A stretch of 64,000 nt of DNA, from NCBI GenBank assembly GCA_025462735.1, contig JAOAPC010000022.1, forward strand, positions 124,001-188,000, given 5' to 3'. The notes below the pieces were generated by a model that saw only the letters and a list, made by a program, of their open reading frames with translations, made no database searches and was not told the DNA's origin. This document shows positions 1 through 64,000 of this stretch, in pieces. Position 1 is the stretch's first letter. Every line of letters starts with the position of its first letter. Made by a program: the position numbers and the translations under genes. This DNA is from Acidobacteriaceae bacterium. Its GTDB lineage: Bacteria > Acidobacteriota > Terriglobia > Terriglobales > Acidobacteriaceae.

Positions 1-1
1 C

Positions 2-340
2 AAGGTCGCCGCACTCTGCGAGTTCTTCGGCGTCCGCACTGCCTGGCACGGGCCGGGGGACGCCTCGCCACTGGCGCACGCCGCACAGTTGGCGCTCGAG
101 TTGGTGAGCTACAACTTCGGCGTCCACGAAGGTAGCGGCTTCCCGCAAGAAACGCAGGAGGTATTTGTGGGCTGCCCCGAAGTCAAGAACGGCTACATGC
201 TGGCGCAGGAGAAGCCCGGCCTCGGCATTGAAGTTGACGAGAAGCTCGCGGCGAAGTTCCCGATCCCGAACGGTCCGCCGAATTTCGATTATTCCTGGGG
301 GACCACCCGGCGACGTGATGGCACCGTCATCAGGCCCTGA
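2..340 (+). CDS. Mannonate dehydratase / RspA-like enolase-superfamily protein, C-terminal part
   Basis: The open frame runs in from the left edge, so only about the last 112 residues are present. Visible are a WHGPGD segment, an NFGVHEG segment and a terminal KPGLGIEVDEKLAAKFP stretch followed by RRRDGTVIRP. In the D-mannonate dehydratase/RspA group of the enolase superfamily these match the end of the TIM-like barrel, where WHG carries the catalytic His and the HE pair an acidic residue, and the closing capping-domain strand. Known members dehydrate sugar acids such as D-mannonate, but many homologues are weak or inactive, so the substrate is not settled. The Mg2+-binding residues lie outside the window. 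The stop is TGA; a copy of repeat family A follows about 40 bases later. Confidence 0.8.
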   Translation, partial: KVAALCEFFGVRTAWHGPGDASPLAHAAQLALELVSYNFGVHEGSGFPQETQEVFVGCPEVKNGYMLAQEKPGLGIEVDEKLAAKFPIPNGPPNFDYSWGTTRRRDGTVIRP

Positions 341-380
341 CCCGTTTACCGCTAGCCGACTATTGTTGCCGGGAAGATTA

Positions 381-426
381 CTGTCGATAACAGGCGATTT
401 CACTCAGAACTCGGGTGTGAGTGAAA
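381..426. repeat. Dispersed hairpin repeat, family A, copy 1
   Basis: The segment has CTGTCGATAACAGG, then TTTCACTCAGAAC, then TGAGTGAAA. The outer TTTCACTCA and TGAGTGAAA are complementary and can form a stem. The same layout recurs at 1871-1935 and 4511-4560. It is noncoding and lies between the mannonate dehydratase-like gene and the VOC gene. Confidence 0.7.
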
Positions 427-483
427 GGTGAGGCCAGCCTGCGCCCTCTCGCTTCCCGGGTGAGCCGAAAGTCAAGCGATCCG

Positions 484-864
484 CTAGGCCGCTTCCAGCA
501 CCGACAAGATATTCCCCGCTGGATCCTTGAACCACGCGATCGTCGGCCCATTTCCGCGAGAAATCCCGCGCGTGTCCGTCTTCAAGTTGGGTTCGTTATA
601 GACTTCAAATCGCACGCCGCGTTGGCTCAGTTCATCCACAGCTTTTTCTACGCTGTCTACGGGAAAATTCAGGACCGTGAAAGTTGCGGGCTGGTGATTG
701 GGTTTAGGGTACATCAGAGCTTTGGTGCCGCCGGAAAGGGGCACAACAAGGGTGCCTTCCGGACCGCTGGAAAGTTCGAGCCCCAGCGTCTTGCCATAAA
801 ATTCCCTGGCCTTCTGGATATCGTTAACCGAAAAACTGCTGAATGCCTTGCTTATGTTGAGCAT
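484..864 (-). CDS. VOC-superfamily (glyoxalase/dioxygenase fold) protein
   Basis: This 126-residue protein is the usual size for a single two-module VOC protein. It opens with a beta strand and [19 protein letters not shown], the typical first beta-alpha-beta-beta-beta module. It closes with [20 protein letters not shown], the typical last strands, where a metal-binding Glu usually sits (here the Glu of VLEA). The His expected early in metal-dependent members is not obvious, so metal binding and substrate remain open. VOC proteins include glyoxalase I, extradiol dioxygenases, antibiotic-resistance proteins and many of unknown role. It stands alone, between repeat copies A1 and B1. Confidence 0.8.
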
Positions 865-949
865 GATGCACTCCTATTAGTTTTAGCGTTGTAACTTCGA
901 TGCGGAATCAGCTCTCGCGGTTTTGAATGCGGAACCCAGCTCAGAATGA

Positions 950-984
950 GGGTGCCCCACTTCTCGCCGATTTTGCGAGAAGTG
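950..984. repeat. Dispersed hairpin repeat, family B, copy 1
   Basis: GGTGCCCCACTTCTCGC is followed by a short loop and GCGAGAAGTG, giving a stem of about ten base pairs (CACTTCTCGC paired with GCGAGAAGTG). Near-identical elements lie at 11484-11518 and 22598-22634, and a variant with another stem at 16559-16593. There is no T-tract, so it does not look like a simple terminator. Confidence 0.7.
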
Positions 985-1151
985 AGACCACGAAAGATGT
1001 GGCGGGCAATGAGCTAGGTTCTGAAGATCAAGACTGGTCACGGAAAGGACATCGTTAACTCGAATTCCACTTCTTCCAAAACCAGGGAGAACTGGGGCAC
1101 GCTCAGTTTTTTGCACCAACGACAAGTGGGCCACCCGCCAGTGATGGCATC

Positions 1152-1787
1152 TCAGAAAAGCTTAGGAATGATGCCCGATTGTCGGAGCGTCGCCGCGTAC
1201 TCATCAACGCTGTTGTTATGTGTTTTCACTGCGTTATTTAGAGTTGTCTCGAAACGATCCTTCGACAACGCTTCTTGTAAATATCCCAGCCGACTCCGGA
1301 GGATAGGTTCAAAAGTTTCCAGCGAGTAATGACGGTCTCCGGGTTTTGACGTGTCCCACTTACCTAAGCCGTCAGCTACCAACCGAAAGCCTTCCCAGTC
1401 GTTCGGGGCAAAAGCAGAAGTAACTCCAACTGAGAAATCGCCGCGACCGCGCACAAATCTTAAGCGCAAATCTCCGACTGCCACGGTGACGTAAGCACCA
1501 TCAAAGCTGGGCGGAAAAGGAACTCCTTCGTTGGGAATGACCTGTGCCCCATGTTCCGAGAACAAGAACGCCAGATGTATACGAATCTCTTCCGCAAAAC
1601 GTTGCTCCTCGCGTCTCGCCATCCGTTTGTCGAGCCAGCCGAAACAAAGCTTATAGAGATTGCCGATAATAAAACCAAGTACCAGTAGCGGCGGTCGCAC
1701 AGTGGCGATGACGATTCGAACCCACAGGGCCGGCCGCCGCGGGTTATTTAGTGGAATTAGAAGATTCCTTTTTTTCTCGATAGACAT
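1152..1787 (-). CDS. Hypothetical protein with one N-terminal membrane segment
   Basis: This 211-residue protein is not recognised. The N-terminus is basic (MSIEKKRN and NNPRRP). A hydrophobic stretch follows at about residues 22-48 (including IVIATVRPPLLVLGFIIG), consistent with one membrane helix. The rest is a soluble domain of mixed charge, with an ALSKDRFETTLNNAVKTHNN region that looks helical. No catalytic motif was seen. The ATG is at the left edge of a repeat-rich gap, and neighbours on both sides are unrelated. Codon usage and the absence of overlapping better frames support a real gene. Role unknown. Confidence 0.6.
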   Translation of the reverse strand: MSIEKKRNLLIPLNNPRRPALWVRIVIATVRPPLLVLGFIIGNLYKLCFGWLDKRMARREEQRFAEEIRIHLAFLFSEHGAQVIPNEGVPFPPSFDGAYVTVAVGDLRLRFVRGRGDFSVGVTSAFAPNDWEGFRLVADGLGKWDTSKPGDRHYSLETFEPILRSRLGYLQEALSKDRFETTLNNAVKTHNNSVDEYAATLRQSGIIPKLF

Positions 1788-1870
1788 GCGAAGGTTTCCC
1801 TAGATGGAGTTCGTCAGCGGCGCTTGTCTCGCGCTGCAGCGCGTGCAATGATCCCACCAAACGAGAATAA

Positions 1871-1935
1871 CTGTCGAGAACAGGCAATTTTCACTCAGAA
1901 CCCGACAATAAGTGAAATGGTGATTTTTCGCCAGA
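1871..1935. repeat. Dispersed hairpin repeat, family A, copy 2
   Basis: It shares CTGTCGANAACAGGC with copy 1, then TTTTCACTCAGAACCCG, then AGTGAAATGGTGATTTTTCGCC. The last part also matches copy 3 (GTGAAATGGGGATGTTCGCC). It lies in the 316-base gap (1788-2103) upstream of the ABC-F gene; nothing else was recognised there. Confidence 0.7.
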
Positions 1936-2103
1936 AACTAACGGGGTGCGACTACCCGCATGGGCCGCTGCCCCGAAACGTCCTATTCATCCTGTTTTTC
2001 CCCGGAGGTGTTCCCCATGGTTGCCGTGATATCCTAAATAGGACAGCTGCGTTTGCGTGTCTGAAGATATTCAGGATCCTGCCCGCTGTTCCCTTAAAAC
2101 ATC

Positions 2104-3732
2104 ATGATTTCAGTAAGCAATGTATCCATGCGCTACGGCGCCAAAATTCTGTTTGACGAAGTCTCCACCGGCTTTACCCCAGGCAAGCGCTATGGCCTGA
2201 CCGGACCGAATGGAGCTGGCAAGTCCACTTTTATGAAGCTTCTTTCCGGCGAACTTGAGCCGCAGAAGGGCATCGTGGTGCGTCCGAAGAAGCTTGGAAT
2301 CCTGAGCCAGGACCAGTTTGCGTTCGACCGGTACCGCGTAATTGACACAGTCATCATGGGCAACAAGCGGCTGTGGGCGGCACTGGAGGAGCGCGACCGG
2401 CTTTATTCCAAGCCTGAAATGACCGATGCCGATGGCATGCGGCTGGGCGAACTGGAAGGCATTGTTGGCGAAGAGGACGGCTACACCGCCGAGACCGACG
2501 CCGCGGTGCTGCTGCAGGGGCTAGATATTCCAAATGAATTGCACGAGCGGAAGATGGGCGAGTTGCCCGGTGGTCAGAAAGTCCGCGTCTTATTGGCGCA
2601 GGCTCTTTTTGGACATCCATTGGCGCTGCTGCTCGACGAACCTACAAACCATTTGGACTTGGATTCCATCCACTGGCTGCAGAGGTTTCTGAATGAATTT
2701 GAAGGAGTGTTGATCGTCATATCGCACGACCGGCATTTTTTGAACCGGGTCTGCACCCACATTGCCGACATCGACTACGAGACCATCATTACCTACACCG
2801 GCACCTATGACGACATGGTGGTGGCCAAAACCCAGGTGCGCTCGCAGATCGAGAGTCAAAATGCGCAACGGGAAAAGAAGATTTCGCAACTCAATGATTT
2901 CATCGCGCGCTTTTCGGCCGGCACGCGCTCCAGCCAGGTGCAATCTCGCCGCAAGGAAGTTGAGCGGTTGCAGGTGACCGAATTGGCGAAGTCAAACATC
3001 CAGCGGCCGTATCTCAAATTTGAACAGAAGCGCCCCTCGGGAAAGCACATCCTGGAAGTCGAAGGCGTGAGCAAGTCTTACGGCGCAGCTCCGGTGATAC
3101 GCAACTTCACCGCCAGCGTGACGCGAGGAGAGAAAGTCGTTCTCATGGGCCGCAATGGCTCGGGCAAAACGACTCTAGTCAATGCCCTGCTGGCGAGTTC
3201 TCCTACGGTCACGGAAGCCGACCTGCGCAAAACCAGCGGCAACGATGGAGCATTCTTAGACGAAGGAAAAGTGATCTGGGGACATGAGGCAGCAGTCGGT
3301 TTCTTTGCCCAGGACCATAAAGCTTTAATCGAGCCCGGAACCACAGTTTTCGATTGGCTCCATCAATGGGATCTTTCGGCCGCTCACGAAGAGATCCGCG
3401 GCCTGCTGGGACAAATGCTCTTCCCCCGCGACGATGCGGACAAGCGTACCGACATCCTCTCCGGCGGAGAAGCCAGCCGGCTGCTTTTTTGCAAGCTGAT
3501 GCTGCAGAAACCGAATGTGCTCGTCCTCGATGAACCCACGAACCACCTGGATCTCGAGTCCATCAACGCGCTTAACATCGCTCTGCAGCGCTATCAAGGA
3601 ACCATATTCCTGGTTACGCACGACGAAGACTTGATTGATGAAGTGGCCACAAGAATCTGGCACTTTGAGGGCGATCATCAGCTCACCGACTTTAAGGGTG
3701 TTTACGCAGAGTACCAGTCAGTGCTGGCCTAA
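2104..3732 (+). CDS. ybiT: ABC-F family ATPase, YbiT type
   Basis: The 542-residue protein has two ABC cassettes and no membrane segment. The first cassette has Walker A GPNGAGKST (34-42), a signature-like PGGQKVRVLLAQ (about 154) and LLLDEPTNHLD (about 175). The second has GRNGSGKTT (about 349), LSGGEASRLL (about 453) and LVLDEPTNHLD (about 473). ABC-F proteins bind the ribosome near the E site and alter peptidyl-transferase function or relieve stalls. Segments such as KLGILSQDQFAFDRY, DTVIMGNK and VISHDRHFLNRVCTHIAD resemble the E. coli YbiT branch rather than EttA. The first signature has a weakened LSGGQ (LPGGQ), as in that branch. No clear ribosome-binding site precedes the ATG. It appears monocistronic. 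Confidence 0.92.
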   Translation: MISVSNVSMRYGAKILFDEVSTGFTPGKRYGLTGPNGAGKSTFMKLLSGELEPQKGIVVRPKKLGILSQDQFAFDRYRVIDTVIMGNKRLWAALEERDRLYSKPEMTDADGMRLGELEGIVGEEDGYTAETDAAVLLQGLDIPNELHERKMGELPGGQKVRVLLAQALFGHPLALLLDEPTNHLDLDSIHWLQRFLNEFEGVLIVISHDRHFLNRVCTHIADIDYETIITYTGTYDDMVVAKTQVRSQIESQNAQREKKISQLNDFIARFSAGTRSSQVQSRRKEVERLQVTELAKSNIQRPYLKFEQKRPSGKHILEVEGVSKSYGAAPVIRNFTASVTRGEKVVLMGRNGSGKTTLVNALLASSPTVTEADLRKTSGNDGAFLDEGKVIWGHEAAVGFFAQDHKALIEPGTTVFDWLHQWDLSAAHEEIRGLLGQMLFPRDDADKRTDILSGGEASRLLFCKLMLQKPNVLVLDEPTNHLDLESINALNIALQRYQGTIFLVTHDEDLIDEVATRIWHFEGDHQLTDFKGVYAEYQSVLA

Positions 3733-3749
3733 TAGCCTAATAAGGGGCT

Positions 3750-4205
3750 TTAGAACCTGGGGGCGGTCAGCGTGGACTGACTTGCTACACACTCCCAGTG
3801 GCTGTTTTGGAAAATCCACGTATCCGTGAATCGGACACGGCGATCCACGTCCTTCCCCTTGATTTTCATTTTCTCGAGGTAGACTCCGATCACAACCACG
3901 GCGTCGCCATAGGCACGGGCATTCTGCTCGACGTTAGACAAGTGCCGATACTCCTTCGCTAGGCTCTGGACTTTTCTCAGCCATTGGTCCCGGTCCATAA
4001 TAGTTCCGTCATAGTCTGTGTACACAAATGTTTCGGCTAGCAATAACCTGAGAGCAACCCCGTCATGCCGCTCTTCGGCATAGTTCCATGCGTTTTCAAG
4101 ATTGATAACAGCCTCGGCCTTGTCGTCGGCCGTCTTCGCTGCGTGGACTCCCATCAGGAGAAACGCTAGGAGCAATACACCAGCCAATGCAATCAGGCGC
4201 CGCAT
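3750..4205 (-). CDS. Secreted NTF2-like (DUF4440/SnoaL-type) protein
   Basis: This 151-residue protein begins with a signal peptide (MRRLIALAGVLLLAFLLMGVHA). The mature part has the NTF2-like pattern: a first helix with INLENAWNYAEERHDG, a strand with FVYTDYDGTIMDR, and closing strands VRFTDTWIFQNSHWECVASQS. DUF4440 proteins of this layout are common in Acidobacteriota and mostly lack a known reaction; some relatives bind small ligands or act as isomerases. It converges on the ABC-F gene with an 18-base gap. No catalytic residues can be named. Confidence 0.75.
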   Translation of the reverse strand: MRRLIALAGVLLLAFLLMGVHAAKTADDKAEAVINLENAWNYAEERHDGVALRLLLAETFVYTDYDGTIMDRDQWLRKVQSLAKEYRHLSNVEQNARAYGDAVVVIGVYLEKMKIKGKDVDRRVRFTDTWIFQNSHWECVASQSTLTAPRF

Positions 4206-4879
4206 TTAGCTTCCTTAGTCACTCTCGCCGACCCATAGCCTCAATGCTAGTCGCCTCCCGGCTGCATGACCACGAACGAAAGGAGCCCGGAGGCACATGG
4301 TAACTCCCGCACCAATTGAGGGGTTTTGGCGGGACTCGGGCGCGGGCGGGACTGCGAGGTTCTTGGGTCCATGCGAGCAACTCAAAGGTGATAAGAACGG
4401 TAAATAAAACCTTTCGCAACGGAACCTCCGTGAAACGGCTCTCTGGCAGCACATTCACACCGAGGCGTTGAGACAGTCGAACAGTATTACCAGAGTAGCT
4501 GATGTAAGTAGGCGATTTCACTCAGAACTCGGTCATGAGTGAAATGGGGATGTTCGCCAACAATCGTACCTCCGTAATTCGCGAAGAACACTTCAGAACA
4601 AGCTATTGTTAGCTTCGCCCTGTTCTGTCAGCGAGTGCGTGCAGTGAGAATCAAAAGGAAATTCAGTCAAAGCGTAAAAAATACCGGGCCGCTAGGTCTA
4701 CGTGGCGAATTTGCCTGGTCGAGAGCTAGCAGGGAGCGTCAGTTTCGGGATGATGGTAGGGCGGCATTGGCTTTCATAAACACGGGGTACTGCCCACGAC
4801 GCATAAGACACTGCGGAACCATTTTCTACACTTCTTTCTAGGGTGCGTCGCCCGGCGATGTGAAGCGATGTTTCCGAAT
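4206..4879. other. 674-base gap with no convincing gene
   Basis: Both strands hold only short frames without family likeness. The one structured element is repeat A copy 3 at 4511-4560. The remainder looks like decayed or noncoding DNA between two orphan genes. Confidence 0.5.
4511..4560. repeat. Dispersed hairpin repeat, family A, copy 3
   Basis: It reads GGCGATTTCACTCAGAACTC and then CATGAGTGAAATGGGGATG, with the same TTTCACTCA/TGAGTGAAA stem as copies 1 and 2. All three copies lie in the first 4.6 kb of the window. Confidence 0.7.
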
Positions 4880-6128
4880 CTATTTATCTTCGGGTGAACG
4901 ACGGTTCCATTTACCTTTGACGTAGGTCATTGTTCGCTCCATGCTCACGTATTGGAAGTCCCCGTCCTTAGCTTCTGACGGATGCATAGCTTCGGCATTG
5001 TTCATCCGTGTTTCAAAGTGCTCAATAAAGTTCTTCTGAACCTCTATCGGCATCGCTTCCTTTTGTGCCTGGTGTTCACGCCAATTCGGTAAATACTTGT
5101 TCCAGAGGCGCGTGACCAGGAACGATGCGTCATCGGGCGGATGGGAAGCGAAGACATAAATGCCTTTGGCCTTAGTTTCGCTCAGCAGTGCGTCAAAATA
5201 TTTATCCAATTTGGAAAGGTCATCTTTCAGTTCCGGGCCTTCGATGATTAGTCTGATTTCCTCGAAGAAAGAGCGGCACAATCCGTTTGTGTAGGTTGTC
5301 GTTCGACACGAAAATCGAGCAGAAGGGCAAATAATACAAATATGAAAGGTCAATCATATTGTCTGCTTTATTTGTGGGGCGAACGCGGGAAATTAGATCG
5401 GCACCGAGGGCGAGAAAGAAAAAAAGATCGACGGAGCACAGGAACCAAAAATAGGGAGTGAACTCGGGAAGAGGAGGCTTTCCGGCACTTACCCATCGTT
5501 CAATGATTTGCCCATGATTGTCTGCCGGGATGCCAATCAAATACATACCAAATTGAAGCGCCTGCCGCTCTTCAAGCAAACCCATGTAAGAATCGGCGAT
5601 ATGCTTAGCGTCTGCTAGGGTTCTAGGCATGCGCACCTGTTGGTACAGCTCTCGTATCGTGGCGTAATGATGGGAGTGATCGACGTTGGAGACGCTTTCG
5701 CGCCAGCGTTTTGCGTGCTGGCGTTCCACGTCTAAAAAGTCGCCGGCAATCCAGCGGTTTAGTGCCTCTTCTTCGTCGCTCACCTTGTACACGACCCCTT
5801 GCGAATCGCCCACCCGAACTGGTTTTCCACCTCCCTTAATGATTGTGCCGTTCATTGGTACAAATTTGCCGCGGGTTAGCTCATAGGAAACGAGTTCCCG
5901 GTGGTAGACATTGATATGCGAATAGATGTCAGGAGTCTTATTTGCAAGAGTAGCTACGAATTTCGCCGCAGGCCTATCTTGGGAGGATGTCTTTTCAAGG
6001 TCTGCGAGCGTTTCCGCAATGAACAAGGGGCAGATGTTGCAGACAAAAAATTTATCAAGCCAGACGGACTCATCCGCATTTATGCACTGGAGAAACGACT
6101 TATCAAAGGTGAGAATTGGACCCATCAT
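4880..6128 (-). pseudogene. PIN-like protein gene split by a one-base frameshift
   Basis: Two overlapping minus-strand frames form one protein. The upstream frame (6128 down to 5220) starts GPILTFDKSFLQ and has PLFIAETLADLEK; near its end it has DLSYLYYLPFCSIFVSND. The downstream frame (ending at 4880) takes over with FFEEIRLIIEGPELKDDL and runs for about 130 more residues. An acidic residue after strand one, a Glu in the next helix and a late FVSND strand suit a PIN-like nuclease fold, though this is inference from pattern. The span of 1249 bases is 416 codons plus one base. The likely join is near 5268, in CTCTTTCTTCGAGG, where one extra base restores the second frame. The upstream frame otherwise ends in unrelated residues (RGNQTNHRRPGTER). 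It could also be a sequencing error. Confidence 0.65.
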
Positions 6129-6353
6129 CTAGAGGGTAGACCCCCACAGTGACTATATTCCGGCATCGGCCATGGCCCGACGAAAAAAACAGGGCCCTCG
6201 CAAGATGGCTTATCAGGTAGACCTGTACCAACAGAGATTCAATTCTAAACAAGAAATTCTGGGCGAACTCAAACCTCCTGACCTTCATCCGAAGTTGGGT
6301 CGAAGACAAATGGCTATTCTTGGGCTGAGGATGATCTTTTGCCGTCCGAATGC

Positions 6354-7229
6354 TTAGCGCTGTCCCCACTTGAGCTTGCTGCTCAGCACCTCGAAGAAGG
6401 TCCCCCGGGTGTGCAGGAGTTTGACTTGGTGCTCCGACTTGCGGCAGTAAATGCGATCGCCGTCGAAGACCGGCATGCCTGCCTGTCCATCGATGCTCAG
6501 ATAGGCTTCTTCGTCTCCGGTCATGACGACGATTTCAATCTGTGATGTGTCGCGCACGACCAGTGGGCGATGGGTCAGCGAATGAGCAGAGACCGGCGTA
6601 ATGACGAAGCTCTGTACATCGGGCATCAGGATCGGACCGCCTGCCGCGAGCGAGTAAGCTGTCGAACCAGTGGGGCTAGAAATAATCAGGCTGTCAGCTT
6701 GATAACGCGAGACAAACACCTTATCGATGTAAACGTCGCAATGGTTCAATCGGGAGATGGTTCCCTTCCCTACGACGACGTCGTTCAACGCTTCATAAGT
6801 GGCGACCACTGATTTGGTGCGGCTGACTTCGCAATGCACCATGGAGCGGACGTCGATTCCGCAAGAGCCCTTAATAATGCTCTCGAGCGTCGGATAGAGA
6901 TCTTCGAGCGGGACCTCAGTGAGAAATCCCAACGCGCCAAGATTTACACCTACGATCGGAATGCCGGCTGGAGCGACAGCGCGCGCGGCCGAGAGCAGGG
7001 TGCCATCGCCACCAAGCACGATTACGAACTCGAGCTTACGCGAGGCCATCTCCACGCGTGACATGACCTCTGCGTCAGGCGCATGGGGAGCGGTTTCGGG
7101 ATCGACGACGAACGAATAACCACGGCTGCTCAGCCAGTCCATCAAGCGGGGGACGATCTGCGCGACTTCAGCCTTATTGGGTTTTGAAACAATGCCGACG
7201 GCTTTGGGCGACGAAGTTTTCTGAGTCAT
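6354..7229 (-). CDS. nadK: NAD kinase
   Basis: NAD kinase phosphorylates the 2'-hydroxyl of the adenosine ribose of NAD to make NADP, using ATP or polyphosphate, in the cytosol. The 291-residue length is standard. The hallmark GGDGT motif is at residues 73-77, within VIVLGGDGTLLSAARA. It is followed by GVNLGALGFLTE, the LNDVVV segment (family NE/D motif; here Asn-Asp), and SPTGSTAYSLAAGGP, the conserved dinucleotide-binding loop. The ATG at 7229 gives MTQKTSSPKAVGIVSKPNK, a normal N-terminus for the family. The gene lies 50 bases after tlyA on the same strand, a pairing seen in many bacteria, so they are probably co-transcribed. Confidence 0.95.
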   Translation of the reverse strand: MTQKTSSPKAVGIVSKPNKAEVAQIVPRLMDWLSSRGYSFVVDPETAPHAPDAEVMSRVEMASRKLEFVIVLGGDGTLLSAARAVAPAGIPIVGVNLGALGFLTEVPLEDLYPTLESIIKGSCGIDVRSMVHCEVSRTKSVVATYEALNDVVVGKGTISRLNHCDVYIDKVFVSRYQADSLIISSPTGSTAYSLAAGGPILMPDVQSFVITPVSAHSLTHRPLVVRDTSQIEIVVMTGDEEAYLSIDGQAGMPVFDGDRIYCRKSEHQVKLLHTRGTFFEVLSSKLKWGQR

Positions 7230-7279
7230 CGTGAAAGTGAAATTGTACAGAAACGGGCGGGGATGGGTACGAGCCCAGG

Positions 7280-8080
7280 CTAAAACTTTGCGTACAGCAG
7301 AAATTCGCGGTTGCCTTCGGCCCCAAGGATTGGTGATTCGATTACGTCGATCAATGCGGGACCAAGCGATTGAACTGCAGTCCTAATTTTTTCGACCGCC
7401 TGCTGTTGCGCTGAGGCGTCGCGAACTATTCCGCCTTTTCCGACAAGATCGCGTCCTACTTCGAATTGGGGCTTTACCAGTACGACCAGCTCGCGGCCGG
7501 TACGCGTGCTTGCGTCTTCATTCGTATCTTGCGGAAATGCGGCTGCGATGACCGCTGGCAGGACCAGCGTCGCCGAAATAAAAGAAACGTCTACGGCGAT
7601 GAAATCTGCGGCTTCGCCAAGTTGTTCGCGCGTTAGATACCTGGCATTGGTTTTTTCCAGCAGGCGCACCCGCGGGTCCTGGCGTAATTGAAATGCGATT
7701 TGCCCCTGGCCGGTGTCTATGGCAATCACCCGAGCAGCGCCGTGCTGCAGCAAGCAGTCGGTAAAACCCCCGGTGGAGGCGCCAACGTCGAGGCAGACGC
7801 GGTCACGAACATCGATTTTCCATTGCTGCAGCGCTCGTTCGAGCTTAAGTCCGCCGCGGCCTACATATTTAAGATCGTCGCCCAGTAGTCGAATTTCAGA
7901 AGAGACGTCAACCATCGCTCCTGATTTGTCGATTTTTTGCCCATTGACCAGGACCTTTCCAGCGAGCACGAGGGCCTGCGCACGCTCACGCGAGGGAACA
8001 AGACCGCGATCGAGCAGTAATTTGTCGAGCCGTAATTTCGAAGACGGTTCTTTCACGAGAGAAAAGTTGCCAGAGCGCAC
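7280..8080 (-). CDS. tlyA: TlyA-family rRNA 2'-O-methyltransferase
   Basis: The 266-residue protein has an N-terminal S4 RNA-binding domain (about residues 15-75, including KLRLDKLLLDRGLVPSRERA) and an FtsJ-like Rossmann methyltransferase. The SAM-binding loop is CLDVGASTGGFTDCLL (about 97-112). A later VDVSFISATLVLP and LVVLVKPQFEVG carry the Asp and Lys expected of the catalytic set. TlyA proteins methylate ribose 2'-OH in 16S and/or 23S rRNA; the older name hemolysin A is misleading. The start is GTG at 8080, giving RSGNFSLV before the S4 domain; a second GTG eight codons later is also possible. The nadK gene follows on the same strand. Confidence 0.92.
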   Translation of the reverse strand: MRSGNFSLVKEPSSKLRLDKLLLDRGLVPSRERAQALVLAGKVLVNGQKIDKSGAMVDVSSEIRLLGDDLKYVGRGGLKLERALQQWKIDVRDRVCLDVGASTGGFTDCLLQHGAARVIAIDTGQGQIAFQLRQDPRVRLLEKTNARYLTREQLGEAADFIAVDVSFISATLVLPAVIAAAFPQDTNEDASTRTGRELVVLVKPQFEVGRDLVGKGGIVRDASAQQQAVEKIRTAVQSLGPALIDVIESPILGAEGNREFLLYAKF

Positions 8081-8278
8081 TCACATATGTGCAACCTGTA
8101 TAAGCTTTTCTGGACAAAGCGCTTAAGCAGGTACTTGCTTTGATTTCCACAATATTATCCACAAGAGTGTTGAAATTTATTCGAGATTTAACCGCGATGA
8201 TACCTTGACAAGCAAGACGTTGCGCGTCGTGAAAACAATTTCCGGAAAGACGGCGGTGACCAGAGCCGGTAGGCCAGG

Positions 8279-9361
8279 TCAATGAATGAGACGGCGCATC
8301 CAGAAACTCGATGGCCAAACGCGGTTGCCATCAGGCGTGGGAATGAAACGGCGCTCGGAAGGCGGCATGTTTGCGTAGCTATTAGTCCAGTTGGGAAAGC
8401 ACTGCTCGAGAGTGCTTGCGTGGGAGAGCTGCATGGCGCTCGCCGACCACAGGACCTCGAATTCGGGATTGAACGACAGGAAGGCCTGCAGGAGATATTG
8501 TTCAGACCAGAACCACAGATTGTCGATCACGGCAGTGCGCGGATAGTCCGACGGCAAGAAAATATCGTGAAGGTGGACCAACACGCCGGGATTCACGCGG
8601 GGCAAGATCTGCAGGTATTCCCGAACCACATCGCTGCCTACTGAAACCACGTGGCTAGAGTCGATGAAGAGCATGTCATCGGTGCGCAGCATTTCAAACA
8701 AGCTGATATCAAGATTCTGTACGCGTTCGGCAACCACTGTCACCACATCTCCCAAACCATTTTTCGGCAGACGCTCAGGGTTGGGGTCAACGGTGATCAG
8801 TTCGCCGGCAACGCCGTCATGTTCGCGGTTGGCGCGAAGTGCATGGGCAATCGCCCGCGTACTGAATCCGGAACCGATTTCTATAATTCGTCTCGGCTTC
8901 CGCTCGCGCACCATGCAGTAAGCCACCTCGGCGTCGCATGATTCGAAATAGCCGTTGTTGTAGTGGTAGGAATTGGAGGTGGGGTTTGAATTCCATTCCA
9001 GCTCCGGAACATAGGTGTGAGAAAAATGGCGGGCGAGCTCCACCTGATTGCGCAACTCGAAATTGCAACCTGGTGGCGCGGCATAGATGGGCCATTCACG
9101 TTTCGCCAGCTCTGCCACGTCAGGGACGGGCCAATAAAAATGATTAGGAGTGATGTTGATGCCCAGTCTCTGCAAGGCCCGAAATCCGCGCACGATTGCT
9201 GCGAAAAATAGCGTGTTGCTTTTGGCGCGACGGGCAGCGTTCGTCATCAGGCGCTTCGCCCAAGATCCTCGCTCGGTACCCGGAACCTGTTGGGTTCCCG
9301 ACCGGCGCGGGGTCAAAACAAGGGATTCGGAGCGCGACGAACCGGCGACTGGGCTAGACAT
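8279..9361 (-). CDS. Class I SAM-dependent methyltransferase (Methyltransf_24-like)
   Basis: The 360-residue protein has a SAM-binding motif RRIIEIGSGFSTRAIAHAL at about residues 160-178, an acidic strand end LITVDPNPE after it, and DMLFIDSSHVVSVGSDV, then VLVHLHDIFLPSDYP. These are the strand 1, 2 and 4-5 features of the Methyltransf_24 group, which often acts on sugars or small metabolites near surface-polysaccharide genes. The N-terminal 45 residues are Ser/Arg-rich and poorly conserved-looking, so the real start may be internal. Substrate unknown. It sits alone between tlyA and yebC with about 200 and 160 bases on either side. Confidence 0.82.
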   Translation of the reverse strand: MSSPVAGSSRSESLVLTPRRSGTQQVPGTERGSWAKRLMTNAARRAKSNTLFFAAIVRGFRALQRLGINITPNHFYWPVPDVAELAKREWPIYAAPPGCNFELRNQVELARHFSHTYVPELEWNSNPTSNSYHYNNGYFESCDAEVAYCMVRERKPRRIIEIGSGFSTRAIAHALRANREHDGVAGELITVDPNPERLPKNGLGDVVTVVAERVQNLDISLFEMLRTDDMLFIDSSHVVSVGSDVVREYLQILPRVNPGVLVHLHDIFLPSDYPRTAVIDNLWFWSEQYLLQAFLSFNPEFEVLWSASAMQLSHASTLEQCFPNWTNSYANMPPSERRFIPTPDGNRVWPSSFWMRRLIH

Positions 9362-9519
9362 ATGTACTCTCTGATGGCGGGGCTCTCAGAAAGGTGCATA
9401 GAAGGCCAGCTTTAACTTTGTTTTTAGGGCTGAATTTAATGGAAATTTAACATTGGGCGTGATGCGACACACTCCACGGGACGAGGTTGTCTCGCGGCTT
9501 CGGCAAATGTTGAAAAGGT

Positions 9520-10269
9520 TCAGCCTGCGGCTACTTCTTCGAGCAACTTCTGATCGATGTCAAAGTTGGAGTGAACGTTCTGTACATCGTCGTGCTCTTC
9601 GAAGGCTTCAACCAGGCGGATCATCTGTGTTGCCTGCGAGCCTTCGAGCTTGATGTAATTTTGCGGGATCATCGCGACTTCCGCGGTGGTCGGCTGGATG
9701 CCGGCCTTCTTCACTGCTTCGACGACAGCTTCGAACACGGAAGGATCAGTGAGCACTTCCCAGTTCTCGCCATCATCGCGGAGATCGTCGGCTCCGGCTT
9801 CGAGCACAATGCTCATCAGATCGTCTTCATTGGCCGCCGTCTTCGGAACGACAATGTCGCCCTTCTTGTGGAACAGATACGCGACGGCGCCGGCTGCGGC
9901 CATGTTGCCGCCGTTCTTGCCAAAGGCATGGCGGATTTCGCTGACCGTGCGATTGCGATTATCAGTATTGATGTCGAGCAGGATGGCGACGCCACCGGGA
10001 CCGTAGCCTTCGAGCGAAAATTCTTCGTAGTTGACGCCGGGCAATTCACCGGTGCCTCGCTGGATCGCCCGCTTGATATTGTCTGCCGGCATGTTCTCGG
10101 CCTTGGCGGCAGCAATGGCGGTGCGCAGACGCGGATTGGTGTCGGGATCGCCGCCATTTTTTGCGGCAATGCTGATTTCCTTGATGAGGCGCGTAAAAAT
10201 CTTGCCACGCTTGGCGTCCAGCGCGCCCTTCTTGTGCTTAATTGTGGCCCATTTTGAGTGGCCAGACAT
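9520..10269 (-). CDS. yebC: YebC/PmpR family protein
   Basis: The 249-residue length and the start [20 protein letters not shown] are diagnostic of the YebC family. Further along are [20 protein letters not shown] and [19 protein letters not shown], both family hallmarks, and the terminal helical domain ends [13 protein letters not shown]. Members were first named transcription regulators; later work on related proteins links the family to relief of ribosome stalling. A good GAGGT ribosome-binding site lies eight bases before the ATG. An extended -10 promoter lies about 107 bases upstream. It is often next to ruvC, but not here. Confidence 0.95.
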
Positions 10270-10375
10270 AGCGATACCTCGTGTTCAGTGCAGCGAATTT
10301 TGCTGATTCGTGATCAGGACTTGCCCGTAAGAGGGGATCACGTCATTGCCTCGAAACCAAGCAGGCGAAAAACGG

Positions 10376-10384
10376 ATTATAGCA
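10376..10384 (-). promoter_or_regulatory. Candidate extended -10 promoter for yebC
   Basis: On the minus strand the sequence reads TGCTATAAT, a perfect TATAAT preceded by TGn. No good -35 is seen 16-18 bases upstream, which extended -10 promoters can tolerate. It would give a leader of about 100 bases before yebC. Confidence 0.5.
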
Positions 10385-10465
10385 TAGGGGAACGTGCTCA
10401 CTTCTTGCCGCGGTTCGCGGTACCACCCTTTCGCAAAAAGTGCAGTTAAGGATGGGACACCCCGG

Positions 10466-11461
10466 CTACTTCGTCCCCTCGGCCCAGTAAGAGCTCCTGA
10501 ACAATACACTCCAATTCTTTCCGGGATCGCGCAGCTTCACGCGAATCTGGTGCAGGCCGGGATGGGGATCGTTCGGTTCGAAGCTCAGCTGGTACCGGCT
10601 GTGGAGGTGATTCGAGAAGGTCGTCAGGTCTGTTTCGAACGTGTTGCGGGTGGCGAACAATTCGTATTCGCCTCCGGTCATTGAGGTGAGCGCTCGCGGA
10701 GCATTCTTTCTCATGGCCTGACGCGCTGCGACGAGTTTCTCGATGATGTCTACATTTGGAGACCACTCATCCTTATTCGCCCCGCGGCCCACATCCAGCT
10801 GCTGAGAAATGTAAGGTGAGAACGGAGCAGCGAAGACCAAAATGTTGTTTTCACCGATCAGGCGGACAACGTCGTCGAGCTTAGTGAAATGGCTACCATG
10901 GTCGCGGGTTTCACTTACCAACAACAGCACGGGTTTTCTTCCCTCGGCACGTTTGGCGAGCAACCTGGCGGAATAGGCCACAGCATCAAGAATTGCCGCG
11001 CCATTGTCGCCGGACTGCAAATTCCGCAGAGCGGGCTCAATGTCATCAGGGTTATTGGTGAAGTCTCGCGCGAGATCGAGTTTACTGTCGAAGAAAAGCA
11101 GGGCGGCTTCATTTTTCTGATCGCTCAGGATTGGATCGAGCATTGACGCGAGGGTGCCGATCCTGCCGAATTCCCGATTGGCCCTGCGGCCGCGTTGCAC
11201 TGCAATCATTATCGAGAGCGGCTCGGCTTCGGCAGTTTCGTCGATGTGCACGGGTTGCGGAACGCCGTCGTCCTCAATGATGAAATCATCTGCCTTCAAT
11301 CCATAAACGGCGTTGCCTTTGGCGTCTCGGACGAGGGTTGGAACGGGAACCAAGTTGGAGCGTGAGGTGAAGCTTGGCTCTTGCTGCGCCGACATGAACC
11401 GGGCCATCAGAATCACGAACAGTAGGAGAGATGCATTGCGGAACACATTTGTGAGATGCAT
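10466..11461 (-). CDS. Secreted VWFA-related protein, Acidobacteria-type family
   Basis: The 331-residue protein has a signal peptide (LLLFVILMARFMSA) and then SNLVPVPTLVRDAKGNAVYG and LKADDFIIEDDGVPQPV, the leader of the VWFA-related family expanded in Acidobacteriota. A von Willebrand A-like domain follows with LSIMIAVQRGRR, AALLFFDSKLDLARDFT, GAAILDAVAYSARLL and PVLLLVSETRDHGSHFT. The usual metal-binding DxSxS at the first strand is absent (AVQRGRR in its place), as in a known sub-branch, so metal-dependent adhesion is doubtful. The C-terminus YQLSFEPNDPHPGLHQIRVKL is typical. Role unknown, presumably extracytoplasmic binding. Repeat B copy 2 lies 22 bases upstream of the start. Confidence 0.88.
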   Translation of the reverse strand: MHLTNVFRNASLLLFVILMARFMSAQQEPSFTSRSNLVPVPTLVRDAKGNAVYGLKADDFIIEDDGVPQPVHIDETAEAEPLSIMIAVQRGRRANREFGRIGTLASMLDPILSDQKNEAALLFFDSKLDLARDFTNNPDDIEPALRNLQSGDNGAAILDAVAYSARLLAKRAEGRKPVLLLVSETRDHGSHFTKLDDVVRLIGENNILVFAAPFSPYISQQLDVGRGANKDEWSPNVDIIEKLVAARQAMRKNAPRALTSMTGGEYELFATRNTFETDLTTFSNHLHSRYQLSFEPNDPHPGLHQIRVKLRDPGKNWSVLFRSSYWAEGTK

Positions 11462-11483
11462 GGTTCCTACCCTCGCGCAAGCC

Positions 11484-11518
11484 GACTTCTCGCAAAAACG
11501 GCGAGAAGTGGGGCACCC
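11484..11518. repeat. Dispersed hairpin repeat, family B, copy 2
   Basis: GACTTCTCGC, a short loop and GCGAGAAGTGGGGCACCCC form a stem matching copies at 950-984 and 22598-22634. It lies between two divergent genes, in the upstream region of the VWFA gene. Confidence 0.7.
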
Positions 11519-11648
11519 CAGACTTGGTTACGGAGAAAAACACCTGCGCTCAGAATTTCGCCGGCTCGAAATCATTCTGTAATCAATCTCCCCCTAGCCG
11601 ACATCCAATTTGCTACAGCATTTTTTTGATCGCTAAGAGGAGCACGTC

Positions 11649-12542
11649 ATGAAAGTCGGATTTATCGGTTTAGGAAATATGGGGTCGGGGATGGCGCGGA
11701 ACCTGCTCAAGGCCGGGCATGAAGTCACGGTCTACAATCGCACGCCAGAGAAGGTGAAGGCGTTGGTCGAGCAGGGCGCGCGAGGGGCTGCCACAGTGGC
11801 GGACACATGCAAGGGCGACGTCGTGATCACGATGCTTGCCGACGACAGCGCGGTCGAGAATGTCGTGTTCGGCGAGGCAGGTATTCTCGCCAGCCTTCGC
11901 AAAGGCGCAATACACGTTTCGTCGAGCACGATCAGTGTGGCGCTTTCGGAGAAGTTGACGGCAGAGCACACGAAATGCGGACAACGATACGTTGCGGCTC
12001 CAGTATTTGGACGACCAGAAGCTGCGGCCGCGGCGAAGTTGTTCATCGTCGTGGCAGGCGCGCCGGATGCCGTGGACACCTGCACGCCTCTGTTTGAAGC
12101 TATGGGGCAGAAAACTTCCCGCTTCGGTGATAAGCCTTCGAGCGCGAATCTGGTGAAGATCAGCGGGAATTTTATGATTGCCTCGACGATCGAGACGCTG
12201 GGCGAGGCCCTGGCTCTGGTCGCAAAGGGCGGCTTGGACCAGCATCAGTATTTAGAGTTTCTGACTTCCACGCTTTTCACCGCGCCGATTTACAAAACCT
12301 ACGGCGCATTGATCGCAGATAAGAAATTTAAGCCGGCAGGATTCGCTGCTCCGCTGGGATTTAAAGATACGCGCCTGACGCTGGCCGCAGGCGAAGGGCT
12401 GCGCGTCCCGTTACCGCTGGCGAACCTGCTGCGTGATCGGTTTTTGAGATTGCTGGGACGAGGTGACGAGATGATCGATTGGTCAGCCATTTCGCAGTTG
12501 GCGGCGGAAGATGCGGGGCTGGGAGAGATTCAGAAAAGCTAG
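11649..12542 (+). CDS. NAD(P)-dependent beta-hydroxyacid dehydrogenase (3-hydroxyisobutyrate dehydrogenase family)
   Basis: The 297-residue protein starts MKVGFIGLGNMGSGMARNLL, the glycine-rich dinucleotide-binding loop of the beta-hydroxyacid dehydrogenase family. The substrate-binding segment has IHVSSSTISVALSEKL (family usually D-x-S-T), then APVFGRPEAAAAAKLFIVVAG, and the catalytic-lysine region VKISGNFMIASTIETLGEAL. Members oxidise 3-hydroxyisobutyrate, tartronate semialdehyde, glyoxylate or succinic semialdehyde. The APVFGRPEAA version of the substrate loop occurs in a branch often reducing small aldehydes, but the substrate cannot be read from sequence. A GAGG-type ribosome-binding site (AGAGGAGC) lies about seven bases before the ATG. 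Confidence 0.88.
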   Translation: MKVGFIGLGNMGSGMARNLLKAGHEVTVYNRTPEKVKALVEQGARGAATVADTCKGDVVITMLADDSAVENVVFGEAGILASLRKGAIHVSSSTISVALSEKLTAEHTKCGQRYVAAPVFGRPEAAAAAKLFIVVAGAPDAVDTCTPLFEAMGQKTSRFGDKPSSANLVKISGNFMIASTIETLGEALALVAKGGLDQHQYLEFLTSTLFTAPIYKTYGALIADKKFKPAGFAAPLGFKDTRLTLAAGEGLRVPLPLANLLRDRFLRLLGRGDEMIDWSAISQLAAEDAGLGEIQKS

Positions 12543-12610
12543 GGTTTCAAAGTTTCAAGGTTTCGAAGGTTTCGAAGGTTTCGAAGTTTCAAGGTTTCGC
12601 AGTCTCACGG
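12543..12610. repeat. Short tandem repeat, GTTTCGAAG-type
   Basis: Directly after the stop codon, about seven near-copies of a 9-10 base unit (GGTTTCGAA, GTTTCAAAG, GTTTCAAGG) run head to tail. The unit is imperfect, as expected of slippage-prone DNA. No function is implied. The rest of the 305-base gap holds repeat E copy 1. Confidence 0.75.
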
Positions 12611-12697
12611 TTTCAGTTTTCCACCCTTCACATTACGCTCCCCCGCCAGTGGCGGACCTCCCTCTTTATTTCTTTCTGCCCTACCTCGTTCAAGCGG

Positions 12698-12734
12698 TAA
12701 CCACAGAGAGCACGGAAGTTCGGCACAGAGGTTT
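12698..12734. repeat. Dispersed repeat, family E, copy 1
   Basis: TAACCACAGAGAGCACGGA and GGCACAGAGGTTT match the pattern AACCACAGAGGACACAGAG seen again at 23897, 25673 and 33677. It lies upstream of the GH3 gene. Confidence 0.6.
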
Positions 12735-12847
12735 AGGACTCCCTCCCCAAACTGACTTAGGTCTTTCTCCCGCAAACTGAACTGCAGCGTCTATACTTTC
12801 GTACTCTGGATTGCTGTTCCAACTCCGCCAAGAGGGATTACTGCCCA

Positions 12848-15727
12848 ATGAGATTTTCACGCCGAAGTGTCTTATCGCACGGCCTCGCGGTGCTGCTGAT
12901 TTGCGTAGCTTCGGTCGGACAACAGAAATCGGCCACGAACGAAAACACTCCCAAGTACCGCAATCCAAAGTTGGCGATTGAAGACCGGGTAGCCGATTTA
13001 CTGTCGCGGATGACACTCGAGGAGAAAGTCGGGCAAATCGTGCCAAGCCGTGAACCGCATGTGATCGATTCGACTGGGACGTTTACTGACGAGACTGCGC
13101 GGGCAACGCTGGCGAGTTGGGACAAACCAGACCTGGATTTTCCACCGAAGCGTGCGGCCATTCTGCGCAATGGATTATAGCGATATGAGCGGGAGAAGAC
13201 GCGGTTGGGAATTCCGGAGTTGTTCATGGGAGAGGCGCTGCACGGATTCATGGAACATGGCAGCACCAGTTTTCCGCAGGCGATTGGGCTGGCGAGCACC
13301 TGGGACCCGGCGGTGGTGAAGCAGGTGTTCACGGCCGCAGGTGAGGAAGCTGGTGCGGCGGGCGTGGGGCAGGTGTTTAGTCCGGTGCTGGATCTGGCGC
13401 GCGATCCGCGATGGGGGCGAACGGAAGAGACTTACGGCGAGGATCCGTACTTGGTGTCGCGAATGGCGGTGGCGGCAGTCACCGGCTTGCAGGGAGACGA
13501 GTTTTTTATTGGTCGCAATCACGCGATGGCGACCATGAAGCATTTTGCGGTGCACGGGCAACCGGAAGGCGGAACGAATACCGCACCGGGAAATTATTCG
13601 GAGCGCGTAATCCGTGAAAACTTTCTTGTGCCATTTGAGGCGGCAGTGAAGGAAGGTCATGTGGGCAGCGTGATGGCTTCCTACAACGAAATTGACGACA
13701 TTCCCTCACACGTTAATCACTGGTTGCTCGACAAGGTGTTGCGGCAGGAATGGGGCTTCCCCGGCTTTGTCACATCGGACGGCGAGGGCTTGCAAATGTT
13801 GGTGCAGACGCACCATGTGGCCGCGACTAAGGCCGATGCGGCGCGGCTGGCGATTGCGGCGGGCGTTGATTATGACTTGTCAGACGGGTCGGTTTATCGC
13901 ACGCTGCTCGAACAAGTGAGGCAAGGAATTGTTCCACAAACCGCACTGGACATGGCAGTCTCCCGAATTTTGGCGGCAAAGTTCAGACTTGGATTGTTTG
14001 AAAATCCTTTAGTCGACCCGGATGCGGCTGAACGCGTTACCAACAGTCCCGAGCATCGCAAGGTGGCGCTGAAAGTGGCGCAGGAGACGATTGTCCTGCT
14101 GAAAAATGACAAAAACCTACTGCCGCTTGATCTGAATAAGTTGAAGACGATTACGGTCATTGGGCCGAATGCCGATGGCCTGCACCTTGGCGGCTACAGC
14201 AGGAATCCGATTCGCGGCGTGAGCATTCTGCAAGGCATCCAGCAGCGGGCTGGATCGAAGGCCAAGGTGGTTTTCGCCGAGGGTTGCCGGTTCACCAACA
14301 AGCATCAGGATTGGCATGGATGGTTTGTCGACAACGTTGAGCTGATAGATCCGGCAACGCAGGTAGACAAGATTAAGGAGGCGGTCGCGGCTGCGAAGAG
14401 CGCTGATGTTGCCATTCTTGTGGTCGGAGAGAACGAGAGCACCAACCGCGAGGCGTGGTCGGAGCAGCATCGCGGAGATCGTGATTCGCTTGAGTTGCTC
14501 GGCGCGCAGAACGATTTAGTAAAGGCAGTCGTCGAGACTGGCACTCCGACTGTAGTGTTTCTGATCAATGGCAGGCCGTTGTCGATTAATTACATTGCCG
14601 AGCATGTTCCCGCAATTCTCGAAGGATGGTACTTAGGCGAGGAAGGCGGAACCGCTGCGGCAAATGTACTCTTTGGTGATGTGAATCCGGGCGGAAAGCT
14701 GCCGATCACGTTTCCACATTCGGTTGGCAATCTGCCAGATTTCTACAACCACAAGCCGTCCTCGAACCGTAGTTACGCATTCAGCACTCGCGAGCCGCTG
14801 TTCCCGTTCGGCTACGGGCTCAGCTATACGAAATTTAAGTTTGAGAATCTGCATGTCGAGCCTGCGCAGATCCAGACTGGCGGAACCGCAAAACTGACTG
14901 TGGACGTGAGCAACACGGGAGAGCGCGAAGGAGACGAGGTTCCACAGATGTACGTTCACCAGCGCGTGGCTTCGGTCACCCGACCGGTTATGGCCTTGAG
15001 AGGTTTTCAGCGCATCCGCCTGCATCCGGGCGAAAAGAAAACGGTGGAATTCACCGTAACGCCGGATGCGCTTTCACTGCTCGACGTTGATATGCATAAA
15101 GTAGTTGAACCTGGAGTATTTGAAATCATGGTCGGGCCGAGTTCGGTGCAAACTCAAATGGTGGCGCTGACAGTGGTTGGCGCTGAGGGACAGACCGGGC
15201 AATCGTCGTTGCCAGCCACTCCCGCGGGATCGAACGCGGGCGTGGTGAGCAATTTTGACGATATGAAAACTTCTGCGAGTTACGGAGCATGGATGATCAC
15301 CTCGGACCAGCAGATGGGCGGAAAGTCAACGGCATCGATGCACCCCATCGAGGGCGGAGCGACTGGCTCGAAAGGCGCTTTACAGGTGACAGGCGAAATT
15401 CAGCCAGGCGCGGACTTTACCTGGGCGGGAGTGGTATTCCATCCAGGATCGTCGCCGGAAGACGCGGTGAATTTATCCAGCAAGAAGACGATTTCGTTCT
15501 GGGCAAAGGGCGACGGCAAGAATTATGCAGTCGCGGTGCAGACAGAAAGCACTGCCGGTCAGATGCCGGGAATTCAGCCGTTCGCGGCCGGTCCGGAATG
15601 GAAGCAGTACACGTTTTCGTGGTCAGATTTCAAGACTGATGGTCACGATGTTGTGGGGATCGCGTTTGCCCGCGCGCAGGAGCCGGGGAAATTTGAATTT
15701 GAAATTGATGAGGTGGCGATTAAGTAG
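12848..15727 (+). pseudogene. Secreted GH3 beta-glucosidase with FnIII and CIA30-like domains, broken by one amber codon
   Basis: One frame runs 960 codons with a single TAG at 13178-13180 (codon 111). It sits between RNGL and RYEREKTRLGIPELF, where GH3 enzymes have L-Q-R-Y, so CAG to TAG is the simplest cause. Before it are a signal peptide (residues 1-35) and MTLEEKVGQIV. After it are the GH3 TIM-barrel with MKHFAVHGQPEGG, the nucleophile loop FVTSDGEG (Asp about 311), the second GH3 domain, an FnIII-like domain (about 685-770), and a C-terminal CIA30/CBM11-like jelly-roll starting SNFDDMKTSASYG. GH3 enzymes release terminal beta-linked sugars. A restart after the stop (TTG 13205 or ATG 13226) would lack export signal and the start of the barrel, so function depends on amber readthrough or is lost. 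A base-calling error is possible. Confidence 0.85.
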
Positions 15728-15732
15728 CGTTC

Positions 15733-15765
15733 TGTAGGGCGGGGCGAGGACGCCCGCTGCTCCAC
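15733..15765. repeat. REP-like hairpin with GTAG foot, 5' of lpxB
   Basis: GTAGGGCGGG and GACGCCCGCTGCTCCAC form a GC-rich stem with GTAG on the left and CTCC (GGAG on the other strand) on the right. These tetranucleotide feet are typical of REP elements served by RAYT transposases. It lies between the GH3 stop and lpxB. Confidence 0.65.
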
Positions 15766-15802
15766 AATCTCTTTTGAGGTAGGAGCACTTTAGAATGTTT
15801 TC

Positions 15803-17188
15803 GTGCGAATACTGATCTCAGCGGGCGAGGCGTCCGGGGAAATGTACGGGGCGCAGTTGATTGAGGCGCTGCGGCGGCTGCAAGCATTGTCGTGGACGGG
15901 CGAGACGCCCGTCGCTCCACATTCAAAAAAAGGGCTTGAATTTTTTGGGGTAGGCGGGGAGAAGATGCGGGCCGCCGGGTGCGATATCGTTGTCGATGCC
16001 AAGGAGCTTTCGGTTGTGGGCATCACGGAAATTCTGAGCCATCTGCCGAAAATCTGGGGGCTATTTCACAAACTGATTGCCGAGGCCGACAAGCGGCGGC
16101 CGGATCTAGCCGTGGTTATAGACTCGCCCGCGTTCAACTGGCGGGTGGCGCGGCAGATGAAGAAGCGCGGCGTTTCTGTTGTGTATTACGTGTGCCCGCA
16201 GTTCTGGGCGTGGCGGCAAGGACGGGTACGGCTACTGCGCAAATATGTCGATAAGGCGCTGGTGATCTTTCCATTCGAAGAGAAGTTTTATCGTGAACGC
16301 GGAGTAGATGCGGAATTCGTGGGACATCCGCTGGCAGAGCTTCCCCGCCCGGAGATTTCGCGCCATGACTACGCGGCAAAGCATGGGCTGGTTGCTTCGA
16401 AGCCGTGGATCACGCTAATGCCGGGGAGCCGAACGAAAGAAGTACGGATGAACCTGCCGGGAATATTGGAGGCGGCGAAGTTGCTGGGAGACGAGTACGA
16501 ATTCCTGATTCCGGTTGCGCCTACGCTTGGTTCCAGTTTTATTCAAGGAATAGTGGATTCCCACCCTTCGAAAACCGCGAAGGGTGGGGCAGCCTCCATC
16601 CATCGAGCGGAAATTGGGAACGCCGGCGAGCACAGCTCGCCCGCCCGGACGAGGGCGTCCGGGCCTACGCGGACATCTGTAGATTCCTCGGATGGTGCTG
16701 AGCCAAAGAACTTAGTGCATCTGGTTCCGCACGCGCTTCCGGCGCTTGCTCATTCACGCGCGGGACTTATCGCTAGTGGCACAGCAACAGTCGAGGCGGC
16801 AATGATGGAAACGCCGTTCGTGATGGTATACCGGGTGACTCCGCTGACTTATCTGCTGGGCCGATGGACGGTGAAGGTGCCGCATTTTGCCATGGTGAAC
16901 TTGATCGCCGGAGAAGAAGTTGTCGCGGAGTTGGTGCAGCAGGACTTCACAGCAGAGAGAGTGGCGACGGAACTCAAGCAAATCATTCCGGACGGAGCGG
17001 CGCGGCAGAAGATGATTGAAGGATTACGAAGGGTGAAGAGATTATTGAGCGCAGGGTCGACGGAAGGGCATGCGGCGGATCGCGCGGCCAGGGCCATTTC
17101 TGATTTATTGCAGACTCGCGCTTCCGGAGTGGCCTTTAGTGGTACGGGCGGGGACGCCCGCACCCCCACAACCCAAGATGAGTTTTGA
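15803..17188 (+). CDS. lpxB: Lipid-A-disaccharide synthase, enlarged by in-frame repeats
   Basis: LpxB joins UDP-2,3-diacylglucosamine and lipid X to form the lipid A disaccharide at the inner membrane. Family features are RILISAGEASGEMYGAQLI at the start, AVVIDSPAFNWRVAR, YYVCPQFWAWRQGRV, FVGHPLAE, LMPGSRTKEVRMNLP, and GLIASGTATVEAAMMETPFVMVYR. The 461 residues exceed the usual 370-390. The excess falls in three blocks whose DNA is REP-like hairpin: QALSWTGETPVAPHSKKG (about 31-48), HPSKTAKGG to SSDGAEPKN (about 253-302), and a tail after TRASG (about 440-461) made by a tandem array. The core motifs are intact, and the blocks fall where loops are expected, so activity may survive. The start is GTG at 15803 with GGTAGGAGC upstream. 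Confidence 0.93.
   Translation: MRILISAGEASGEMYGAQLIEALRRLQALSWTGETPVAPHSKKGLEFFGVGGEKMRAAGCDIVVDAKELSVVGITEILSHLPKIWGLFHKLIAEADKRRPDLAVVIDSPAFNWRVARQMKKRGVSVVYYVCPQFWAWRQGRVRLLRKYVDKALVIFPFEEKFYRERGVDAEFVGHPLAELPRPEISRHDYAAKHGLVASKPWITLMPGSRTKEVRMNLPGILEAAKLLGDEYEFLIPVAPTLGSSFIQGIVDSHPSKTAKGGAASIHRAEIGNAGEHSSPARTRASGPTRTSVDSSDGAEPKNLVHLVPHALPALAHSRAGLIASGTATVEAAMMETPFVMVYRVTPLTYLLGRWTVKVPHFAMVNLIAGEEVVAELVQQDFTAERVATELKQIIPDGAARQKMIEGLRRVKRLLSAGSTEGHAADRAARAISDLLQTRASGVAFSGTGGDARTPTTQDEF
15895..15924. repeat. REP-like hairpin inside lpxB, near its 5' end
   Basis: GACGGGCGAGACGCCCGTC is a perfect palindromic stem-loop followed by GCTCCACATTC. The same stem and tail recur at 59954-59980. It is translated in frame as WTGETPVAPHS. 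Confidence 0.75.
16559..16667. repeat. Two or three hairpin repeats inside lpxB
   Basis: The first hairpin pairs CCCACCCTTCG (16560-16570) with CGAAGGGTGGG (16578-16588) and ends GGGGCA, resembling family B with another stem. Next come GGCGAGCACAGCTCGCC (16625-16641) and CCCGGACGAGGGCGTCCGGG (16643-16662) followed by CCTAC, which is a GTAG foot on the other strand. All are read through in frame. Confidence 0.7.
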
Positions 17189-17262
17189 TCCTGGCGGGGA
17201 CGCCCGCGCCTCCACGGTCCGGATGAGTTTCGAGCGGGAGCCTGGGCGGCCGCGCCTCCACT
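17145..17262. repeat. 46-base tandem array of REP-like hairpins over the lpxB 3' end
   Basis: Three units of 46 bases each hold GGCGGGGACGCCCGC or a variant followed by CTCCAC or CCCCAC, with spacers GATGAGTTT in common. The lpxB stop codon (17186-17188) lies in the spacer after unit one, so the array supplies the last residues of LpxB. Confidence 0.75.
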
Positions 17263-17386
17263 GGGCCTGAGGGAGGCCGCCAATTCGGTAGAATCCGTGC
17301 AAATGGCTGTGGCACATCTTTTGCAGTTCAGTTTTCATCATAGAATAAGACGTATTCGCGAAACCGCCCGTAGGAGACCCCTTGCA

Positions 17387-19417
17387 ATGTGCGTTTTAGC
17401 TCGGCCAAGGCGTCGAGAGCTTATAAGTTTTGTGCTTCTTGCTGTGTCCTTGACTTCCCTGCCCGCCCGGGCGGCGGACAAGTCCCGCTTTCATGTCGAT
17501 GACTATCAGATCGATGCGGTGCTGAACCCGCACGATCACAAGATCAAAGCCCGCGCGAAAGTGAAGCTGACCGCGTTGGAAGACCTGAACATTGCGACTT
17601 TTAATCTGCACAACGACCTAAGGCTGAGCAAGGTAACGGATGCGGCGGGCAAGACTCTAACCGCCGAACGAGTCCCGCAGGACTCGAGCGTACGAGTATC
17701 GCTGGTTAAGACGGTCGCCAAGGGGGATTCGGCGACGCTGACATTTGAATATGAGGGCGTACTGGATTCGGCGGACGACTCCCCAGTGCCCGGACTGAAG
17801 CTGACCGCGATCAACGACGACACAACGTATTTGCTATATGCGGGATACTGGTTTCCGGTCACCGCGTATGGCATCGATCGTTTCAGCGCCACAATCAACG
17901 TAACTGTGCCGGCGCACATGACGGTGATCGGCAGCGGAAACGTGGGTCCCGGAACGGCTCCAGTGTTGAAAGGTGCATCGACGGGCAGCGGTGAGAGCAA
18001 AACTTTCTCCCTTAAGTACGACAAGGCCAGTTTTCCAGGAACGATTGTGGCGGGAGATTTCGGCGACTATTCAAGCACCGAGGCCGGCATCGATCTACAC
18101 CTTTACTTCAAGCCCTTACACAAAGATCTGGCTGCAGCGTACGCGGAAACCGCAGTTAAGGAGCTCACTTACTTCATCACTTTGTACGGGCCGCCGGCCT
18201 CGAACGTGCTGCGGGTGGTGGAGCTGCCGGATGATACGGTGCCGTCCGCGTGGGCGCCCGAGCTGGCCGGCCTCGCGTCGAGAGGAATCACGCAGAGGAC
18301 GAATTACCGCTTGCTGGCGAATGCAATCGCGCACCAGTGGTGGGGAGTATCGGTAAGTCCAGCATCGCGGGATGACTGGTGGTTGCAGGACGGCCTCGCC
18401 AGGTATTCGGAAGCTCGATACGTGGAAAGCGCGGCTGGATCGGCTGGACTGCAGGAAATGGTAAAAGACATGTCGGTGGGGGCGCTCTCCTACGACACCG
18501 TGCCTATGTCGCAAGCCGGCAAGCTGGATTTATTCTCGCCGGAGTTCCAGTCACTAGCTACCGACAAGGGCGGCATGATTGTGCACATGCTGCGTTGGGT
18601 AGTCGGTGACCAGAAGTTTGACCAGACGATGCGTGATTTTGCCTCGCAGTACGCGGGAAAAACTGTGACATCGGACGACTTCAGGAATCTGGCCGAAAAA
18701 GATTACGGCGACAAGCTGACGTGGTTTTTCTCGCAGTGGCTGGATTCGACCGGTGCCCCCGAGTTTAAGAGCAAATACACCATTTACCGCTTAGGGAATA
18801 ACAAAGGCTTTCGCAGCGTCGGGCAGATCACGCAAGACCTGGACTTGTTTCGTATGCCGGTCGAGCTGAAAATTGACACCGACGGCAAAACGGAAGAAAA
18901 GCGCATCGACGTGGTGGGAACGGATTCGGCCTTCACGGTGGACACGTTCGGGCGGCCGCGGCGGATCACTCTTGATCCCAATAACGAGCTGCTGAAGAAT
19001 TCGTCGGACATCAAGCTGCGAGCGTCGCTTCAGCGCGGCGCGGGCATGGTGCAGCAAGGAGACATGGCCGGCGCGCTCTCAGAATTCAACAAGGCGCTGG
19101 AAATCAACAAGAACAGTTCGCTGGCGCATTACCGGATCGCGGAAGTGTTCTTTTTGCAGCACAACTATCAGGCCTCAGCGAACGGTTATCGCGACTGCTT
19201 GAACGGGGATGGCGATCCGCGGTGGACCGAGGTCTGGAGCCATATCCAGTTGGGAAAGATTTTTGACATCACCGGCCAGCGGGAACGCGCCACTAATGAA
19301 TATAGGCAGGCGTTGCAGACCAACGATAACACTCAAGGTGCGCTGGACGAAGCGCGACGGTACCTGCAAAAACCCTACGAGCAGCCCAAGGGCGGAGCAG
19401 CAAACGGGATGCAGTAA
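17387..19417 (+). CDS. Secreted M1-peptidase-like protein with degenerate zinc site and C-terminal TPRs
   Basis: I take the ATG at 17387 because TAGGAGA lies ten bases upstream and a signal peptide follows (RRRELISFVLLAVSLTSLPARA). The 676-residue product has an M1-like beta-sheet N-domain, then a gluzincin-like domain with AIAHQWWG, WWLQDGLARYSE, GGMIVHMLRWVVG and WFFSQWLDSTGAPEF, all M1 landmarks. In active enzymes the first reads HELAHQWWG; here His and Glu are Asn312 and Ala313, only His316 remains, and the third ligand Glu is Asp335. The usual GAMEN loop is also not visible. Peptidase activity is thus unlikely, and a binding or scaffold role is more plausible. The C-terminus has two or three TPRs (MAGALSEFNKALEINKNSSL, ATNEYRQALQTNDN). 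A longer frame starts at 17297. Confidence 0.85.
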   Translation: MCVLARPRRRELISFVLLAVSLTSLPARAADKSRFHVDDYQIDAVLNPHDHKIKARAKVKLTALEDLNIATFNLHNDLRLSKVTDAAGKTLTAERVPQDSSVRVSLVKTVAKGDSATLTFEYEGVLDSADDSPVPGLKLTAINDDTTYLLYAGYWFPVTAYGIDRFSATINVTVPAHMTVIGSGNVGPGTAPVLKGASTGSGESKTFSLKYDKASFPGTIVAGDFGDYSSTEAGIDLHLYFKPLHKDLAAAYAETAVKELTYFITLYGPPASNVLRVVELPDDTVPSAWAPELAGLASRGITQRTNYRLLANAIAHQWWGVSVSPASRDDWWLQDGLARYSEARYVESAAGSAGLQEMVKDMSVGALSYDTVPMSQAGKLDLFSPEFQSLATDKGGMIVHMLRWVVGDQKFDQTMRDFASQYAGKTVTSDDFRNLAEKDYGDKLTWFFSQWLDSTGAPEFKSKYTIYRLGNNKGFRSVGQITQDLDLFRMPVELKIDTDGKTEEKRIDVVGTDSAFTVDTFGRPRRITLDPNNELLKNSSDIKLRASLQRGAGMVQQGDMAGALSEFNKALEINKNSSLAHYRIAEVFFLQHNYQASANGYRDCLNGDGDPRWTEVWSHIQLGKIFDITGQRERATNEYRQALQTNDNTQGALDEARRYLQKPYEQPKGGAANGMQ

Positions 19418-19505
19418 AAACTCCTCGTTTTCCGAATACCCCAAAAGCCACGTCGCGGGGATGCGCAATCGCTCCTGCTTTACTGAATCAATCTACAATT
19501 GAGCT

Positions 19506-19718
19506 GTGGCAGACAAACCCAAGCTCAAGCTGAAATGTCCAATTTGTAAAAAACCGGTTACGAAAGCCGCGGAGGATTTTCCTTTCTGCAGCGAGCGCTG
19601 CCGGGTGATTGATTTGGGGAAGTGGGCCAGCGGGCAGTATGTGGTCTCGTCTCCAGTGACAGATATTTCTGACGAAGCCGACCCGCAGAATTTCCCTGGC
19701 CGCGACGATGAAGAGTGA
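19506..19718 (+). CDS. yacG: YacG-like zinc protein (DNA gyrase inhibitor family)
   Basis: The 70-residue protein has KLKCPICKKPV and then DFPFCSERCRVIDLGKWASG, the four-cysteine zinc knuckle (CxxC and CxxxC) and the RxxDLGxW motif of YacG. In E. coli YacG binds GyrB and blocks DNA binding by gyrase; whether this applies here is not known. The acidic tail (DEADPQNFPGRDDEE) is usual. GTG start. The end overlaps pgpA by 11 bases, so translation is probably coupled. Confidence 0.9.
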   Translation: MADKPKLKLKCPICKKPVTKAAEDFPFCSERCRVIDLGKWASGQYVVSSPVTDISDEADPQNFPGRDDEE

Positions 19719-20229
19719 AGCCGGTGTGACTTCAGGCGCGGTTGCGGCGGATCGAGCGCCGCTCTGGGCGACTCTGGTCGCGACCTTCTTTGGTATCGGC
19801 AGATTACGGCCCGGCCCGGGGACGTGGGGATCATTGGCTGCGCTACTGATCTGGGCGGGACTGAGCCGCCACATTCAGCCAGACTGGCAGACTCTAACGC
19901 TGGCATTGTTGGCGGCCACTGCCGTCGCGATTGGGATCCCAGCGGCTACTGCAACGGCGCAAGCCTCGGGTGTGAAAGATCCGCAGTTTGTAGTGATCGA
20001 CGAAATTGCAGGACAGTGGATCACGTTGTTGTTTGCCCCGGTTGCGTGGAAAACGCTGCTCGCGGGCTTTATACTTTTTCGAGGCTTCGATATTGTGAAG
20101 CCCCCACCGGTCCGGCAATTGGAGAAATTGCCGGGCGGAACGGGAATTGTTCTGGACGATGTTGCTGCTGGGGTTTACGCGTTGGCAGTCATGCAACTCT
20201 TGCTCCATTTGAGGATTCTTTCGTCATAG
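19708..20229 (+). CDS. pgpA: Phosphatidylglycerophosphatase A
   Basis: PgpA removes the phosphate from phosphatidylglycerophosphate to give phosphatidylglycerol at the inner membrane. The 173-residue protein has the family signature FFGIGRLRPGPGTWGSLAAL near the start. It then has the acidic DPQFVVIDEIAGQWITLL (family D-x-V-x-D-E-x-x-G) and GTGIVLDDVAAGVYA, with three or four membrane helices between. Length and order are normal. It overlaps yacG and is followed by the NHL gene after 26 bases, so the three may form one operon. Confidence 0.93.
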   Translation: MKSEAGVTSGAVAADRAPLWATLVATFFGIGRLRPGPGTWGSLAALLIWAGLSRHIQPDWQTLTLALLAATAVAIGIPAATATAQASGVKDPQFVVIDEIAGQWITLLFAPVAWKTLLAGFILFRGFDIVKPPPVRQLEKLPGGTGIVLDDVAAGVYALAVMQLLLHLRILSS

Positions 20230-20255
20230 TTTCTCCTGGTTTAAGTAAGGCGCCG

Positions 20256-21317
20256 ATGTCGATTTCCAATCGAATCCTGGGAAAAAAGAATGTGAACGGG
20301 CGGCCGCATATTGAAGCGGTAACGCCGGGGGCCGCCTTGCCGGGAGGCGAAGTTCGCATATTAGGAAGTGGCTTCCGCGCGCCCGATCTGCGGCGGCCTC
20401 AGGTGCGTTTTGGCGAGATGGAGGGCTCGGTCGTCATCAGTTCAGACGACTTCGTGGTTGCGCGGGTTCCGGAAGGTGCGGCTTCAGGTTCGGTGGTGAT
20501 CTCGACCGACGGGCACTCCAGCAACGCGGAACCAATCAAGGTCGCCACCACCATCGCCGACAACCTGCATCCGGTCACGAATCCGGCGCTTGATGTGGAA
20601 GGAAATGTATACGTAACTTTTTCCGGCTCGCGCGGACAGAAGGTACCGGTTTCCATTTTTAAGATCGACACCAATTACAACGTGAAGCCGTTCCTGACCG
20701 AGATGATGAATGCGACCGCGATCGCGTTCGACCGCGAGGGGGAGATGTACGTGACTTCGCGATTCGACGGCGCGGTGTACAAGGTGGCACCGAATGGGAC
20801 TATGTCGGCGTATGCGGAAAGTATGGGCGTGGCGACTGGGCTAGCGTTTGACCGCGAGCAGAATTTGTATGTCGGAGACCGTAGCGGGACAATTTTTAAA
20901 GTCGCGCGCGACCGGCAAATTTTTGTGTTTGCCACGATAGAGCCCAGCGTTTCCGCTTATCACCTGGCGGTGGGACCGCAGGGCGATCTTTTTGTCTCGG
21001 GGCCAACCACTTCGAGCTTCGATTCGGTGTACAAGATTGATCCGCATGGCGCGGTCACGGTTTTCTATCGTGGGCTGGGACGGCCGCAGGGACTGGCGTT
21101 TGATCGCGAGGGCAATTTGTATGTGGCCGCCTCTCGGGCGGGAAAACGCGGGATTGTGAAGATTACGCCCGACGGCACTGCTGCCCTGGCAGTGGCAGGA
21201 TCAAGCCTGGTGGGGCTGGCGTTCGCACCGGGACGATCTGCGGTGCTGGCGACGACGAGTGCGATCCATCATCTTGCCTGGGACGTGCAGGGCCAACCTC
21301 TGATTGAGCTTTCGTAG
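20256..21317 (+). CDS. IPT/TIG plus NHL-type beta-propeller protein
   Basis: I choose the ATG at 20256 (MSISNRILGKKN), just after pgpA, since the frame farther upstream overlaps pgpA. The 353-residue product starts with an IPT/TIG-like Ig domain (RPHIEAVTPGAALPGGEVRI to about residue 95). Then come about six blades of NHL/SMP-30 type, each with the form GLAFDREGNLYVA: AIAFDREGEMYVTS, GLAFDREQNLYVGD, HLAVGPQGDLFVSG, GLAFDREGNLYVAA. Such propellers bind ligands or hydrolyse lactones. No signal peptide is evident, which is odd for an Ig-like/NHL protein. Catalytic residues were not identified. Role unknown. Confidence 0.85.
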   Translation: MSISNRILGKKNVNGRPHIEAVTPGAALPGGEVRILGSGFRAPDLRRPQVRFGEMEGSVVISSDDFVVARVPEGAASGSVVISTDGHSSNAEPIKVATTIADNLHPVTNPALDVEGNVYVTFSGSRGQKVPVSIFKIDTNYNVKPFLTEMMNATAIAFDREGEMYVTSRFDGAVYKVAPNGTMSAYAESMGVATGLAFDREQNLYVGDRSGTIFKVARDRQIFVFATIEPSVSAYHLAVGPQGDLFVSGPTTSSFDSVYKIDPHGAVTVFYRGLGRPQGLAFDREGNLYVAASRAGKRGIVKITPDGTAALAVAGSSLVGLAFAPGRSAVLATTSAIHHLAWDVQGQPLIELS

Positions 21318-21342
21318 CCAAGATTTCATTTAAACTGCCAAT

Positions 21343-22587
21343 GTGATTGCCGAGATCATTGCGGTGGGCTCGGAGCTGCTGACGCCCTTTCGGCAGGACA
21401 CCAACTCGCTTTACATCACTGAAAAACTGAATAGCCTGGGAGTGGAAGTCGCGTTCAAGACGATCGTCGGCGACAACTTGAAGGACATTGTGCGGGTGGC
21501 CACGACCGCGCTTTCACGGGCTGACATTTTGATTGTCAGCGGCGGCCTGGGCCCGACCGAAGATGACTTGACTCGGGAAGCAGTGGCGCAAACGCTCGGC
21601 CTGCAGTTGCGGCGCGACCCTGAAATTGTCCAGGCGATTGAGCGGCGGTTCACCGAGCATGGCTGGAAGATGTCGGCGAATAACGTAAAGCAAGCAGACG
21701 TGATCAGCGGCGCGACGGTGCTGCCGAATGCGAATGGGACGGCGCCGGGGCAGTGGATCGGCGGAAGATCGGATGGAAAAGAAAAGATCGTTGTCCTTCT
21801 GCCCGGGCCGCCTCATGAATTGAAGGCATTGTTCGAGAGCGGAGTTTTGGAGCGCTTGCGGGCCAAGGTTCCAAAGCAATTCTTGGCAGCGCGGGTGCTG
21901 AAGATCACGGGGCTGGGAGAGTCAGCGTGCGACGCGCGGGTTGCGCCGATCTATAAGAAGTTTACAGATGTGGACACGACAATCCTGGCCGCGCCGGGCG
22001 AGATTCAACTTCATCTGCGCACGCGAGGAGAATCGGACCACGCTGCTGAGATGCGCCTGGATGAACTGGTGGAGCAGCTTGAAGAGGAGTTAGGAGATAG
22101 CGTTTATTCCGATAATGGCGATTCGCTTGAACAAATCGTCAGTTATTTTCTGCAGATGCGGAACGCGACTTTGTCGGTGGCGGAGTCGTGCACCGGCGGT
22201 TTAGTGGCGGAGCGGCTTACATCCGTGAGCGGCAGTTCGCGATATTTTATTGGGGGCGCGGTTGTCTACTCCAATGAACTGAAGACGCAGCTCGCGGATG
22301 TTCCGGAGGACCTGATTGAAGTTTACGGCGCAGTCAGCGAACAGGTTGCACGGGCTCTGGCCGAAGGCATACGCAAGAAATGTGGAACGACGCTAGGCCT
22401 GGGAGTCACGGGCGTTGCCGGCCCGACGGGCGGAACCGCCGAAAAACCAGTGGGATTGGTTTTTCATGCGCTGGCCGGTGAGAGTGGGACGGAAGTCATA
22501 AAGCGGAATTTTCCGGGTAATCGCGCGCGCATTCGCTGGTTCGCGTCACAACAGGCACTGGACATGGTGAGAAGGAAGTTGATGTAG
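21343..22587 (+). CDS. cinA: CinA-family protein (nicotinamide-nucleotide amidohydrolase)
   Basis: The 414-residue length equals full two-domain CinA. The N-terminal molybdopterin-binding-like domain begins IAEIIAVGSELLTPFRQDTNS and has SGGLGPTEDDLTREA and LLPGPPHELKALF; it carries ADP-ribose or CoA pyrophosphatase activity in characterised members. The C-terminal amidase has LSVAESCTGGLVAERLTSV with the nucleophile Ser, GGAVVYSNELK, and GVTGVAGPTGGTAEKPVG; it deamidates nicotinamide mononucleotide for NAD recycling. GTG start at 21343. Historical naming as a competence protein comes from genome context in Gram-positives. It lies 25 bases after the NHL gene. Confidence 0.95.
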   Translation: MIAEIIAVGSELLTPFRQDTNSLYITEKLNSLGVEVAFKTIVGDNLKDIVRVATTALSRADILIVSGGLGPTEDDLTREAVAQTLGLQLRRDPEIVQAIERRFTEHGWKMSANNVKQADVISGATVLPNANGTAPGQWIGGRSDGKEKIVVLLPGPPHELKALFESGVLERLRAKVPKQFLAARVLKITGLGESACDARVAPIYKKFTDVDTTILAAPGEIQLHLRTRGESDHAAEMRLDELVEQLEEELGDSVYSDNGDSLEQIVSYFLQMRNATLSVAESCTGGLVAERLTSVSGSSRYFIGGAVVYSNELKTQLADVPEDLIEVYGAVSEQVARALAEGIRKKCGTTLGLGVTGVAGPTGGTAEKPVGLVFHALAGESGTEVIKRNFPGNRARIRWFASQQALDMVRRKLM

Positions 22588-22597
22588 GTCGTATTTC

Positions 22598-22634
22598 CCA
22601 CTTCTCGCTAAGGGAGCGAGAAGTGGGGCACCCC
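22598..22634. repeat. Dispersed hairpin repeat, family B, copy 3
   Basis: CCCACTTCTCGC and GCGAGAAGTGGG are perfect complements around a seven-to-nine-base loop, followed by GCACCCC. It lies between cinA and the enoyl-CoA hydratase gene. There is no T-tract, but a stem this stable could still slow transcription. Confidence 0.75.
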
Positions 22635-22641
22635 ATCGCCG

Positions 22642-22647
22642 TATAAT
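22642..22647 (+). promoter_or_regulatory. Candidate -10 box before the enoyl-CoA hydratase gene
   Basis: A perfect TATAAT lies 22 bases before the ATG, right after repeat B copy 3. No matching -35 box was seen, partly because the repeat occupies that place. Confidence 0.35.
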
Positions 22648-22668
22648 CTCCTGTTTTGTTTTCTCGAC

Positions 22669-23451
22669 ATGAATTTTGAAACTCTACAGCTCGTGTACGC
22701 CTCCGGGATCGCGAAGATCACATTGAATCGCCCAGAGAAGCGGAATGCGCTCAGCTTCCAATTGGTACAAGAACTAACCGATGCTCTGGATGAGGCCGAG
22801 AAATCCACCGCGCAGATCGTGATACTAACCGGAGCAGGCAAAGCGTTTTGCGCGGGCATGGATTTGGAAGAACTGAAGACGCTGACTGGAAAATCCCATG
22901 CCGAGAACGGCGCGGATTCAAGAAAGATGGCGCAAATCTTTCGTCGGCTCTATGAATTTCCTAAGCCAACGATTGCTGCCGTGAACGGCGCGGCTATCGC
23001 GGGAGGGACAGGGCTGGCTACCATGTGCGACTTTACGCTGGCAGTTCCGGATGCGAAGTTCGGATACACAGAGGTGCGGATCGGATTCGTGCCGGCGATT
23101 GTATCGTCGATTCTGGTTTGGCAGGTGGGACATAAGATTGCACGCGACCTGCTGCTCACCGGGAGACTCTTCGACGCGGCTGAAGCCCATCGCTTAGGTT
23201 TGGTGAACGAGGTAGTCGCAGCGGAACAGTTGATGAATCGGGCTCGTGAACTAGCGTTGCAGCTTATGGAAAATAGTCCGACTTCGCTTCGACTGACAAA
23301 GAAATTGGTGAACGGGTTCATCTCCGCTCAACTCGATCAGCAGATTGAGCAGGCGGTCGAGGAGAATGCCGGGATCCGGCAGACGGCGGATTTTCAAGAG
23401 GGCGTGGCATCGTTTCTCGAAAAGCGCAAACCGCGGTGGAGCGGCAAGTGA
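22669..23451 (+). CDS. Enoyl-CoA hydratase/isomerase family protein
   Basis: The 260-residue protein is a standard crotonase-fold enzyme: ITLNRPEKRNALSFQLV at the start, GAGKAFCAGMDLEEL as the first oxyanion loop, and PTIAAVNGAAIAGGTGLATMCD as the second. FGYTEVRIGFVPAIVSSI follows; in hydratases a Glu at the EVRIG position acts as catalyst, and E is kept here. Substrates may be enoyl-CoAs from fatty-acid or amino-acid breakdown (methylglutaconyl-CoA hydratases look similar). It overlaps the thioesterase gene by four bases (GTGA), so both are likely made together. Confidence 0.88.
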   Translation: MNFETLQLVYASGIAKITLNRPEKRNALSFQLVQELTDALDEAEKSTAQIVILTGAGKAFCAGMDLEELKTLTGKSHAENGADSRKMAQIFRRLYEFPKPTIAAVNGAAIAGGTGLATMCDFTLAVPDAKFGYTEVRIGFVPAIVSSILVWQVGHKIARDLLLTGRLFDAAEAHRLGLVNEVVAAEQLMNRARELALQLMENSPTSLRLTKKLVNGFISAQLDQQIEQAVEENAGIRQTADFQEGVASFLEKRKPRWSGK

Positions 23452-23870
23452 GCGATAGTACTTGCGAGGTGCGGTTGCGGGTGCGCTACGCGGAAACCGA
23501 TCAGATGGGGGTGGTTTACCACGCCAACCATTTCATTTGGTTCGAGGTCGGGCGCGTGGAATTGCTACGTCAACTTGGGTTTTCTTATCGAGAGATGGAA
23601 GAGAATGACGGCTGCTTTATTGCGGTGGTGGATGCACGCTGCCGCTATAAGGCTCCGGCGCATTACGACGATGAGGTGATTGTCCGTACGCATCTGAAAA
23701 ATGTACGCGAGTCGCTGGTGCATTTTGGATATGAATTGCTGCGGGTTAGCGATGGCGTGCTGTTGGCAGAAGGAGAAACCACGCACGTTGTTACTGACGC
23801 CAATATGAAAAAGCGAACGATTCCGGAAAAGTACGCGAGCGCTTTTCGGGATGCGATGCAAAGGACCTAA
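23448..23870 (+). CDS. Acyl-CoA thioesterase, YbgC/4HBT hotdog family
   Basis: The GTG at 23448 overlaps the previous stop as GTGA and has GGAG six bases upstream, so I prefer it to the GTG at 23436. The 140-residue product has VRYAETDQMGVVYHANHFIWFEVGR, the 4HBT signature with the catalytic Asp, within one hotdog fold; length is standard. YbgC-like enzymes hydrolyse short-chain or hydroxybenzoyl-CoA thioesters. Coupled to an enoyl-CoA hydratase, it may release a free acid from the same pathway; this is inference from context. Confidence 0.88.
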   Translation: MSDSTCEVRLRVRYAETDQMGVVYHANHFIWFEVGRVELLRQLGFSYREMEENDGCFIAVVDARCRYKAPAHYDDEVIVRTHLKNVRESLVHFGYELLRVSDGVLLAEGETTHVVTDANMKKRTIPEKYASAFRDAMQRT

Positions 23871-23896
23871 CCGTTTTTCGGGCAACACAAAAGCCT

Positions 23897-23932
23897 TTAA
23901 CCACAGAGGACACAGAGTTTCACAGAGGAAAG
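23897..23932. repeat. Dispersed repeat, family E, copy 2
   Basis: TTAACCACAGAGGACACAG followed by TTTCACAGAGGAAAG. Just after it, at about 23985-24020, another imperfect direct repeat occurs (AGCTAAAAGCTGAGAGCT, then GGCTGAGAGCTGG). Both sit directly upstream of hutH. Confidence 0.65.
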
Positions 23933-24022
23933 AAGAGGACGAGCGCTCCTTGAAAAAGCCACGCTTGTCAGTGTTCCTCATGCAAAGCTAAAAGCTGAGA
24001 GCTAACGGCTGAGAGCTGGTTT

Positions 24023-25597
24023 ATGAAAGCCCTTCACATCAACGGAAATGATCTAACGCTTGAAGATGTGCGTGAGGTGGCGGTAGACGGCCGCGCCGTG
24101 CTGCTGGCGCCGGATGCCCGTGAAGGAGTGAACCGTGCGCGGGCGGTGGTCGAGGAGATCGTTAAAGGAAATAAGGTTTCGTACGCGATTACAACCGGCG
24201 TGGGAAAGTTGAGCGATGTGCGCATTGCGGGGGACCAGATTAGGGAGCTGCAAGTGAACCTGGTCCGATCGCACGCCGTGGGAGTAGGAGATCCGTTACC
24301 GGTAGCCGAAACGCGCGCGATGATGTTATTGCGGGCCAATTCCCTGGCTAAAGGTTACTCGGGCGTTCGAGCGGTTGTGATCGATACCATTTGCGAGCTG
24401 CTCGACCGACACGTCACGCCGTTTGTGCCTTCGCAAGGAAGTGTAGGCGCAAGCGGAGACCTCGCGCCATTGGCACATCTGGCGCTGGCACTGATCGGCG
24501 AAGGTGAATGCCTGAATGAACAACTCGCTCGCATTCCCGCTGCCGCAACACTGCAACGAGCTCAGATCAATCCGCTGGCGCTCGAAGCCAAGGAAGCGGT
24601 TTCGCTAATCAATGGGACGCAGGCGATGCTGGGAATCGGAACGCTTGCGCTGCTAAGTGCAGAAATCCTGGCAGATTCGGCGGACGTAATCGGCGCGATG
24701 ACGCTGGATGCGCTGCGTGGCACCGACGTGGCTTTTGATGAGCGGATTCATCGAGTAAGGCCTCATGCGGGACAAATCAAGTCTGCCGCGAATTTGCGAA
24801 AAATGCTGGAAGGAAGCCAGATCCGCGAATCGCACCGGGAGTGCGGGCGGGTTCAGGATGCGTATTCGTTGCGCTGCATTCCACAGGTACACGGAGCGGT
24901 GCGGGACACGTTGGCTAATTGCCGCGAGGCTTTTGAGATCGAAGCGAATTCGGCGGTGGATAATCCGCTGGTATTTGTTGGCACGGACCGTGTGGGGACG
25001 GTGGCCCTCGCTCGTCCGGCGGAGCAAGGCTCCGCAGTCGGTCACAGTGAAATCCTTTCCGGAGGAAATTTTCACGGGGAGCCGTTAGCATTTGCGCTCG
25101 ACTTCCTGGCAATTGCATTAAGCGCGCTGGCGGGAATTTCGGAGCGTAGGATCGAGCGTTTAGTGAACCCTGCATTGAATGAAGGCCTGCCTCCGTTTCT
25201 GGCGCCCGGGGCAGGATTGAACTCGGGCTTCATGATGGCGCAGGTCACGGCGGCGGCGCTGGTCAGCGAGAACAAAGTGTTAGCGCATCCGGCGTCAGTG
25301 GATTCGATTACCACTTCCGGCAATAAGGAAGATTATGTTTCGATGGGAATGACCGCGGCGGTAAAGTTGAAACGTGTGGTCGACAACACACGCAATGTGC
25401 TCGCAATTGAGGCGATGGCTGCTGCGCAAGCTCTGGATTTTGTAGCGCCGCTAAAGACCGGTAACCGCGGCCAGAAGGCGCACCACGCGATTCGCTCGGT
25501 TTGTCCGGCTATGGATAAAGATCGAGTGATGTATGAAGATTTTGCGCGGACCGCAAAATTGATTGCGGATGGGAAAGTAGCGGAAGCGCTGAGATGA
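24023..25597 (+). CDS. hutH: Histidine ammonia-lyase
   Basis: HutH removes ammonia from histidine to make urocanate, the first step of histidine breakdown, in the cytosol. The 524-residue protein has the MIO-forming triad Ala143-Ser144-Gly145 within GSVGASGDLAPLAHLAL, and ITTGVGKLSDVRI upstream (family usually TGFGxxxxxxI). Later are VQDAYSLRCIPQVHGAVRD, NFHGEPLAFALDFLAIAL and SGNKEDYVSMG, all family hallmarks. Other hut genes are not in the window, so it is a solitary gene here. It lies between two copies of repeat E in the same orientation. Tyrosine-type ammonia-lyases are close relatives; the length and the SxxxHGEPLA region favour HutH. Confidence 0.93.
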   Translation: MKALHINGNDLTLEDVREVAVDGRAVLLAPDAREGVNRARAVVEEIVKGNKVSYAITTGVGKLSDVRIAGDQIRELQVNLVRSHAVGVGDPLPVAETRAMMLLRANSLAKGYSGVRAVVIDTICELLDRHVTPFVPSQGSVGASGDLAPLAHLALALIGEGECLNEQLARIPAAATLQRAQINPLALEAKEAVSLINGTQAMLGIGTLALLSAEILADSADVIGAMTLDALRGTDVAFDERIHRVRPHAGQIKSAANLRKMLEGSQIRESHRECGRVQDAYSLRCIPQVHGAVRDTLANCREAFEIEANSAVDNPLVFVGTDRVGTVALARPAEQGSAVGHSEILSGGNFHGEPLAFALDFLAIALSALAGISERRIERLVNPALNEGLPPFLAPGAGLNSGFMMAQVTAAALVSENKVLAHPASVDSITTSGNKEDYVSMGMTAAVKLKRVVDNTRNVLAIEAMAAAQALDFVAPLKTGNRGQKAHHAIRSVCPAMDKDRVMYEDFARTAKLIADGKVAEALR

Positions 25598-25672
25598 TTG
25601 GAGTTCCGACTCACCGTTCCACTCAACCAACGAGTGACCACCTAACTGGTCGTCGGGAAAAGAAACAAAGGC

Positions 25673-25708
25673 GTTAACCACAGAGGACACAAGAGGTTCA
25701 CAGAGAAG
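25673..25708. repeat. Dispersed repeat, family E, copy 3
   Basis: GTTAACCACAGAGGACACAAG followed by GGTTCACAGAGAAGG. It is in the same orientation as copy 2; the two copies bracket hutH at 76 to 91 bases from the gene's ends. Confidence 0.65.
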
Positions 25709-25806
25709 GCTGCAACCGCCGTCTGGTTCTTCAAGACCCGTCAAGGTGGGGTTTTGGCGTGACTTAGGATTGACGCCTTGCCAGTTCCGACCTAACATGC
25801 TCGCCG

Positions 25807-28680
25807 ATGGCCTCGATGTCCCAACTTATCGGCCAGACGATCTCCCATTACCGAATCGTCGAGAAGCTTGGCGGTGGGGGTATGGGTGTTGTGTATAAGG
25901 CCGAAGACGTGAAGCTCGGCCGATTTGTCGCCCTCAAATTTCTACCCGAAAATGTCGCCCAAGATCCGCAATCCTTGGCGCGGTTCCAGCGCGAAGCCAA
26001 GGCCGCTTCCGCTCTGAACCATCCGAATATCTGCACCATTCACGAAATTGACGAGCAAAACGGGCAAGCGTTCATCGTGATGGAATTTCTGGACGGGCTT
26101 ACGCTTAAGCACCGCATCGCGGGACGGCCCCTCGAGAACGAAGTTCTTCTTTCGCTTGCAGTGGAGACGGCCGACGCACTCGATGCCGCGCACTCTGCGG
26201 GCATCGTCCATCGCGACATCAAACCCGCCAACATTTTTGTTACCAAGCGAGGCCATGCAAAGATTCTGGACTTCGGACTAGCGAAAGTCACTAAAGAACC
26301 CAGCCCGCCGGCGGCAGGAATCATGTCGCAAGCAACGATTGAATCCAGCGCAGAGCACCTCACCAGCCCCGGTTCTGCGCTGGGCACCATCGCTTACATG
26401 TCTCCCGAGCAAGTTCGCGCCAAAGAACTGGACGCGCGAACGGACCTGTTCTCGTTTGGCGCCGTGCTCTACGAAATGGCAACCGGAACCTTACCATTCC
26501 GAGGTGAAAGCTCTGGCGTGATCTTCAAAGCCATTCTGGATGCCGCCCCGCCTCCGGCGCTGCGGCTGAATCCTGATTTGCCGCTGGAGCTCGAACGAAT
26601 CATTTGCAAATGTCTGGAGAAAGATCGCAGCCTGCGTTATCAGCACGCCTCCGAAATTCGCGCCGACCTGCAGCGGCTGAAGCGCGACACGGAAACGGGC
26701 CAGTTGGCGGCAGCAGCGATTCCCGTGGCCAAGGTTTCTTGGATCAGGCGTCACAAGTGGGCGTTCATAGCTACGGCGGTGGCCTTGGGGATAGGGACTG
26801 TAATCGCCGGTTGGTTCTACACGACGAGACGAGCGCCGGCACTAACCGCGACAGACACTGTTGTGGTTGCTGATTTTTCCAATTCCACAGGCGATCCTGT
26901 GTTTGATGACACGCTTAAACAGGCACTGCTTGTCCAATTAAGCCAGTCTCCGTTTTTAAATGTTTTGTCCGAGCAAAAGGTGAATCACACTCTGCAATTG
27001 ATGGGTCGAACTGCGGGTGATCAACTTGCGGCTAACATCGCACGAGAGGTATGTCAGCGGACCCAAAGCAAGGCGATGCTCGCCGGCTCGATCGCTAGTC
27101 TGGGAAGCGAATATGTGGTTGGCTTGCGAGCGGTCAATTGCGAATCGGGCGACTCATTCGCCCAGGAGCAGAGCACGGCACCCGGTAAGGAGACGGTTCT
27201 GCGCGCCCTCGATGAAGCTGCACTGAACATGCGGAAGAAGCTGGGCGAGTCGCTTACTTCAGTGGGGAAATTCGATACCCCTTTAGAACAGATAACAACG
27301 CCGTCCCTGGAAGCGCTCCAGGCATGCACGGTAGCTTTCAGGACCATGTCTTCCAAGAGCGCTGCAGAGTCGATTCCGTTTTACCAGCGGGCCATCGAGC
27401 TCGACGTGAAATTTGCCGCTGCTTACGCCGGACTCGGAGCGGCGTACGGCAATCTGGGAGAGACCGGCCTGGCCGCGGACAATATTCAGAAAGCCTATGA
27501 ATTACGCGATCGCGTGAGTCCGCGTGAGCGCTTTTATATTTCGGCCCGGTATTTCGATGCGGTTACCGGAGAACTGGAAAAGGCAGAGCAAAACTACAAC
27601 CTTTGGATCCAAAACTATCCGCGTGATGCCGGACCGCACGTTAATCTTGGCGTGATTTATACCCTTCTAGGGCAGCACAATAGAGCTGTCGCTGAATGGA
27701 AAGAAGCATCACGCGTGGATGCCAGTTGGGGTCTTCCTTGGGCAAACCTGATGGTCGGTAATGCATACCTTAACCATCTCGACGATGCGAAGGCGGCATA
27801 TCAGCAGGCTATCGATCGGCGAGTCGATGGCGACGCTGCGCACGAGGAGCGTTATGTTATCGCATTCCTCGAAGGCGATTCCGCCGAAATGCAGCGGCAA
27901 ATAGCGTGGGGTACTGGAAAAGCAGGCATCGAGGATTTCTTCTTCTCCTTCGAATCGGACGCGGAAGCGTTCTCAGGTCATTTGCTGAAGGCGCGAGAGG
28001 CGACACGCCGTGCCGTTGAGTCAGCGCAGCGTAATGGCGAGAAGGAGACAGCCGCACAGTGGGAGCTCAATGGGGCCATCCGCGAAGCTGAATTCGGCGA
28101 CAGCGACCGGGCACGAAAGAAGGTGAATTCCGCGCAAGCACTTGCTTCAGTTCGCGATGCACAGATTCTCTCCGCTCTGGCGCTGGCCCGCGCCGGAGAC
28201 GCTTTGCGTGCAGAGAAAATTGCAGACGAACTGGAGAGAAACAATCCGGTGAACGTGATCATCCGCGATTATTGGTTACCTGTTATTCGCGCCAGCATTG
28301 CGATGGACCGTGGTGATCCGAATAAAGCCGTTGAGGTTTTGGAAGCCGCCAGAGCTTATGAGCTTAGCGGCACACAACCCGGCCCGGAGTTTGGAGCCTT
28401 TCTTTACCCAGCTTACATTCGTGGGCAGGCGTATCTTGCGCTGCATCGCGGGAATGATGCCATCACGGAATTCCGAAAATTTTCTGAACATTGGGGCGCA
28501 GTAGCGGATTCCCCTTTAGCTGCAGTGGCCCGCCTGCAGTTGGGCAGGGCCTACTCGCTCGCCGGAGATAACGGCAAGGCCAAGGCTGCTTACCAGGACT
28601 TCCTCAAGCTCTGGAAAGATGCCGATCCCGAGATACCCGTCTTGAAACAGGCAGATGCGGAGTTCGCTAGAATGCAATGA
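25807..28680 (+). CDS. Membrane-anchored Ser/Thr protein kinase with TolB/FlgO-like and TPR domains
   Basis: The 957-residue protein has a full Hanks-type kinase: glycine loop [12 protein letters not shown] (21-32), VALKFLP with the ATP Lys, HRDIKPAN (135-142), DFGLAK (155-160) and the activation segment ending [10 protein letters not shown]. One membrane helix (about 317-338, [17 protein letters not shown]) separates it from an extracytoplasmic part. That starts with [23 protein letters not shown], a TolB/FlgO-like module for building an averaged list, and goes on as about eight TPR-like helical pairs. Kinase-TPR fusions are strongly expanded in Acidobacteriota; the ligand or target is unknown. 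Start ATG 25807; an in-frame ATG three codons on is also possible. Confidence 0.92.
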
Positions 28681-28840
28681 GCTTTTCGGTCCGTCGCAGC
28701 GCACCCTCACATGCTAACCTAAGTATCTGAGCACACGTGATTTGCCATCGATTGGAGTTGTTCCTCAGGTGGCACTACTCACTCCGGCTGCTTCCAACAG
28801 CAGCACCCTTTCTGCCATCCAACTACCCAACTATTGCGAT

Positions 28841-29980
28841 ATGCTTGAAACCATGTATGTAAGATGTACCCATTGCGGGTACGACAATAGCCCTGAGTAT
28901 CGCTTCTGCGGGATGTGCGGGGCTTCGTTAGCGCGTCCGCCTGCAGCGGAAGCGGCGCCGGCAAAAGAAGCGCCGCGCTCGCCAAAGAGCGGAAACGGAC
29001 ACACGGAGCCTGTTCATGGGCCATCCTTCCTTGGCCTCGCAGATGACGCCGCCGATCCTAAACTCGAATTCCACTATCTGTACGAAGACGAACAACCCAA
29101 GAGCCGTGTGGGCTTGGTCCTTATGCTTTTCATTGCGTTCGGGGCTGCGGGCTATCTGGGCTGGCAGTGGAAACATAATGGATTTCCATTTAATCGCGGC
29201 GGGGCTGGCGGCACCGGGGAGCAAACCTCGGCTTCTGCTTCTCCATCGGAAGTAGCTCCGGCCTCGAATCCGGATCAGGAGACGCATATCGATAAGCCGA
29301 TGACCGGCATGGGAGATGTGCTGCCCACCCAGCCTGATCAAAACGCACAGAATCAGGCTTCGGGTAAACCCGCCGACGCCAATGGTCAGGCACAGAAGGC
29401 GGGAGGTTCAAATTCAAAGACTGGGCCTACTGAGCAGGATATCCCTCCGCAAAATGCAGGCGCAGCACAAACCCCCGGCACGACCGAAACTCCTGCCGAG
29501 AGCGCGAAGAAGCAGACTGCTGCTCCGGAAAACGCGCTGGAGAAAACCGAAGAAGCCAATGCAACTCCTCCGCCGGGCGTTGCCAAAGCCTCAAGAGTGT
29601 CGAACGAACCGACTCGAACGCGTGCGTCGAAACCTACGCCCAGTCGTCCTGTGGGCGGTGTCTCGGCTTCCCCGGACGCCGATTTAGAGCTCTCAGGCGA
29701 ACGGTATCTCTACGGCAATGGTGTACCGCAGAACTGCGCGCGGGCCGAGACGAGCTTGCGAATCGCAGCTACCCACGGAAACTCCAAAGCCCAGACTGTC
29801 CTCGGTACGATGTATGCCACCGGGCACTGTGTGGGCCGCGATCTACCCTCGGCTTATCGCTGGTTCGCGCGGGCATTGCATGAGGAGCCGCAGAACAGTC
29901 GCATTTCCGCTGATCTGCAAGTGCTCTGGCGGCAGATGACGCCACAGGAAAAGCAACTGGCGACGACCAGCGGGCAATAG
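28841..29980 (+). CDS. Zinc-ribbon, single-pass membrane protein with Sel1-like repeats
   Basis: I take the ATG at 28841 (MLETMYVRCTHCGYDN), since residues before it look noncoding; the ATG at 28853 is also possible. The N-terminus is a zinc ribbon (CTHCGYDN...CGMCG, two CxxC pairs). A membrane helix follows at about residues 88-108 (VGLVLMLFIAFGAAGYLGW). A long linker (about 110-310) is rich in Pro, Ala, Gln, Glu and Thr. The C-terminus has Sel1-like repeats (GERYLYGNGVPQNCARAE and GTMYATGHCVGRDLPSAYRW). Cytosolic zinc ribbon plus extracytoplasmic Sel1 repeats suggests a sensor or scaffold. It follows the kinase-TPR gene at about 160 bases and may be its partner; this is inference only. Confidence 0.8.
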   Translation: MLETMYVRCTHCGYDNSPEYRFCGMCGASLARPPAAEAAPAKEAPRSPKSGNGHTEPVHGPSFLGLADDAADPKLEFHYLYEDEQPKSRVGLVLMLFIAFGAAGYLGWQWKHNGFPFNRGGAGGTGEQTSASASPSEVAPASNPDQETHIDKPMTGMGDVLPTQPDQNAQNQASGKPADANGQAQKAGGSNSKTGPTEQDIPPQNAGAAQTPGTTETPAESAKKQTAAPENALEKTEEANATPPPGVAKASRVSNEPTRTRASKPTPSRPVGGVSASPDADLELSGERYLYGNGVPQNCARAETSLRIAATHGNSKAQTVLGTMYATGHCVGRDLPSAYRWFARALHEEPQNSRISADLQVLWRQMTPQEKQLATTSGQ

Positions 29981-30126
29981 CTACGACTCAATCCAAAAAA
30001 TCTAAACGGAGCAGATCAGACCTCCGACTTGCTGATCGTCACGATCCGCACGAGGTAATCGAAAAGGCACTGCCCTGAGAACCTCTTCTTTCGCAGCCAA
30101 GCACCAGGAATAAAATTCTATTCATC

Positions 30127-30747
30127 ATGCTCTGGCGTCGAAGATGCGTCGTGCTTTCTGTGCTTGCCGCGTGCATTGTCACCGCCTCGGACCGGTCGGC
30201 CACGGGTGAACCCAGTCGCGCCGTGCATTCCCCGGCGCATAGGCGCACGGTTGTTGGTGTTGGAAATTTTGGGGAAGTAACTCCGCACCTGTATCGCGGT
30301 GGGCAGCCGAAGGGAACCGGATATAAGCATTTGAAAGAAATGGGAATCGACATAGTAGTCGATCTTCGGTTGAGCGGCGAAGAAACCGAAAAGCAGAATG
30401 TCACCAAAGCGAACATGCGATACGTATCCATTCCGTGGCACTGTGTAGTGCCGAAAGACCGGGTGTTCGCTGAGTTCTTGAAGCTGCTGCTCGACAACCC
30501 GAACAAGAAAGTATTCGTGCATTGCCGGTACGGCGACGACCGCACCGGGATGATGATCGCCGCCTATCGCATGGCTGTCGAGGGGTGGACGCCGAAGGAA
30601 GCCCGAAAGGAAATGGGAAAATTTGGCTTCCATCGCATGGTTTGCCCGGCTCTCGTGCATTACGAAAAGGAGTTCCCTGCCCATCTGAAAAATAGTCCCG
30701 ATTTTCGCGGCCTCAGGTTGAAGCTCGCGGGCAGCGCATCGCACTAG
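30127..30747 (+). CDS. Secreted dual-specificity/tyrosine phosphatase-like protein
   Basis: The 206-residue protein has a short signal-like N-terminus (CVVLSVLAACIVTA) and a DSP fold. Its P-loop is HCRYGDDRTGMM, a CX5R with Cys133 and Arg139 and the usual following Thr. The general-acid loop is less clear: VSIPWHCVVPKDRVF has Asp at about 112. Upstream, HLYRGGQPKGTGYKHLKEMG resembles the YRSGQP start of bacterial secreted phosphatases such as DSPs of the Siw14 or Cps type. Targets could be phospho-Tyr/Ser proteins, phosphoinositides or polyphosphate esters. Location next to the kinase-TPR region is suggestive, but its predicted export places it on the other side of the membrane from the kinase domain. 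Confidence 0.82.
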   Translation: MLWRRRCVVLSVLAACIVTASDRSATGEPSRAVHSPAHRRTVVGVGNFGEVTPHLYRGGQPKGTGYKHLKEMGIDIVVDLRLSGEETEKQNVTKANMRYVSIPWHCVVPKDRVFAEFLKLLLDNPNKKVFVHCRYGDDRTGMMIAAYRMAVEGWTPKEARKEMGKFGFHRMVCPALVHYEKEFPAHLKNSPDFRGLRLKLAGSASH

Positions 30748-30911
30748 AATCTTTGTGTCGAAAATCGCGGGCGCGCCTGCACTCGTCTATTCAGGCTGCA
30801 CATGGCATCCCCGGCGGCAGAATCGAAGTCCTGAAATCCGCAATTCTCGGTTGTGATAGCGGCTGTGGACCAGGGCCGGAACAAGAGTCCGCAGCCGCGC
30901 TGTCGCGAATC

Positions 30912-31448
30912 CTATTTCGCAACCTGGAGATTGTTTACGACCGAGAAGATACCGGGAACGCTGTTGGCTCGTATGCCAGCTAAGTTCTTATCGGTTTCGC
31001 TATCTACCACGCCCTCCAAGGTCACGTGACCATTCTTCACGATGATCCGAATCGGCTTCACTACGGGCATGGCATATTTTTCTAATGCCGGATCTCCGTA
31101 GATAGCCGCGAAAAGCCTGCGGCGGAGGGCATCGTCCATGGGTGACGTCGGCAATACTTCAATCTGGTTATCGACCTGTTCCACTCCTTCAATGTGCTTT
31201 ACGGCGTTTTCCACGTCTGATTTCAAAACCGGTTCCCTAACCTGGCCCAGCAGAGTCACCTTATAACCCTCAACTTTGTAGGCAAGATTGTCGAAGACGC
31301 TCAAGCGGGGCAGCAACAATAGCTGGTGCCGCACTTCCTTCGCTATCCGTTCTTCCGCTTGTGGGGGAACCTGGGCTTGATTGGCCTGTCCCCAAGCTGC
31401 TGAAGCCAACAGCATGACAGCTGGAAACACGAGCAGTTTAGCTTTCAT
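30912..31448 (-). CDS. Periplasmic protein with two BON domains
   Basis: I take the ATG at 31448 (MKAKLLVFPAVML) since AGAGGAGG lies about seven bases upstream; a longer frame starts nine codons earlier. The 178-residue product has a signal peptide ending AAWGQ. BON domain one is about residues 50-100 (LAYKVEGYKVTLLGQVREPVLK, VEGVEQVDNQIEVL-like end). BON domain two is about 125-178 (VKNGHVTLEGVVDSETDKN, GIFSVVNNLQV). BON domains bind phospholipid or peptidoglycan-associated surfaces, as in OsmY; the family is generally envelope stress related. It is the last gene before acs on the same strand, with about 85 bases between. Confidence 0.9.
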   Translation of the reverse strand: MKAKLLVFPAVMLLASAAWGQANQAQVPPQAEERIAKEVRHQLLLLPRLSVFDNLAYKVEGYKVTLLGQVREPVLKSDVENAVKHIEGVEQVDNQIEVLPTSPMDDALRRRLFAAIYGDPALEKYAMPVVKPIRIIVKNGHVTLEGVVDSETDKNLAGIRANSVPGIFSVVNNLQVAK

Positions 31449-31532
31449 CAATATCCTCCTCTGGATTTTCGGCAAACGTGGGAGCTTTGATGTTGAACAG
31501 TCAGCAAAGGACTACCCGTACGAGGAAAGTTC

Positions 31533-33509
<1,977 letters not shown>

Positions 33510-33626
33510 TCAAGGGCCTCAGGTTCGGATTAGATCGCCGAGTGCATTTTACTTCGGCGCGGGGAGATTGTCTGCAGGATCCAGGATGAGGCTGTCAGGG
33601 GCGTAAGGCTTGCTACCGTTTTGAGG

Positions 33627-33720
33627 TTCTCTCCGTGAACTCGGTACTACTTTGCGATCTCTGCGGTGCAAAGCTTTTAACCGCAGAGGACGCAGAGATC
33701 GGCACGAGCACGCAGAGAGA
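33627..33720. repeat. Dispersed repeat, family E, copy 4 (inverted pair)
   Basis: TTTTAACCGCAGAGGACGCAG followed by AGATCGGCACG and CGCAGAGAG. On the left side an inverse of the motif (TTCTCTCCGTGAAC and GATCTCTGCGGT) lies within 50 bases, so the two can pair. It occupies the space between acs and the aminotransferase gene. Confidence 0.6.
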
Positions 33721-33732
33721 ACTCTTAAGTTT

Positions 33733-34896
33733 TTAGGGCAGGTTCCCGAACTGCAGCAGCGGCGCAACACCTTTTCGAAACTCCTCCCCGGCCGCAATCA
33801 AGCTCAACACCAGATAACCGTCGCTGGGAAAGTCATAAAAATGGCCGGGATGTACGAGCACACTGCTACGCTGCAGTAATTCGATCGCAAAATCCTCGTC
33901 GGAGCGGGTGACGGGGATTCGGAGCACAGCGTACCATCCGCCTTGAACTTCGAGGCGTGAGCACGACTTTTGGCGTGCGAGCTGGCCATCAAGTTCTGAC
34001 AAATTAGAGCGCACCCGGCGCATGAGTTGCGGCTGAATGGTTTTTCTCTGATCGAGCAGAACTGGCGCGGCAAGTTGGACGGGAGCATTCAAAGACAGAT
34101 AAGTATCGGCAATGACTTCCAGTCGTCGCATCGCGCCGGCAACTTCTACCTCGGGCCCGCTCACCGCAATCCACGCCAGCTTCATTTGCGGGAGAGCGGA
34201 AATTTTAGAGACGCCGCTGAGCGTGAATGTAAGAGCGTCATTGTTGGTGACGAAGCTGGGCTTGGGATCGCCATCGTGGGAGTAATCTAGAAAAACTTCG
34301 TCCACAACTAGCGCGAGCTGGTGCTGGTGGCAGAGTTCATTCAGCCGTTGGCGCTCTTGTCCACTGACGTACGATCCCGTCGGATTATTGGGATGCACCA
34401 GAACGATGGCCCGCGAGTTCTTCGTCAGACCAGCTTCTAACGAATGAAAATCGATTTGCCAGCCGTGATCGTAGATCAATGAATAGCGAATGACTTTTAC
34501 GTCTTGCAGATCAGCCAGGAAATCAAACAGCGGATAACTGGGTTTGGGGACGAGGATTTCGTCGCCGGGATTGCACAGCAAACGAAACACGTATGAATAT
34601 CCTTCGCTGGTGCTGGTGGTGAGGATGAGGTTTTCGGGATCGATGCTTGATGCTGTCGCGTAGTACCGGGCAACTGCTTCGCGCGCGCTACGTAGGCCTT
34701 TCGGCTGCGGGTCATAATCGAGCGATTTCGGGCTGGCGAACGCGTTGAGAATGGCCAATTCGTCGTATTCAATTCCAGCACGCGTGGGATTGGAAATAGT
34801 TAGATCGATTATTTTGCTGCCGGACGAGAGCGCTTCCTGATGCGCGATAGTGAGGCGATTAGGCGCAAGGTTCCACTCGGTTCGGCGGGAAAACAT
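33733..34896 (-). CDS. PLP-dependent class I/II aminotransferase
   Basis: The 387-residue protein has the fold-type I layout: NPTRAGIEYDE near the start, VLVHPNNPTGSYVSG, VVDEVFLDYSHDG, and the PLP lysine in SGVSKISALPQMKLAW. The terminal SSVLVHPGHFYDFPSDGYLVLSL is typical of the alanine/aspartate aminotransferase-like branch, where the Arg that binds the alpha-carboxylate usually follows within that last strand; here the expected position reads LSLIAAG, with no clear Arg, so the substrate is open. It is probably cytosolic. The gene stands alone next to repeats on both sides. Confidence 0.86.
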   Translation of the reverse strand: MFSRRTEWNLAPNRLTIAHQEALSSGSKIIDLTISNPTRAGIEYDELAILNAFASPKSLDYDPQPKGLRSAREAVARYYATASSIDPENLILTTSTSEGYSYVFRLLCNPGDEILVPKPSYPLFDFLADLQDVKVIRYSLIYDHGWQIDFHSLEAGLTKNSRAIVLVHPNNPTGSYVSGQERQRLNELCHQHQLALVVDEVFLDYSHDGDPKPSFVTNNDALTFTLSGVSKISALPQMKLAWIAVSGPEVEVAGAMRRLEVIADTYLSLNAPVQLAAPVLLDQRKTIQPQLMRRVRSNLSELDGQLARQKSCSRLEVQGGWYAVLRIPVTRSDEDFAIELLQRSSVLVHPGHFYDFPSDGYLVLSLIAAGEEFRKGVAPLLQFGNLP

Positions 34897-34925
34897 AGAC
34901 GATCATGATAATGCGTTGGAATGGT

Positions 34926-35060
34926 GCCGTCCCTTCGGGACTCGGCCCGCCGGCCCCTTTACCCACCGCTTACGCGGTGGGCTAACTAGATTCCGCCCGC
35001 ATTGCGGGATCAAGTTGGAGTTGCCCGGACGCCGGGCTATACCTCAGAGGCTAAAGCCGA
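34926..35060. repeat. Cluster of short hairpins
   Basis: In order: GTCCCTTCGGGAC, CCCACCGCTTACGCGGTGGG, CCCGCATTGCGGG, GCCCGGACGCCGGGC, and CCTCAGAGGCTAAAGCC. The last resembles CCTCAGCGGCTAAAGCCG at 59796, which flanks a RAYT-type REP, so this looks like a decayed mosaic of REP-like elements. Confidence 0.6.
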
Positions 35061-35080
35061 TTTTCTCTGTTCTCTAACGC

Positions 35081-35196
35081 AGGCCTGAAGGCCTGCTCCA
35101 CCCATAAAAACCCGCACTCCCACCCGGGCCTGAAGGCCTGCTCCACCCATAAAAAACCGCACTCCCACTCGGGCCTGAAGACCTGCTCCAGCCATG
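35081..35196. repeat. 45-base tandem REP-like repeat, about 2.6 copies
   Basis: Each unit carries GGCCTGAAGGCCTGCTCCAC followed by CCATAAAAA and CGCACTCCCAC. The palindrome GGCCTGAAGGCC plus GCTCCACCCAT equals the REP layout near the RAYT gene but with another stem. The third unit has one stem mutation (GACC for GGCC). Confidence 0.75.
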
Positions 35197-35208
35197 AGGA
35201 CTGACGTG

Positions 35209-35233
35209 TAGGGACGGGCGTCCACGCCCGTCA
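35209..35233. repeat. REP-like hairpin with GTAG foot
   Basis: GTAGGGACGGGCGTCCACGC followed by CCGTC; the GACGGGCG/CGCCCGTC stem matches the one inside lpxB (15895-15913). Confidence 0.6.
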
Positions 35234-35303
35234 CCCAGGACATGGACGTCCGGGGCCACACGATCGAATCATTTAAGTTAGGAGGGGATGCCGGGCAAGA
35301 GTG

Positions 35304-35400
35304 CGACCCACACGGCCTATAGACCTTTTTGTCCGACAAAAGTGTCCGACCCACACGGCTTATAGAGCTTTGTCGGACAAGAATGTCCGACCCACACGGT
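35304..35400. repeat. 41-43-base tandem repeat abutting the slt stop codon
   Basis: CGACCCACACGG occurs at 35304, 35347 and 35388, with TATAGA and a TTTGTCCGACAAA-like palindrome between. The last unit runs up to the slt stop (35401-35403). It could act as an RNA hairpin at the end of the slt message. Confidence 0.7.
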
Positions 35401-37845
35401 TCATGGTGTCCCATACAGCTGGCGATATACGTTTGCATTGCGCATGATCGCCTGCACGTATTCGCGGGTCTCGGTGAACGGTATGGATTCGACGAATTCC
35501 TGCACGTCACGGTACTTCCCGATGGATTGCCAGTCTTTCACACGATCATCGCCGGCGTTATACGCAGCAAGGGCGTACTCGAATCCGCCGAACTTATCGA
35601 CCATGGAGCGGAAGTAGCGGGTTCCCAGCTGCAAGTTAATCACGGGAGTAAAAAGCTGTTGCTGAGAAAAGTGTTTCAGCTTGACTTGCTTGGCCACGCC
35701 CTTGCCGACTTTCGGCAGCAGTTGCATCAGTCCCATCGCATTCTTATTAGAGACGGCGCCGGGATTAAATTCCGATTCCTGGCGGACCAACGAGGCAACC
35801 ATATAAGGATCAAGACCATTCGCATCGGCAAAGCGCTTCAGGTCTGGCCAAAAGGGCTTAGGAAAAAGTGCCTCCCAATAAGAACGAGGCAGGGTGCTAA
35901 GGTCGACGGCAAAATAATTCGGCACCGCGCGCTTTAGGGTTTCAACGGCAGCGTCGTAGCGTCCGGCATCCTGGTACATGCGGGCGGTCTCAGCGGGCAG
36001 CCAGTCGCCTTTGTCTTCCTCGGCTGCGGCCTTCAGTTCACGAATAGCGAAATCTAACAAGCCGCCGTTTTCAAGCAGGTGCGCCTTTTCGACGCGAAGA
36101 TCGTCCTCAGGCGGCGCGTCGTCAGTGATCGCCTGAATGCCATTGATCGGGGGAACGTGATCCAGGACGGCGAAATGCGGAGGATCGCTGCCGACATTCA
36201 GCTTGCTTTGGCGCTCGCGCGCGAGCGGACCGTAATAGTAATTGCGGAAGCGGTCGGAGACTTTTTGATAATAGGCGCTGGCCATGGCGGCATCGCCTTC
36301 CTCTTCGGCCAGGCGTCCGCGCCAGTAGAGGGCGGCGGGAACCTCAGAGGAATCCGGATACATCTCAATCTGCTGTTCGAATTCGGTCTTCGCTTCAGCA
36401 TCGCGCCCTTTGCGCAGACTCAGCCATGCCACCTTCCAGTGCGAATAGGGGGAACGCGCCCCGCCGGGAAATCGGGTTTCGATTTCGCGATAGGCGTCGA
36501 TGGCTTTGTCGTAATCCTTACGCAGAAGATAAATATTGCCAACATAAAGCAACGCCTGCTCGAGCCACGGGCTGGTCGGAGCTGCTTGCCGAATCTGATC
36601 CACGGTCCGCAAAAATCCGTCATCGTCGTTGGCTGCGCGTTGCAGTTCGCCAATGTCGTAAAGTTTTCGGGCAGCAATTTCGGGCGATGTGCTGTCAACC
36701 GAATTCAACAGCGGTTTAACTTCGCGGTCTTGTCCGGAGTGATGCAGCGACTCGGCGAGCGCGAGCTGAATGTCGGGCTTATCCGTGGGAGTTGCCTCAC
36801 GGAGCAGGTCCCGGTAGGCGTCAGCCGCGTCGGAAAAACGCTTTGCGCGGGCGAGAGCGTCAGCCCGGCTCTTGACAGCGCCGAAGCTCGGAGGCGAAAT
36901 TCCAGGAGTTGACGACAATTTCTGCAGATCCGATTGCACCACTGTCGCTTCGAAGCTGAGCGGCAGATCGAAATAGATATGCCTGAGCACTGCTACCGCC
37001 TTCGCGGGATCTCCCGCAGCCGCGTAAGCACGCCCGAGCGCAAGCTCCAAATCCGCACGGATCGGCGCCCGGTCCTTTTCCAGCAATGCGACCGCTTCTT
37101 TCGCACGATTGGCAGTTACCAGCGCACCCGCGTAAAGAACGTGAACATCGCGGATCAGAAGGGATTCAGGAAAACTGTCATCGAACTTGCTAAGCAAGGC
37201 CATCGCTTCGGCGGTGTGACCACTCTGGAGTTGTGAGCTTGCCAGGTAGTAGGTGATGTAATCGCCGATCTCGCCGCCGTGCGGCTTGGCCCGGCTGAGC
37301 GAATCAATCGACTTGGGATATTGATGGTCCAGAAAGTACGCATATCCGACGGCCAGCCAGGCCAGCGACCCCGCATCTTCACCGTTGTGTTTGCGGGCAT
37401 AGGCTTCAACGCCGGCGTAGGCCGCAGGGGTACGGTTTTGCAGAAGCTGCAAGGCCATCGGCTTCAGCGTCCCTGATACCACGAAGGCCTGGTGCGTTCT
37501 GCGAAACCGAGGCGAATTGCGGCGGGACTTGGCTCGCAATCGGGCAGGCTTCCTGGATTTAGCTTTGCGCGGCTTCTTCGTGGACGTTGATGGCTTGGCA
37601 GGTTGGGCTTGTGCAGGGGCTGAAGGTTTCGCTTGTGCCGCTTGAGCCGGGGCGTCCGGGCCTACATGGCTCGCGGAATCGGTGGACTGCGGCGCAGCAG
37701 ACGCGCACACGAATGCGAGCGATAGTAGAGCGAAGAAAAATAACCTGCGAAATGACCCCACCACGTTTAAATGATTATCGCTTAAATATAAGATGCTGAT
37801 GGAATCCATCAGTGCTGCTGTTGTTATTGAAAGGTTACTGCCCAA
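35401..37845 (-). CDS. slt: Soluble lytic murein transglycosylase, TPR-rich (Slt70-like)
   Basis: The enzyme cleaves peptidoglycan between MurNAc and GlcNAc with formation of 1,6-anhydro-MurNAc, in the periplasm. The 814-residue protein has a long leader; an export signal (RRLFFFALLSLAFVCASA) begins near residue 33, so the true start may be GTG at 37764. A Lys/Pro/Ala-rich basic segment follows (about 55-110). A superhelix of TPR-like helices fills about 120-620. The SLT domain then has SLVRQESEFNPGAVS with catalytic Glu690, MGLMQLLPKVGK, LQLGTRYFRSMV and YALAAYNAGDDRV. It converges on repeats at its 3' end. Part of the leader (GPDAPAQAAQ) overlaps a GGGCGTCCGGGCCTAC repeat fragment at 37648. 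Confidence 0.92.
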   Translation of the reverse strand: MGSNLSITTAALMDSISILYLSDNHLNVVGSFRRLFFFALLSLAFVCASAAPQSTDSASHVGPDAPAQAAQAKPSAPAQAQPAKPSTSTKKPRKAKSRKPARLRAKSRRNSPRFRRTHQAFVVSGTLKPMALQLLQNRTPAAYAGVEAYARKHNGEDAGSLAWLAVGYAYFLDHQYPKSIDSLSRAKPHGGEIGDYITYYLASSQLQSGHTAEAMALLSKFDDSFPESLLIRDVHVLYAGALVTANRAKEAVALLEKDRAPIRADLELALGRAYAAAGDPAKAVAVLRHIYFDLPLSFEATVVQSDLQKLSSTPGISPPSFGAVKSRADALARAKRFSDAADAYRDLLREATPTDKPDIQLALAESLHHSGQDREVKPLLNSVDSTSPEIAARKLYDIGELQRAANDDDGFLRTVDQIRQAAPTSPWLEQALLYVGNIYLLRKDYDKAIDAYREIETRFPGGARSPYSHWKVAWLSLRKGRDAEAKTEFEQQIEMYPDSSEVPAALYWRGRLAEEEGDAAMASAYYQKVSDRFRNYYYGPLARERQSKLNVGSDPPHFAVLDHVPPINGIQAITDDAPPEDDLRVEKAHLLENGGLLDFAIRELKAAAEEDKGDWLPAETARMYQDAGRYDAAVETLKRAVPNYFAVDLSTLPRSYWEALFPKPFWPDLKRFADANGLDPYMVASLVRQESEFNPGAVSNKNAMGLMQLLPKVGKGVAKQVKLKHFSQQQLFTPVINLQLGTRYFRSMVDKFGGFEYALAAYNAGDDRVKDWQSIGKYRDVQEFVESIPFTETREYVQAIMRNANVYRQLYGTP

Positions 37846-37874
37846 AAGTTAAGGTTGAAAAGTTAAAGCCAAGA

Positions 37875-38942
37875 CTACTGATGAAAGTTCTTGCCCAGGA
37901 GAGAAACGTCGTCTTCGGCCAGACTGCGAATCAGTTCCTGATTGAAATAGTTACCGATTGCCGCGGGTGTGTTCCCATAACGCTTCAGATAGGTCGCGCG
38001 GCTCTTTTCGATGTCTTCCTTGAGGCGATCATAAATATCTTTGTGCTTACGGCCGTCGGCAACCTTGGCCTGATTGTAGAGTTTAATTTCGTCCATTAGC
38101 AGCCGCGCAAAACGCTGGGCTTTGTGATGCACCTCGGCGTCTTCCGGGCTGAGCACGAATCCAGCAGACGATCCACCTGAGGCGGCTGCGGCTGACATTG
38201 CGGCCGCGGGCACGGATTCCGCTTCATGGTGGGCCTTGCCAGTGTGAAGAGGCGCATGCGCTGCAAAGGGATCGTTCCCCGATGGTGCGGAGTGCATTTC
38301 CGCATCTGGCGTTCCATCTTTCTGCGCCTGTTTGCGCTGCGAGATCACTTCCAGCCACGCGCTGGTAGCCCGCACCAAGACATCGAGCGCGGCAGCATCC
38401 AGTGTGCCAGGGTGCGCGCCGGAGTCGGCATAAACTAGAGCCGACACTTTGTCTTTCAGAAGCAGCGGTAGCAGCGCGACCTTGCCGTCCGCAGGCGAAC
38501 CAAATTTCGAGATAAAGCCATGGTCAAAGTCGGACGCAGCGCCGTTTCCCGCAGTGCGCGACTGCAGCACCCGCGCTCCGATACCCGAACTCATGTCGAG
38601 CGCAAAGTCCCTGATCGCGTCGTTGTTCGAGAAGCCAGCTCCCTGCCAGCCGGTTGCCGTCCCGTTCTTTACCACGAACAAAGCTGCGCGGCCGGAGTAG
38701 AGAACGGTGTTGTCGAGCAGTGCCCGCAGAATTTCCTTTTGTGTGGTCCCAGCCTGAATTCGCGCAACGGCTTTTTGCAAGCCCGCGGCACTGCTACCTG
38801 CCTGTGCTGGCTTGACGCTGAGAGCTGGACCCACTTCGCGGAGGACTTCCTGTACGACGCTCTCACGGAATGAGGCAAGCTGGCGCTCAAGGGCCTGCGC
38901 GACAGCGGTGCGAACGATCTCTTCAGCGCGGTTTTCGGGCAT
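37875..38942 (-). CDS. GAF-like domain protein of unknown role
   Basis: The 355-residue protein begins with a helix (AVAQALERQLASFRESVVQEV). A GAF-like domain follows at about residues 55-200: QKEILRALLDNTVLYSGRAALFVVK, then VALLPLLLKDKVSALVYAD. A Gly/Ala/His-rich linker comes next (about 210-270), then a helical tail (AQRFARLLMDEIKLYNQAK to KSRATYLKRYG). GAF domains bind cyclic nucleotides or small ligands or mediate dimer contact; no histidine kinase or cyclase domain is attached. I recall this layout as recurrent in Acidobacteriota but cannot name a function. It lies upstream of slt on the same strand. Confidence 0.75.
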   Translation of the reverse strand: MPENRAEEIVRTAVAQALERQLASFRESVVQEVLREVGPALSVKPAQAGSSAAGLQKAVARIQAGTTQKEILRALLDNTVLYSGRAALFVVKNGTATGWQGAGFSNNDAIRDFALDMSSGIGARVLQSRTAGNGAASDFDHGFISKFGSPADGKVALLPLLLKDKVSALVYADSGAHPGTLDAAALDVLVRATSAWLEVISQRKQAQKDGTPDAEMHSAPSGNDPFAAHAPLHTGKAHHEAESVPAAAMSAAAASGGSSAGFVLSPEDAEVHHKAQRFARLLMDEIKLYNQAKVADGRKHKDIYDRLKEDIEKSRATYLKRYGNTPAAIGNYFNQELIRSLAEDDVSLLGKNFHQ

Positions 38943-39147
38943 AGATTCGCGAAATAGGCGGCAGATTCGTGCTTCGATTATAGGCGGAAGGGTGGTGCGC
39001 TTAGCAGGTCACTTTAGTCATGTGAGGCGCAAAGATCGCCCTTGTAGGGCTGCGGGGCGGGGCCCCCTCGGTACTCTGTAAACGGAAATTCGACTTTCCT
39101 TCGTGTGCCTTTGTGCCCTAGGCTTCGGTCCACCAAGTAACCCCAAA

Positions 39148-41109
39148 TTAGTCCTTTACCAGGGGTAGCTCGATGAAGCTTTCCTGCCCGGGAGCGTGAT
39201 AAACGCGCTGCACAGCCTTTTTGTAATTTTCCGGCTTGGCCCAGAAGATTGAGGGCACGAAGGTCTGCGGATTGCGGTCGTAGAGCGGAAACCAGCTCGA
39301 CTGCACCTGCACCATGATGCGATGGCCGGGCAGAAACACGTGGTTGGCCGTGGGCAGCGCGAAGCGGTACAACAGAGGCTTATCCGGGGTGATTGCCTTG
39401 GGTGTTTCCAGGCTCTCGCGGTAACGCCCACGGAAAATGTCGGCCGAGACCATAAGCTGATACCCTCCCATTTCCTCATCTCCAGCCACCTCGTCTGGAT
39501 AAACGTCGATCAGCTTGACCACCCAATCGGAGTCGCTGCCGCTGGTCGAAGCGATGAGATTGGCCATCGGCTGGCCGCTGATCTTAACCGGATCGGTCAA
39601 GACCTCGGAGGTGAAAACGACGACGTCAGGTCTGCCTGAGGCTTCCCGCTGGTCGTCCACCAACCATTCCGGCCAAGTCAAGCGTCCGCTGTAACCGACC
39701 GGCTGGCTTGGGCGCGCGCGGTAAGGCACCGGTTTGGCGGGGTCAGAGAGGTATTCGTCGTAGGCGGCATCACCGCGCTTAGGCTTGGAAAAGCTCAGTT
39801 TCAGATTTCCATTCAAATAGAGAGGTGTAGCTTTCGGGGCGCAGCCGCCCTCGCACCCTGCCGGCCATGAAGGCAAACGGTGCCAAGTGTTGCTACCGGT
39901 TTCAAACGCGGTCACCGGCGCAACGTCGAGCTTGGGGGCATCGTCTTTGAGGAAGTGGTCCAGGAAGGGCCGCAAGATTTTCTCGCGGAAGTAGAGACCG
40001 GTGTCGCTGTTGAATTTAATCGCGCCGAGCGTGCTGCCATCGCCGATCTCTTGACCATGATGCCAAGGCCCGAGGACCAGGAACACCTTGTCGTTATTCA
40101 CATCCTTCGGCTTGATTGCTTTGTAAACTGCGGGCGCGCCGTAAATATCCTCCTGGTCCCAGAGGCTGTGCACCAGCATGACCGGCACTTTCAACGGCTG
40201 TTCGGCGAGGATCTTATCCATTGCCTGGTCTTGCCAGAATGAGTCATAGGCGGGATGCGCAATCACCTTTCTCCAAAACCCGACTTGATCCAGCCCGTGG
40301 ATGCGGCCCAGGTCTCCAGCCGAACCTTCCATGTATAAATCGTAGTCATCGAAGCGATCCGTCCACCACTTCTCCTCGTTCTTGCGGTTTGCCACTTGTT
40401 CGTAGATGTACGGCATGTTCTGTTCGCGGAAGGCGCCGTTGTGGAACCAGTCGTCCCCCATCCAGCCGTCCACCATGGGATTCATCGGCACCGAAACCTT
40501 GAGCGCGGGATGAGGATTCACCAGCGCCATCAATGGCAGGAAGCCATCGTAGGAAATACCGAGGATGCCGACTTTACCGTTGGTTTCCGGGATGTTCTTG
40601 ACCAGCCAATCGATGGTGTCGTAGGTGTCGGTCGAGTGATCCACCGGAGTGGGGTTTAGCGGCCCGTGAAGCGGCCGATTCATTACGTAATCACCCTCGG
40701 AGTGATACTTGCCGCGCACGTCCTGCACCACGCGGATGTAGCCGCCTTCAACGATCACTTCAGTCGCGTTGTCGTAGCCCCACAACATGGGGCCAAGGTG
40801 AGAGCTGGCGCTGTGGCTGGTGAGGGCATCTGCGTCATAGGGTGTGCGTGTCAGCAGAATGGGCGCGCTCTTTGCGCCTTTGGGGACGAGGATGACCGTG
40901 TGCAGCTTAACGCCGTCGCGCATGGGGATCATGACCACGCGGCGTGCGTAATCCCAACTTGCTGAATTTGCCTGGAACGTCTCCGGGGTCTCGCTCGGAT
41001 AGTTGGGGTACTGCGGCTGCGTCGTTTGAGCCAGAGATGGTCTGCCGGACAACACCGCAATTACAGACAAACACCAAATCAACGCGCAGAGGCGGTTGAT
41101 GAGTTTCAT
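39148..41109 (-). CDS. CocE/NonD (S15-type) hydrolase, alpha-amino-acid ester hydrolase-like
   Basis: I take the ATG at 41109 (MKLINRL); a GAGG lies upstream and a signal peptide follows. The 653-residue product has the alpha/beta-hydrolase S15 fold: nucleophile GISYDGF (Ser186), HSLWDQEDIYGA with the likely Asp, and LGPWHHGQEIG with the likely His. The segment PHPALKVSVPMNPMVDGWMG, followed by DDWFHNGAFRE, closely resembles bacterial alpha-amino-acid ester hydrolases (AEH), which acylate beta-lactam nuclei. The AEH carboxylate cluster was not checked residue by residue. A C-terminal jelly-roll (PVKISGQPMANLIASTSGSD) is standard. Its natural role may be peptide or amino-acid ester cleavage. 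A promoter-like pair lies upstream. Confidence 0.88.
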   Translation of the reverse strand: MKLINRLCALIWCLSVIAVLSGRPSLAQTTQPQYPNYPSETPETFQANSASWDYARRVVMIPMRDGVKLHTVILVPKGAKSAPILLTRTPYDADALTSHSASSHLGPMLWGYDNATEVIVEGGYIRVVQDVRGKYHSEGDYVMNRPLHGPLNPTPVDHSTDTYDTIDWLVKNIPETNGKVGILGISYDGFLPLMALVNPHPALKVSVPMNPMVDGWMGDDWFHNGAFREQNMPYIYEQVANRKNEEKWWTDRFDDYDLYMEGSAGDLGRIHGLDQVGFWRKVIAHPAYDSFWQDQAMDKILAEQPLKVPVMLVHSLWDQEDIYGAPAVYKAIKPKDVNNDKVFLVLGPWHHGQEIGDGSTLGAIKFNSDTGLYFREKILRPFLDHFLKDDAPKLDVAPVTAFETGSNTWHRLPSWPAGCEGGCAPKATPLYLNGNLKLSFSKPKRGDAAYDEYLSDPAKPVPYRARPSQPVGYSGRLTWPEWLVDDQREASGRPDVVVFTSEVLTDPVKISGQPMANLIASTSGSDSDWVVKLIDVYPDEVAGDEEMGGYQLMVSADIFRGRYRESLETPKAITPDKPLLYRFALPTANHVFLPGHRIMVQVQSSWFPLYDRNPQTFVPSIFWAKPENYKKAVQRVYHAPGQESFIELPLVKD

Positions 41110-41148
41110 GGAAACCTCGGCCAAAAGAAGTGATCTCAAAAACCGAGA

Positions 41149-41178
41149 ATTATAGACGACCTCGGACCATAGTGTGAA
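41149..41178 (-). promoter_or_regulatory. Candidate sigma70-type promoter of the AEH-like gene
   Basis: On the minus strand TTCACA (41173-41178) and TATAAT (41149-41154) are 18 bases apart. The -10 box ends about 40 bases before the ATG at 41109. This is the best sigma70-like pair seen in the window. Confidence 0.5.
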
Positions 41179-41195
41179 AAGTCCCGGATGAAGTC

Positions 41196-42689
41196 CTAGT
41201 GCTTCATCTCCATCGCCGCGTTTTTCACGCTGACACTACAGGTTGGACTTCGCAGGCATTTGCGGAAGGCGGGCACGACCAGCGCCTGTTCCACGGTGGG
41301 ATCATTGAAATTGGCAAGGGTCTTTTGCGTCTCTTTCGCGCCAGAAATGTATCCGGTCTCCTCGTAAGCAGCGGCAAGGAGCTTAAGTGAAAGGGGGCTG
41401 TCGCTGTCTTCTTCAAGATGAGGAATGGCCTGCTTGTAATTGTGTTCGTAGAACAAGTGCGCACCGGCAGCGCCATGGAAGGCGGAGTCGATCACCTTAT
41501 CGTTGGAGCTCAATGAAAGTTCAGCAAGCTTCGCTACAGCCGAATCTGCGGCCAAGGAATGGCCAGCCTTCATCTCCAACTCCGCGCGCGTGCGCAGAAT
41601 TTGGGCGGCCTGCTGATGAACTTCGATCGCCGAAACGCTATTGCCTTCGCTAAGAGCAGTTTCGGCTTTCGACAACAACGCCAGCGCCTGCTGATAAACC
41701 GGCTGATACATCGCCATTTGGCGGTAGGTCTCGGCTTCCACCTGGCTCATATGCTTGGCGTGCGCGTAATCAGCGAGGGACTGGAAAGCTTTGTCTGCCC
41801 CCGCAAAATCACTTTCGTATACGTAACTGGACGCTTGGCGTGTTTTCCACCTTATGCAGTTGAGTTCCGGCATCGACGGAAATTTCTTGAAAGCCGCCTC
41901 GTACTCCTGACGTGCCCGGACTTCATCTCCCATCAAAAGGTAGGTATCCGCGATGCCAAATTGCGATGAGTAGAAACGCGGATTCAAACTAAGAGCCACG
42001 CGATAATGATCGATTGCAACCGTATAGTGTCCTGCCAAACGCAGAATTTCCGCGTAAGAATCCTGCGGATTCGGGTCCTTAGGCATCAGGGCAACATATT
42101 TGTCCATTAGCGCAAATGCCTTGCTGAACTGGCGCAGACTGGCATAGGTGTAGGCCGCGTCATTGATCAGCCCGGGCGAGTCGTTGATTCCAGAGTTCTC
42201 ATATATCGCAGCCGCGCGCTCATATTGAGTTTGCGCCGTAAGCCATGAATTAGAAAGGAACACCAGCCAGCGGTCGTGCGGGTATTTATGCAGCACCTCA
42301 TTCATGTTGGTGATGGCTGGAATGAGTTTGTGATCTGCGGCATTTTGGAACCAGTCAATCACGATCGCCTCGGAGGGGTTGGCGTGGCTCCGGTTGGCAA
42401 AAGCTTGCTTCTGTTCGCTGATCTGCTCTGCGGGATCGAGGCTGATCCTGGCCAAAATCTCGTGCCCCATGGCGAACTCAGGATCGATCTTCACTACCTT
42501 TCGCATCACGTCGATCGCCTGCCCCTGTTCGACCTGGTCGGAGGCTAAAATCCAGGCCTGATCAAGTAGGCTGCGGATTTTCGAAGACTTTGCGCTCAGC
42601 GGAAGAGCATCGCCGTGCGGAGCTGTCTGCGTCAAAGCGCTAACTGAGAGTGCTAGATTGGCAGCGATGAATATTGTGAGTGATTTCAT
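41196..42689 (-). CDS. Secreted TPR protein
   Basis: The 497-residue protein has a signal peptide (SLTIFIAANLALSVSALT) and then a long run of TPR-like helical pairs. Clear repeats include ERAAAIYENSGINDSPGLIND, LAGHYTVAIDHYRVALSLNP, RFYSSQFGIADTYLLMGDEV and ARQEYEAAFKKFPSMPEL. No enzyme domain is seen. It starts three bases after the stop of the PstS-like gene, so both come from one message. Such TPR proteins usually hold other proteins; the partner is unknown, though the coupled PstS-like protein is a candidate. Confidence 0.8.
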   Translation of the reverse strand: MKSLTIFIAANLALSVSALTQTAPHGDALPLSAKSSKIRSLLDQAWILASDQVEQGQAIDVMRKVVKIDPEFAMGHEILARISLDPAEQISEQKQAFANRSHANPSEAIVIDWFQNAADHKLIPAITNMNEVLHKYPHDRWLVFLSNSWLTAQTQYERAAAIYENSGINDSPGLINDAAYTYASLRQFSKAFALMDKYVALMPKDPNPQDSYAEILRLAGHYTVAIDHYRVALSLNPRFYSSQFGIADTYLLMGDEVRARQEYEAAFKKFPSMPELNCIRWKTRQASSYVYESDFAGADKAFQSLADYAHAKHMSQVEAETYRQMAMYQPVYQQALALLSKAETALSEGNSVSAIEVHQQAAQILRTRAELEMKAGHSLAADSAVAKLAELSLSSNDKVIDSAFHGAAGAHLFYEHNYKQAIPHLEEDSDSPLSLKLLAAAYEETGYISGAKETQKTLANFNDPTVEQALVVPAFRKCLRSPTCSVSVKNAAMEMKH

Positions 42690-42692
42690 TAC

Positions 42693-43160
42693 CTAGTTTC
42701 CTCGTAGCAGATAACCTTGCTCGACCGGCAGCTTTCCATCGATTTTGACGACATTTACGTCTTTGGTCAGGGAATACAGATCCACAATTCCAATCGCGCC
42801 CCGGTTGCTGGAGACGAAGCGGAGAACCGCATCGTCGGACCCCGCGATCACGATCGATGGCTTATGCGCCTGGATAAAAGACCGCGCCTGCGCCGGAGTC
42901 ATGTTGAAGACTTTGCGGAGGACCAGTTCCATATCGGAAGATGCTGGATCGCGAACGACGACGATTACCGGCTTTCCATCACCCCAGTTACGAATGTGCG
43001 CGTTAAAAAGCTTAATCAGCTCGGCGGCGCTAAGATTCCGGGTTTGGTTTGCGGTATCGGTGACGACGGCCAACTGCTTTGCGCAGACAAAGGACGTAGC
43101 CGCGATCGTCCATAGCAAAAACAGCAATGTGCGCAGCCGTCGCATTCTGGACATTGTCAT
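42693..43160 (-). CDS. Small PstS-like periplasmic binding-domain protein
   Basis: I take an ATG near 43160; several in-frame starts compete. About 155 residues: a signal peptide (LRTLLFLLWTIAATSFVCA) and then a PBP-like half domain. LSAAELIKLFNAHIRNWGDG resembles the LSxxxLxxIFxGxxxxWxDG motif of PstS-type proteins, and IVVVRDPASSDMELVLRKVF and GAIGIVDLYSL (family GAIGY) also match. Full PstS is 300 residues or more, so only the second lobe segment is present. No pstCAB genes lie nearby. It precedes the TPR gene by three bases. Phosphate binding is unproven. Confidence 0.78.
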   Translation of the reverse strand: MTMSRMRRLRTLLFLLWTIAATSFVCAKQLAVVTDTANQTRNLSAAELIKLFNAHIRNWGDGKPVIVVVRDPASSDMELVLRKVFNMTPAQARSFIQAHKPSIVIAGSDDAVLRFVSSNRGAIGIVDLYSLTKDVNVVKIDGKLPVEQGYLLRGN

Positions 43161-43356
43161 GGGCAATGTAATGAGTTGGAAGATAACGAACGTAATGAAA
43201 ATGTTGCGGTTGCGGGAACGGGAAAGGGCAGACTAGGGCGTCTCCCTTAAAGTTCCAAAGGTTGCCGTTGGCGCAAACTATGTCTCAGCCATTAGAATAA
43301 AAATGCGATTCAGGTTCCCTTCCATTTAACGCGAAAAATCCTGCATCGAATGACGA

Positions 43357-44013
43357 ATGGGTGCAATCCAACCAAAGGTAAGCGAGCCAATCAGCGACGA
43401 GATGGCTCTTGTCGGACGCGCGAAAGGCGGCGACGTCGGGGCTTTCGAGGAGTTAGTTCGACGCTACGATCGTAACGTTTTTCGTATTGCGCAGCATATA
43501 ACACAGAACCGCGAGGACGCGGAAGATGTTGTCCAGGACGCGTTTTTAAAGGCGTACAACAATCTGGCCCAATTCCAGGGGCAGTCGAAGTTTTACACCT
43601 GGCTGGTGCGGATTGCAGTTAATGAAGCGCTGATGAAGTTACGGCGCCGGCGTCCGGAACGCACGGTTTCGCTGGACGAAGAAGTAAAGACGGAAGACGA
43701 TTCGGTACCTCGGGAAGTAGCCGATTGGTCGCCGAATCCGGAGCAGCAGTATACGCAGGCGGAGTTGAGGGACATTTTAGACCGTACGATTCACGGGCTG
43801 CCTGCGACATTTCGCACGGTTTTTGTGTTGCGGGACGTTGAGGGTCTTTCGACCGAAGAAACAGCCGAGGCGCTGGATTTAAGCGTACCGGCAGTGAAAT
43901 CAAGATTACTGCGGGCACGTCTGCAGTTGCGTGAACGGCTGAACAAATATTTTAAAAGAGAGAGGTCGAATGGATCGCAATCAAAACCCAGCAGTGGAGA
44001 TGGCACACGGTGA
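43357..44013 (+). CDS. ECF sigma factor (RpoE-like)
   Basis: The 218-residue protein has sigma region 2 (FEELVRRYDRNVFRIAQHIT, EDAEDVVQDAFLKAYNNLAQF, FYTWLVRIAVNEALMKLRRR) and region 4 (LDRTIHGLPATFRTVFVLRDVEGLSTEETAEALDLSVPAVKSRLLRAR). These bind RNA polymerase, the -10 and the -35, respectively. The last four bases overlap the anti-sigma gene (GTGA), so the pair is translated together. The N-terminal 15 residues look unstructured. Its regulon is unknown; the usual autoregulation cannot be judged, as the region upstream shows no obvious AAC-type -35. Confidence 0.95.
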   Translation: MGAIQPKVSEPISDEMALVGRAKGGDVGAFEELVRRYDRNVFRIAQHITQNREDAEDVVQDAFLKAYNNLAQFQGQSKFYTWLVRIAVNEALMKLRRRRPERTVSLDEEVKTEDDSVPREVADWSPNPEQQYTQAELRDILDRTIHGLPATFRTVFVLRDVEGLSTEETAEALDLSVPAVKSRLLRARLQLRERLNKYFKRERSNGSQSKPSSGDGTR

Positions 44014-44273
44014 AATGCTCTGAGTTTCTCCACGAACTAACCGATTACCTGGACGGCGTCATCGACGCCAACACGAAGGCGGAACTGGACGAGCACCTGG
44101 CGTGGTGCCACAACTGCTACGTGGTCTGCGATACCACCAAAAAGACCATCGAAATTTACCGCGATTCCAAGCTTTACGAACTTCCCGAAGACCTGGAAAC
44201 CAAGCTGCGGACTGCAATTGCCAGCCGCTGCAAATCCCACAAGAAAACCGGTCCTGAAGGCTCGGCGCGATAA
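44010..44273 (+). CDS. Putative zinc-finger (zf-HC2) anti-sigma factor
   Basis: The 87-residue protein starts KCSEFLHELTDYLDGV and has DEHLAWCHNCYVVC, the H-x3-C-x2-C zinc motif of the ZAS anti-sigma family. No membrane helix follows, so it is a soluble anti-sigma, as for the redox-sensing RsrA group. It ends in a basic tail. Start GTG overlaps the sigma stop. It presumably binds region 2 and 4 of the partner sigma factor and releases it on a signal, by family analogy. Confidence 0.9.
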   Translation: MKCSEFLHELTDYLDGVIDANTKAELDEHLAWCHNCYVVCDTTKKTIEIYRDSKLYELPEDLETKLRTAIASRCKSHKKTGPEGSAR

Positions 44274-44291
44274 ATCCTTTTAATCCAGAGG

Positions 44292-44408
44292 TTGCAGGAA
44301 CCGAAAACTTTTGTGGTATCTTCGACGAACCCTTTCCAGAGAAGCTGAATCTAAGTAGCTGAATGCCACTTCGTCGGGCCTCCCAGGGTCTTGGGGCATT
44401 CGTGGAGG
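44292..44408 (+). promoter_or_regulatory. Candidate promoter and structured leader of the small CxxC gene
   Basis: TTGCAG (44292) and TGGTATCTT (TATCTT at 44317) could be a -35 and an extended -10 with a 19-base spacer. The leader then has GAATGCC (44361-44367) paired with GGCATTC (44395-44401), just before GGAGG at 44404-44408. The stem could regulate access to the ribosome-binding site. This is inference. Confidence 0.35.
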
Positions 44409-44415
44409 TAGAGAG

Positions 44416-44646
44416 ATGTTTTCTCGGGTTGTTGATGCGCTATTCGGCTGCTGGCACCACCGCTACTCTTTCCCAATCACCATCAAGAAAGGCACGCGCA
44501 GTCGCGCCTCGTTTGCAACGGGGACCTACGTAGTGTGCCTCGATTGCGGCAAAGAACTGCCTTATGACTGGAAGCAGATGAAAATTGTGAGCGCTAACAT
44601 CGAGCGCTCCCCAGTCAGGTCTTTGGCAACGAAGGAAGCGTCTTAA
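44416..44646 (+). CDS. Small conserved-looking protein with a CxxC pair
   Basis: The 76-residue protein has no recognised domain. The ribosome-binding site is strong: GTGGAGGTAG, about seven bases before the ATG. Visible are CWHHRYSFPIT near the start and a short knuckle-like TYVVCLDCGKELPYDWKQM in the middle, which could bind one zinc or act in redox. The downstream half is basic. It follows the sigma/anti-sigma pair at 142 bases with its own promoter-like signals and leader, and a strong terminator follows at 44665. Role unknown. Confidence 0.7.
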   Translation: MFSRVVDALFGCWHHRYSFPITIKKGTRSRASFATGTYVVCLDCGKELPYDWKQMKIVSANIERSPVRSLATKEAS

Positions 44647-44664
44647 GTTCTCCTGCTGCTGTAA

Positions 44665-44698
44665 AAGAATAGGCGAGCTTTTCAGCTCGCCTATTCTT
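44665..44698. terminator. Bidirectional Rho-independent terminator
   Basis: A perfect 15-base stem (AAGAATAGGCGAGCT with its complement) around a TTTC loop, with AAAA on the left and a TTCTT run on the right. It lies between convergent genes and should serve both. Confidence 0.85.
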
Positions 44699-44720
44699 CC
44701 CTTCGATTTACTTCTGCAAT

Positions 44721-45800
44721 CTAGTTATTCTCGTCGGGTCGCCGCTTCAAAGTTGGACGACCGTCGTCGGCCGATCCCTTATCGTCGGTGCCATTCTTAT
44801 CAGTGGAGGAGGCGCGCCGCAACGAAGGCTTCTTGCCATCTTTCTCGTCATTGAGTTTATGACGATTCTCGATTGAGGCCAGCCGCGATTTGACGTCGTC
44901 GAACTCCGAGGTCGTGACAACGTACTCCGTCTTCGCAGGCAATATCTTGGCAATCTCCTGCTGCGAAGCCTGTATGCGATCTGGCGTTTGCGGATGAGTT
45001 TCAAAGGCCTTGGAAATTGTGCCCGGCTTTTTCTTCTCCTGCGCTTGGACTTTTTCGAAGAAGGAGATGAAGGCCTGCGGATCGTAGCCCGCCTTATACA
45101 TATATTCAACGCCAAGATAATCGGCCTGGGCCTCGAAGCCTCGTGAGAACTTCAGGAATGTCAGTGGTACGGCAAGTCCGGCGCCCTCATAAGCTGCATA
45201 GCCGATTGGGCCGCCAATGAAAATCAGAGGAATGGTCATCATCTGCGCCAGGTTTGCGCGGGTATTTTCGCGCGCCGCGTGGCAAGCAGCAACGTGACCG
45301 ATCTCGTGCGCCATAACACCCGCCAGCTCGGCTTCCTCATCCGCGGCCAAAATCAGGCCCGAATTCACGTAGAAAAAACCACCCGGCAGAGCGAAGGCGT
45401 TGATGTCATCAGAGTCAATGACCTTGATTGTGAAAGGCACTTGCGAATCGGAATTCCGAACAATGTTTTGACCGAGCCGGTTGATGTACTCGGAAACCAC
45501 AGGGTCGCTGATGATCTTCGATTGAGTCTCAACCTGCATCGATACTTGCTTGCCCAGCGCGATTTGCCTTTCCAGGCTGTACCAATTGCCCATGCCACGC
45601 GCGCAACCCACATTGCGATTGCCGATCGCGTCGATATCGTTGATGCCGCCGTCGTGTGCAACCTTGGTTGCCGAGGGCTCAACCGCAGTGGACGCCTTCT
45701 TGGGCGAGGGTTGCGATGAGCTGTTATCGGCGGCGAATGAGGAGGAAGCGAGGCAAACGGCCAGTACTAAGGCCGCAGTCAGTGACAGGAAGTTTTTCAT
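44721..45800 (-). CDS. M48-family metallopeptidase
   Basis: I choose the ATG at 45800 (MKNFLSLTAALVLAVCLA), because GGAG lies at the right spacing and a signal peptide follows at once. The 359-residue protein has LAADEEAELAGVMAHEIGHVAACHAARE with the HEIGH zinc site and the Glu in the later FSRGFEAQADYLGVEYMYKAG segment (third ligand). BepA/YcaL/LoiP-like enzymes of this kind degrade misfolded outer-membrane proteins in the periplasm. C-terminal of the protease domain is a charged tail (KDGKKPSLRRASSTDKNGTD). It converges on the small CxxC gene. Confidence 0.93.
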   Translation of the reverse strand: MKNFLSLTAALVLAVCLASSSFAADNSSSQPSPKKASTAVEPSATKVAHDGGINDIDAIGNRNVGCARGMGNWYSLERQIALGKQVSMQVETQSKIISDPVVSEYINRLGQNIVRNSDSQVPFTIKVIDSDDINAFALPGGFFYVNSGLILAADEEAELAGVMAHEIGHVAACHAARENTRANLAQMMTIPLIFIGGPIGYAAYEGAGLAVPLTFLKFSRGFEAQADYLGVEYMYKAGYDPQAFISFFEKVQAQEKKKPGTISKAFETHPQTPDRIQASQQEIAKILPAKTEYVVTTSEFDDVKSRLASIENRHKLNDEKDGKKPSLRRASSTDKNGTDDKGSADDGRPTLKRRPDENN

Positions 45801-45840
45801 AAGCATCTCCGGATCCGCCCAAGCATTCCGACTTCTCGTC

Positions 45841-45846
45841 ATTATA
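45841..45846 (-). promoter_or_regulatory. Candidate -10 box of the M48 gene
   Basis: TATAAT on the minus strand, about 40 bases before the ATG at 45800. No clear -35 at 16-18 bases. Confidence 0.35.
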
Positions 45847-46027
45847 GTCCTCAGGCGCGCGAGAATCGCTGCGATTCGCTAATACGTTGGACGCAGCTTC
45901 TCCCTACAAAGTTACCCCGATGACTGCCTAATGTGACATTTCGCAGTTCAGCCCTAACCAGTTGCAAAAGCTGCTCCAATACGAGAACATACCCGTTTGC
46001 CCAACACTTCTTAATGTCATAAGGACG

Positions 46028-47389
46028 ATGCCGCGAATGGCTTCACGCCAAAAAACTGCGCCAAACAAGAGCAATACCGCTGAAATTCAGCCCGCAAAAG
46101 GAAAGCTTGGGGTAATGATCCCCGGCATGGGAGCTGTTGCAACGACCTTCGTGGCCGGGGTCGAGGCCATACGCAAAGGCTTAGCCAGCCCCATCGGTTC
46201 CCTCACTCAGATGGGAACCATCCGCCTGGGCAAGCGCACTGAAGGACGCTCTCCTCTGGTGAAAGAGTTTCTGCCCCTCGCCTCCCTTCCCGACCTAGTC
46301 TTCACCGGCTGGGACCCTTTTGAAGACGACATGTACACCGCCGCACGCAAAGCCGGCGTGCTCGAGCGCGAACTGCTGGACAAAGTGAAGCCCTTCCTGA
46401 CGTCGATCAAACCACGGCCCGCGGTTTTTGATCGCAATTATGTAAAAAAACTCGACGGCCACCATGTGAAAAAGGGTAAGAACAAGATGGAATTAGCGGA
46501 GCAGGTACGGGCAGACATTCGCGAATTCAGAAAGAGCTCGGGAGCTTCGCGGCTGATCACAATTTGGTGCGGATCGACGGAAATCTTCCTTAAGCCAACG
46601 GCAGCGCACCAGTCGGTGAAGGCATTTGAGAAGGCGATGCAGTCGAACGACGAAAACGTGGCACCGTCGATGGTCTACGCCTACGCCTCATTGATGGAAG
46701 GAGTTCCGTTTGCGAATGGCGCGCCGAACCTGACTGTTGACCTTCCGGTCATGCACGAGCTTTCGCGCAAGAATGAAGCGCCCATCTGCGGTAAGGATTT
46801 CAAGACCGGCCAGACACTGATGAAGACAATTCTGGCGCCGGGCTTCAAAGCTCGCCTGCTAGGGCTGAATGGCTGGTTTTCGACCAACATTCTGGGCAAT
46901 CGCGATGGCGAAGTGCTGGACGATCCTGGATCTTTCAAAACCAAGGAAGAATCAAAGCTTTCGGTGCTCGAGCACATTCTTCAGCCCGATCTCTACCCGG
47001 AACTCTACGGCAAAATGAGTCACGTCGTCCGCATCAATTACTATCCGCCCCGCGGCGACAACAAAGAGGGGTGGGACAACATCGACATTTTTGGATGGCT
47101 CGGGTATCCCATGCAGATCAAAGTCGATTTCCTCTGCCGGGATTCGATTCTGGCGGCGCCGATCGTGCTCGACCTTGTGCTCTTCCTTGATCTGGCGAAG
47201 CGGACCTCTGAGTTGCGTGGAATTGGAATACAGGAGTGGCTCAGCTTCTATTTCAAATCGCCGATGACCGCTCCGGGGCTGTACCCGGAACACGATCTGT
47301 TTATTCAGCTGATGAAGCTGAAGAATACGTTGCGGCACCTGAAGGGCGAAGAACTGATCACGCATTTGGGCTTGGAATATTACGACTAG
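46028..47389 (+). CDS. Inositol-3-phosphate synthase family protein
   Basis: Myo-inositol-1-phosphate synthase cyclises glucose 6-phosphate with NAD as a cofactor. I take the ATG at 46028 (MPRMASRQKTAPNK); residues before it are unlike protein. The 453-residue product has a Rossmann start (KLGVMIPGMGAVATTFVAGV), VFTGWDPFEDDMY, LITIWCGSTEI, NGAPNLTVDLPVM, GKDFKTGQTLMKTILAPGF and GWFSTNILGNRDGEVLDDP, then SFKTKEESK; these match the core motifs (family SYNHLGNNDGxNL and KSK-type lysines). The NAD-binding loop PGMGAVATT is slightly divergent. Inositol could feed phosphatidylinositol or inositol-containing solutes. It is monocistronic, with no inositol monophosphatase nearby. Confidence 0.9.
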   Translation: MPRMASRQKTAPNKSNTAEIQPAKGKLGVMIPGMGAVATTFVAGVEAIRKGLASPIGSLTQMGTIRLGKRTEGRSPLVKEFLPLASLPDLVFTGWDPFEDDMYTAARKAGVLERELLDKVKPFLTSIKPRPAVFDRNYVKKLDGHHVKKGKNKMELAEQVRADIREFRKSSGASRLITIWCGSTEIFLKPTAAHQSVKAFEKAMQSNDENVAPSMVYAYASLMEGVPFANGAPNLTVDLPVMHELSRKNEAPICGKDFKTGQTLMKTILAPGFKARLLGLNGWFSTNILGNRDGEVLDDPGSFKTKEESKLSVLEHILQPDLYPELYGKMSHVVRINYYPPRGDNKEGWDNIDIFGWLGYPMQIKVDFLCRDSILAAPIVLDLVLFLDLAKRTSELRGIGIQEWLSFYFKSPMTAPGLYPEHDLFIQLMKLKNTLRHLKGEELITHLGLEYYD

Positions 47390-47445
47390 GCTTGTGCGGC
47401 ACGGGCGCCCTCGCCCGCGACAAGTGCAGCGGAACAGTCGCGGAC

Positions 47446-48063
47446 TTACTTGCGGAACTTCCCTACCCCGATCCTCACTTCAAATGAATTAATACCGGGG
47501 TTTGATCGGCTCAGGCCTGCGTTGGAGATATGGAAATACCGGGCTTCCAGAGTCCACGCTAGTCTCTGGCCCAGGTAGTGAGCTCCGAACGCGCCCGAGG
47601 GAGTGAAGTTGACGCTGGAAGTACGGGGTGGAACCTGGTGAGTAGTGAAAAGCAGGCCGCCGCTGAGCTCGGCATACGGCACCAAGTGACCGTGTCGCTC
47701 AAAATCCCACTTCAAGTTCAGGGGATTCACACCAATCCCATACGCAGTGTTCGCAGGCTGAAAAATCACATACAGTGGCACCGCATCGACGGCGTATTCG
47801 AACCTGCCGTTGAGGAAACTTGGCCCGTGCGCGTCGGTCAAGACCCACCCGTAACGCAAGCCGGTGTGCCAAATTCCGGTGCCGCCGCGACCCCCAGAGA
47901 CCGAGTGGCCACCAGCCGTCCATAGCTCGATTTCAGTTCCGCCCTGCTCGGGTCCAGTTTGAGCGGAAGCACTTAAAGTGAACAGCACGAGAACAGCAAT
48001 CAGAATGGTAACGTCGCAAACTGCGGCGCACCTGATTTTTAAGGCCAGCTGGCGAGGCTTCAT
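47446..48063 (-). CDS. pagL: PagL-like lipid A 3-O-deacylase (acyloxyacyl hydrolase family)
   Basis: I take the ATG at 48063 because it overlaps the stop of the upstream esterase as ATGA. The 205-residue protein has a signal peptide (TILIAVLVLFTLSASAQT) and then an outer-membrane beta-barrel with aromatic-rich strands. LEARYFHISNAGLSRSNPGIN holds the His and Ser of the active-site HxSN motif near the C-terminus; the Glu partner is probably in NSFEVRIG. PagL removes the 3-O-acyl chain of lipid A. Together with LpxB this supports a lipid A-bearing outer membrane. Coupling to an acetyl-esterase-like gene is unusual. Confidence 0.85.
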   Translation of the reverse strand: MKPRQLALKIRCAAVCDVTILIAVLVLFTLSASAQTGPEQGGTEIELWTAGGHSVSGGRGGTGIWHTGLRYGWVLTDAHGPSFLNGRFEYAVDAVPLYVIFQPANTAYGIGVNPLNLKWDFERHGHLVPYAELSGGLLFTTHQVPPRTSSVNFTPSGAFGAHYLGQRLAWTLEARYFHISNAGLSRSNPGINSFEVRIGVGKFRK

Positions 48064-49019
48064 TTCCCGAGCAGCCCTCTTCCGCGCATCCAGTTCGCCA
48101 GCAACGTCGGCCACTGACCGAGCACGGGATCGGCCAAGTCCAAACCGACTCCGTGAGGGCCTTTTTCAAAAATGTGGATCTCTGCGGGGACACCGGCCTT
48201 GTGCAATGCGAGATAAAAGTCGACTGAGTTCTGTGGGGCCACCACTTTGTCTGTGCTGGTGCTGAAAAGGAAAGTAGGCGGAGTTTCCGGTGTAACGTGA
48301 AGATCGTTAGAAAGATCTTCCAAAAGCTTTGGGTCCGGGGTCTCGCCCAGCAGATGTTGGGCTGACTTGGAGCGCGAATAGGGCGCGATAAAAGAGATCA
48401 CGGGATACGCGAGGACCAGAAAATCTGGCCGGCAGCTTACGCGATCAACGGGATCTGACGCGGTTGGATTCCCGCTGTCGAAGTGAGTGCCGACGGTCGA
48501 GGCAAGATGACCGCCGGCCGAGAAGCCCATCATCCCAATGCGATCGGGCCGAATGCCAAACTCCTTGGCGCGGAATCGAACCAATCTTACGGCGCGTTGC
48601 GCGTCGCCTAGTTCGATCGGATGGTGATATTTGGGGCCGAGCCTGTATTTGAGAACGAACGCTGTCACCCCGAGAGAATTCAGCCAGTTTGCAACTTGCC
48701 GACCCTCGTGGTTGATAGCAAGCAGGACGTAGCCGCCTCCTGGTGCAACTATCACCGCAGTGCCGGAGGAACGAGGATTGACCGAAGGATAGAGCGTAAG
48801 GGTGGGATTGTCCTCGTCGCGGTTTCCCGTAGCCCCGGGGACGTCATGCTCCCAGAGTGGAAAGGCCCGAGGTTCGGCGAAGAGGTTTCGCTGGTGCGGG
48901 ACGGACTTGGGCTCGCGCTCTCCAGATTGTTGCTCGTGCTCAGCGGATTTGGGTTCCTGCTGGGTAAAAGCGGGCGCTCTCAAAAACACGATGACAAAAA
49001 TGGCAATTCCAAGCTTCAT
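48060..49019 (-). CDS. Secreted alpha/beta hydrolase, acetyl-esterase (BD-FAE-like)
   Basis: The 319-residue protein has a signal peptide (LGIAIFVIVFLRAPAFT), a short Gln/Glu-rich linker, then the alpha/beta fold. TAVIVAPGGGYVLLAINHEG is the HGG-like oxyanion region (here GGGY). The nucleophile elbow is GMMGFSAGGHLAS. TSTDKVVAPQNSVDFY carries the likely Asp and HIFEKGPHGVGL the likely His. Related enzymes deacetylate xylan or short esters. The stop codon overlaps the pagL start, so expression is coupled. Both are exported, and one may process acyl groups from the other's product; this is speculation. Confidence 0.88.
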   Translation of the reverse strand: MKLGIAIFVIVFLRAPAFTQQEPKSAEHEQQSGEREPKSVPHQRNLFAEPRAFPLWEHDVPGATGNRDEDNPTLTLYPSVNPRSSGTAVIVAPGGGYVLLAINHEGRQVANWLNSLGVTAFVLKYRLGPKYHHPIELGDAQRAVRLVRFRAKEFGIRPDRIGMMGFSAGGHLASTVGTHFDSGNPTASDPVDRVSCRPDFLVLAYPVISFIAPYSRSKSAQHLLGETPDPKLLEDLSNDLHVTPETPPTFLFSTSTDKVVAPQNSVDFYLALHKAGVPAEIHIFEKGPHGVGLDLADPVLGQWPTLLANWMRGRGLLGK

Positions 49020-49055
49020 AAGTCTTTTTGCAATCTCGGGAGTTTTGCGCTCAGG

Positions 49056-49799
49056 CTAAAGTCCCAACGCCCCATCTACGTATAGCACTTGCCCAGTGAT
49101 GAAGGTCGGAGCAGTGGCAAAGAACAGCACCGCGGCGGCAACGTCCTCGCCAGTTCCATTGCGCTGCATAGGCGTTTCCTTTGCCATGCGATTCATGAAT
49201 TCGATCGCGGATTTTTCTCCGAGATCAATCATTCCTGGAGCTACGCAGTTTACGACAATTTCCGGGGCGAGAGCTTTCGCCATTGACTTAGTGAGCATGT
49301 GCAACGCGGCTTTAGAAGAGCAGTAATGGGCGTGGGTCGCCCAGGCACGGAGCCCGCCTAGGGAGCCCAGATTGATGATCCGGCCCTTCCTGCCGCGCAG
49401 ATGAGGCAGGGCCGCCTGCGAGAGAAGAAACGGGCCGCGAACGTTCACGGCAAATATGTTGTCCCATTGCTGAAGCGTCAGATCGTCGAAGCCTACAGTT
49501 TCATAAGCCCCAGCGTTGTTTACCAGAATGTCTATGCCGCCAAGCTTTTTTACCGTTTCCTGTATGGCAGTGCGCACGCTCTTTGGGTCGGTAACGTCGG
49601 CCCGAATTGCCAGAACCCGGACTCCGGCTGCTTCCAATTCCTTGGCGGTACGCTGGGCTTCTTTCGCTGAGCTCAGGTAAGTGATTGCAATATCAGCTCC
49701 GGCAGCCGCCAGGGCCAAGGCCGAGGCTCTGCCCAGGCGCTTGGCTCCGCCGGTGATCAGCGCGACTTTTCCCGCCAGCGGGTTTGCTGCGACTACCAT
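49056..49799 (-). CDS. Short-chain dehydrogenase/reductase
   Basis: I take the ATG at 49799 (MVVAANPLAGKVALITGG); the longer frame adds 19 unlikely residues. The 247-residue protein has the TGGxxxxG-like cofactor loop (ITGGAKRLGRASALAL), NNAGAYETVGF, a Ser (INLGSLGGLRA), and YCSSKAALHML with the catalytic Tyr and Lys. AGMIDLGEKS-like region follows. Arg in AKRLGR near the first glycine suggests NADP preference, as in FabG and pteridine reductases (PTR1-like). Exact substrate unknown. It follows esterase/pagL at 36 bases but is transcribed first, so could lead the operon. Confidence 0.88.
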   Translation of the reverse strand: MVVAANPLAGKVALITGGAKRLGRASALALAAAGADIAITYLSSAKEAQRTAKELEAAGVRVLAIRADVTDPKSVRTAIQETVKKLGGIDILVNNAGAYETVGFDDLTLQQWDNIFAVNVRGPFLLSQAALPHLRGRKGRIINLGSLGGLRAWATHAHYCSSKAALHMLTKSMAKALAPEIVVNCVAPGMIDLGEKSAIEFMNRMAKETPMQRNGTGEDVAAAVLFFATAPTFITGQVLYVDGALGL

Positions 49800-49927
49800 G
49801 GCAGGATTGTACCGTCTTACGTGGGGCGGGTCCGGCCGATTGCGCGATTGACCCACTAGTTCATTCCTGATTTAAGAACAGATACTTTTTCTGGAAAACC
49901 GAGTGCCGGTTTGCTAGACTCGGCGCG

Positions 49928-50173
49928 ATGTCCATCCTGCGCGAAGTGATCGTGTATTCCCGCAAGGGATGTCACCTTTGCGAAATCGTGAAAGAGAAGC
50001 TTACAAAGCTTGAACGCCGGGGTGGCTTTCGCTGGCGCGAGGTTGACGTCGAAACCGACGATCTGCTCCGGCGCCAGTTCACGGACGAAGTTCCCGTCAT
50101 CTTCATCGACGGGCGAAAAGCCTTCAAATACCGGATGGACGAGCAAGAGTTCCTGAAGAAGCTGGCGGGGTAA
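49928..50173 (+). CDS. Glutaredoxin-like small thiol protein
   Basis: The 81-residue protein has EVIVYSRKGCHLCEIVKEKL, a CxxC active site in a thioredoxin fold, VDVETDDLLRRQFTDEVPVIFIDGRKAF with the cis-Pro, and a final helix DEQEFLKKL. The CHLC sequence is like the DUF836/glutaredoxin-2-type group, often without glutathione partners. Likely a cytosolic reductant; it is divergent to the SDR gene and has no clear operon. Confidence 0.88.
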   Translation: MSILREVIVYSRKGCHLCEIVKEKLTKLERRGGFRWREVDVETDDLLRRQFTDEVPVIFIDGRKAFKYRMDEQEFLKKLAG

Positions 50174-50366
50174 CCGAGATCGAGTAACTTCGAGGCTCGC
50201 AATCTCGCCGCAAAATGTCACTTACCTTTGCGTCAGAGTGAACGTTTGAGCCTCAGCCGGCGACCAGAAAAACGCATCATTTCTTTGCCTCGGCGCATCC
50301 TAACACTCAGGTGACAGCCAAGTGACTTGATGGTGTCTGGAGTCACCCAAGCTTTTGTTTTTCGCG

Positions 50367-50375
50367 TGTTATACT
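50367..50375 (+). promoter_or_regulatory. Candidate extended -10 promoter before the S41 protease
   Basis: TGTTATACT (TG, one base, TATACT) lies about 55 bases before the ATG at 50431. No strong -35. The gap 50174-50430 holds nothing else recognisable. Confidence 0.4.
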
Positions 50376-50430
50376 TCACGAAATCAGCCTGCCTAGGCGG
50401 CTTCTGCGTCCGGGCGCGAGGAAATCCAAG

Positions 50431-52032
50431 ATGGCCCGTAGTTCTCACCGAGCTTCTGTTCTTATTGTTCTCTTTTTGGCGCTGTGCGGATTTCTGGGAA
50501 TGGTGTCCGCCCAGAAGAATCCTGCCGCGGCGCATGACAGCGACTCCGATGTCAACCAGAGCCTGAAGCAATTCACCGAGGTTTATGACATCGTCGAGCA
50601 GAATTATGCGGAGCCGGTGAATCCCGATAAAGCCATCTACAATGGCGCGATTCCGGGAATGCTGCACGTGCTTGATCCGCACTCGAACTTCTTTGATCCC
50701 AAGTCGTATTCGCTGCTGCGCGAAGATCAGCGCGGCAAGTACTACGGCGTGGGAATGACGGTGGGTCCCCGAAACAATAAAGTCATTGTGATTGCACCGT
50801 TCGCTGGAACTCCGGCTTACAGAGCCGGAATTCATCCAGGGGACATCATCGCGGCGGTAGATGGCAAACCGACCGACAACATGACCACGAGCGACGTAGC
50901 TGACTTGTTGAAGGGACCCAAAGGCACTACGGTTCACATTACGATCCTGCGAGAGGCGGCGGATAAGCCTCTGGAATTCGCGGTAGTGCGCGATGAGATC
51001 CCGCGCTACAGCGTTGACTTGCACTTCCTGGTTCGTCCTGGGGTCGGGTATATGCACGTCGCGCAATTCAACGAGACCACTGAGAAGGAAGTCTCGGATG
51101 CTCTTGATAGCTTCTCTCAATCCGGTGAGATGAAGGGATTGATCCTGGATCTGCGCCAGAATCCAGGCGGGTTGCTGAACGAGGGCGTCGGCGTGGCCGA
51201 CAAGTTTCTGCACAAGGGTCAACTGATTGTTTCGCACCACGGGCGATCTTCACCCGAGCGCCGGTATACCGCGATGCACGGCAATGGCGGAAGAGATTAT
51301 CCGCTAGTGGTGCTGGTGAATCGCGGTACCGCGTCGGCAGCGGAGATTGTGGCAGGAGCAATTCAGGACCACGATCGCGGGCTGGTAGCGGGCGAGACCA
51401 CGTTCGGAAAAGGTTTGGTACAGACTGTGTATCCGCTCTCGAACGATACCGGTCTGGCGCTGACCACCGCAAAGTACTACACGCCCAGCGGACGCCTGAT
51501 CCAGCGCGACTACAGCAATGTATCGCTCTACGACTATTACTTTGATCGCGACGGCATTGGCGATACCAACAACAAGGAAGTGAAGCTTACCGACAGCGGC
51601 CGCACGGTGTACGGCGGCGGTGGAATTGCTCCCGATGTGAAAATCGACCCGGTTAAGAGCAATCACTTTCAGGACACGTTGCTTCAACACTACGCGTTTT
51701 TCAATTTCGCCAAGCATTACATTGTTACCCACCATGTGACCAAGAGCTTCGAAGTCGATGACGCGGTCATGCAAGAATTTCGCAAATCGCTCGACGCCGA
51801 GAAAGTTCCGTACACCGAAGCCGAACTGCTACAAAATAATGATTGGCTGAGGTCCAACCTCAAGAGCGAGATCTTCGTAGACGCCTTCGGACAAGAAGAA
51901 GGATTGAAGGTGAAAGCGGAGACCGATCCTGAGGTGATCAAAGGCCTCGATCTGTTGCCGCAGGCGCGAGCACTGGCAGAAAATGCCAAGAAGATTATTG
52001 CCGAGCACAGCAGTGGCAGTTTAGCGCGATAA
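50431..52032 (+). CDS. C-terminal processing peptidase, S41 family
   Basis: The 533-residue protein has a signal peptide (VLIVLFLALCGFLGMVSAQ), a helical N-domain, a PDZ domain (about 105-190, GMTVGPRNNKVIVIAPFAGTP) and the S41 core. The catalytic Ser302 is in VNRGTASAAEIVAGAIQDH and Lys327 in TTFGKGLVQTVYPL, the proper 25-residue spacing for CtpA/Prc. CtpA enzymes cut C-terminal ends of periplasmic proteins and in several bacteria peptidoglycan hydrolases. The C-terminal about 120 residues (KHYIVTHHVTKSFEVDDAV onward) are typical of Deltaproteobacteria/Acidobacteria members. A terminator follows at 52055. Confidence 0.95.
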   Translation: MARSSHRASVLIVLFLALCGFLGMVSAQKNPAAAHDSDSDVNQSLKQFTEVYDIVEQNYAEPVNPDKAIYNGAIPGMLHVLDPHSNFFDPKSYSLLREDQRGKYYGVGMTVGPRNNKVIVIAPFAGTPAYRAGIHPGDIIAAVDGKPTDNMTTSDVADLLKGPKGTTVHITILREAADKPLEFAVVRDEIPRYSVDLHFLVRPGVGYMHVAQFNETTEKEVSDALDSFSQSGEMKGLILDLRQNPGGLLNEGVGVADKFLHKGQLIVSHHGRSSPERRYTAMHGNGGRDYPLVVLVNRGTASAAEIVAGAIQDHDRGLVAGETTFGKGLVQTVYPLSNDTGLALTTAKYYTPSGRLIQRDYSNVSLYDYYFDRDGIGDTNNKEVKLTDSGRTVYGGGGIAPDVKIDPVKSNHFQDTLLQHYAFFNFAKHYIVTHHVTKSFEVDDAVMQEFRKSLDAEKVPYTEAELLQNNDWLRSNLKSEIFVDAFGQEEGLKVKAETDPEVIKGLDLLPQARALAENAKKIIAEHSSGSLAR

Positions 52033-52054
52033 ATAGTTTCAATTGCAAATGAAG

Positions 52055-52085
52055 CGGCCTGTGTTAAGCAGGCCGTTTTTGTTTT
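52055..52085 (+). terminator. Rho-independent terminator after the S41 gene
   Basis: CGGCCTG and CAGGCCG flank a seven-base loop and are followed by TTTTTGTTTT. The T-tract runs right up to the GTG start of the prepilin peptidase gene. Confidence 0.85.
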
Positions 52086-52640
52086 GTGGCTGTAGAATTC
52101 AGAACTGCCTTGGCAAAAACCCTCTGGATATTGGCTGCTGCATTCGCGCTGACCGCGGGAATCACTGATCTCCGCTGGCAGAAGATTCCGAACTGGCTCA
52201 CCTACCCGGCGGTGCCGATTGCGATTCTTCTTCACTGGATGATTGCAGGCAACCACGCGGCGCTGCTGTCATTAGCCGGGGCCGCACTCGGGCTCGGAAT
52301 TTTGCTGCCGTTTGTTCTACTCGGCGGTTTGGGCGGCGGCGATTGGAAGCTGGTCGGAGCACTGGGCTTTTTCTTTGGACCGCAAAGGCTGGTGCCGATT
52401 CTCCTTCTCACGCTGATGATCAATGGGATTATGGCGATCGCCCTGATTCTGTGGAAGAGGCGCCTTGGGCAGACCTTTCGCAATCTAGGGCACATGACGG
52501 TCGCGCTATTCAGGTTTCGCTCACCTGGGGCGGAAGAACTGACGATTGATAACCCTGAAACCGCGAAGGTACCGTTCGGGATCGCGGCGGCGATTGCGGT
52601 TCTGCTTTACGTCGCCGCACAGCCATGGACAGCTTTCTAG
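52086..52640 (+). CDS. Type IV prepilin peptidase family protein (A24/CpaA-like)
   Basis: The 184-residue protein has five or six membrane helices and both Asp motifs of A24 peptidases: GITDLRWQKIPNWLT (Asp28) and GGLGGGDWKLV (Asp86, the GxGD site). It lacks the N-terminal methylase domain and cysteines of full PilD, so it belongs to the short CpaA type that cleaves Flp/Tad or other type IV prepilins. Start is GTG at 52086, immediately after the terminator T-tract; a TTG eight codons later is possible. The AMIN-domain gene converges on it, but no pilus operon is present in the window. Confidence 0.88.
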   Translation: MAVEFRTALAKTLWILAAAFALTAGITDLRWQKIPNWLTYPAVPIAILLHWMIAGNHAALLSLAGAALGLGILLPFVLLGGLGGGDWKLVGALGFFFGPQRLVPILLLTLMINGIMAIALILWKRRLGQTFRNLGHMTVALFRFRSPGAEELTIDNPETAKVPFGIAAAIAVLLYVAAQPWTAF

Positions 52641-52660
52641 CGGACCGCCTGTTGTGCGGT

Positions 52661-53623
52661 TTAATTGGGCTGCGCTTCGGCTGGAGTCCCAGGCTGCTCC
52701 TCAGGCTGAGGCTGCGCTGAATTGTCATCCGGTGGCGGAGCTGCGTCTATACCGTCCATCGGGACATTGGCGGCAACCCGAGGCGGCGTGTAGCTGGGCA
52801 CATACTCGGCGAAACCCGATTTGCGGCTCAGAATCACGCTCCGCAAACTATTTGGATCAGCTTCAGACCCGACCACCACGAAATTCAAGCCTGAGCCATT
52901 CAGCAACTCTGCGAGAACTTCGCTCGCCGGTGCAGGTCCGGAATCAACCACCACGTGTTCCTGCTCGGTGCCAGCAGGAATGGCAATTTCCGCACCTGTT
53001 TGCTTCTGGATTTGGAACAAGACGTCTGAAAGAGTCGCGTTGCGCGCGTGGATTTCAAGTTGACCATTCGTGTACCGCACGCGAACTCCGTTTATCGGTC
53101 TTTCCGAATTCGCTGCGATGTTCCTGACCACCAGCGGACTCAACTGGCGGGTGACGTGGGTTGTAGCGAGCTTCGTTGATACCCAGCCGATAGTTGGCTG
53201 CTGCGGGCTGGAGTCGTCGAGTGCGTTTGTGCGTTCCGCACCCAGGCTTACGGTAAATCCAGAAGCTGCTGGGACAATGTGGTACCACTCCGGTTCGTTC
53301 AAATCCAAAACGATTCGGGTAATTGGGGGCATGGTCTGAAACAGCCCCACCCGCACTTGCTTTAGTTCATTTCGATTCACCCTAAAATTGCGCAGCCTCG
53401 AGCTAGGAACGGCCCCTGGAATATCAATTACTAAGCGTTCCGGATCGGAAATGATTTGCGCTTGCGTGGTAACCGGTGCGCTGGTCTGAATTTGAAGCTC
53501 AAGCGGGTTTTGGACACTAACTGAGATCTTTTGTACCTGGGTCTGCCGGACCACTTGCGAATGCGCAGGCACTGCCAGCAACGCCAAAACGGCGATTAAG
53601 CAAAGATTTCGCTGGAATGGCAT
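52661..53623 (-). CDS. Secreted AMIN-domain protein, secretin-associated type
   Basis: The 320-residue protein has a signal peptide (LIAVLALLAVPAHSQ), then an AMIN domain (about 30-140, ISVSVQNPLELQIQTSAPV, PERLVIDIPGAVPSS, VRVGLFQTMPPITRIVLDL). AMIN domains bind peptidoglycan and occur in type IV pilus secretin complexes (PilQ) and amidases. From about 190 to 270 there is an STN/N0-like secretin entry domain (LSDVLFQIQKQTGAEIAIP, SEVLAELLNGSGLNFVVVG). There is no secretin barrel. The C-terminus is Pro/Gln/Glu-rich. It looks like a PilQ/PilP accessory; neighbours support a pilus link through the prepilin peptidase. Confidence 0.88.
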   Translation of the reverse strand: MPFQRNLCLIAVLALLAVPAHSQVVRQTQVQKISVSVQNPLELQIQTSAPVTTQAQIISDPERLVIDIPGAVPSSRLRNFRVNRNELKQVRVGLFQTMPPITRIVLDLNEPEWYHIVPAASGFTVSLGAERTNALDDSSPQQPTIGWVSTKLATTHVTRQLSPLVVRNIAANSERPINGVRVRYTNGQLEIHARNATLSDVLFQIQKQTGAEIAIPAGTEQEHVVVDSGPAPASEVLAELLNGSGLNFVVVGSEADPNSLRSVILSRKSGFAEYVPSYTPPRVAANVPMDGIDAAPPPDDNSAQPQPEEQPGTPAEAQPN

Positions 53624-53733
53624 GATCCTGAGCGGATTCTAGCAGCGCAGAACGGATGGGAGTCGACACGTAAGTACTAGTACCGCATGGATAAATGACA
53701 CGGAGGTTCATGCTAGCGGCAGCTCCGGGCGGA

Positions 53734-54675
53734 TCAGCGCCTTCGATAACGCGCAAAGATCATTCCGGCTCCGGAGAGCACCAGGATGATAGTGCCCGGT
53801 TCGGGTGTTGTAGGTGGAGGATTGCCTCCGCCGCCACCACCACCTCCGCCCCCACCGCCGCCTCCGCCTACACCACCACCACCGCCGCCGAGGGGCGGGG
53901 GCACGAAGGCTCCGGGAGGTCCGCCAGCACCCACACCGCTTGCGCCGGAACTGGGACGAAGCGGCATCGCAGGATCGAGGTTAAGCAGGCTGGAGTTAAG
54001 CGCGGCTGGGAATGCTTCAATTCCGCTGGCCATGGCATCTGGACGGTCCAGTTCCGCCATGGTTGGTTCTTCAGGTGAAGTGCCAGCCTGCGGCAAAACT
54101 GAAACCTGGTTTCCGCAGCGTGCGCGTGCGGTGACGCTGCCATCTGTGAGCAACTTTTCGCCCGGGTGAAGACTGGCCTGCTGGACGGTCCAGTAGATCT
54201 TGTTTCGCAAACGGTACGAGAGATAAACCTTCCGCGGCTCTTTTACTTCCACGATGCGCGCCCGGCGATAGTTAAAACCGGCGTAGTGCTTGGCAATGAC
54301 AGAATCGTGGGCAGCGGCTTCGTGCAATTCCTCCGTCGAACCTACGCCACCGGGAACCACCGAATATGGGTAAACTAACCGTCGATTGCGCGGCTGAATT
54401 TTCGGAGCCTGCTGAGGCGCCCGGACGTTGGAGGTAACAGAACCGGCAGAAGAAGGTGATTTCCGTACCTGTTCAGGAGTCTCGGGTAAACTCGAAATCC
54501 AGCGGACACCGGCCACGCAAATGGCTGCCAGGGTTAGAAATGCGATCGCGCGAACAGTTAGTCCCGCTAAATCTGCTCTCTTCTTGACTGGACCTCTTCT
54601 AACCCGGTGACGCAAGTGATTCAAATCTTCTCCTGAAACGCGCTTCGGCGACGGAAAGTGCAATGGGGTGTGCAA
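53734..54675 (-). CDS. PEP-CTERM-sorted protein with poly-glycine run
   Basis: The 313-residue protein ends with TTPEPGTIILVLSGAGMIFARYRRR, a classic PEP-CTERM: PEP motif, membrane helix and Arg-rich tail. Such proteins are processed by an exosortase in EPS-making bacteria. No exosortase gene is in the window. The N-terminus has a membrane anchor (VRAIAFLTLAAICVAGVRWI, about 41-60). The middle (about 115-165) is a folded-looking basic region (HYAGFNYRRARIVEV, VYLSYRLRNKIYWTV). The stretch before the PEP motif (about 255-290) is almost pure glycine, with three Pro-rich breaks. The repeat could vary in length by slippage. Role unknown, likely surface or EPS linked. Confidence 0.82.
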   Translation of the reverse strand: MHTPLHFPSPKRVSGEDLNHLRHRVRRGPVKKRADLAGLTVRAIAFLTLAAICVAGVRWISSLPETPEQVRKSPSSAGSVTSNVRAPQQAPKIQPRNRRLVYPYSVVPGGVGSTEELHEAAAHDSVIAKHYAGFNYRRARIVEVKEPRKVYLSYRLRNKIYWTVQQASLHPGEKLLTDGSVTARARCGNQVSVLPQAGTSPEEPTMAELDRPDAMASGIEAFPAALNSSLLNLDPAMPLRPSSGASGVGAGGPPGAFVPPPLGGGGGGVGGGGGGGGGGGGGGGNPPPTTPEPGTIILVLSGAGMIFARYRRR

Positions 54676-54919
54676 GCTTCATTGCAGTTGACGTGCCATA
54701 GCGCTCGCGAGCGCGGCCGTGTAAATCCAAGAAATGTTGGGGAACGAGCACTGCTATTGTCGGGGATGCTAGCAGAGTAGGAAAAACATTGCACAAAAAT
54801 AATCTGTTGATAATTGAGGTTCGGATACGAACCGGATAGCGCGCAACTAACATACAATCCAGCAACTTAGGGGTGCATAAAGGCTGTGAATATTCGGCTT
54901 CGACTGAGCATGTTTCCAC

Positions 54920-54946
54920 TTGTTGAATGATGTCGCGGTTTATATT
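54920..54946 (+). promoter_or_regulatory. Candidate promoter of glmU
   Basis: TTGTTG (54920-54925) and TATATT (54941-54946) with a short 15-base spacer. The -10 is only nine bases before the ATG, so a transcript from it would be nearly leaderless; no ribosome-binding site is seen. Confidence 0.3.
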
Positions 54947-54954
54947 GGAACTCG

Positions 54955-56361
54955 ATGAAATCGTCGCTGAATCGTACTGGACCGCAATCCCGAACCGCGA
55001 TCGCGATCATGGCCGCAGGCAAAGGCACCAGGCTTAAGTCCAAGCATCCGAAAGTCTTGCACGAGGTCGGCGGCAAAGCACTCTTGGCGCACGTTATTGT
55101 CGCCGCCCGGCAGGTAGTTGACCCTCAAGACATCTATGTGATCGTCGGCCATGAGGCCGACAAGGTGCAGCACACTGTACAGTCAAGCGGAGTCCAATTC
55201 GTGCTGCAGGAACCTCAACGCGGAACAGGTCACGCGCTCATGTCTGCGGCACCAGCGCTGGTGAATTATGACCAGGTGATCGTGCTTTCGGGCGATGCTC
55301 CGCTGATTACGGCGGCGACCATCTCGAAGCTGCGTGATTTTCATCAGCAGAAAAAAGCTGCCATGACAATTCTGAGCGCGCAGCTGGATAATCCTACCGG
55401 CTACGGAAGAATAATTCGCGAGGGCAGTGACGTTAAGGCAGTAGTCGAAGAAAAATCCAGTACGCCGGCACAAAGAAAGATTCGCGAAATCAACTCGGGA
55501 TTTTACGTCTTCTCAACCAAGCCGCTTTTTGAAAATATTGAGCGGCTGAGAACCGATAATCCTCATGGCGAGTATTACCTGACGGATATGGCGGCGGTGT
55601 TGCGAAAGGCGAAACAGCGGGTAGCTGCCATGAAAACCGACTACCCATCGGAAATCTTAGGGAGCAACACCCGCGCCGAGTTGGTTGACATCGACCGCAA
55701 GATGCGGCATGAGAAGTGCCTGAAGCTGATGTCGGCGGGCGTCACCATTTTTTTCCCGGATACTTGTGTGATCGACTCGGATGTGGAAATTGGCGCGGAC
55801 ACGACCATCGAGCCGTTTGTGCAATTGCGAGGGAATACGCGCATCGGCAGCGATTGCCGCATTCGTTCGTATTCGGTAATTCAAAATTCGCAAATCGCCA
55901 ATGATGTGCTCGTCAAGCCGGGATGCGTGCTCGATGAAGCCACCATCTCGAATGGCGCAATCCTGGGGCCGTATTCGCACTTGCGTCCCGGAAGTGAAAT
56001 TGGGGAAGGCGCGCACGTCGGTAATTTTGTGGAGACCAAGAAAATTCGTCTGGGGAAAAAGTCCAAGGCAAACCACCTCACATATCTCGGCGACGCCGAG
56101 GTCGGCGACGGCGTGAACATCGGCGCCGGGACAATCACCTGCAACTACGACGGCGTACACAAGCACAAGACGATTATTGAAGATGGAGCATTCATAGGTA
56201 GCGATGCGACGCTGGTTGCACCCGTGAAAATAGGCAAGGGCGCCTATGTGGCGGCGGCTTCGTGTATCACGGAAGACGTTCCACCGGATTCACTCGCATT
56301 AGGACGCGCGAAGCAGATCGTGAAAGAGGGCTGGGCGAAAACGAAGCTGGAGAAAAGGTAG
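54955..56361 (+). CDS. glmU: Bifunctional UDP-GlcNAc pyrophosphorylase / glucosamine-1-P acetyltransferase
   Basis: GlmU acetylates glucosamine 1-phosphate and couples the product to UTP, giving UDP-GlcNAc for peptidoglycan and lipid A. The 468-residue length is normal. The uridylyltransferase domain has AIMAAGKGTRLKSKHPKVLHEVGGK near the start, VLSGDAPLITAATI and YYLTDMAAVLRKA. The left-handed beta-helix acetyltransferase has hexapeptide repeats, HLRPGSEIGEGAHVGNFVE, TKKIRLGKKSKANHLTYLGDAEVG and NIGAGTITCNYDGVHKH, which hold the catalytic His and the acetyl-CoA site. It likely supplies the precursor for lpxB's pathway and cell wall. Confidence 0.96.
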   Translation: MKSSLNRTGPQSRTAIAIMAAGKGTRLKSKHPKVLHEVGGKALLAHVIVAARQVVDPQDIYVIVGHEADKVQHTVQSSGVQFVLQEPQRGTGHALMSAAPALVNYDQVIVLSGDAPLITAATISKLRDFHQQKKAAMTILSAQLDNPTGYGRIIREGSDVKAVVEEKSSTPAQRKIREINSGFYVFSTKPLFENIERLRTDNPHGEYYLTDMAAVLRKAKQRVAAMKTDYPSEILGSNTRAELVDIDRKMRHEKCLKLMSAGVTIFFPDTCVIDSDVEIGADTTIEPFVQLRGNTRIGSDCRIRSYSVIQNSQIANDVLVKPGCVLDEATISNGAILGPYSHLRPGSEIGEGAHVGNFVETKKIRLGKKSKANHLTYLGDAEVGDGVNIGAGTITCNYDGVHKHKTIIEDGAFIGSDATLVAPVKIGKGAYVAAASCITEDVPPDSLALGRAKQIVKEGWAKTKLEKR

Positions 56362-56367
56362 GCCGCC

Positions 56368-57690
56368 CTACTTGGTGCCGACCGTCTGGACTTGTGCCGA
56401 GTTTGCCAGTCCCTGTCGCGCAGCCCAGATGCTATTCACCAAAATGCACAGAGCGAGAACTCCCATGACCAGCAGACCTCGACTGTCGAGTTTGGGGAAC
56501 AGCAGCAACGAGACCGCGACTGCGAGCAGCGCAAAAAGATTTCCCATCGGGAGACGGAATTGGGCCTCGGGCACGTCCTTCTTGCGGCGCAGTACGGGCA
56601 GTGCCGCACAAACGGAGGCGTAGTAGATCAGGCGAGCCATGGCTGAGATAGTCACGTTCCACTGAAAGCTTCCGATCAAAGAAAACAACCAAAGGCAGAG
56701 CCCGAATATGACAATCGCGATGTGGGGAGTTCGAAATTTCTCGTGTACTGCCGCCAGCCACTGCGGCATGTCTCCATGTTCAGCCTGGGCAAACAGGATG
56801 CGCGGGAAACCCAGAATGTTTGCACTCAAGTAGCCGTAGCAGGAGACCATAACGCCAATGCTCACCAGCCGCGCTCCCCAAACTCCGAGCATCAGTTGCG
56901 CTGCGGAGGCCATGGGACGATCTGTCATCGATGAACCGGGCAGCAGAGAAATGACCACCCACTGCGTCATGGCGTATATCAGCCCGCAGACGATTAGCGC
57001 TAGTGCCAAGGCGAAGGGGTAATCGCGACGCGGGTCCTTCGCCTCTCCTCCGACCATGAGAGCGGTTTCATAGCCGCCGTAGGCAAACATCAACAGCAGG
57101 ACCGGGTGCAGCCAGAGCTTTGGCGGACCGCTCGGTAAAGAAATTACCAGTGGCAGGTGTTTGAACGCGACGAAAAATAATGCCGCAACGATGAACGCAA
57201 CCAGTGTTACGAGCTTGGCCACAGTGAAAAGATTGCTCTGAGTTGCTCCCTTTGTGACACCGAGGTAGTTCACCGCTGTCAGGAGTCCCAAGAGCAGAGT
57301 CAGAATGATGAGACGTGGGAGCGTGCTCTTTGCACCAGGCCAGAATTCACCCAGGTAAATAACAAATAAGTTGGCGTTGGCCGCGGCTGCCGTCAGCCGA
57401 GTCAGCCAGCCTATCCATGCAATAGCAATTCCGAAGCTGCGGCCGAAGGCGGTTCGCGTGTAGAGATAAATTCCGCCACTCTGATCGAAACGCGAAGCCA
57501 CTTCGGCGAAACAGGCTATAACGAGTCCGGTTGCAGCCGCAGCAAACAACCAGGCAAACGGACTGGCATTGCCCAACGCGCCTGCGATGACCGACGGCAG
57601 GCCGAAGACACCGCTGCCGATTATGCAATTAATCATCAGGGCAGCCAAACTCCAGCGGCCAATGGCGCGGACTAGCGTGGGGCTAGGCAC
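56368..57690 (-). CDS. APC-superfamily amino acid permease
   Basis: The 440-residue protein has about 12 hydrophobic helices. Its first helix has MINCIIGSGVFGLPSVIAG, the broken-helix GSGxFG motif of APC transporters. Helix six has LMFAYGGYETALMVGGEAKDPRRDYPFAL, the FAYGG(F/Y)E signature. Length and topology are standard for the group that includes cationic and other amino acid transporters. Substrate unknown. It converges on glmU with six bases between the stops. Confidence 0.9.
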   Translation of the reverse strand: MPSPTLVRAIGRWSLAALMINCIIGSGVFGLPSVIAGALGNASPFAWLFAAAATGLVIACFAEVASRFDQSGGIYLYTRTAFGRSFGIAIAWIGWLTRLTAAAANANLFVIYLGEFWPGAKSTLPRLIILTLLLGLLTAVNYLGVTKGATQSNLFTVAKLVTLVAFIVAALFFVAFKHLPLVISLPSGPPKLWLHPVLLLMFAYGGYETALMVGGEAKDPRRDYPFALALALIVCGLIYAMTQWVVISLLPGSSMTDRPMASAAQLMLGVWGARLVSIGVMVSCYGYLSANILGFPRILFAQAEHGDMPQWLAAVHEKFRTPHIAIVIFGLCLWLFSLIGSFQWNVTISAMARLIYYASVCAALPVLRRKKDVPEAQFRLPMGNLFALLAVAVSLLLFPKLDSRGLLVMGVLALCILVNSIWAARQGLANSAQVQTVGTK

Positions 57691-57907
57691 TGCTGGTTTG
57701 TATCACAGGTGCATTCTCGCCGAAATTCTGAGTGCTCGATGCAGGCTGCCGATTTCTTAACCGCAGCACGCACAGGAAAACCCTGCGCGTTGACATTTCC
57801 ACAGGAGAAGGTTCAAACTACCCACTCTGACAGGCGAGTTGTTCTGCCCGCGAGCAGGCAAAGACGCGGCGTCCGCCGTTAACGCTAATTCATTGAAACT
57901 TTTGCTT

Positions 57908-58354
57908 ATGGCCGGCGACCGGTTCTCTTACAACCTGGATTCGACGCTGGAGACCGTGGACAGAGCGGAGCAGACAGCCAGCCGCATTGCAAGCGAGAAT
58001 GGTTTTGACGAAGACGAAGTCATGCAGATTGCCATGGCGGTGCGCGAGGCCGCGGTCAATGCCGTGCTGCATGGCAACGCTTACGATCCGGAGAAAAAGA
58101 TCGAATTAAAATTCGAGCGCACCACTCGCGACCTGGTCATTACGATTCGTGACCAGGGGAGGGGAATGGACTTGGCCAGGATCCCCGATCCGCTCGCGCC
58201 GGAAAATCTGTTAAAAACCTCGGGCCGCGGAATTTTTTTAATTCGTTCGTTTATGGATGATGTAGAGATTCACCCGTCCAGTACGGGAACAGAAATCAAA
58301 CTTATAAAGCACGTCCACGGCATGGCCGAGGGCGGCAAGGAGGCTTCCCAGTGA
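57908..58354 (+). CDS. RsbW-like ATP-binding anti-sigma / switch kinase
   Basis: I take the ATG at 57908 ([13 protein letters not shown]). The 148-residue product has a HATPase_c_2 fold: N-box [19 protein letters not shown]1 [10 protein letters not shown]2 [13 protein letters not shown] and a closing strand TGTEIKLIK. RsbW/SpoIIAB kinases phosphorylate a STAS protein and sequester a sigma factor. The last four bases overlap the STAS gene, so they are made as a pair. No sigma factor lies next to them, and no RsbU phosphatase, so the target is not seen here. Confidence 0.9.
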
Positions 58355-58695
58355 ATTTAAAAGTCAGCACGCGGCAGGTTGATGGGGTCAGCATTGTCGA
58401 TTGCAGCGGACGCATTACGCTTGGCGAGGGCAGCGTAGTACTTCGCGATACAGTAAAGGACCTTCTCGGCAAGGGCCAGAAAAAAATCCTGCTGAACCTC
58501 GGCGACGTGAACTATATCGACAGCTCCGGAATCGGCGAGCTGGTTAGCGCATATACGACCGCAAAAAACCAGGGCGGCGAACTGAAACTGCTGAAGCTGA
58601 CCAAGAAGGTGCACGACCTGCTGCAGATCACCAAGCTGTACACGGTCTTCGATGTGAAAGACGACGAGACCGCAGCGGTGAAGGCCTTCCGGTAA
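58351..58695 (+). CDS. STAS-domain anti-anti-sigma factor (RsbV/SpoIIAA-like)
   Basis: The 114-residue protein is a single STAS domain: [20 protein letters not shown] at the start and [20 protein letters not shown] with the Ser that the partner kinase phosphorylates (IDSSGIG). It ends with [21 protein letters not shown]. It starts with GTG inside the previous stop (GTGA). Phosphorylation state presumably controls release of a sigma factor or another regulator from the RsbW-like protein. A terminator follows at 58703. Confidence 0.92.
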
Positions 58696-58702
58696 TTTAA
58701 TT

Positions 58703-58740
58703 GGGCCGGATTAGCTTCCGGCCCGTCTTCCCTTTTTTGG
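58703..58740 (+). terminator. Rho-independent terminator after the STAS gene
   Basis: GGGCCGGA and TCCGGCCC around a six-base loop, followed by GTCTTCCCTTTTTT. Confidence 0.8.
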
Positions 58741-58830
58741 AATGAATCTGTAATTTTTCTGCGAAGTTTCCCGCCAGATCCACCCATTGGCTACAACATG
58801 CGGTTGCTATGAGGCTCGAGATATTTAAGC

Positions 58831-58860
58831 TCATGGGTGGAGCAGCGCTTCAGCGCTGCG
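58831..58860 (-). repeat. REP element, GCGCTGAAGCGC stem, copy 1
   Basis: ATGGGTGGAGCAGCGCTTCA, then GCGCTGCG: a GGAG foot on the plus strand and a palindromic stem. Confidence 0.8.
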
Positions 58861-58980
58861 TTAAGTGCAGACTTTGAGAACGCGGGCTCCAGCCCGGCAG
58901 ATCCCCGCCACGACTCGCGGTTCCGCAGCGCGCGATCCGGCACCTCAGCGGCTGGAGCCAATTCAGATTAAGAATCCAAG

Positions 58981-59010
58981 GCGGCGCTGAAGCGCTGCGC
59001 CACCCATGAA
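58981..59010 (+). repeat. REP element, GCGCTGAAGCGC stem, copy 2
   Basis: GGCGCTGAAGCGCTGCGCC, then ACCCATGAAAA: inverse orientation to copy 1, with one change in the foot. A CCTCAGCGGCTGGAGCC element lies 40 bases before. Confidence 0.75.
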
Positions 59011-59269
59011 AATACGTATCAGCCGGCACCGGGGACGAGCGACTTTGACTCTACATGATTTCATTTTGGAACCAGCGCCGTAATTTTTTTTCGAACCTCC
59101 CTTCCTGATCCATTTGTTAGCTTTACAATTCTTCTGATTTACGCAGTGATTAGGCTAACCAAAAACTTCGGAAGTTCATGGGTAGAACAGCGGACTTCGG
59201 TTCTTAAATCCATAATTAACCGCAAACCTTGGTGAGAGTTCAGGGGTGACCGGCAACCCTTGATGAAAA

Positions 59270-59300
59270 TTCATGGGTGGAGCAGCGCTTTAGCGCTGCA
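59270..59300 (-). repeat. REP element, GCGCTGAAGCGC stem, copy 3
   Basis: CATGGGTGGAGCAGCGCTTT, then AGCGCTGCA. It is the REP nearest the 5' side of the RAYT gene and faces the copies on its 3' side. Confidence 0.8.
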
Positions 59301-59347
59301 ATAAAAAGTGGAGCCCCAATTCAGCGCGCTTTAGCGCGAGGGCTGTT

Positions 59348-59863
59348 ATGACCATCCCATATCGCGGCACTACTGGAGATGGCAACTACTTTGTGACTTC
59401 TTCTACATTTCAGAAGAAAGCTCTTCTTCAGTCTGAGCGGATGGCGTCATTGCTTATTGCGACCCTAATCGAGTACCGGAATCAGCAAAAATATGAGCTC
59501 CATGAATTCGTGGTAATGCCTGACCACTTTCACTTGCTGATCACTCCAATCGTCACTTTGGAACGAGCAATTCAATTGATAAAAGGTGGCTTTTCATTTC
59601 GAGCTGGAAGATTATTTCGCGTTCCAGGGAACATCTGGCAGACAAGCTTTTACGATCGACGCGTAAGGGATGCTGAGGAGCACCAGGCCTTCAGACAATA
59701 TATTCATTGGAATCCAGTGAAGCGCGGGTTGGTGAGGAGTCCAGAAGAATATGGGTACAGCTCGGTCTCACGAAGCGCAAAACTGGACCCGTTACCTCAG
59801 CGGCTAAAGCCGGCAGTTGATCAGGAAATTGGACGCAGCGCTGAAGCGCTGCTCCACCCATGA
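59348..59863 (+). CDS. REP-associated tyrosine transposase (RAYT, IS200-like)
   Basis: RAYTs are Y1 HUH endonucleases that cut single-stranded DNA at REP hairpins and are thought to spread them. The 171-residue protein has the HUH-type motif ELHEFVVMPDHFHLLITP (His60 and His62), then IWQTSFYDRRVRDAEEHQAF and QYIHWNPVKRGLV, the family hallmark; Tyr118 or Tyr102 is the likely catalytic Tyr. GAGGG lies before the ATG. The last about 22 residues (QRLKPAVDQE, then IGRSAEALLHP) are encoded by a CCTCAGCGGCTAAAGCCG element plus a REP, and the TGA stop is part of the REP's CCATGA tail. There is no IS-like terminal repeat, as expected for the single-copy RAYT group. Confidence 0.92.
   Translation: MTIPYRGTTGDGNYFVTSSTFQKKALLQSERMASLLIATLIEYRNQQKYELHEFVVMPDHFHLLITPIVTLERAIQLIKGGFSFRAGRLFRVPGNIWQTSFYDRRVRDAEEHQAFRQYIHWNPVKRGLVRSPEEYGYSSVSRSAKLDPLPQRLKPAVDQEIGRSAEALLHP
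59796..59863 (+). repeat. REP pair inside the RAYT 3' end
   Basis: CCTCAGCGGCTAAAGCCG (59796-59813) and GCAGCGCTGAAGCGCTGCTC, then CACCCATGA (59835-59863). The second is a perfect GCGCTGAAGCGC-stem REP. Both are translated. Confidence 0.8.
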
Positions 59864-59896
59864 AGATGCGGCAGAGAGGATGCAACGAAATTAGAT

Positions 59897-59927
59897 GCAG
59901 GGCTGAAAGCGCTGCTCCACCCGTGAA
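59897..59927 (+). repeat. REP element, downstream of the RAYT gene
   Basis: GCAGGGCTGAAAGCGCTGCT, then CCACCCGTGAAGAA: a slightly decayed stem with an intact tail. Confidence 0.7.
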
Positions 59928-59953
59928 GAACCGTTATGATTAGCGGGAGCATC

Positions 59954-59980
59954 GGCGGGCGAGACGCCCGCCCCTCCACA
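59954..59980. repeat. REP-like hairpin, GGGCGAGACGCCC stem
   Basis: GGCGGGCGAGACGCCCGCC, then CCTCCACA. The same stem as the lpxB hairpin at 15895, here in front of the OB-fold gene. Confidence 0.7.
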
Positions 59981-60068
59981 TCCAAAATCCAATTTCATTT
60001 TGGGAAAACAACTTCAGTTTTTTTACTTCTTAACTTCCGTTTCTTTCCATCACAACTAGAATTTGCGC

Positions 60069-60569
60069 ATGAAACAGGTTCCGCGAATTCTGATTGCATT
60101 GCTGTTCCCTTCCCTGTCGCTTGCTTCCTGCATTCCTTTCGATCAAGCGCGCAATCACCTTGATGAAACTCAATGCATCACCGGGAAAGTAATTCGTGTG
60201 CAGGAAGGCGAAGAGGGCGCGCAATATCTGGACTTTTGCGGAGACTATCGGCTGTGTCCGTTCACCGTGGTCGTCTTTCCGCACGATCTTAAAAAAGTCG
60301 GGGACGTGCGGCAGCTTGCTGGCAAGGTCGTGGAGATCAGGGGCGAGGTAAAAGAGTACGACGACCGCGCGCAGATCGTTCTGGAAAATTCCAAGCAGTT
60401 AAGCAACGGGCTTATGCGCCTTTCGCCTTTACCCAAAAGCTTCGACGTGGAGCAACGAGGGCATTTCAGCGTCGGTAACTCGAGGCGTCCGCGTTCCAGC
60501 CGCGCCCGGAAGAAAAAAGGAATTCCGACTCTGCCCGCCAATCTTCCGGAAGACGCAGAGTCGGATTGA
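60069..60569 (+). CDS. Exported OB-fold-like protein, possible lipoprotein
   Basis: The ATG at 60069 gives a 166-residue protein. A signal-like stretch (ILIALLFPSLSLASC) ends in LASC, which fits a lipobox. The mature part has TQCITGKVIRVQEGEEGAQYL, CPFTVVVFPHDLKKVG and VVEIRGEVKEYDDRAQIVL, the strand pattern of an OB fold as in nucleic-acid-binding or nuclease-linked domains. Three or four Cys (FCGDYRLCPF) may pair. The C-terminus is basic and Ser/Arg-rich (SRRPRSSRARKKKG). It converges on the next gene. Function not known; nucleic-acid binding is only a possibility. Confidence 0.72.
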   Translation: MKQVPRILIALLFPSLSLASCIPFDQARNHLDETQCITGKVIRVQEGEEGAQYLDFCGDYRLCPFTVVVFPHDLKKVGDVRQLAGKVVEIRGEVKEYDDRAQIVLENSKQLSNGLMRLSPLPKSFDVEQRGHFSVGNSRRPRSSRARKKKGIPTLPANLPEDAESD

Positions 60570-60606
60570 TCCACCTAACGATCCATAATCTGGTAGAGCG
60601 AATCTG

Positions 60607-61224
60607 CTAAGGCTTCGTAATCGTCACGGCTCCGTCGTGTCCATTGCCAAGCGCTGAGCCCGCGTCTGAATACTGCGTGCCCATGATATTGGCATCCACC
60701 GTCGCAGAGGACATTTCGGAGTGATAGTTATTGTGGACGGTAAAGTTGGCGTAGGTATTTCTGTATTGTCCGCTCCCACTGGAGCTGAACTGTTTGGTGG
60801 TAGTCCAGGAAATATTGATTACCCCTCCCGCGTAAGGCGAACAGGTGTAGTTCCCAGACGCGTCCATAACACAAAAGCTGACAGGAATGCGGGCAACATC
60901 GGTGTCCAGCTTTAAGCTGAGATGGTTGTGACCGTCACCCGAAACCATGCTGGCGGGGACTAATCCAACAGCATTGATGTCGGTAACGTTGCCACGACTG
61001 TCCTGGCCATAGATGTCGAAGTAGACGTAATAAAGATTTTTGCCCGCGCTCTTGGACTGAAGCAGGGTCAAAACCGCTTGGCTCGAACAGTTATTGATAC
61101 ATGCGTTGGCGTAGGCCGAAACGCCGTTGGCTTGAAAACGAGAAACTGTCGAAGCATAAGCAATCGCAGCCGCGAATAAGAATATGACGACAGATATAGA
61201 CGAAAGTAGCGGTGATTTTTTCAT
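60607..61224 (-). CDS. Secreted protein of unknown function
   Basis: The 205-residue protein has a signal peptide (SISVVIFLFAAAIAYAS) and a beta-rich mature part with one Cys pair (ANACINNCSSQ) and SFCVMDASGNYTCSPYAGG. It is rich in Asn, Ser, Gly, Tyr and Thr, as in extracellular proteins. No family is recognised. It stands alone, with 115 bases before the glycosyltransferase operon. Confidence 0.65.
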   Translation of the reverse strand: MKKSPLLSSISVVIFLFAAAIAYASTVSRFQANGVSAYANACINNCSSQAVLTLLQSKSAGKNLYYVYFDIYGQDSRGNVTDINAVGLVPASMVSGDGHNHLSLKLDTDVARIPVSFCVMDASGNYTCSPYAGGVINISWTTTKQFSSSGSGQYRNTYANFTVHNNYHSEMSSATVDANIMGTQYSDAGSALGNGHDGAVTITKP

Positions 61225-61339
61225 CGGAAGTCGGACCTCACTGGAATTCAGGTGCAGTGCTGCACTTCCGATGGCTACTACTCAGGTAAGCGTTGCGCGC
61301 GTTGCTGCTATTGGCATGAATTTACTTTGATTGCGATTT

Positions 61340-62509
61340 CTAAACCAGGCCGCGCCTTAACTCGTCTAACGGATAGACCGTACCTCGCCACTCCACGCCG
61401 CCGTTTTGTACTACAAAGAACATAGACCGCAGCATGGTGTAGATGAAAAGAAGAGTGCCGACGGGATGCAAGAGCACGTACCAGGGCCGGACGTCAGAGA
61501 AGAGTGACATCCCGAAATAAAGGAAAAATATGCAGCCTAGCGCGACCACATATGGAACTACCGCCCACCCATGGGCCAAGAACACTCCGGCGAAAGGCAT
61601 GATATTTAAGAAGGCCGCGGCAAAGCAGAAGCCGATCGCTCTCCACCACTGAAACGACATTACCGCGAAAAAGTTTTTAGTTAAATTGCGGACCACGCCG
61701 AGCGCGCCTTGCGCCCAGTGAATTTCGAGGAGATCCCCTCCCAGCACATTGCGTTGGCGGAAACCGGCGTTCTTGATAACTTTGCCGAGTTTCATGTCGT
61801 CCACGACTTCGAAGCGCAGCGCCTCGTAAGTGCCGACGGCCTCGTACACCTGGCGGCGGACCAGGTTGAAAGCGCCGACGCCAATATGGTCTTTGGCTTT
61901 AGGATCGGCAACTTTCCAGGGCCGGTGTCCGAAGACGAACATCAATTGAAAAAAGGCGAGCATCATTTTTTCGCCCGGACGTTTCATGATGGTTCGCGGA
62001 AACAGCACCAGGTGATCTGCGCGCTCGGCCTCGGCGTAAGAAATGGCGCGGCGCAGACAGTCGGGACGAAACATCACGTCAGCATCGGTGAACAACAGCC
62101 AATCCCCGCTAGCTTGTTTCGCTGCGCTCCACATGGCGTGGGCTTTGCCCATCCAGCGCGGAGGAAGCACTTCGACATGTACAACTGTGAGCTTGCCTTG
62201 TGAGCTAAGGGCAACTTCGTCCATGATTTTTCCGGTGGTGTCTGTCGAGCGATCGTCAACCACAACAACTTCATAGTTGTCATAATCGAGGGTAAGAAGA
62301 CGCGAGAGAGCCTCACCGATCGCACGCTCCTCATTGCGCGCGGGAACTATGATCGTCACCCGCGGACTCCCCTGCTCAGTGGCCGGATTGCGGCCCCATT
62401 CAGGACGGGAAATATTGACCAGAGTGCGCACTCCGATCGTGGTATCGATTACGCGAGAGAGCCAAATTAAAGCCAGCAGTGTGCCTGCAATCCAGTGGAA
62501 GTAGCTCAT
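61340..62509 (-). CDS. GT2 glycosyltransferase, HpnB-like
   Basis: The 389-residue protein has one N-terminal helix and a GT-A domain: VTIIVPARNEERAIGEALS, VVVVDDRSTDTTGKIMDE, LLFTDADVMFRPDCLR with the DxD and HIGVGAFNLVRR; then FEVVDDMKLGKVIKNAG. Three or four helices follow at the C-terminus. This layout is of the hopanoid-associated HpnB/CrtQ-type group, which may decorate lipids; no hopanoid genes are nearby, so the assignment is tentative. The MFS gene upstream overlaps by four bases (62506-62509). Confidence 0.85.
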   Translation of the reverse strand: MSYFHWIAGTLLALIWLSRVIDTTIGVRTLVNISRPEWGRNPATEQGSPRVTIIVPARNEERAIGEALSRLLTLDYDNYEVVVVDDRSTDTTGKIMDEVALSSQGKLTVVHVEVLPPRWMGKAHAMWSAAKQASGDWLLFTDADVMFRPDCLRRAISYAEAERADHLVLFPRTIMKRPGEKMMLAFFQLMFVFGHRPWKVADPKAKDHIGVGAFNLVRRQVYEAVGTYEALRFEVVDDMKLGKVIKNAGFRQRNVLGGDLLEIHWAQGALGVVRNLTKNFFAVMSFQWWRAIGFCFAAAFLNIMPFAGVFLAHGWAVVPYVVALGCIFFLYFGMSLFSDVRPWYVLLHPVGTLLFIYTMLRSMFFVVQNGGVEWRGTVYPLDELRRGLV

Positions 62510-63750
62510 CCCACGTGAGCCTGCACCGGTCGCGGCCGGCCCTCGCTTGCAACCGGTGGAGCAAAGCGCACTCCCAGGAACAATATGACCGAAGAAATGA
62601 CCATGGCGATCACGGGTAGAATGAAGGCCGCTTGCAGCGACTGCTTGTCAGCGACCAAACCCATCAGGGTGGGCGAAGGAACATCTCCGAGTAAATGAAT
62701 GATGAAAATGTTGAGGGCGATGGCCGTTGATCGAATGTGTGCACCCACGGAATTCACTAGCGCCGCATTAAGAGGTGATGTGTTGAACAACAGTAAGAAC
62801 GCGGCAATGCCAATTGCGGGCAGCATCATGCGTCCTGGATTGAACAGCGCCACAATCATGAATGGCACGCCTAAAGCCATGCTGACGGCGGAAACGAAAT
62901 AGTAAGCACCTTTCAGTCTTGGCAGCAGGTAATCACCTAGCCATCCTCCGGCTAGGGACGCCACAATGCCGTCCATGACCACGATCAGCCCAAACGTGTA
63001 GTTGGCGGATGCAAGGGTGTAGCCGCGGACGCGGGATAGAAAGGTAGGCATCCATACCTGAATGCCACCCAGAGCAAACGTCATGGTCGCCATGCCCAGG
63101 GTTGCTGTCCAGAACGCGGGGTTCCTAATTAGCCCGTGTAACGTGCCGCGCTCTGGTGTTTCTTTAACCGAATCGAATTGCCCGCGTTCCGGCTCGGGGA
63201 TGAATAGCAATGCGAGAGCCAGCAAAAAACCGGGCGCGGCGGCAATATAAAAAGGAAAGCGCCATCCGTTAGTGGCGCCGAGTTTGCCTCCCAATATGTA
63301 TCCAGCGGCAGTGCCAACTGGAATCGCCAGATAGAAAATACCGAAGATGCGGCCGCGCTTCTCCTCAGGGAAGAGATCGGCGACAAAGGTTGGTGCGATG
63401 GTGACGAATGTTGCTTCTCCTATACCGACCAGCGTGTGCCGGACTAAGAGCTCCCAGTAGTTGTGCGTGAAAGCGGTGAGCAGAGTTAGAGCGCTCCAGA
63501 AACTCGCACCGAGAAAAATGATTAGCTTTCTGGAATAACGGTCCGCCAGCGGCCCGGTGAACGGAGCCGCAATCATGTAGAAGCCGAGGAATGCGCTGGT
63601 GAGATATCCGATTTGCGCATTGCTCAGATGAAATTCGGTTTGCACCAGCGGTTGCACCGCAAACAAAACCGACCGGTCAATATAGTTGAGCAGGTTCAGC
63701 GCAGTAAGAAGGACGAGCGCGGTTCGAGGATAGAGCTTAGCTTGGGCCAC
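62506..63750 (-). CDS. MFS transporter, Spinster-like
   Basis: The 414-residue protein has 12 predicted helices. LLNYIDRSVLFAVQPLVQTEF in helix one and GPLADRYSRKLIIFLGASFW between helices two and three are the MFS motif A (D-R-x-x-R/K) of the Spinster-like group, which in bacteria carry sugars, lipids or drugs. GIGEATFVTIAPTFVADLFPEEKRGRIFG is also typical. It is the first gene of an apparent two-gene operon with the glycosyltransferase and could carry its substrate or product. Substrate unknown. Confidence 0.9.
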   Translation of the reverse strand: MAQAKLYPRTALVLLTALNLLNYIDRSVLFAVQPLVQTEFHLSNAQIGYLTSAFLGFYMIAAPFTGPLADRYSRKLIIFLGASFWSALTLLTAFTHNYWELLVRHTLVGIGEATFVTIAPTFVADLFPEEKRGRIFGIFYLAIPVGTAAGYILGGKLGATNGWRFPFYIAAAPGFLLALALLFIPEPERGQFDSVKETPERGTLHGLIRNPAFWTATLGMATMTFALGGIQVWMPTFLSRVRGYTLASANYTFGLIVVMDGIVASLAGGWLGDYLLPRLKGAYYFVSAVSMALGVPFMIVALFNPGRMMLPAIGIAAFLLLFNTSPLNAALVNSVGAHIRSTAIALNIFIIHLLGDVPSPTLMGLVADKQSLQAAFILPVIAMVISSVILFLGVRFAPPVASEGRPRPVQAHVG

Positions 63751-63801
63751 GCGAGAAAAAAATATACCACGGGCAAATGTCGACAGCGGTAATCAACCGC
63801 G

Positions 63802-64000
63802 TTATTTCCCTTTCGGTCTGGGCCAGCGCGCCACCACGACTGTAGAAATTCCACCGCGCGGACGGAAGTCACCTTTCACTTCTGCCCACACGGGACGAGC
63901 CCAACGCACGACATCCTCCAGCACTTGATTAACAATATTTTCCTGGAAGATTCCGAGACTGCGGTAGGAGTGCAAATATTCTTTTAGCGATTTCAGTTCG
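63802..64000 (-). CDS. queF: NADPH-dependent 7-cyano-7-deazaguanine reductase, C-terminal part
   Basis: The frame enters from the right edge and ends with TAA at 63802. About 65 residues are seen: ELKSLKEYLHSYRSLGIFQE, then NIVNQVLEDVVRWARP, then VKGDFRPRGGISTVVVARW. QueF of the short T-fold type has ELKSLKLYLxSFRNxGIF and GDFNPRGGIxTTV here. It reduces preQ0 to preQ1 in queuosine synthesis. The Cys and Asp of the active site are outside the window. Confidence 0.9.
   Translation of the reverse strand, partial: ELKSLKEYLHSYRSLGIFQENIVNQVLEDVVRWARPVWAEVKGDFRPRGGISTVVVARWPRPKGK

Follow-up and report, generated by a model that had tools for sequence, protein, structure and literature searches.

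REPs are short palindromes thought to be mobilised by single-strand (HUH/Y1) transposases of the RAYT type. The gene considered in this work, lpxB, is an essential lipid A gene, and the DNA analysed comes from a soil acidobacterium.

Palindromes of this kind have been found inside genes. GTAG-/CGTC-tagged REPs with intragenic members are mostly intergenic, some of them lying in frame in uvrA, uvrB, recB, dnaE, and uvrD (Di Nocera et al., 2013; PMC3733652), and in two Xanthomonas species different REPs occupy about the same site of recB (PMC3733652); the main text of that paper makes no mention of lpxB or of lipid A. In Rickettsia, RPEs are palindromic DNA placed in frame in many metabolic genes and predicted to be compatible with protein structure (summarised in PMC10969869). 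REPINs, which are inverted REP pairs linked to RAYT genes (PLoS Genet. 2011; PMC3116915), are described as extragenic, and in P. fluorescens SBW25 only 14 of 1,067 core 16-mers overlap genes (PMC3116915). No paper linking LpxB with REPs was found in the open-access literature.

We analysed a window of 64,000 nucleotides (the whole stretch of DNA under study), whose lpxB gene and REP-like elements are given in Table 1, and compared its LpxB with those of relatives, namely LpxB from named Acidobacteriota (Terriglobales) assemblies, most of which are metagenome assemblies. With a probability of roughly 0.8, we consider that the extra blocks of this protein are REPs inserted in frame and sorted by the tolerance of its loops, with RAYT mobility as the probable mover.

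Palindromic blocks in the lpxB gene of the window

The LpxB of the window was 461 aa long, as compared to about 379 aa expected, and with respect to 77 relatives the surplus was distributed in three blocks of about 15 aa (residues 29-43), 49 aa (about 252-303), and 18 aa (C-terminus). In the alignment with relatives, site 1, placed after the first helix, comprised 26 residues vs. a minimum of about 11, the mid site (residues 244-305) 68 residues vs. about 19, and the C-terminus 38 residues vs. a median of 20. The core (329 aa; median of relatives, 330) was near-constant in length. All three blocks were encoded by palindromic DNA with kin that are repeated, mostly in intergenic positions, in the same genome; the preliminary description, which proposed a surplus in three blocks of palindromic repeat DNA with the core motifs unbroken, was right in this respect and in its lpxB coordinates. 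The core is under purifying selection (dN/dS of 0.076 against the nearest relative, and 0.05-0.11 overall). A single match was obtained when a further LpxB copy was sought in the genome of 4.36 Mb, so that lpxB occurs once, and lpxC and lpxK are present too. The coding-hexamer score of the inserts was below zero, and they do not have the look of native coding sequence. Among the relatives, a partial duplicate of the start of lpxB, with a stop after 46 codons, was observed about 700 nt upstream of the full gene (L193:2501-4408).

Table 1. Positions in the window of lpxB, of the palindromic elements in and around it, and of the transposase gene with its neighbouring element.
Feature	Position	Strand	Evidence
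Family-A REP in the spacer upstream of lpxB, CGGGGCGAGGACGCCCGCTGCTCCACA	15739..15766	+	sequence, genome census
lpxB, lipid-A-disaccharide synthase, 461 aa, GTG start	15803..17188	+	PF02684 match, E 2.4e-87
Site-1 family-A REP, in frame: hairpin GACGGGCG-AGA-CGCCCGTC plus tag GCTCCACA, peptide WTGETPVAPH	15895..15921	+	
Mid-site hairpin C, in frame: CCCACCCTTCG-N7-CGAAGGGTGGG	16560..16588	+	
Mid-site short hairpin, in frame: GGCGAGC-ACA-GCTCGCC	16625..16641	+	sequence, RNA folding
Mid-site REP B, in frame: GCCCGGACG-AGGG-CGTCCGGGC with CTACG (GTAG tag, other strand)	16643..16669	+	
Tail family-A REP, CGGGCGGGGACGCCCGCACCCCCAC, first of three 46-nt-spaced units and the sole one within the ORF	17145..17169	+	
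Two more 46-nt-spaced family-A units past the lpxB stop (at 17198, 17244)	17198..17261	+	
RAYT-type Y1 transposase gene, PDHFHLL and QYIHWNPVKR motifs	59348..59863	+	
Family-A REP variant, about 90 nt downstream of the RAYT gene	59955..59979	+	

The 19-mer of site 1 was present in 12 copies in the genome at no more than one mismatch, and the hairpin-plus-tag form of family A in 33 copies, the reversed control giving 0. In a census covering 1.57 Mb (36% of the genome; gene calls by our own simple gene caller, 82-86% coding), 17 of 23 family-A matches were intergenic; the same portion contained 3 matches of hairpin B and 9 of the class of hairpin C, which are few copies, and the REP status of these two hairpins is less firm. 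The tag was GTGGAG in family A, CTACG (GTAG on the other strand) in B, and GTAG or GTGG in site-1 REPs. Both family A of the window and the GGACAGCC family of relatives displayed stems of 8-10 bp, loops of 3-4, and a one-sided tag (CTCCAC, CCACA, or CTACA); being short tagged palindromes of about 20-40 bp, in many copies and mostly extragenic, they are REPs. In the mid block, two stems of at least 8 were found, a number reached by 0.05% of codon shuffles. In the tail, the 46-base tandem array had been described as the end of the protein; this held for its first unit (hairpin at 17145-17160), the other two lying beyond the stop codon. The lpxB tail array was absent from the Tandem Repeats Finder list at default score. 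Elsewhere in the window, two tandem arrays of palindromic REP-like units (35082-35195 and 35304-35399; units of 45 and 41 bp) were observed.

Since conserved domains flank site 1 and the mid site, any production of the enzyme requires the ribosome to pass through both, and translation of these two inserts is to be expected on this basis; the argument does not apply to the tail, for which translation is predicted from the ORF. In an AlphaFold2 model of LpxB (53-sequence alignment; mean pLDDT 85.5), most of the core was above 90, whereas values were about 62 for the insert at site 1, 38-52 for the mid insert, and 32-53 for the tail. The mid and tail inserts probably form disordered segments outside an intact fold, as judged from this model. 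Site 1 was located at that end of helix 11-30 which is the more remote from the glycine-rich loop conserved at the N-terminus. The best PDB matches (5w8s and 5w8n) were LpxB with 26% identity; superposition of the whole chain was poor (rmsd 21), possibly because the C-terminal part is swapped or takes another position in the crystal. A conserved function of the inserts was considered and rejected, the inserts being without conservation; they are probably tolerated rather than useful.

Entry of REPs at the same loops among relatives

An insert was present at site 1 in 42 of 76 LpxB proteins, whereas the other 34 presented a bare loop of the RRDPSLE type (about 11 aa). In classes that were set by eye from sequence and peptide and that included decayed copies, a REP origin was assigned to 38 of the 42 inserts: 18 forward (AELRSAGQPGAAVPT), 13 reverse (HVGTAALGCPA and similar), 2 inverted pairs, and 5 family-A types. 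The inverted pairs, which are REPINs in arrangement, occurred at this site in L201 and L236 only and were absent from the lpxB of the window. The commonest site-1 REP of relatives was the hairpin GGACAGCCG-N4-CGGCTGTCC, with 4-126 copies per carrier genome; 15 of 18 sampled copies were intergenic and one coding copy was lpxB itself.

Perfect hairpins (stem of at least 8) were considerably denser at site 1 (26 in 5.6 kb, 4.7/kb) than in the rest of lpxB (14 in 76.5 kb, 0.18/kb), in flanking genes (0.19/kb), or in flanking intergenic DNA (0.78/kb), and the mid site presented 9 in 5.3 kb. In codon-shuffled site-1 sequences, 0.83 hairpins were expected on average as compared to the 26 observed. 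The difference between site 1 and the rest of lpxB (Fisher P = 3e-21) ignores kinship, and the P-value thus overstates it; the ratio of about 25 is independent of P.

At the mid site, another clade carried GAGACGCGG-N4-CCGCGTCTC, a hairpin with 2-103 copies in those genomes and 0 in the genome of the window; entry into this second loop was a separate event, by a different REP family. The mid site of L229 contained the REP-B hairpin type of the window, the flanks of the hairpin being in the opposite orientation. In the same gene (L229:2533-2900), a one-base frame change was observed just before the mid-site REP cluster, the frame being open through the insert; it corresponds to an assembly error or a broken gene, and the insert was rejected as its cause, the change being one base upstream of it.

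The use of the same loop by several families and in both orientations supported the earlier proposal that REP-like elements had repeatedly entered lpxB at places tolerant of loops. Two observations that had been named beforehand as contrary to that proposal, i.e., relatives without REPs that keep the extra residues and a position of these residues in a conserved domain, were sought: rows without a REP displayed the 11-aa loop, with the partial exception of L158, which retains residues of a decayed copy of hairpin C, and the residues fell in low-confidence loops outside the conserved fold.

Transposases, other genes, and alternative explanations

In three genomes (L300, L310, and L316), the commonest site-1 REP, of the GGACAGCC family, stood on either side of a gene with RAYT motifs (PDHVH...YLLxNPV), so that this family of relatives has a RAYT gene flanked by the same REP. 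The RAYT gene of the window was flanked by inverted GTGGAG-tagged AGCGCT hairpins (59277-59299 and 59835-59859). Downstream of it, a copy of the site-1 hairpin had been reported at 59954-59980; a related element was there indeed, as the variant GGCGGGCGAGACGCCCGCC and not as the same 19-mer. This one nearby copy is no more than suggestive of the window RAYT as the mover of family A. In another part of the same genome (L073 and L076), two closely similar RAYT genes were observed about 2.3 kb apart, each with flanking GGCACGTCTTTAGACGTGCC hairpins and a TATCAG tag.

In-frame REP-like hairpins were also present in GyrB, UvrD, GatB, RecG, PrmC, PurL, a MiaB-like protein, a family-2 glycosyltransferase, and a C26 peptidase of the same genome, where lpxB, with 3 perfect hairpins, tied for first with two other genes. 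Because lpxB is not unique within its genome, the claim rests on the comparison among species. In GyrB (L129:8100-10772, minus strand), the in-frame REP was in the C-terminal linker (GTDALVRP), and no counterpart was seen in the relatives examined; for 9 of the 30 rows, the limits of the linker could not be set. In-frame REPs thus characterise the genome, and recurrence at a single loop characterises lpxB, as judged against one control gene, GyrB. UvrD (L152:9027-11804, minus strand) presented the insert VGRTFLSDQ before its tudor domain, with 11 copies of the hairpin core in the part read, and a second REP-like insert in the middle of the protein (PSTSLRAG-type repeat peptide). The glycosyltransferase gene (L098:13999-15336, plus strand) contained three in-frame hairpins, two of them adjacent and of the GGCACGAC and GGCACGGC types, which were paired also in the C26 peptidase gene (L126:6672-7523).

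According to the reading that we favour, a RAYT-type transposase would move REPs into lpxB, where they would be inserted in frame at two outer loops, one after helix 1 and the other between a helix and a strand of the C-terminal domain; at the 3' end, the reading frame would run into an intergenic REP array. The DNA motif would be selfish or neutral, its survival being decided by the protein, and only insertions that keep the frame, in loops tolerating unstructured peptide, would persist. The palindromes of surviving insertions would decay afterwards, and, on many occasions across the bacterial family, the same loops would have received REPs of various families in either orientation. The filter by loop tolerance and the recurrence are well supported, and the flanked RAYT genes point to the probable mover.

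On the core tree, which is that of one gene with many weak forks and does not separate gain from loss, insert types were scattered, with at least 29 changes for all types. L189 (forward) adjoined L226 (reverse), and a cluster with moderate support (87-90) was made up of L198, without an insert, L205, with a forward one, and L210, with a reverse one. On this sequence comparison, the site-1 REPs had more than one origin. A single ancient insertion at site 1, inherited vertically and followed by divergence, gene conversion from intergenic REPs, and losses, would account for the inserts held in common by the close pairs G000/L157, L201/L236, and L196/L220 and for the decayed hairpin C of L158; it is improbable, however, given opposite orientations in neighbouring rows, unrelated REP families, a return to the bare loop in 34 rows, the lack of inserts in the most distant rows, and the rejection of the forward carriers as one clade (AU P = 2.5e-5). 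Besides, conversion that happened repeatedly would itself amount to REP DNA entering the gene again and again. An artefact, either misassembled palindromes or lpxB being a pseudogene, could be thought of, as the relatives are mostly metagenome assemblies and L229 has its frame change, but it is extremely improbable: dozens of independent assemblies had similar inserts at this loop, the frame was open throughout, the dN/dS values were low, and lpxB was single-copy in a genome with lpxC and lpxK; as far as the general pattern is concerned, this explanation is already refuted.

The preliminary description had also suggested that the hairpins were kept for an effect on the mRNA. Lying about 90 nt from the start codon, they might, for example, slow translation or make the message more stable. 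A stem of 8-15 bp was intact at one position close to the 5' end in 25 of 77 relatives, and the mid block had predicted RNA structure (z = -3.3); nevertheless, this idea fared badly and is quite improbable, since 34 of 76 relatives were devoid of the insert, the palindrome was lost in many others (L159, L161, L163, L165, L168, L173, L205, L206, and L212), orientation and family were mixed, and a second, distant site was used too. It is also possible, albeit unlikely, that site 1 is a preferred RAYT target, the DNA around the EALRR codons fitting an insertion preference and targeting counting for more than tolerance. The density of hairpins at site 1, above that of flanking intergenic DNA, agrees with this, as does the linker of GyrB, another flexible loop, with a REP in the genome of the window only. 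On the other side, no target motif was defined, REPs were also found in the second lpxB loop and in many other genes, and loop tolerance varies, GyrB being one control only. That the first loop is a true, RAYT-directed hot spot, a safe harbour inside an essential gene, is a rather doubtful proposition; were it true, the element could not be lost by gene deletion and its cost to the host would be a floppy loop only.

The lpxB inserts compared with known systems

By definition REPs are extragenic; nevertheless, a single loop of an essential enzyme contained them repeatedly, in members of a whole family, and at a density above that of the flanking intergenic DNA. The loops of LpxB document how small mobile DNA has lengthened a protein in nature, as vacant sites, recent insertions, degraded copies, and the two orientations can be compared with one another, and they make two open questions testable: how RAYTs choose their targets, and in what way selfish DNA that is translated turns into neutral protein sequence. 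As a caution, LpxB models and annotations from these bacteria include REP peptides.

The preliminary description regarded the landing of REPs in an essential gene as unusual. This stands for the recurrence at the same site across species, but not for in-frame REPs in conserved genes, which have been published and occur elsewhere in this genome. Like the intragenic REPs of Di Nocera et al. (PMC3733652), those of lpxB are short palindromes with a tag at one end, some of which are translated inside conserved genes; unlike them, they concern one gene and the same two loops throughout a family, with several REP families, both orientations, and GTGG/GTGGAG tags besides GTAG. They share with RPEs the in-frame insertion of palindromic DNA into genes, whereas RPEs measure about 150 bp and encode a conserved peptide and the lpxB elements are 20-50 bp with peptides that differ by orientation and family; in addition, a RAYT is at hand for the commonest lpxB REP family, which sets it apart from RPEs. 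The inverted pairs of L201 and L236 resemble REPINs, but in contrast with the extragenic REPINs they sit inside lpxB. In-frame REPs were therefore already known, and what is new is that, throughout a bacterial family, one essential enzyme has received them time and again in the same loops.
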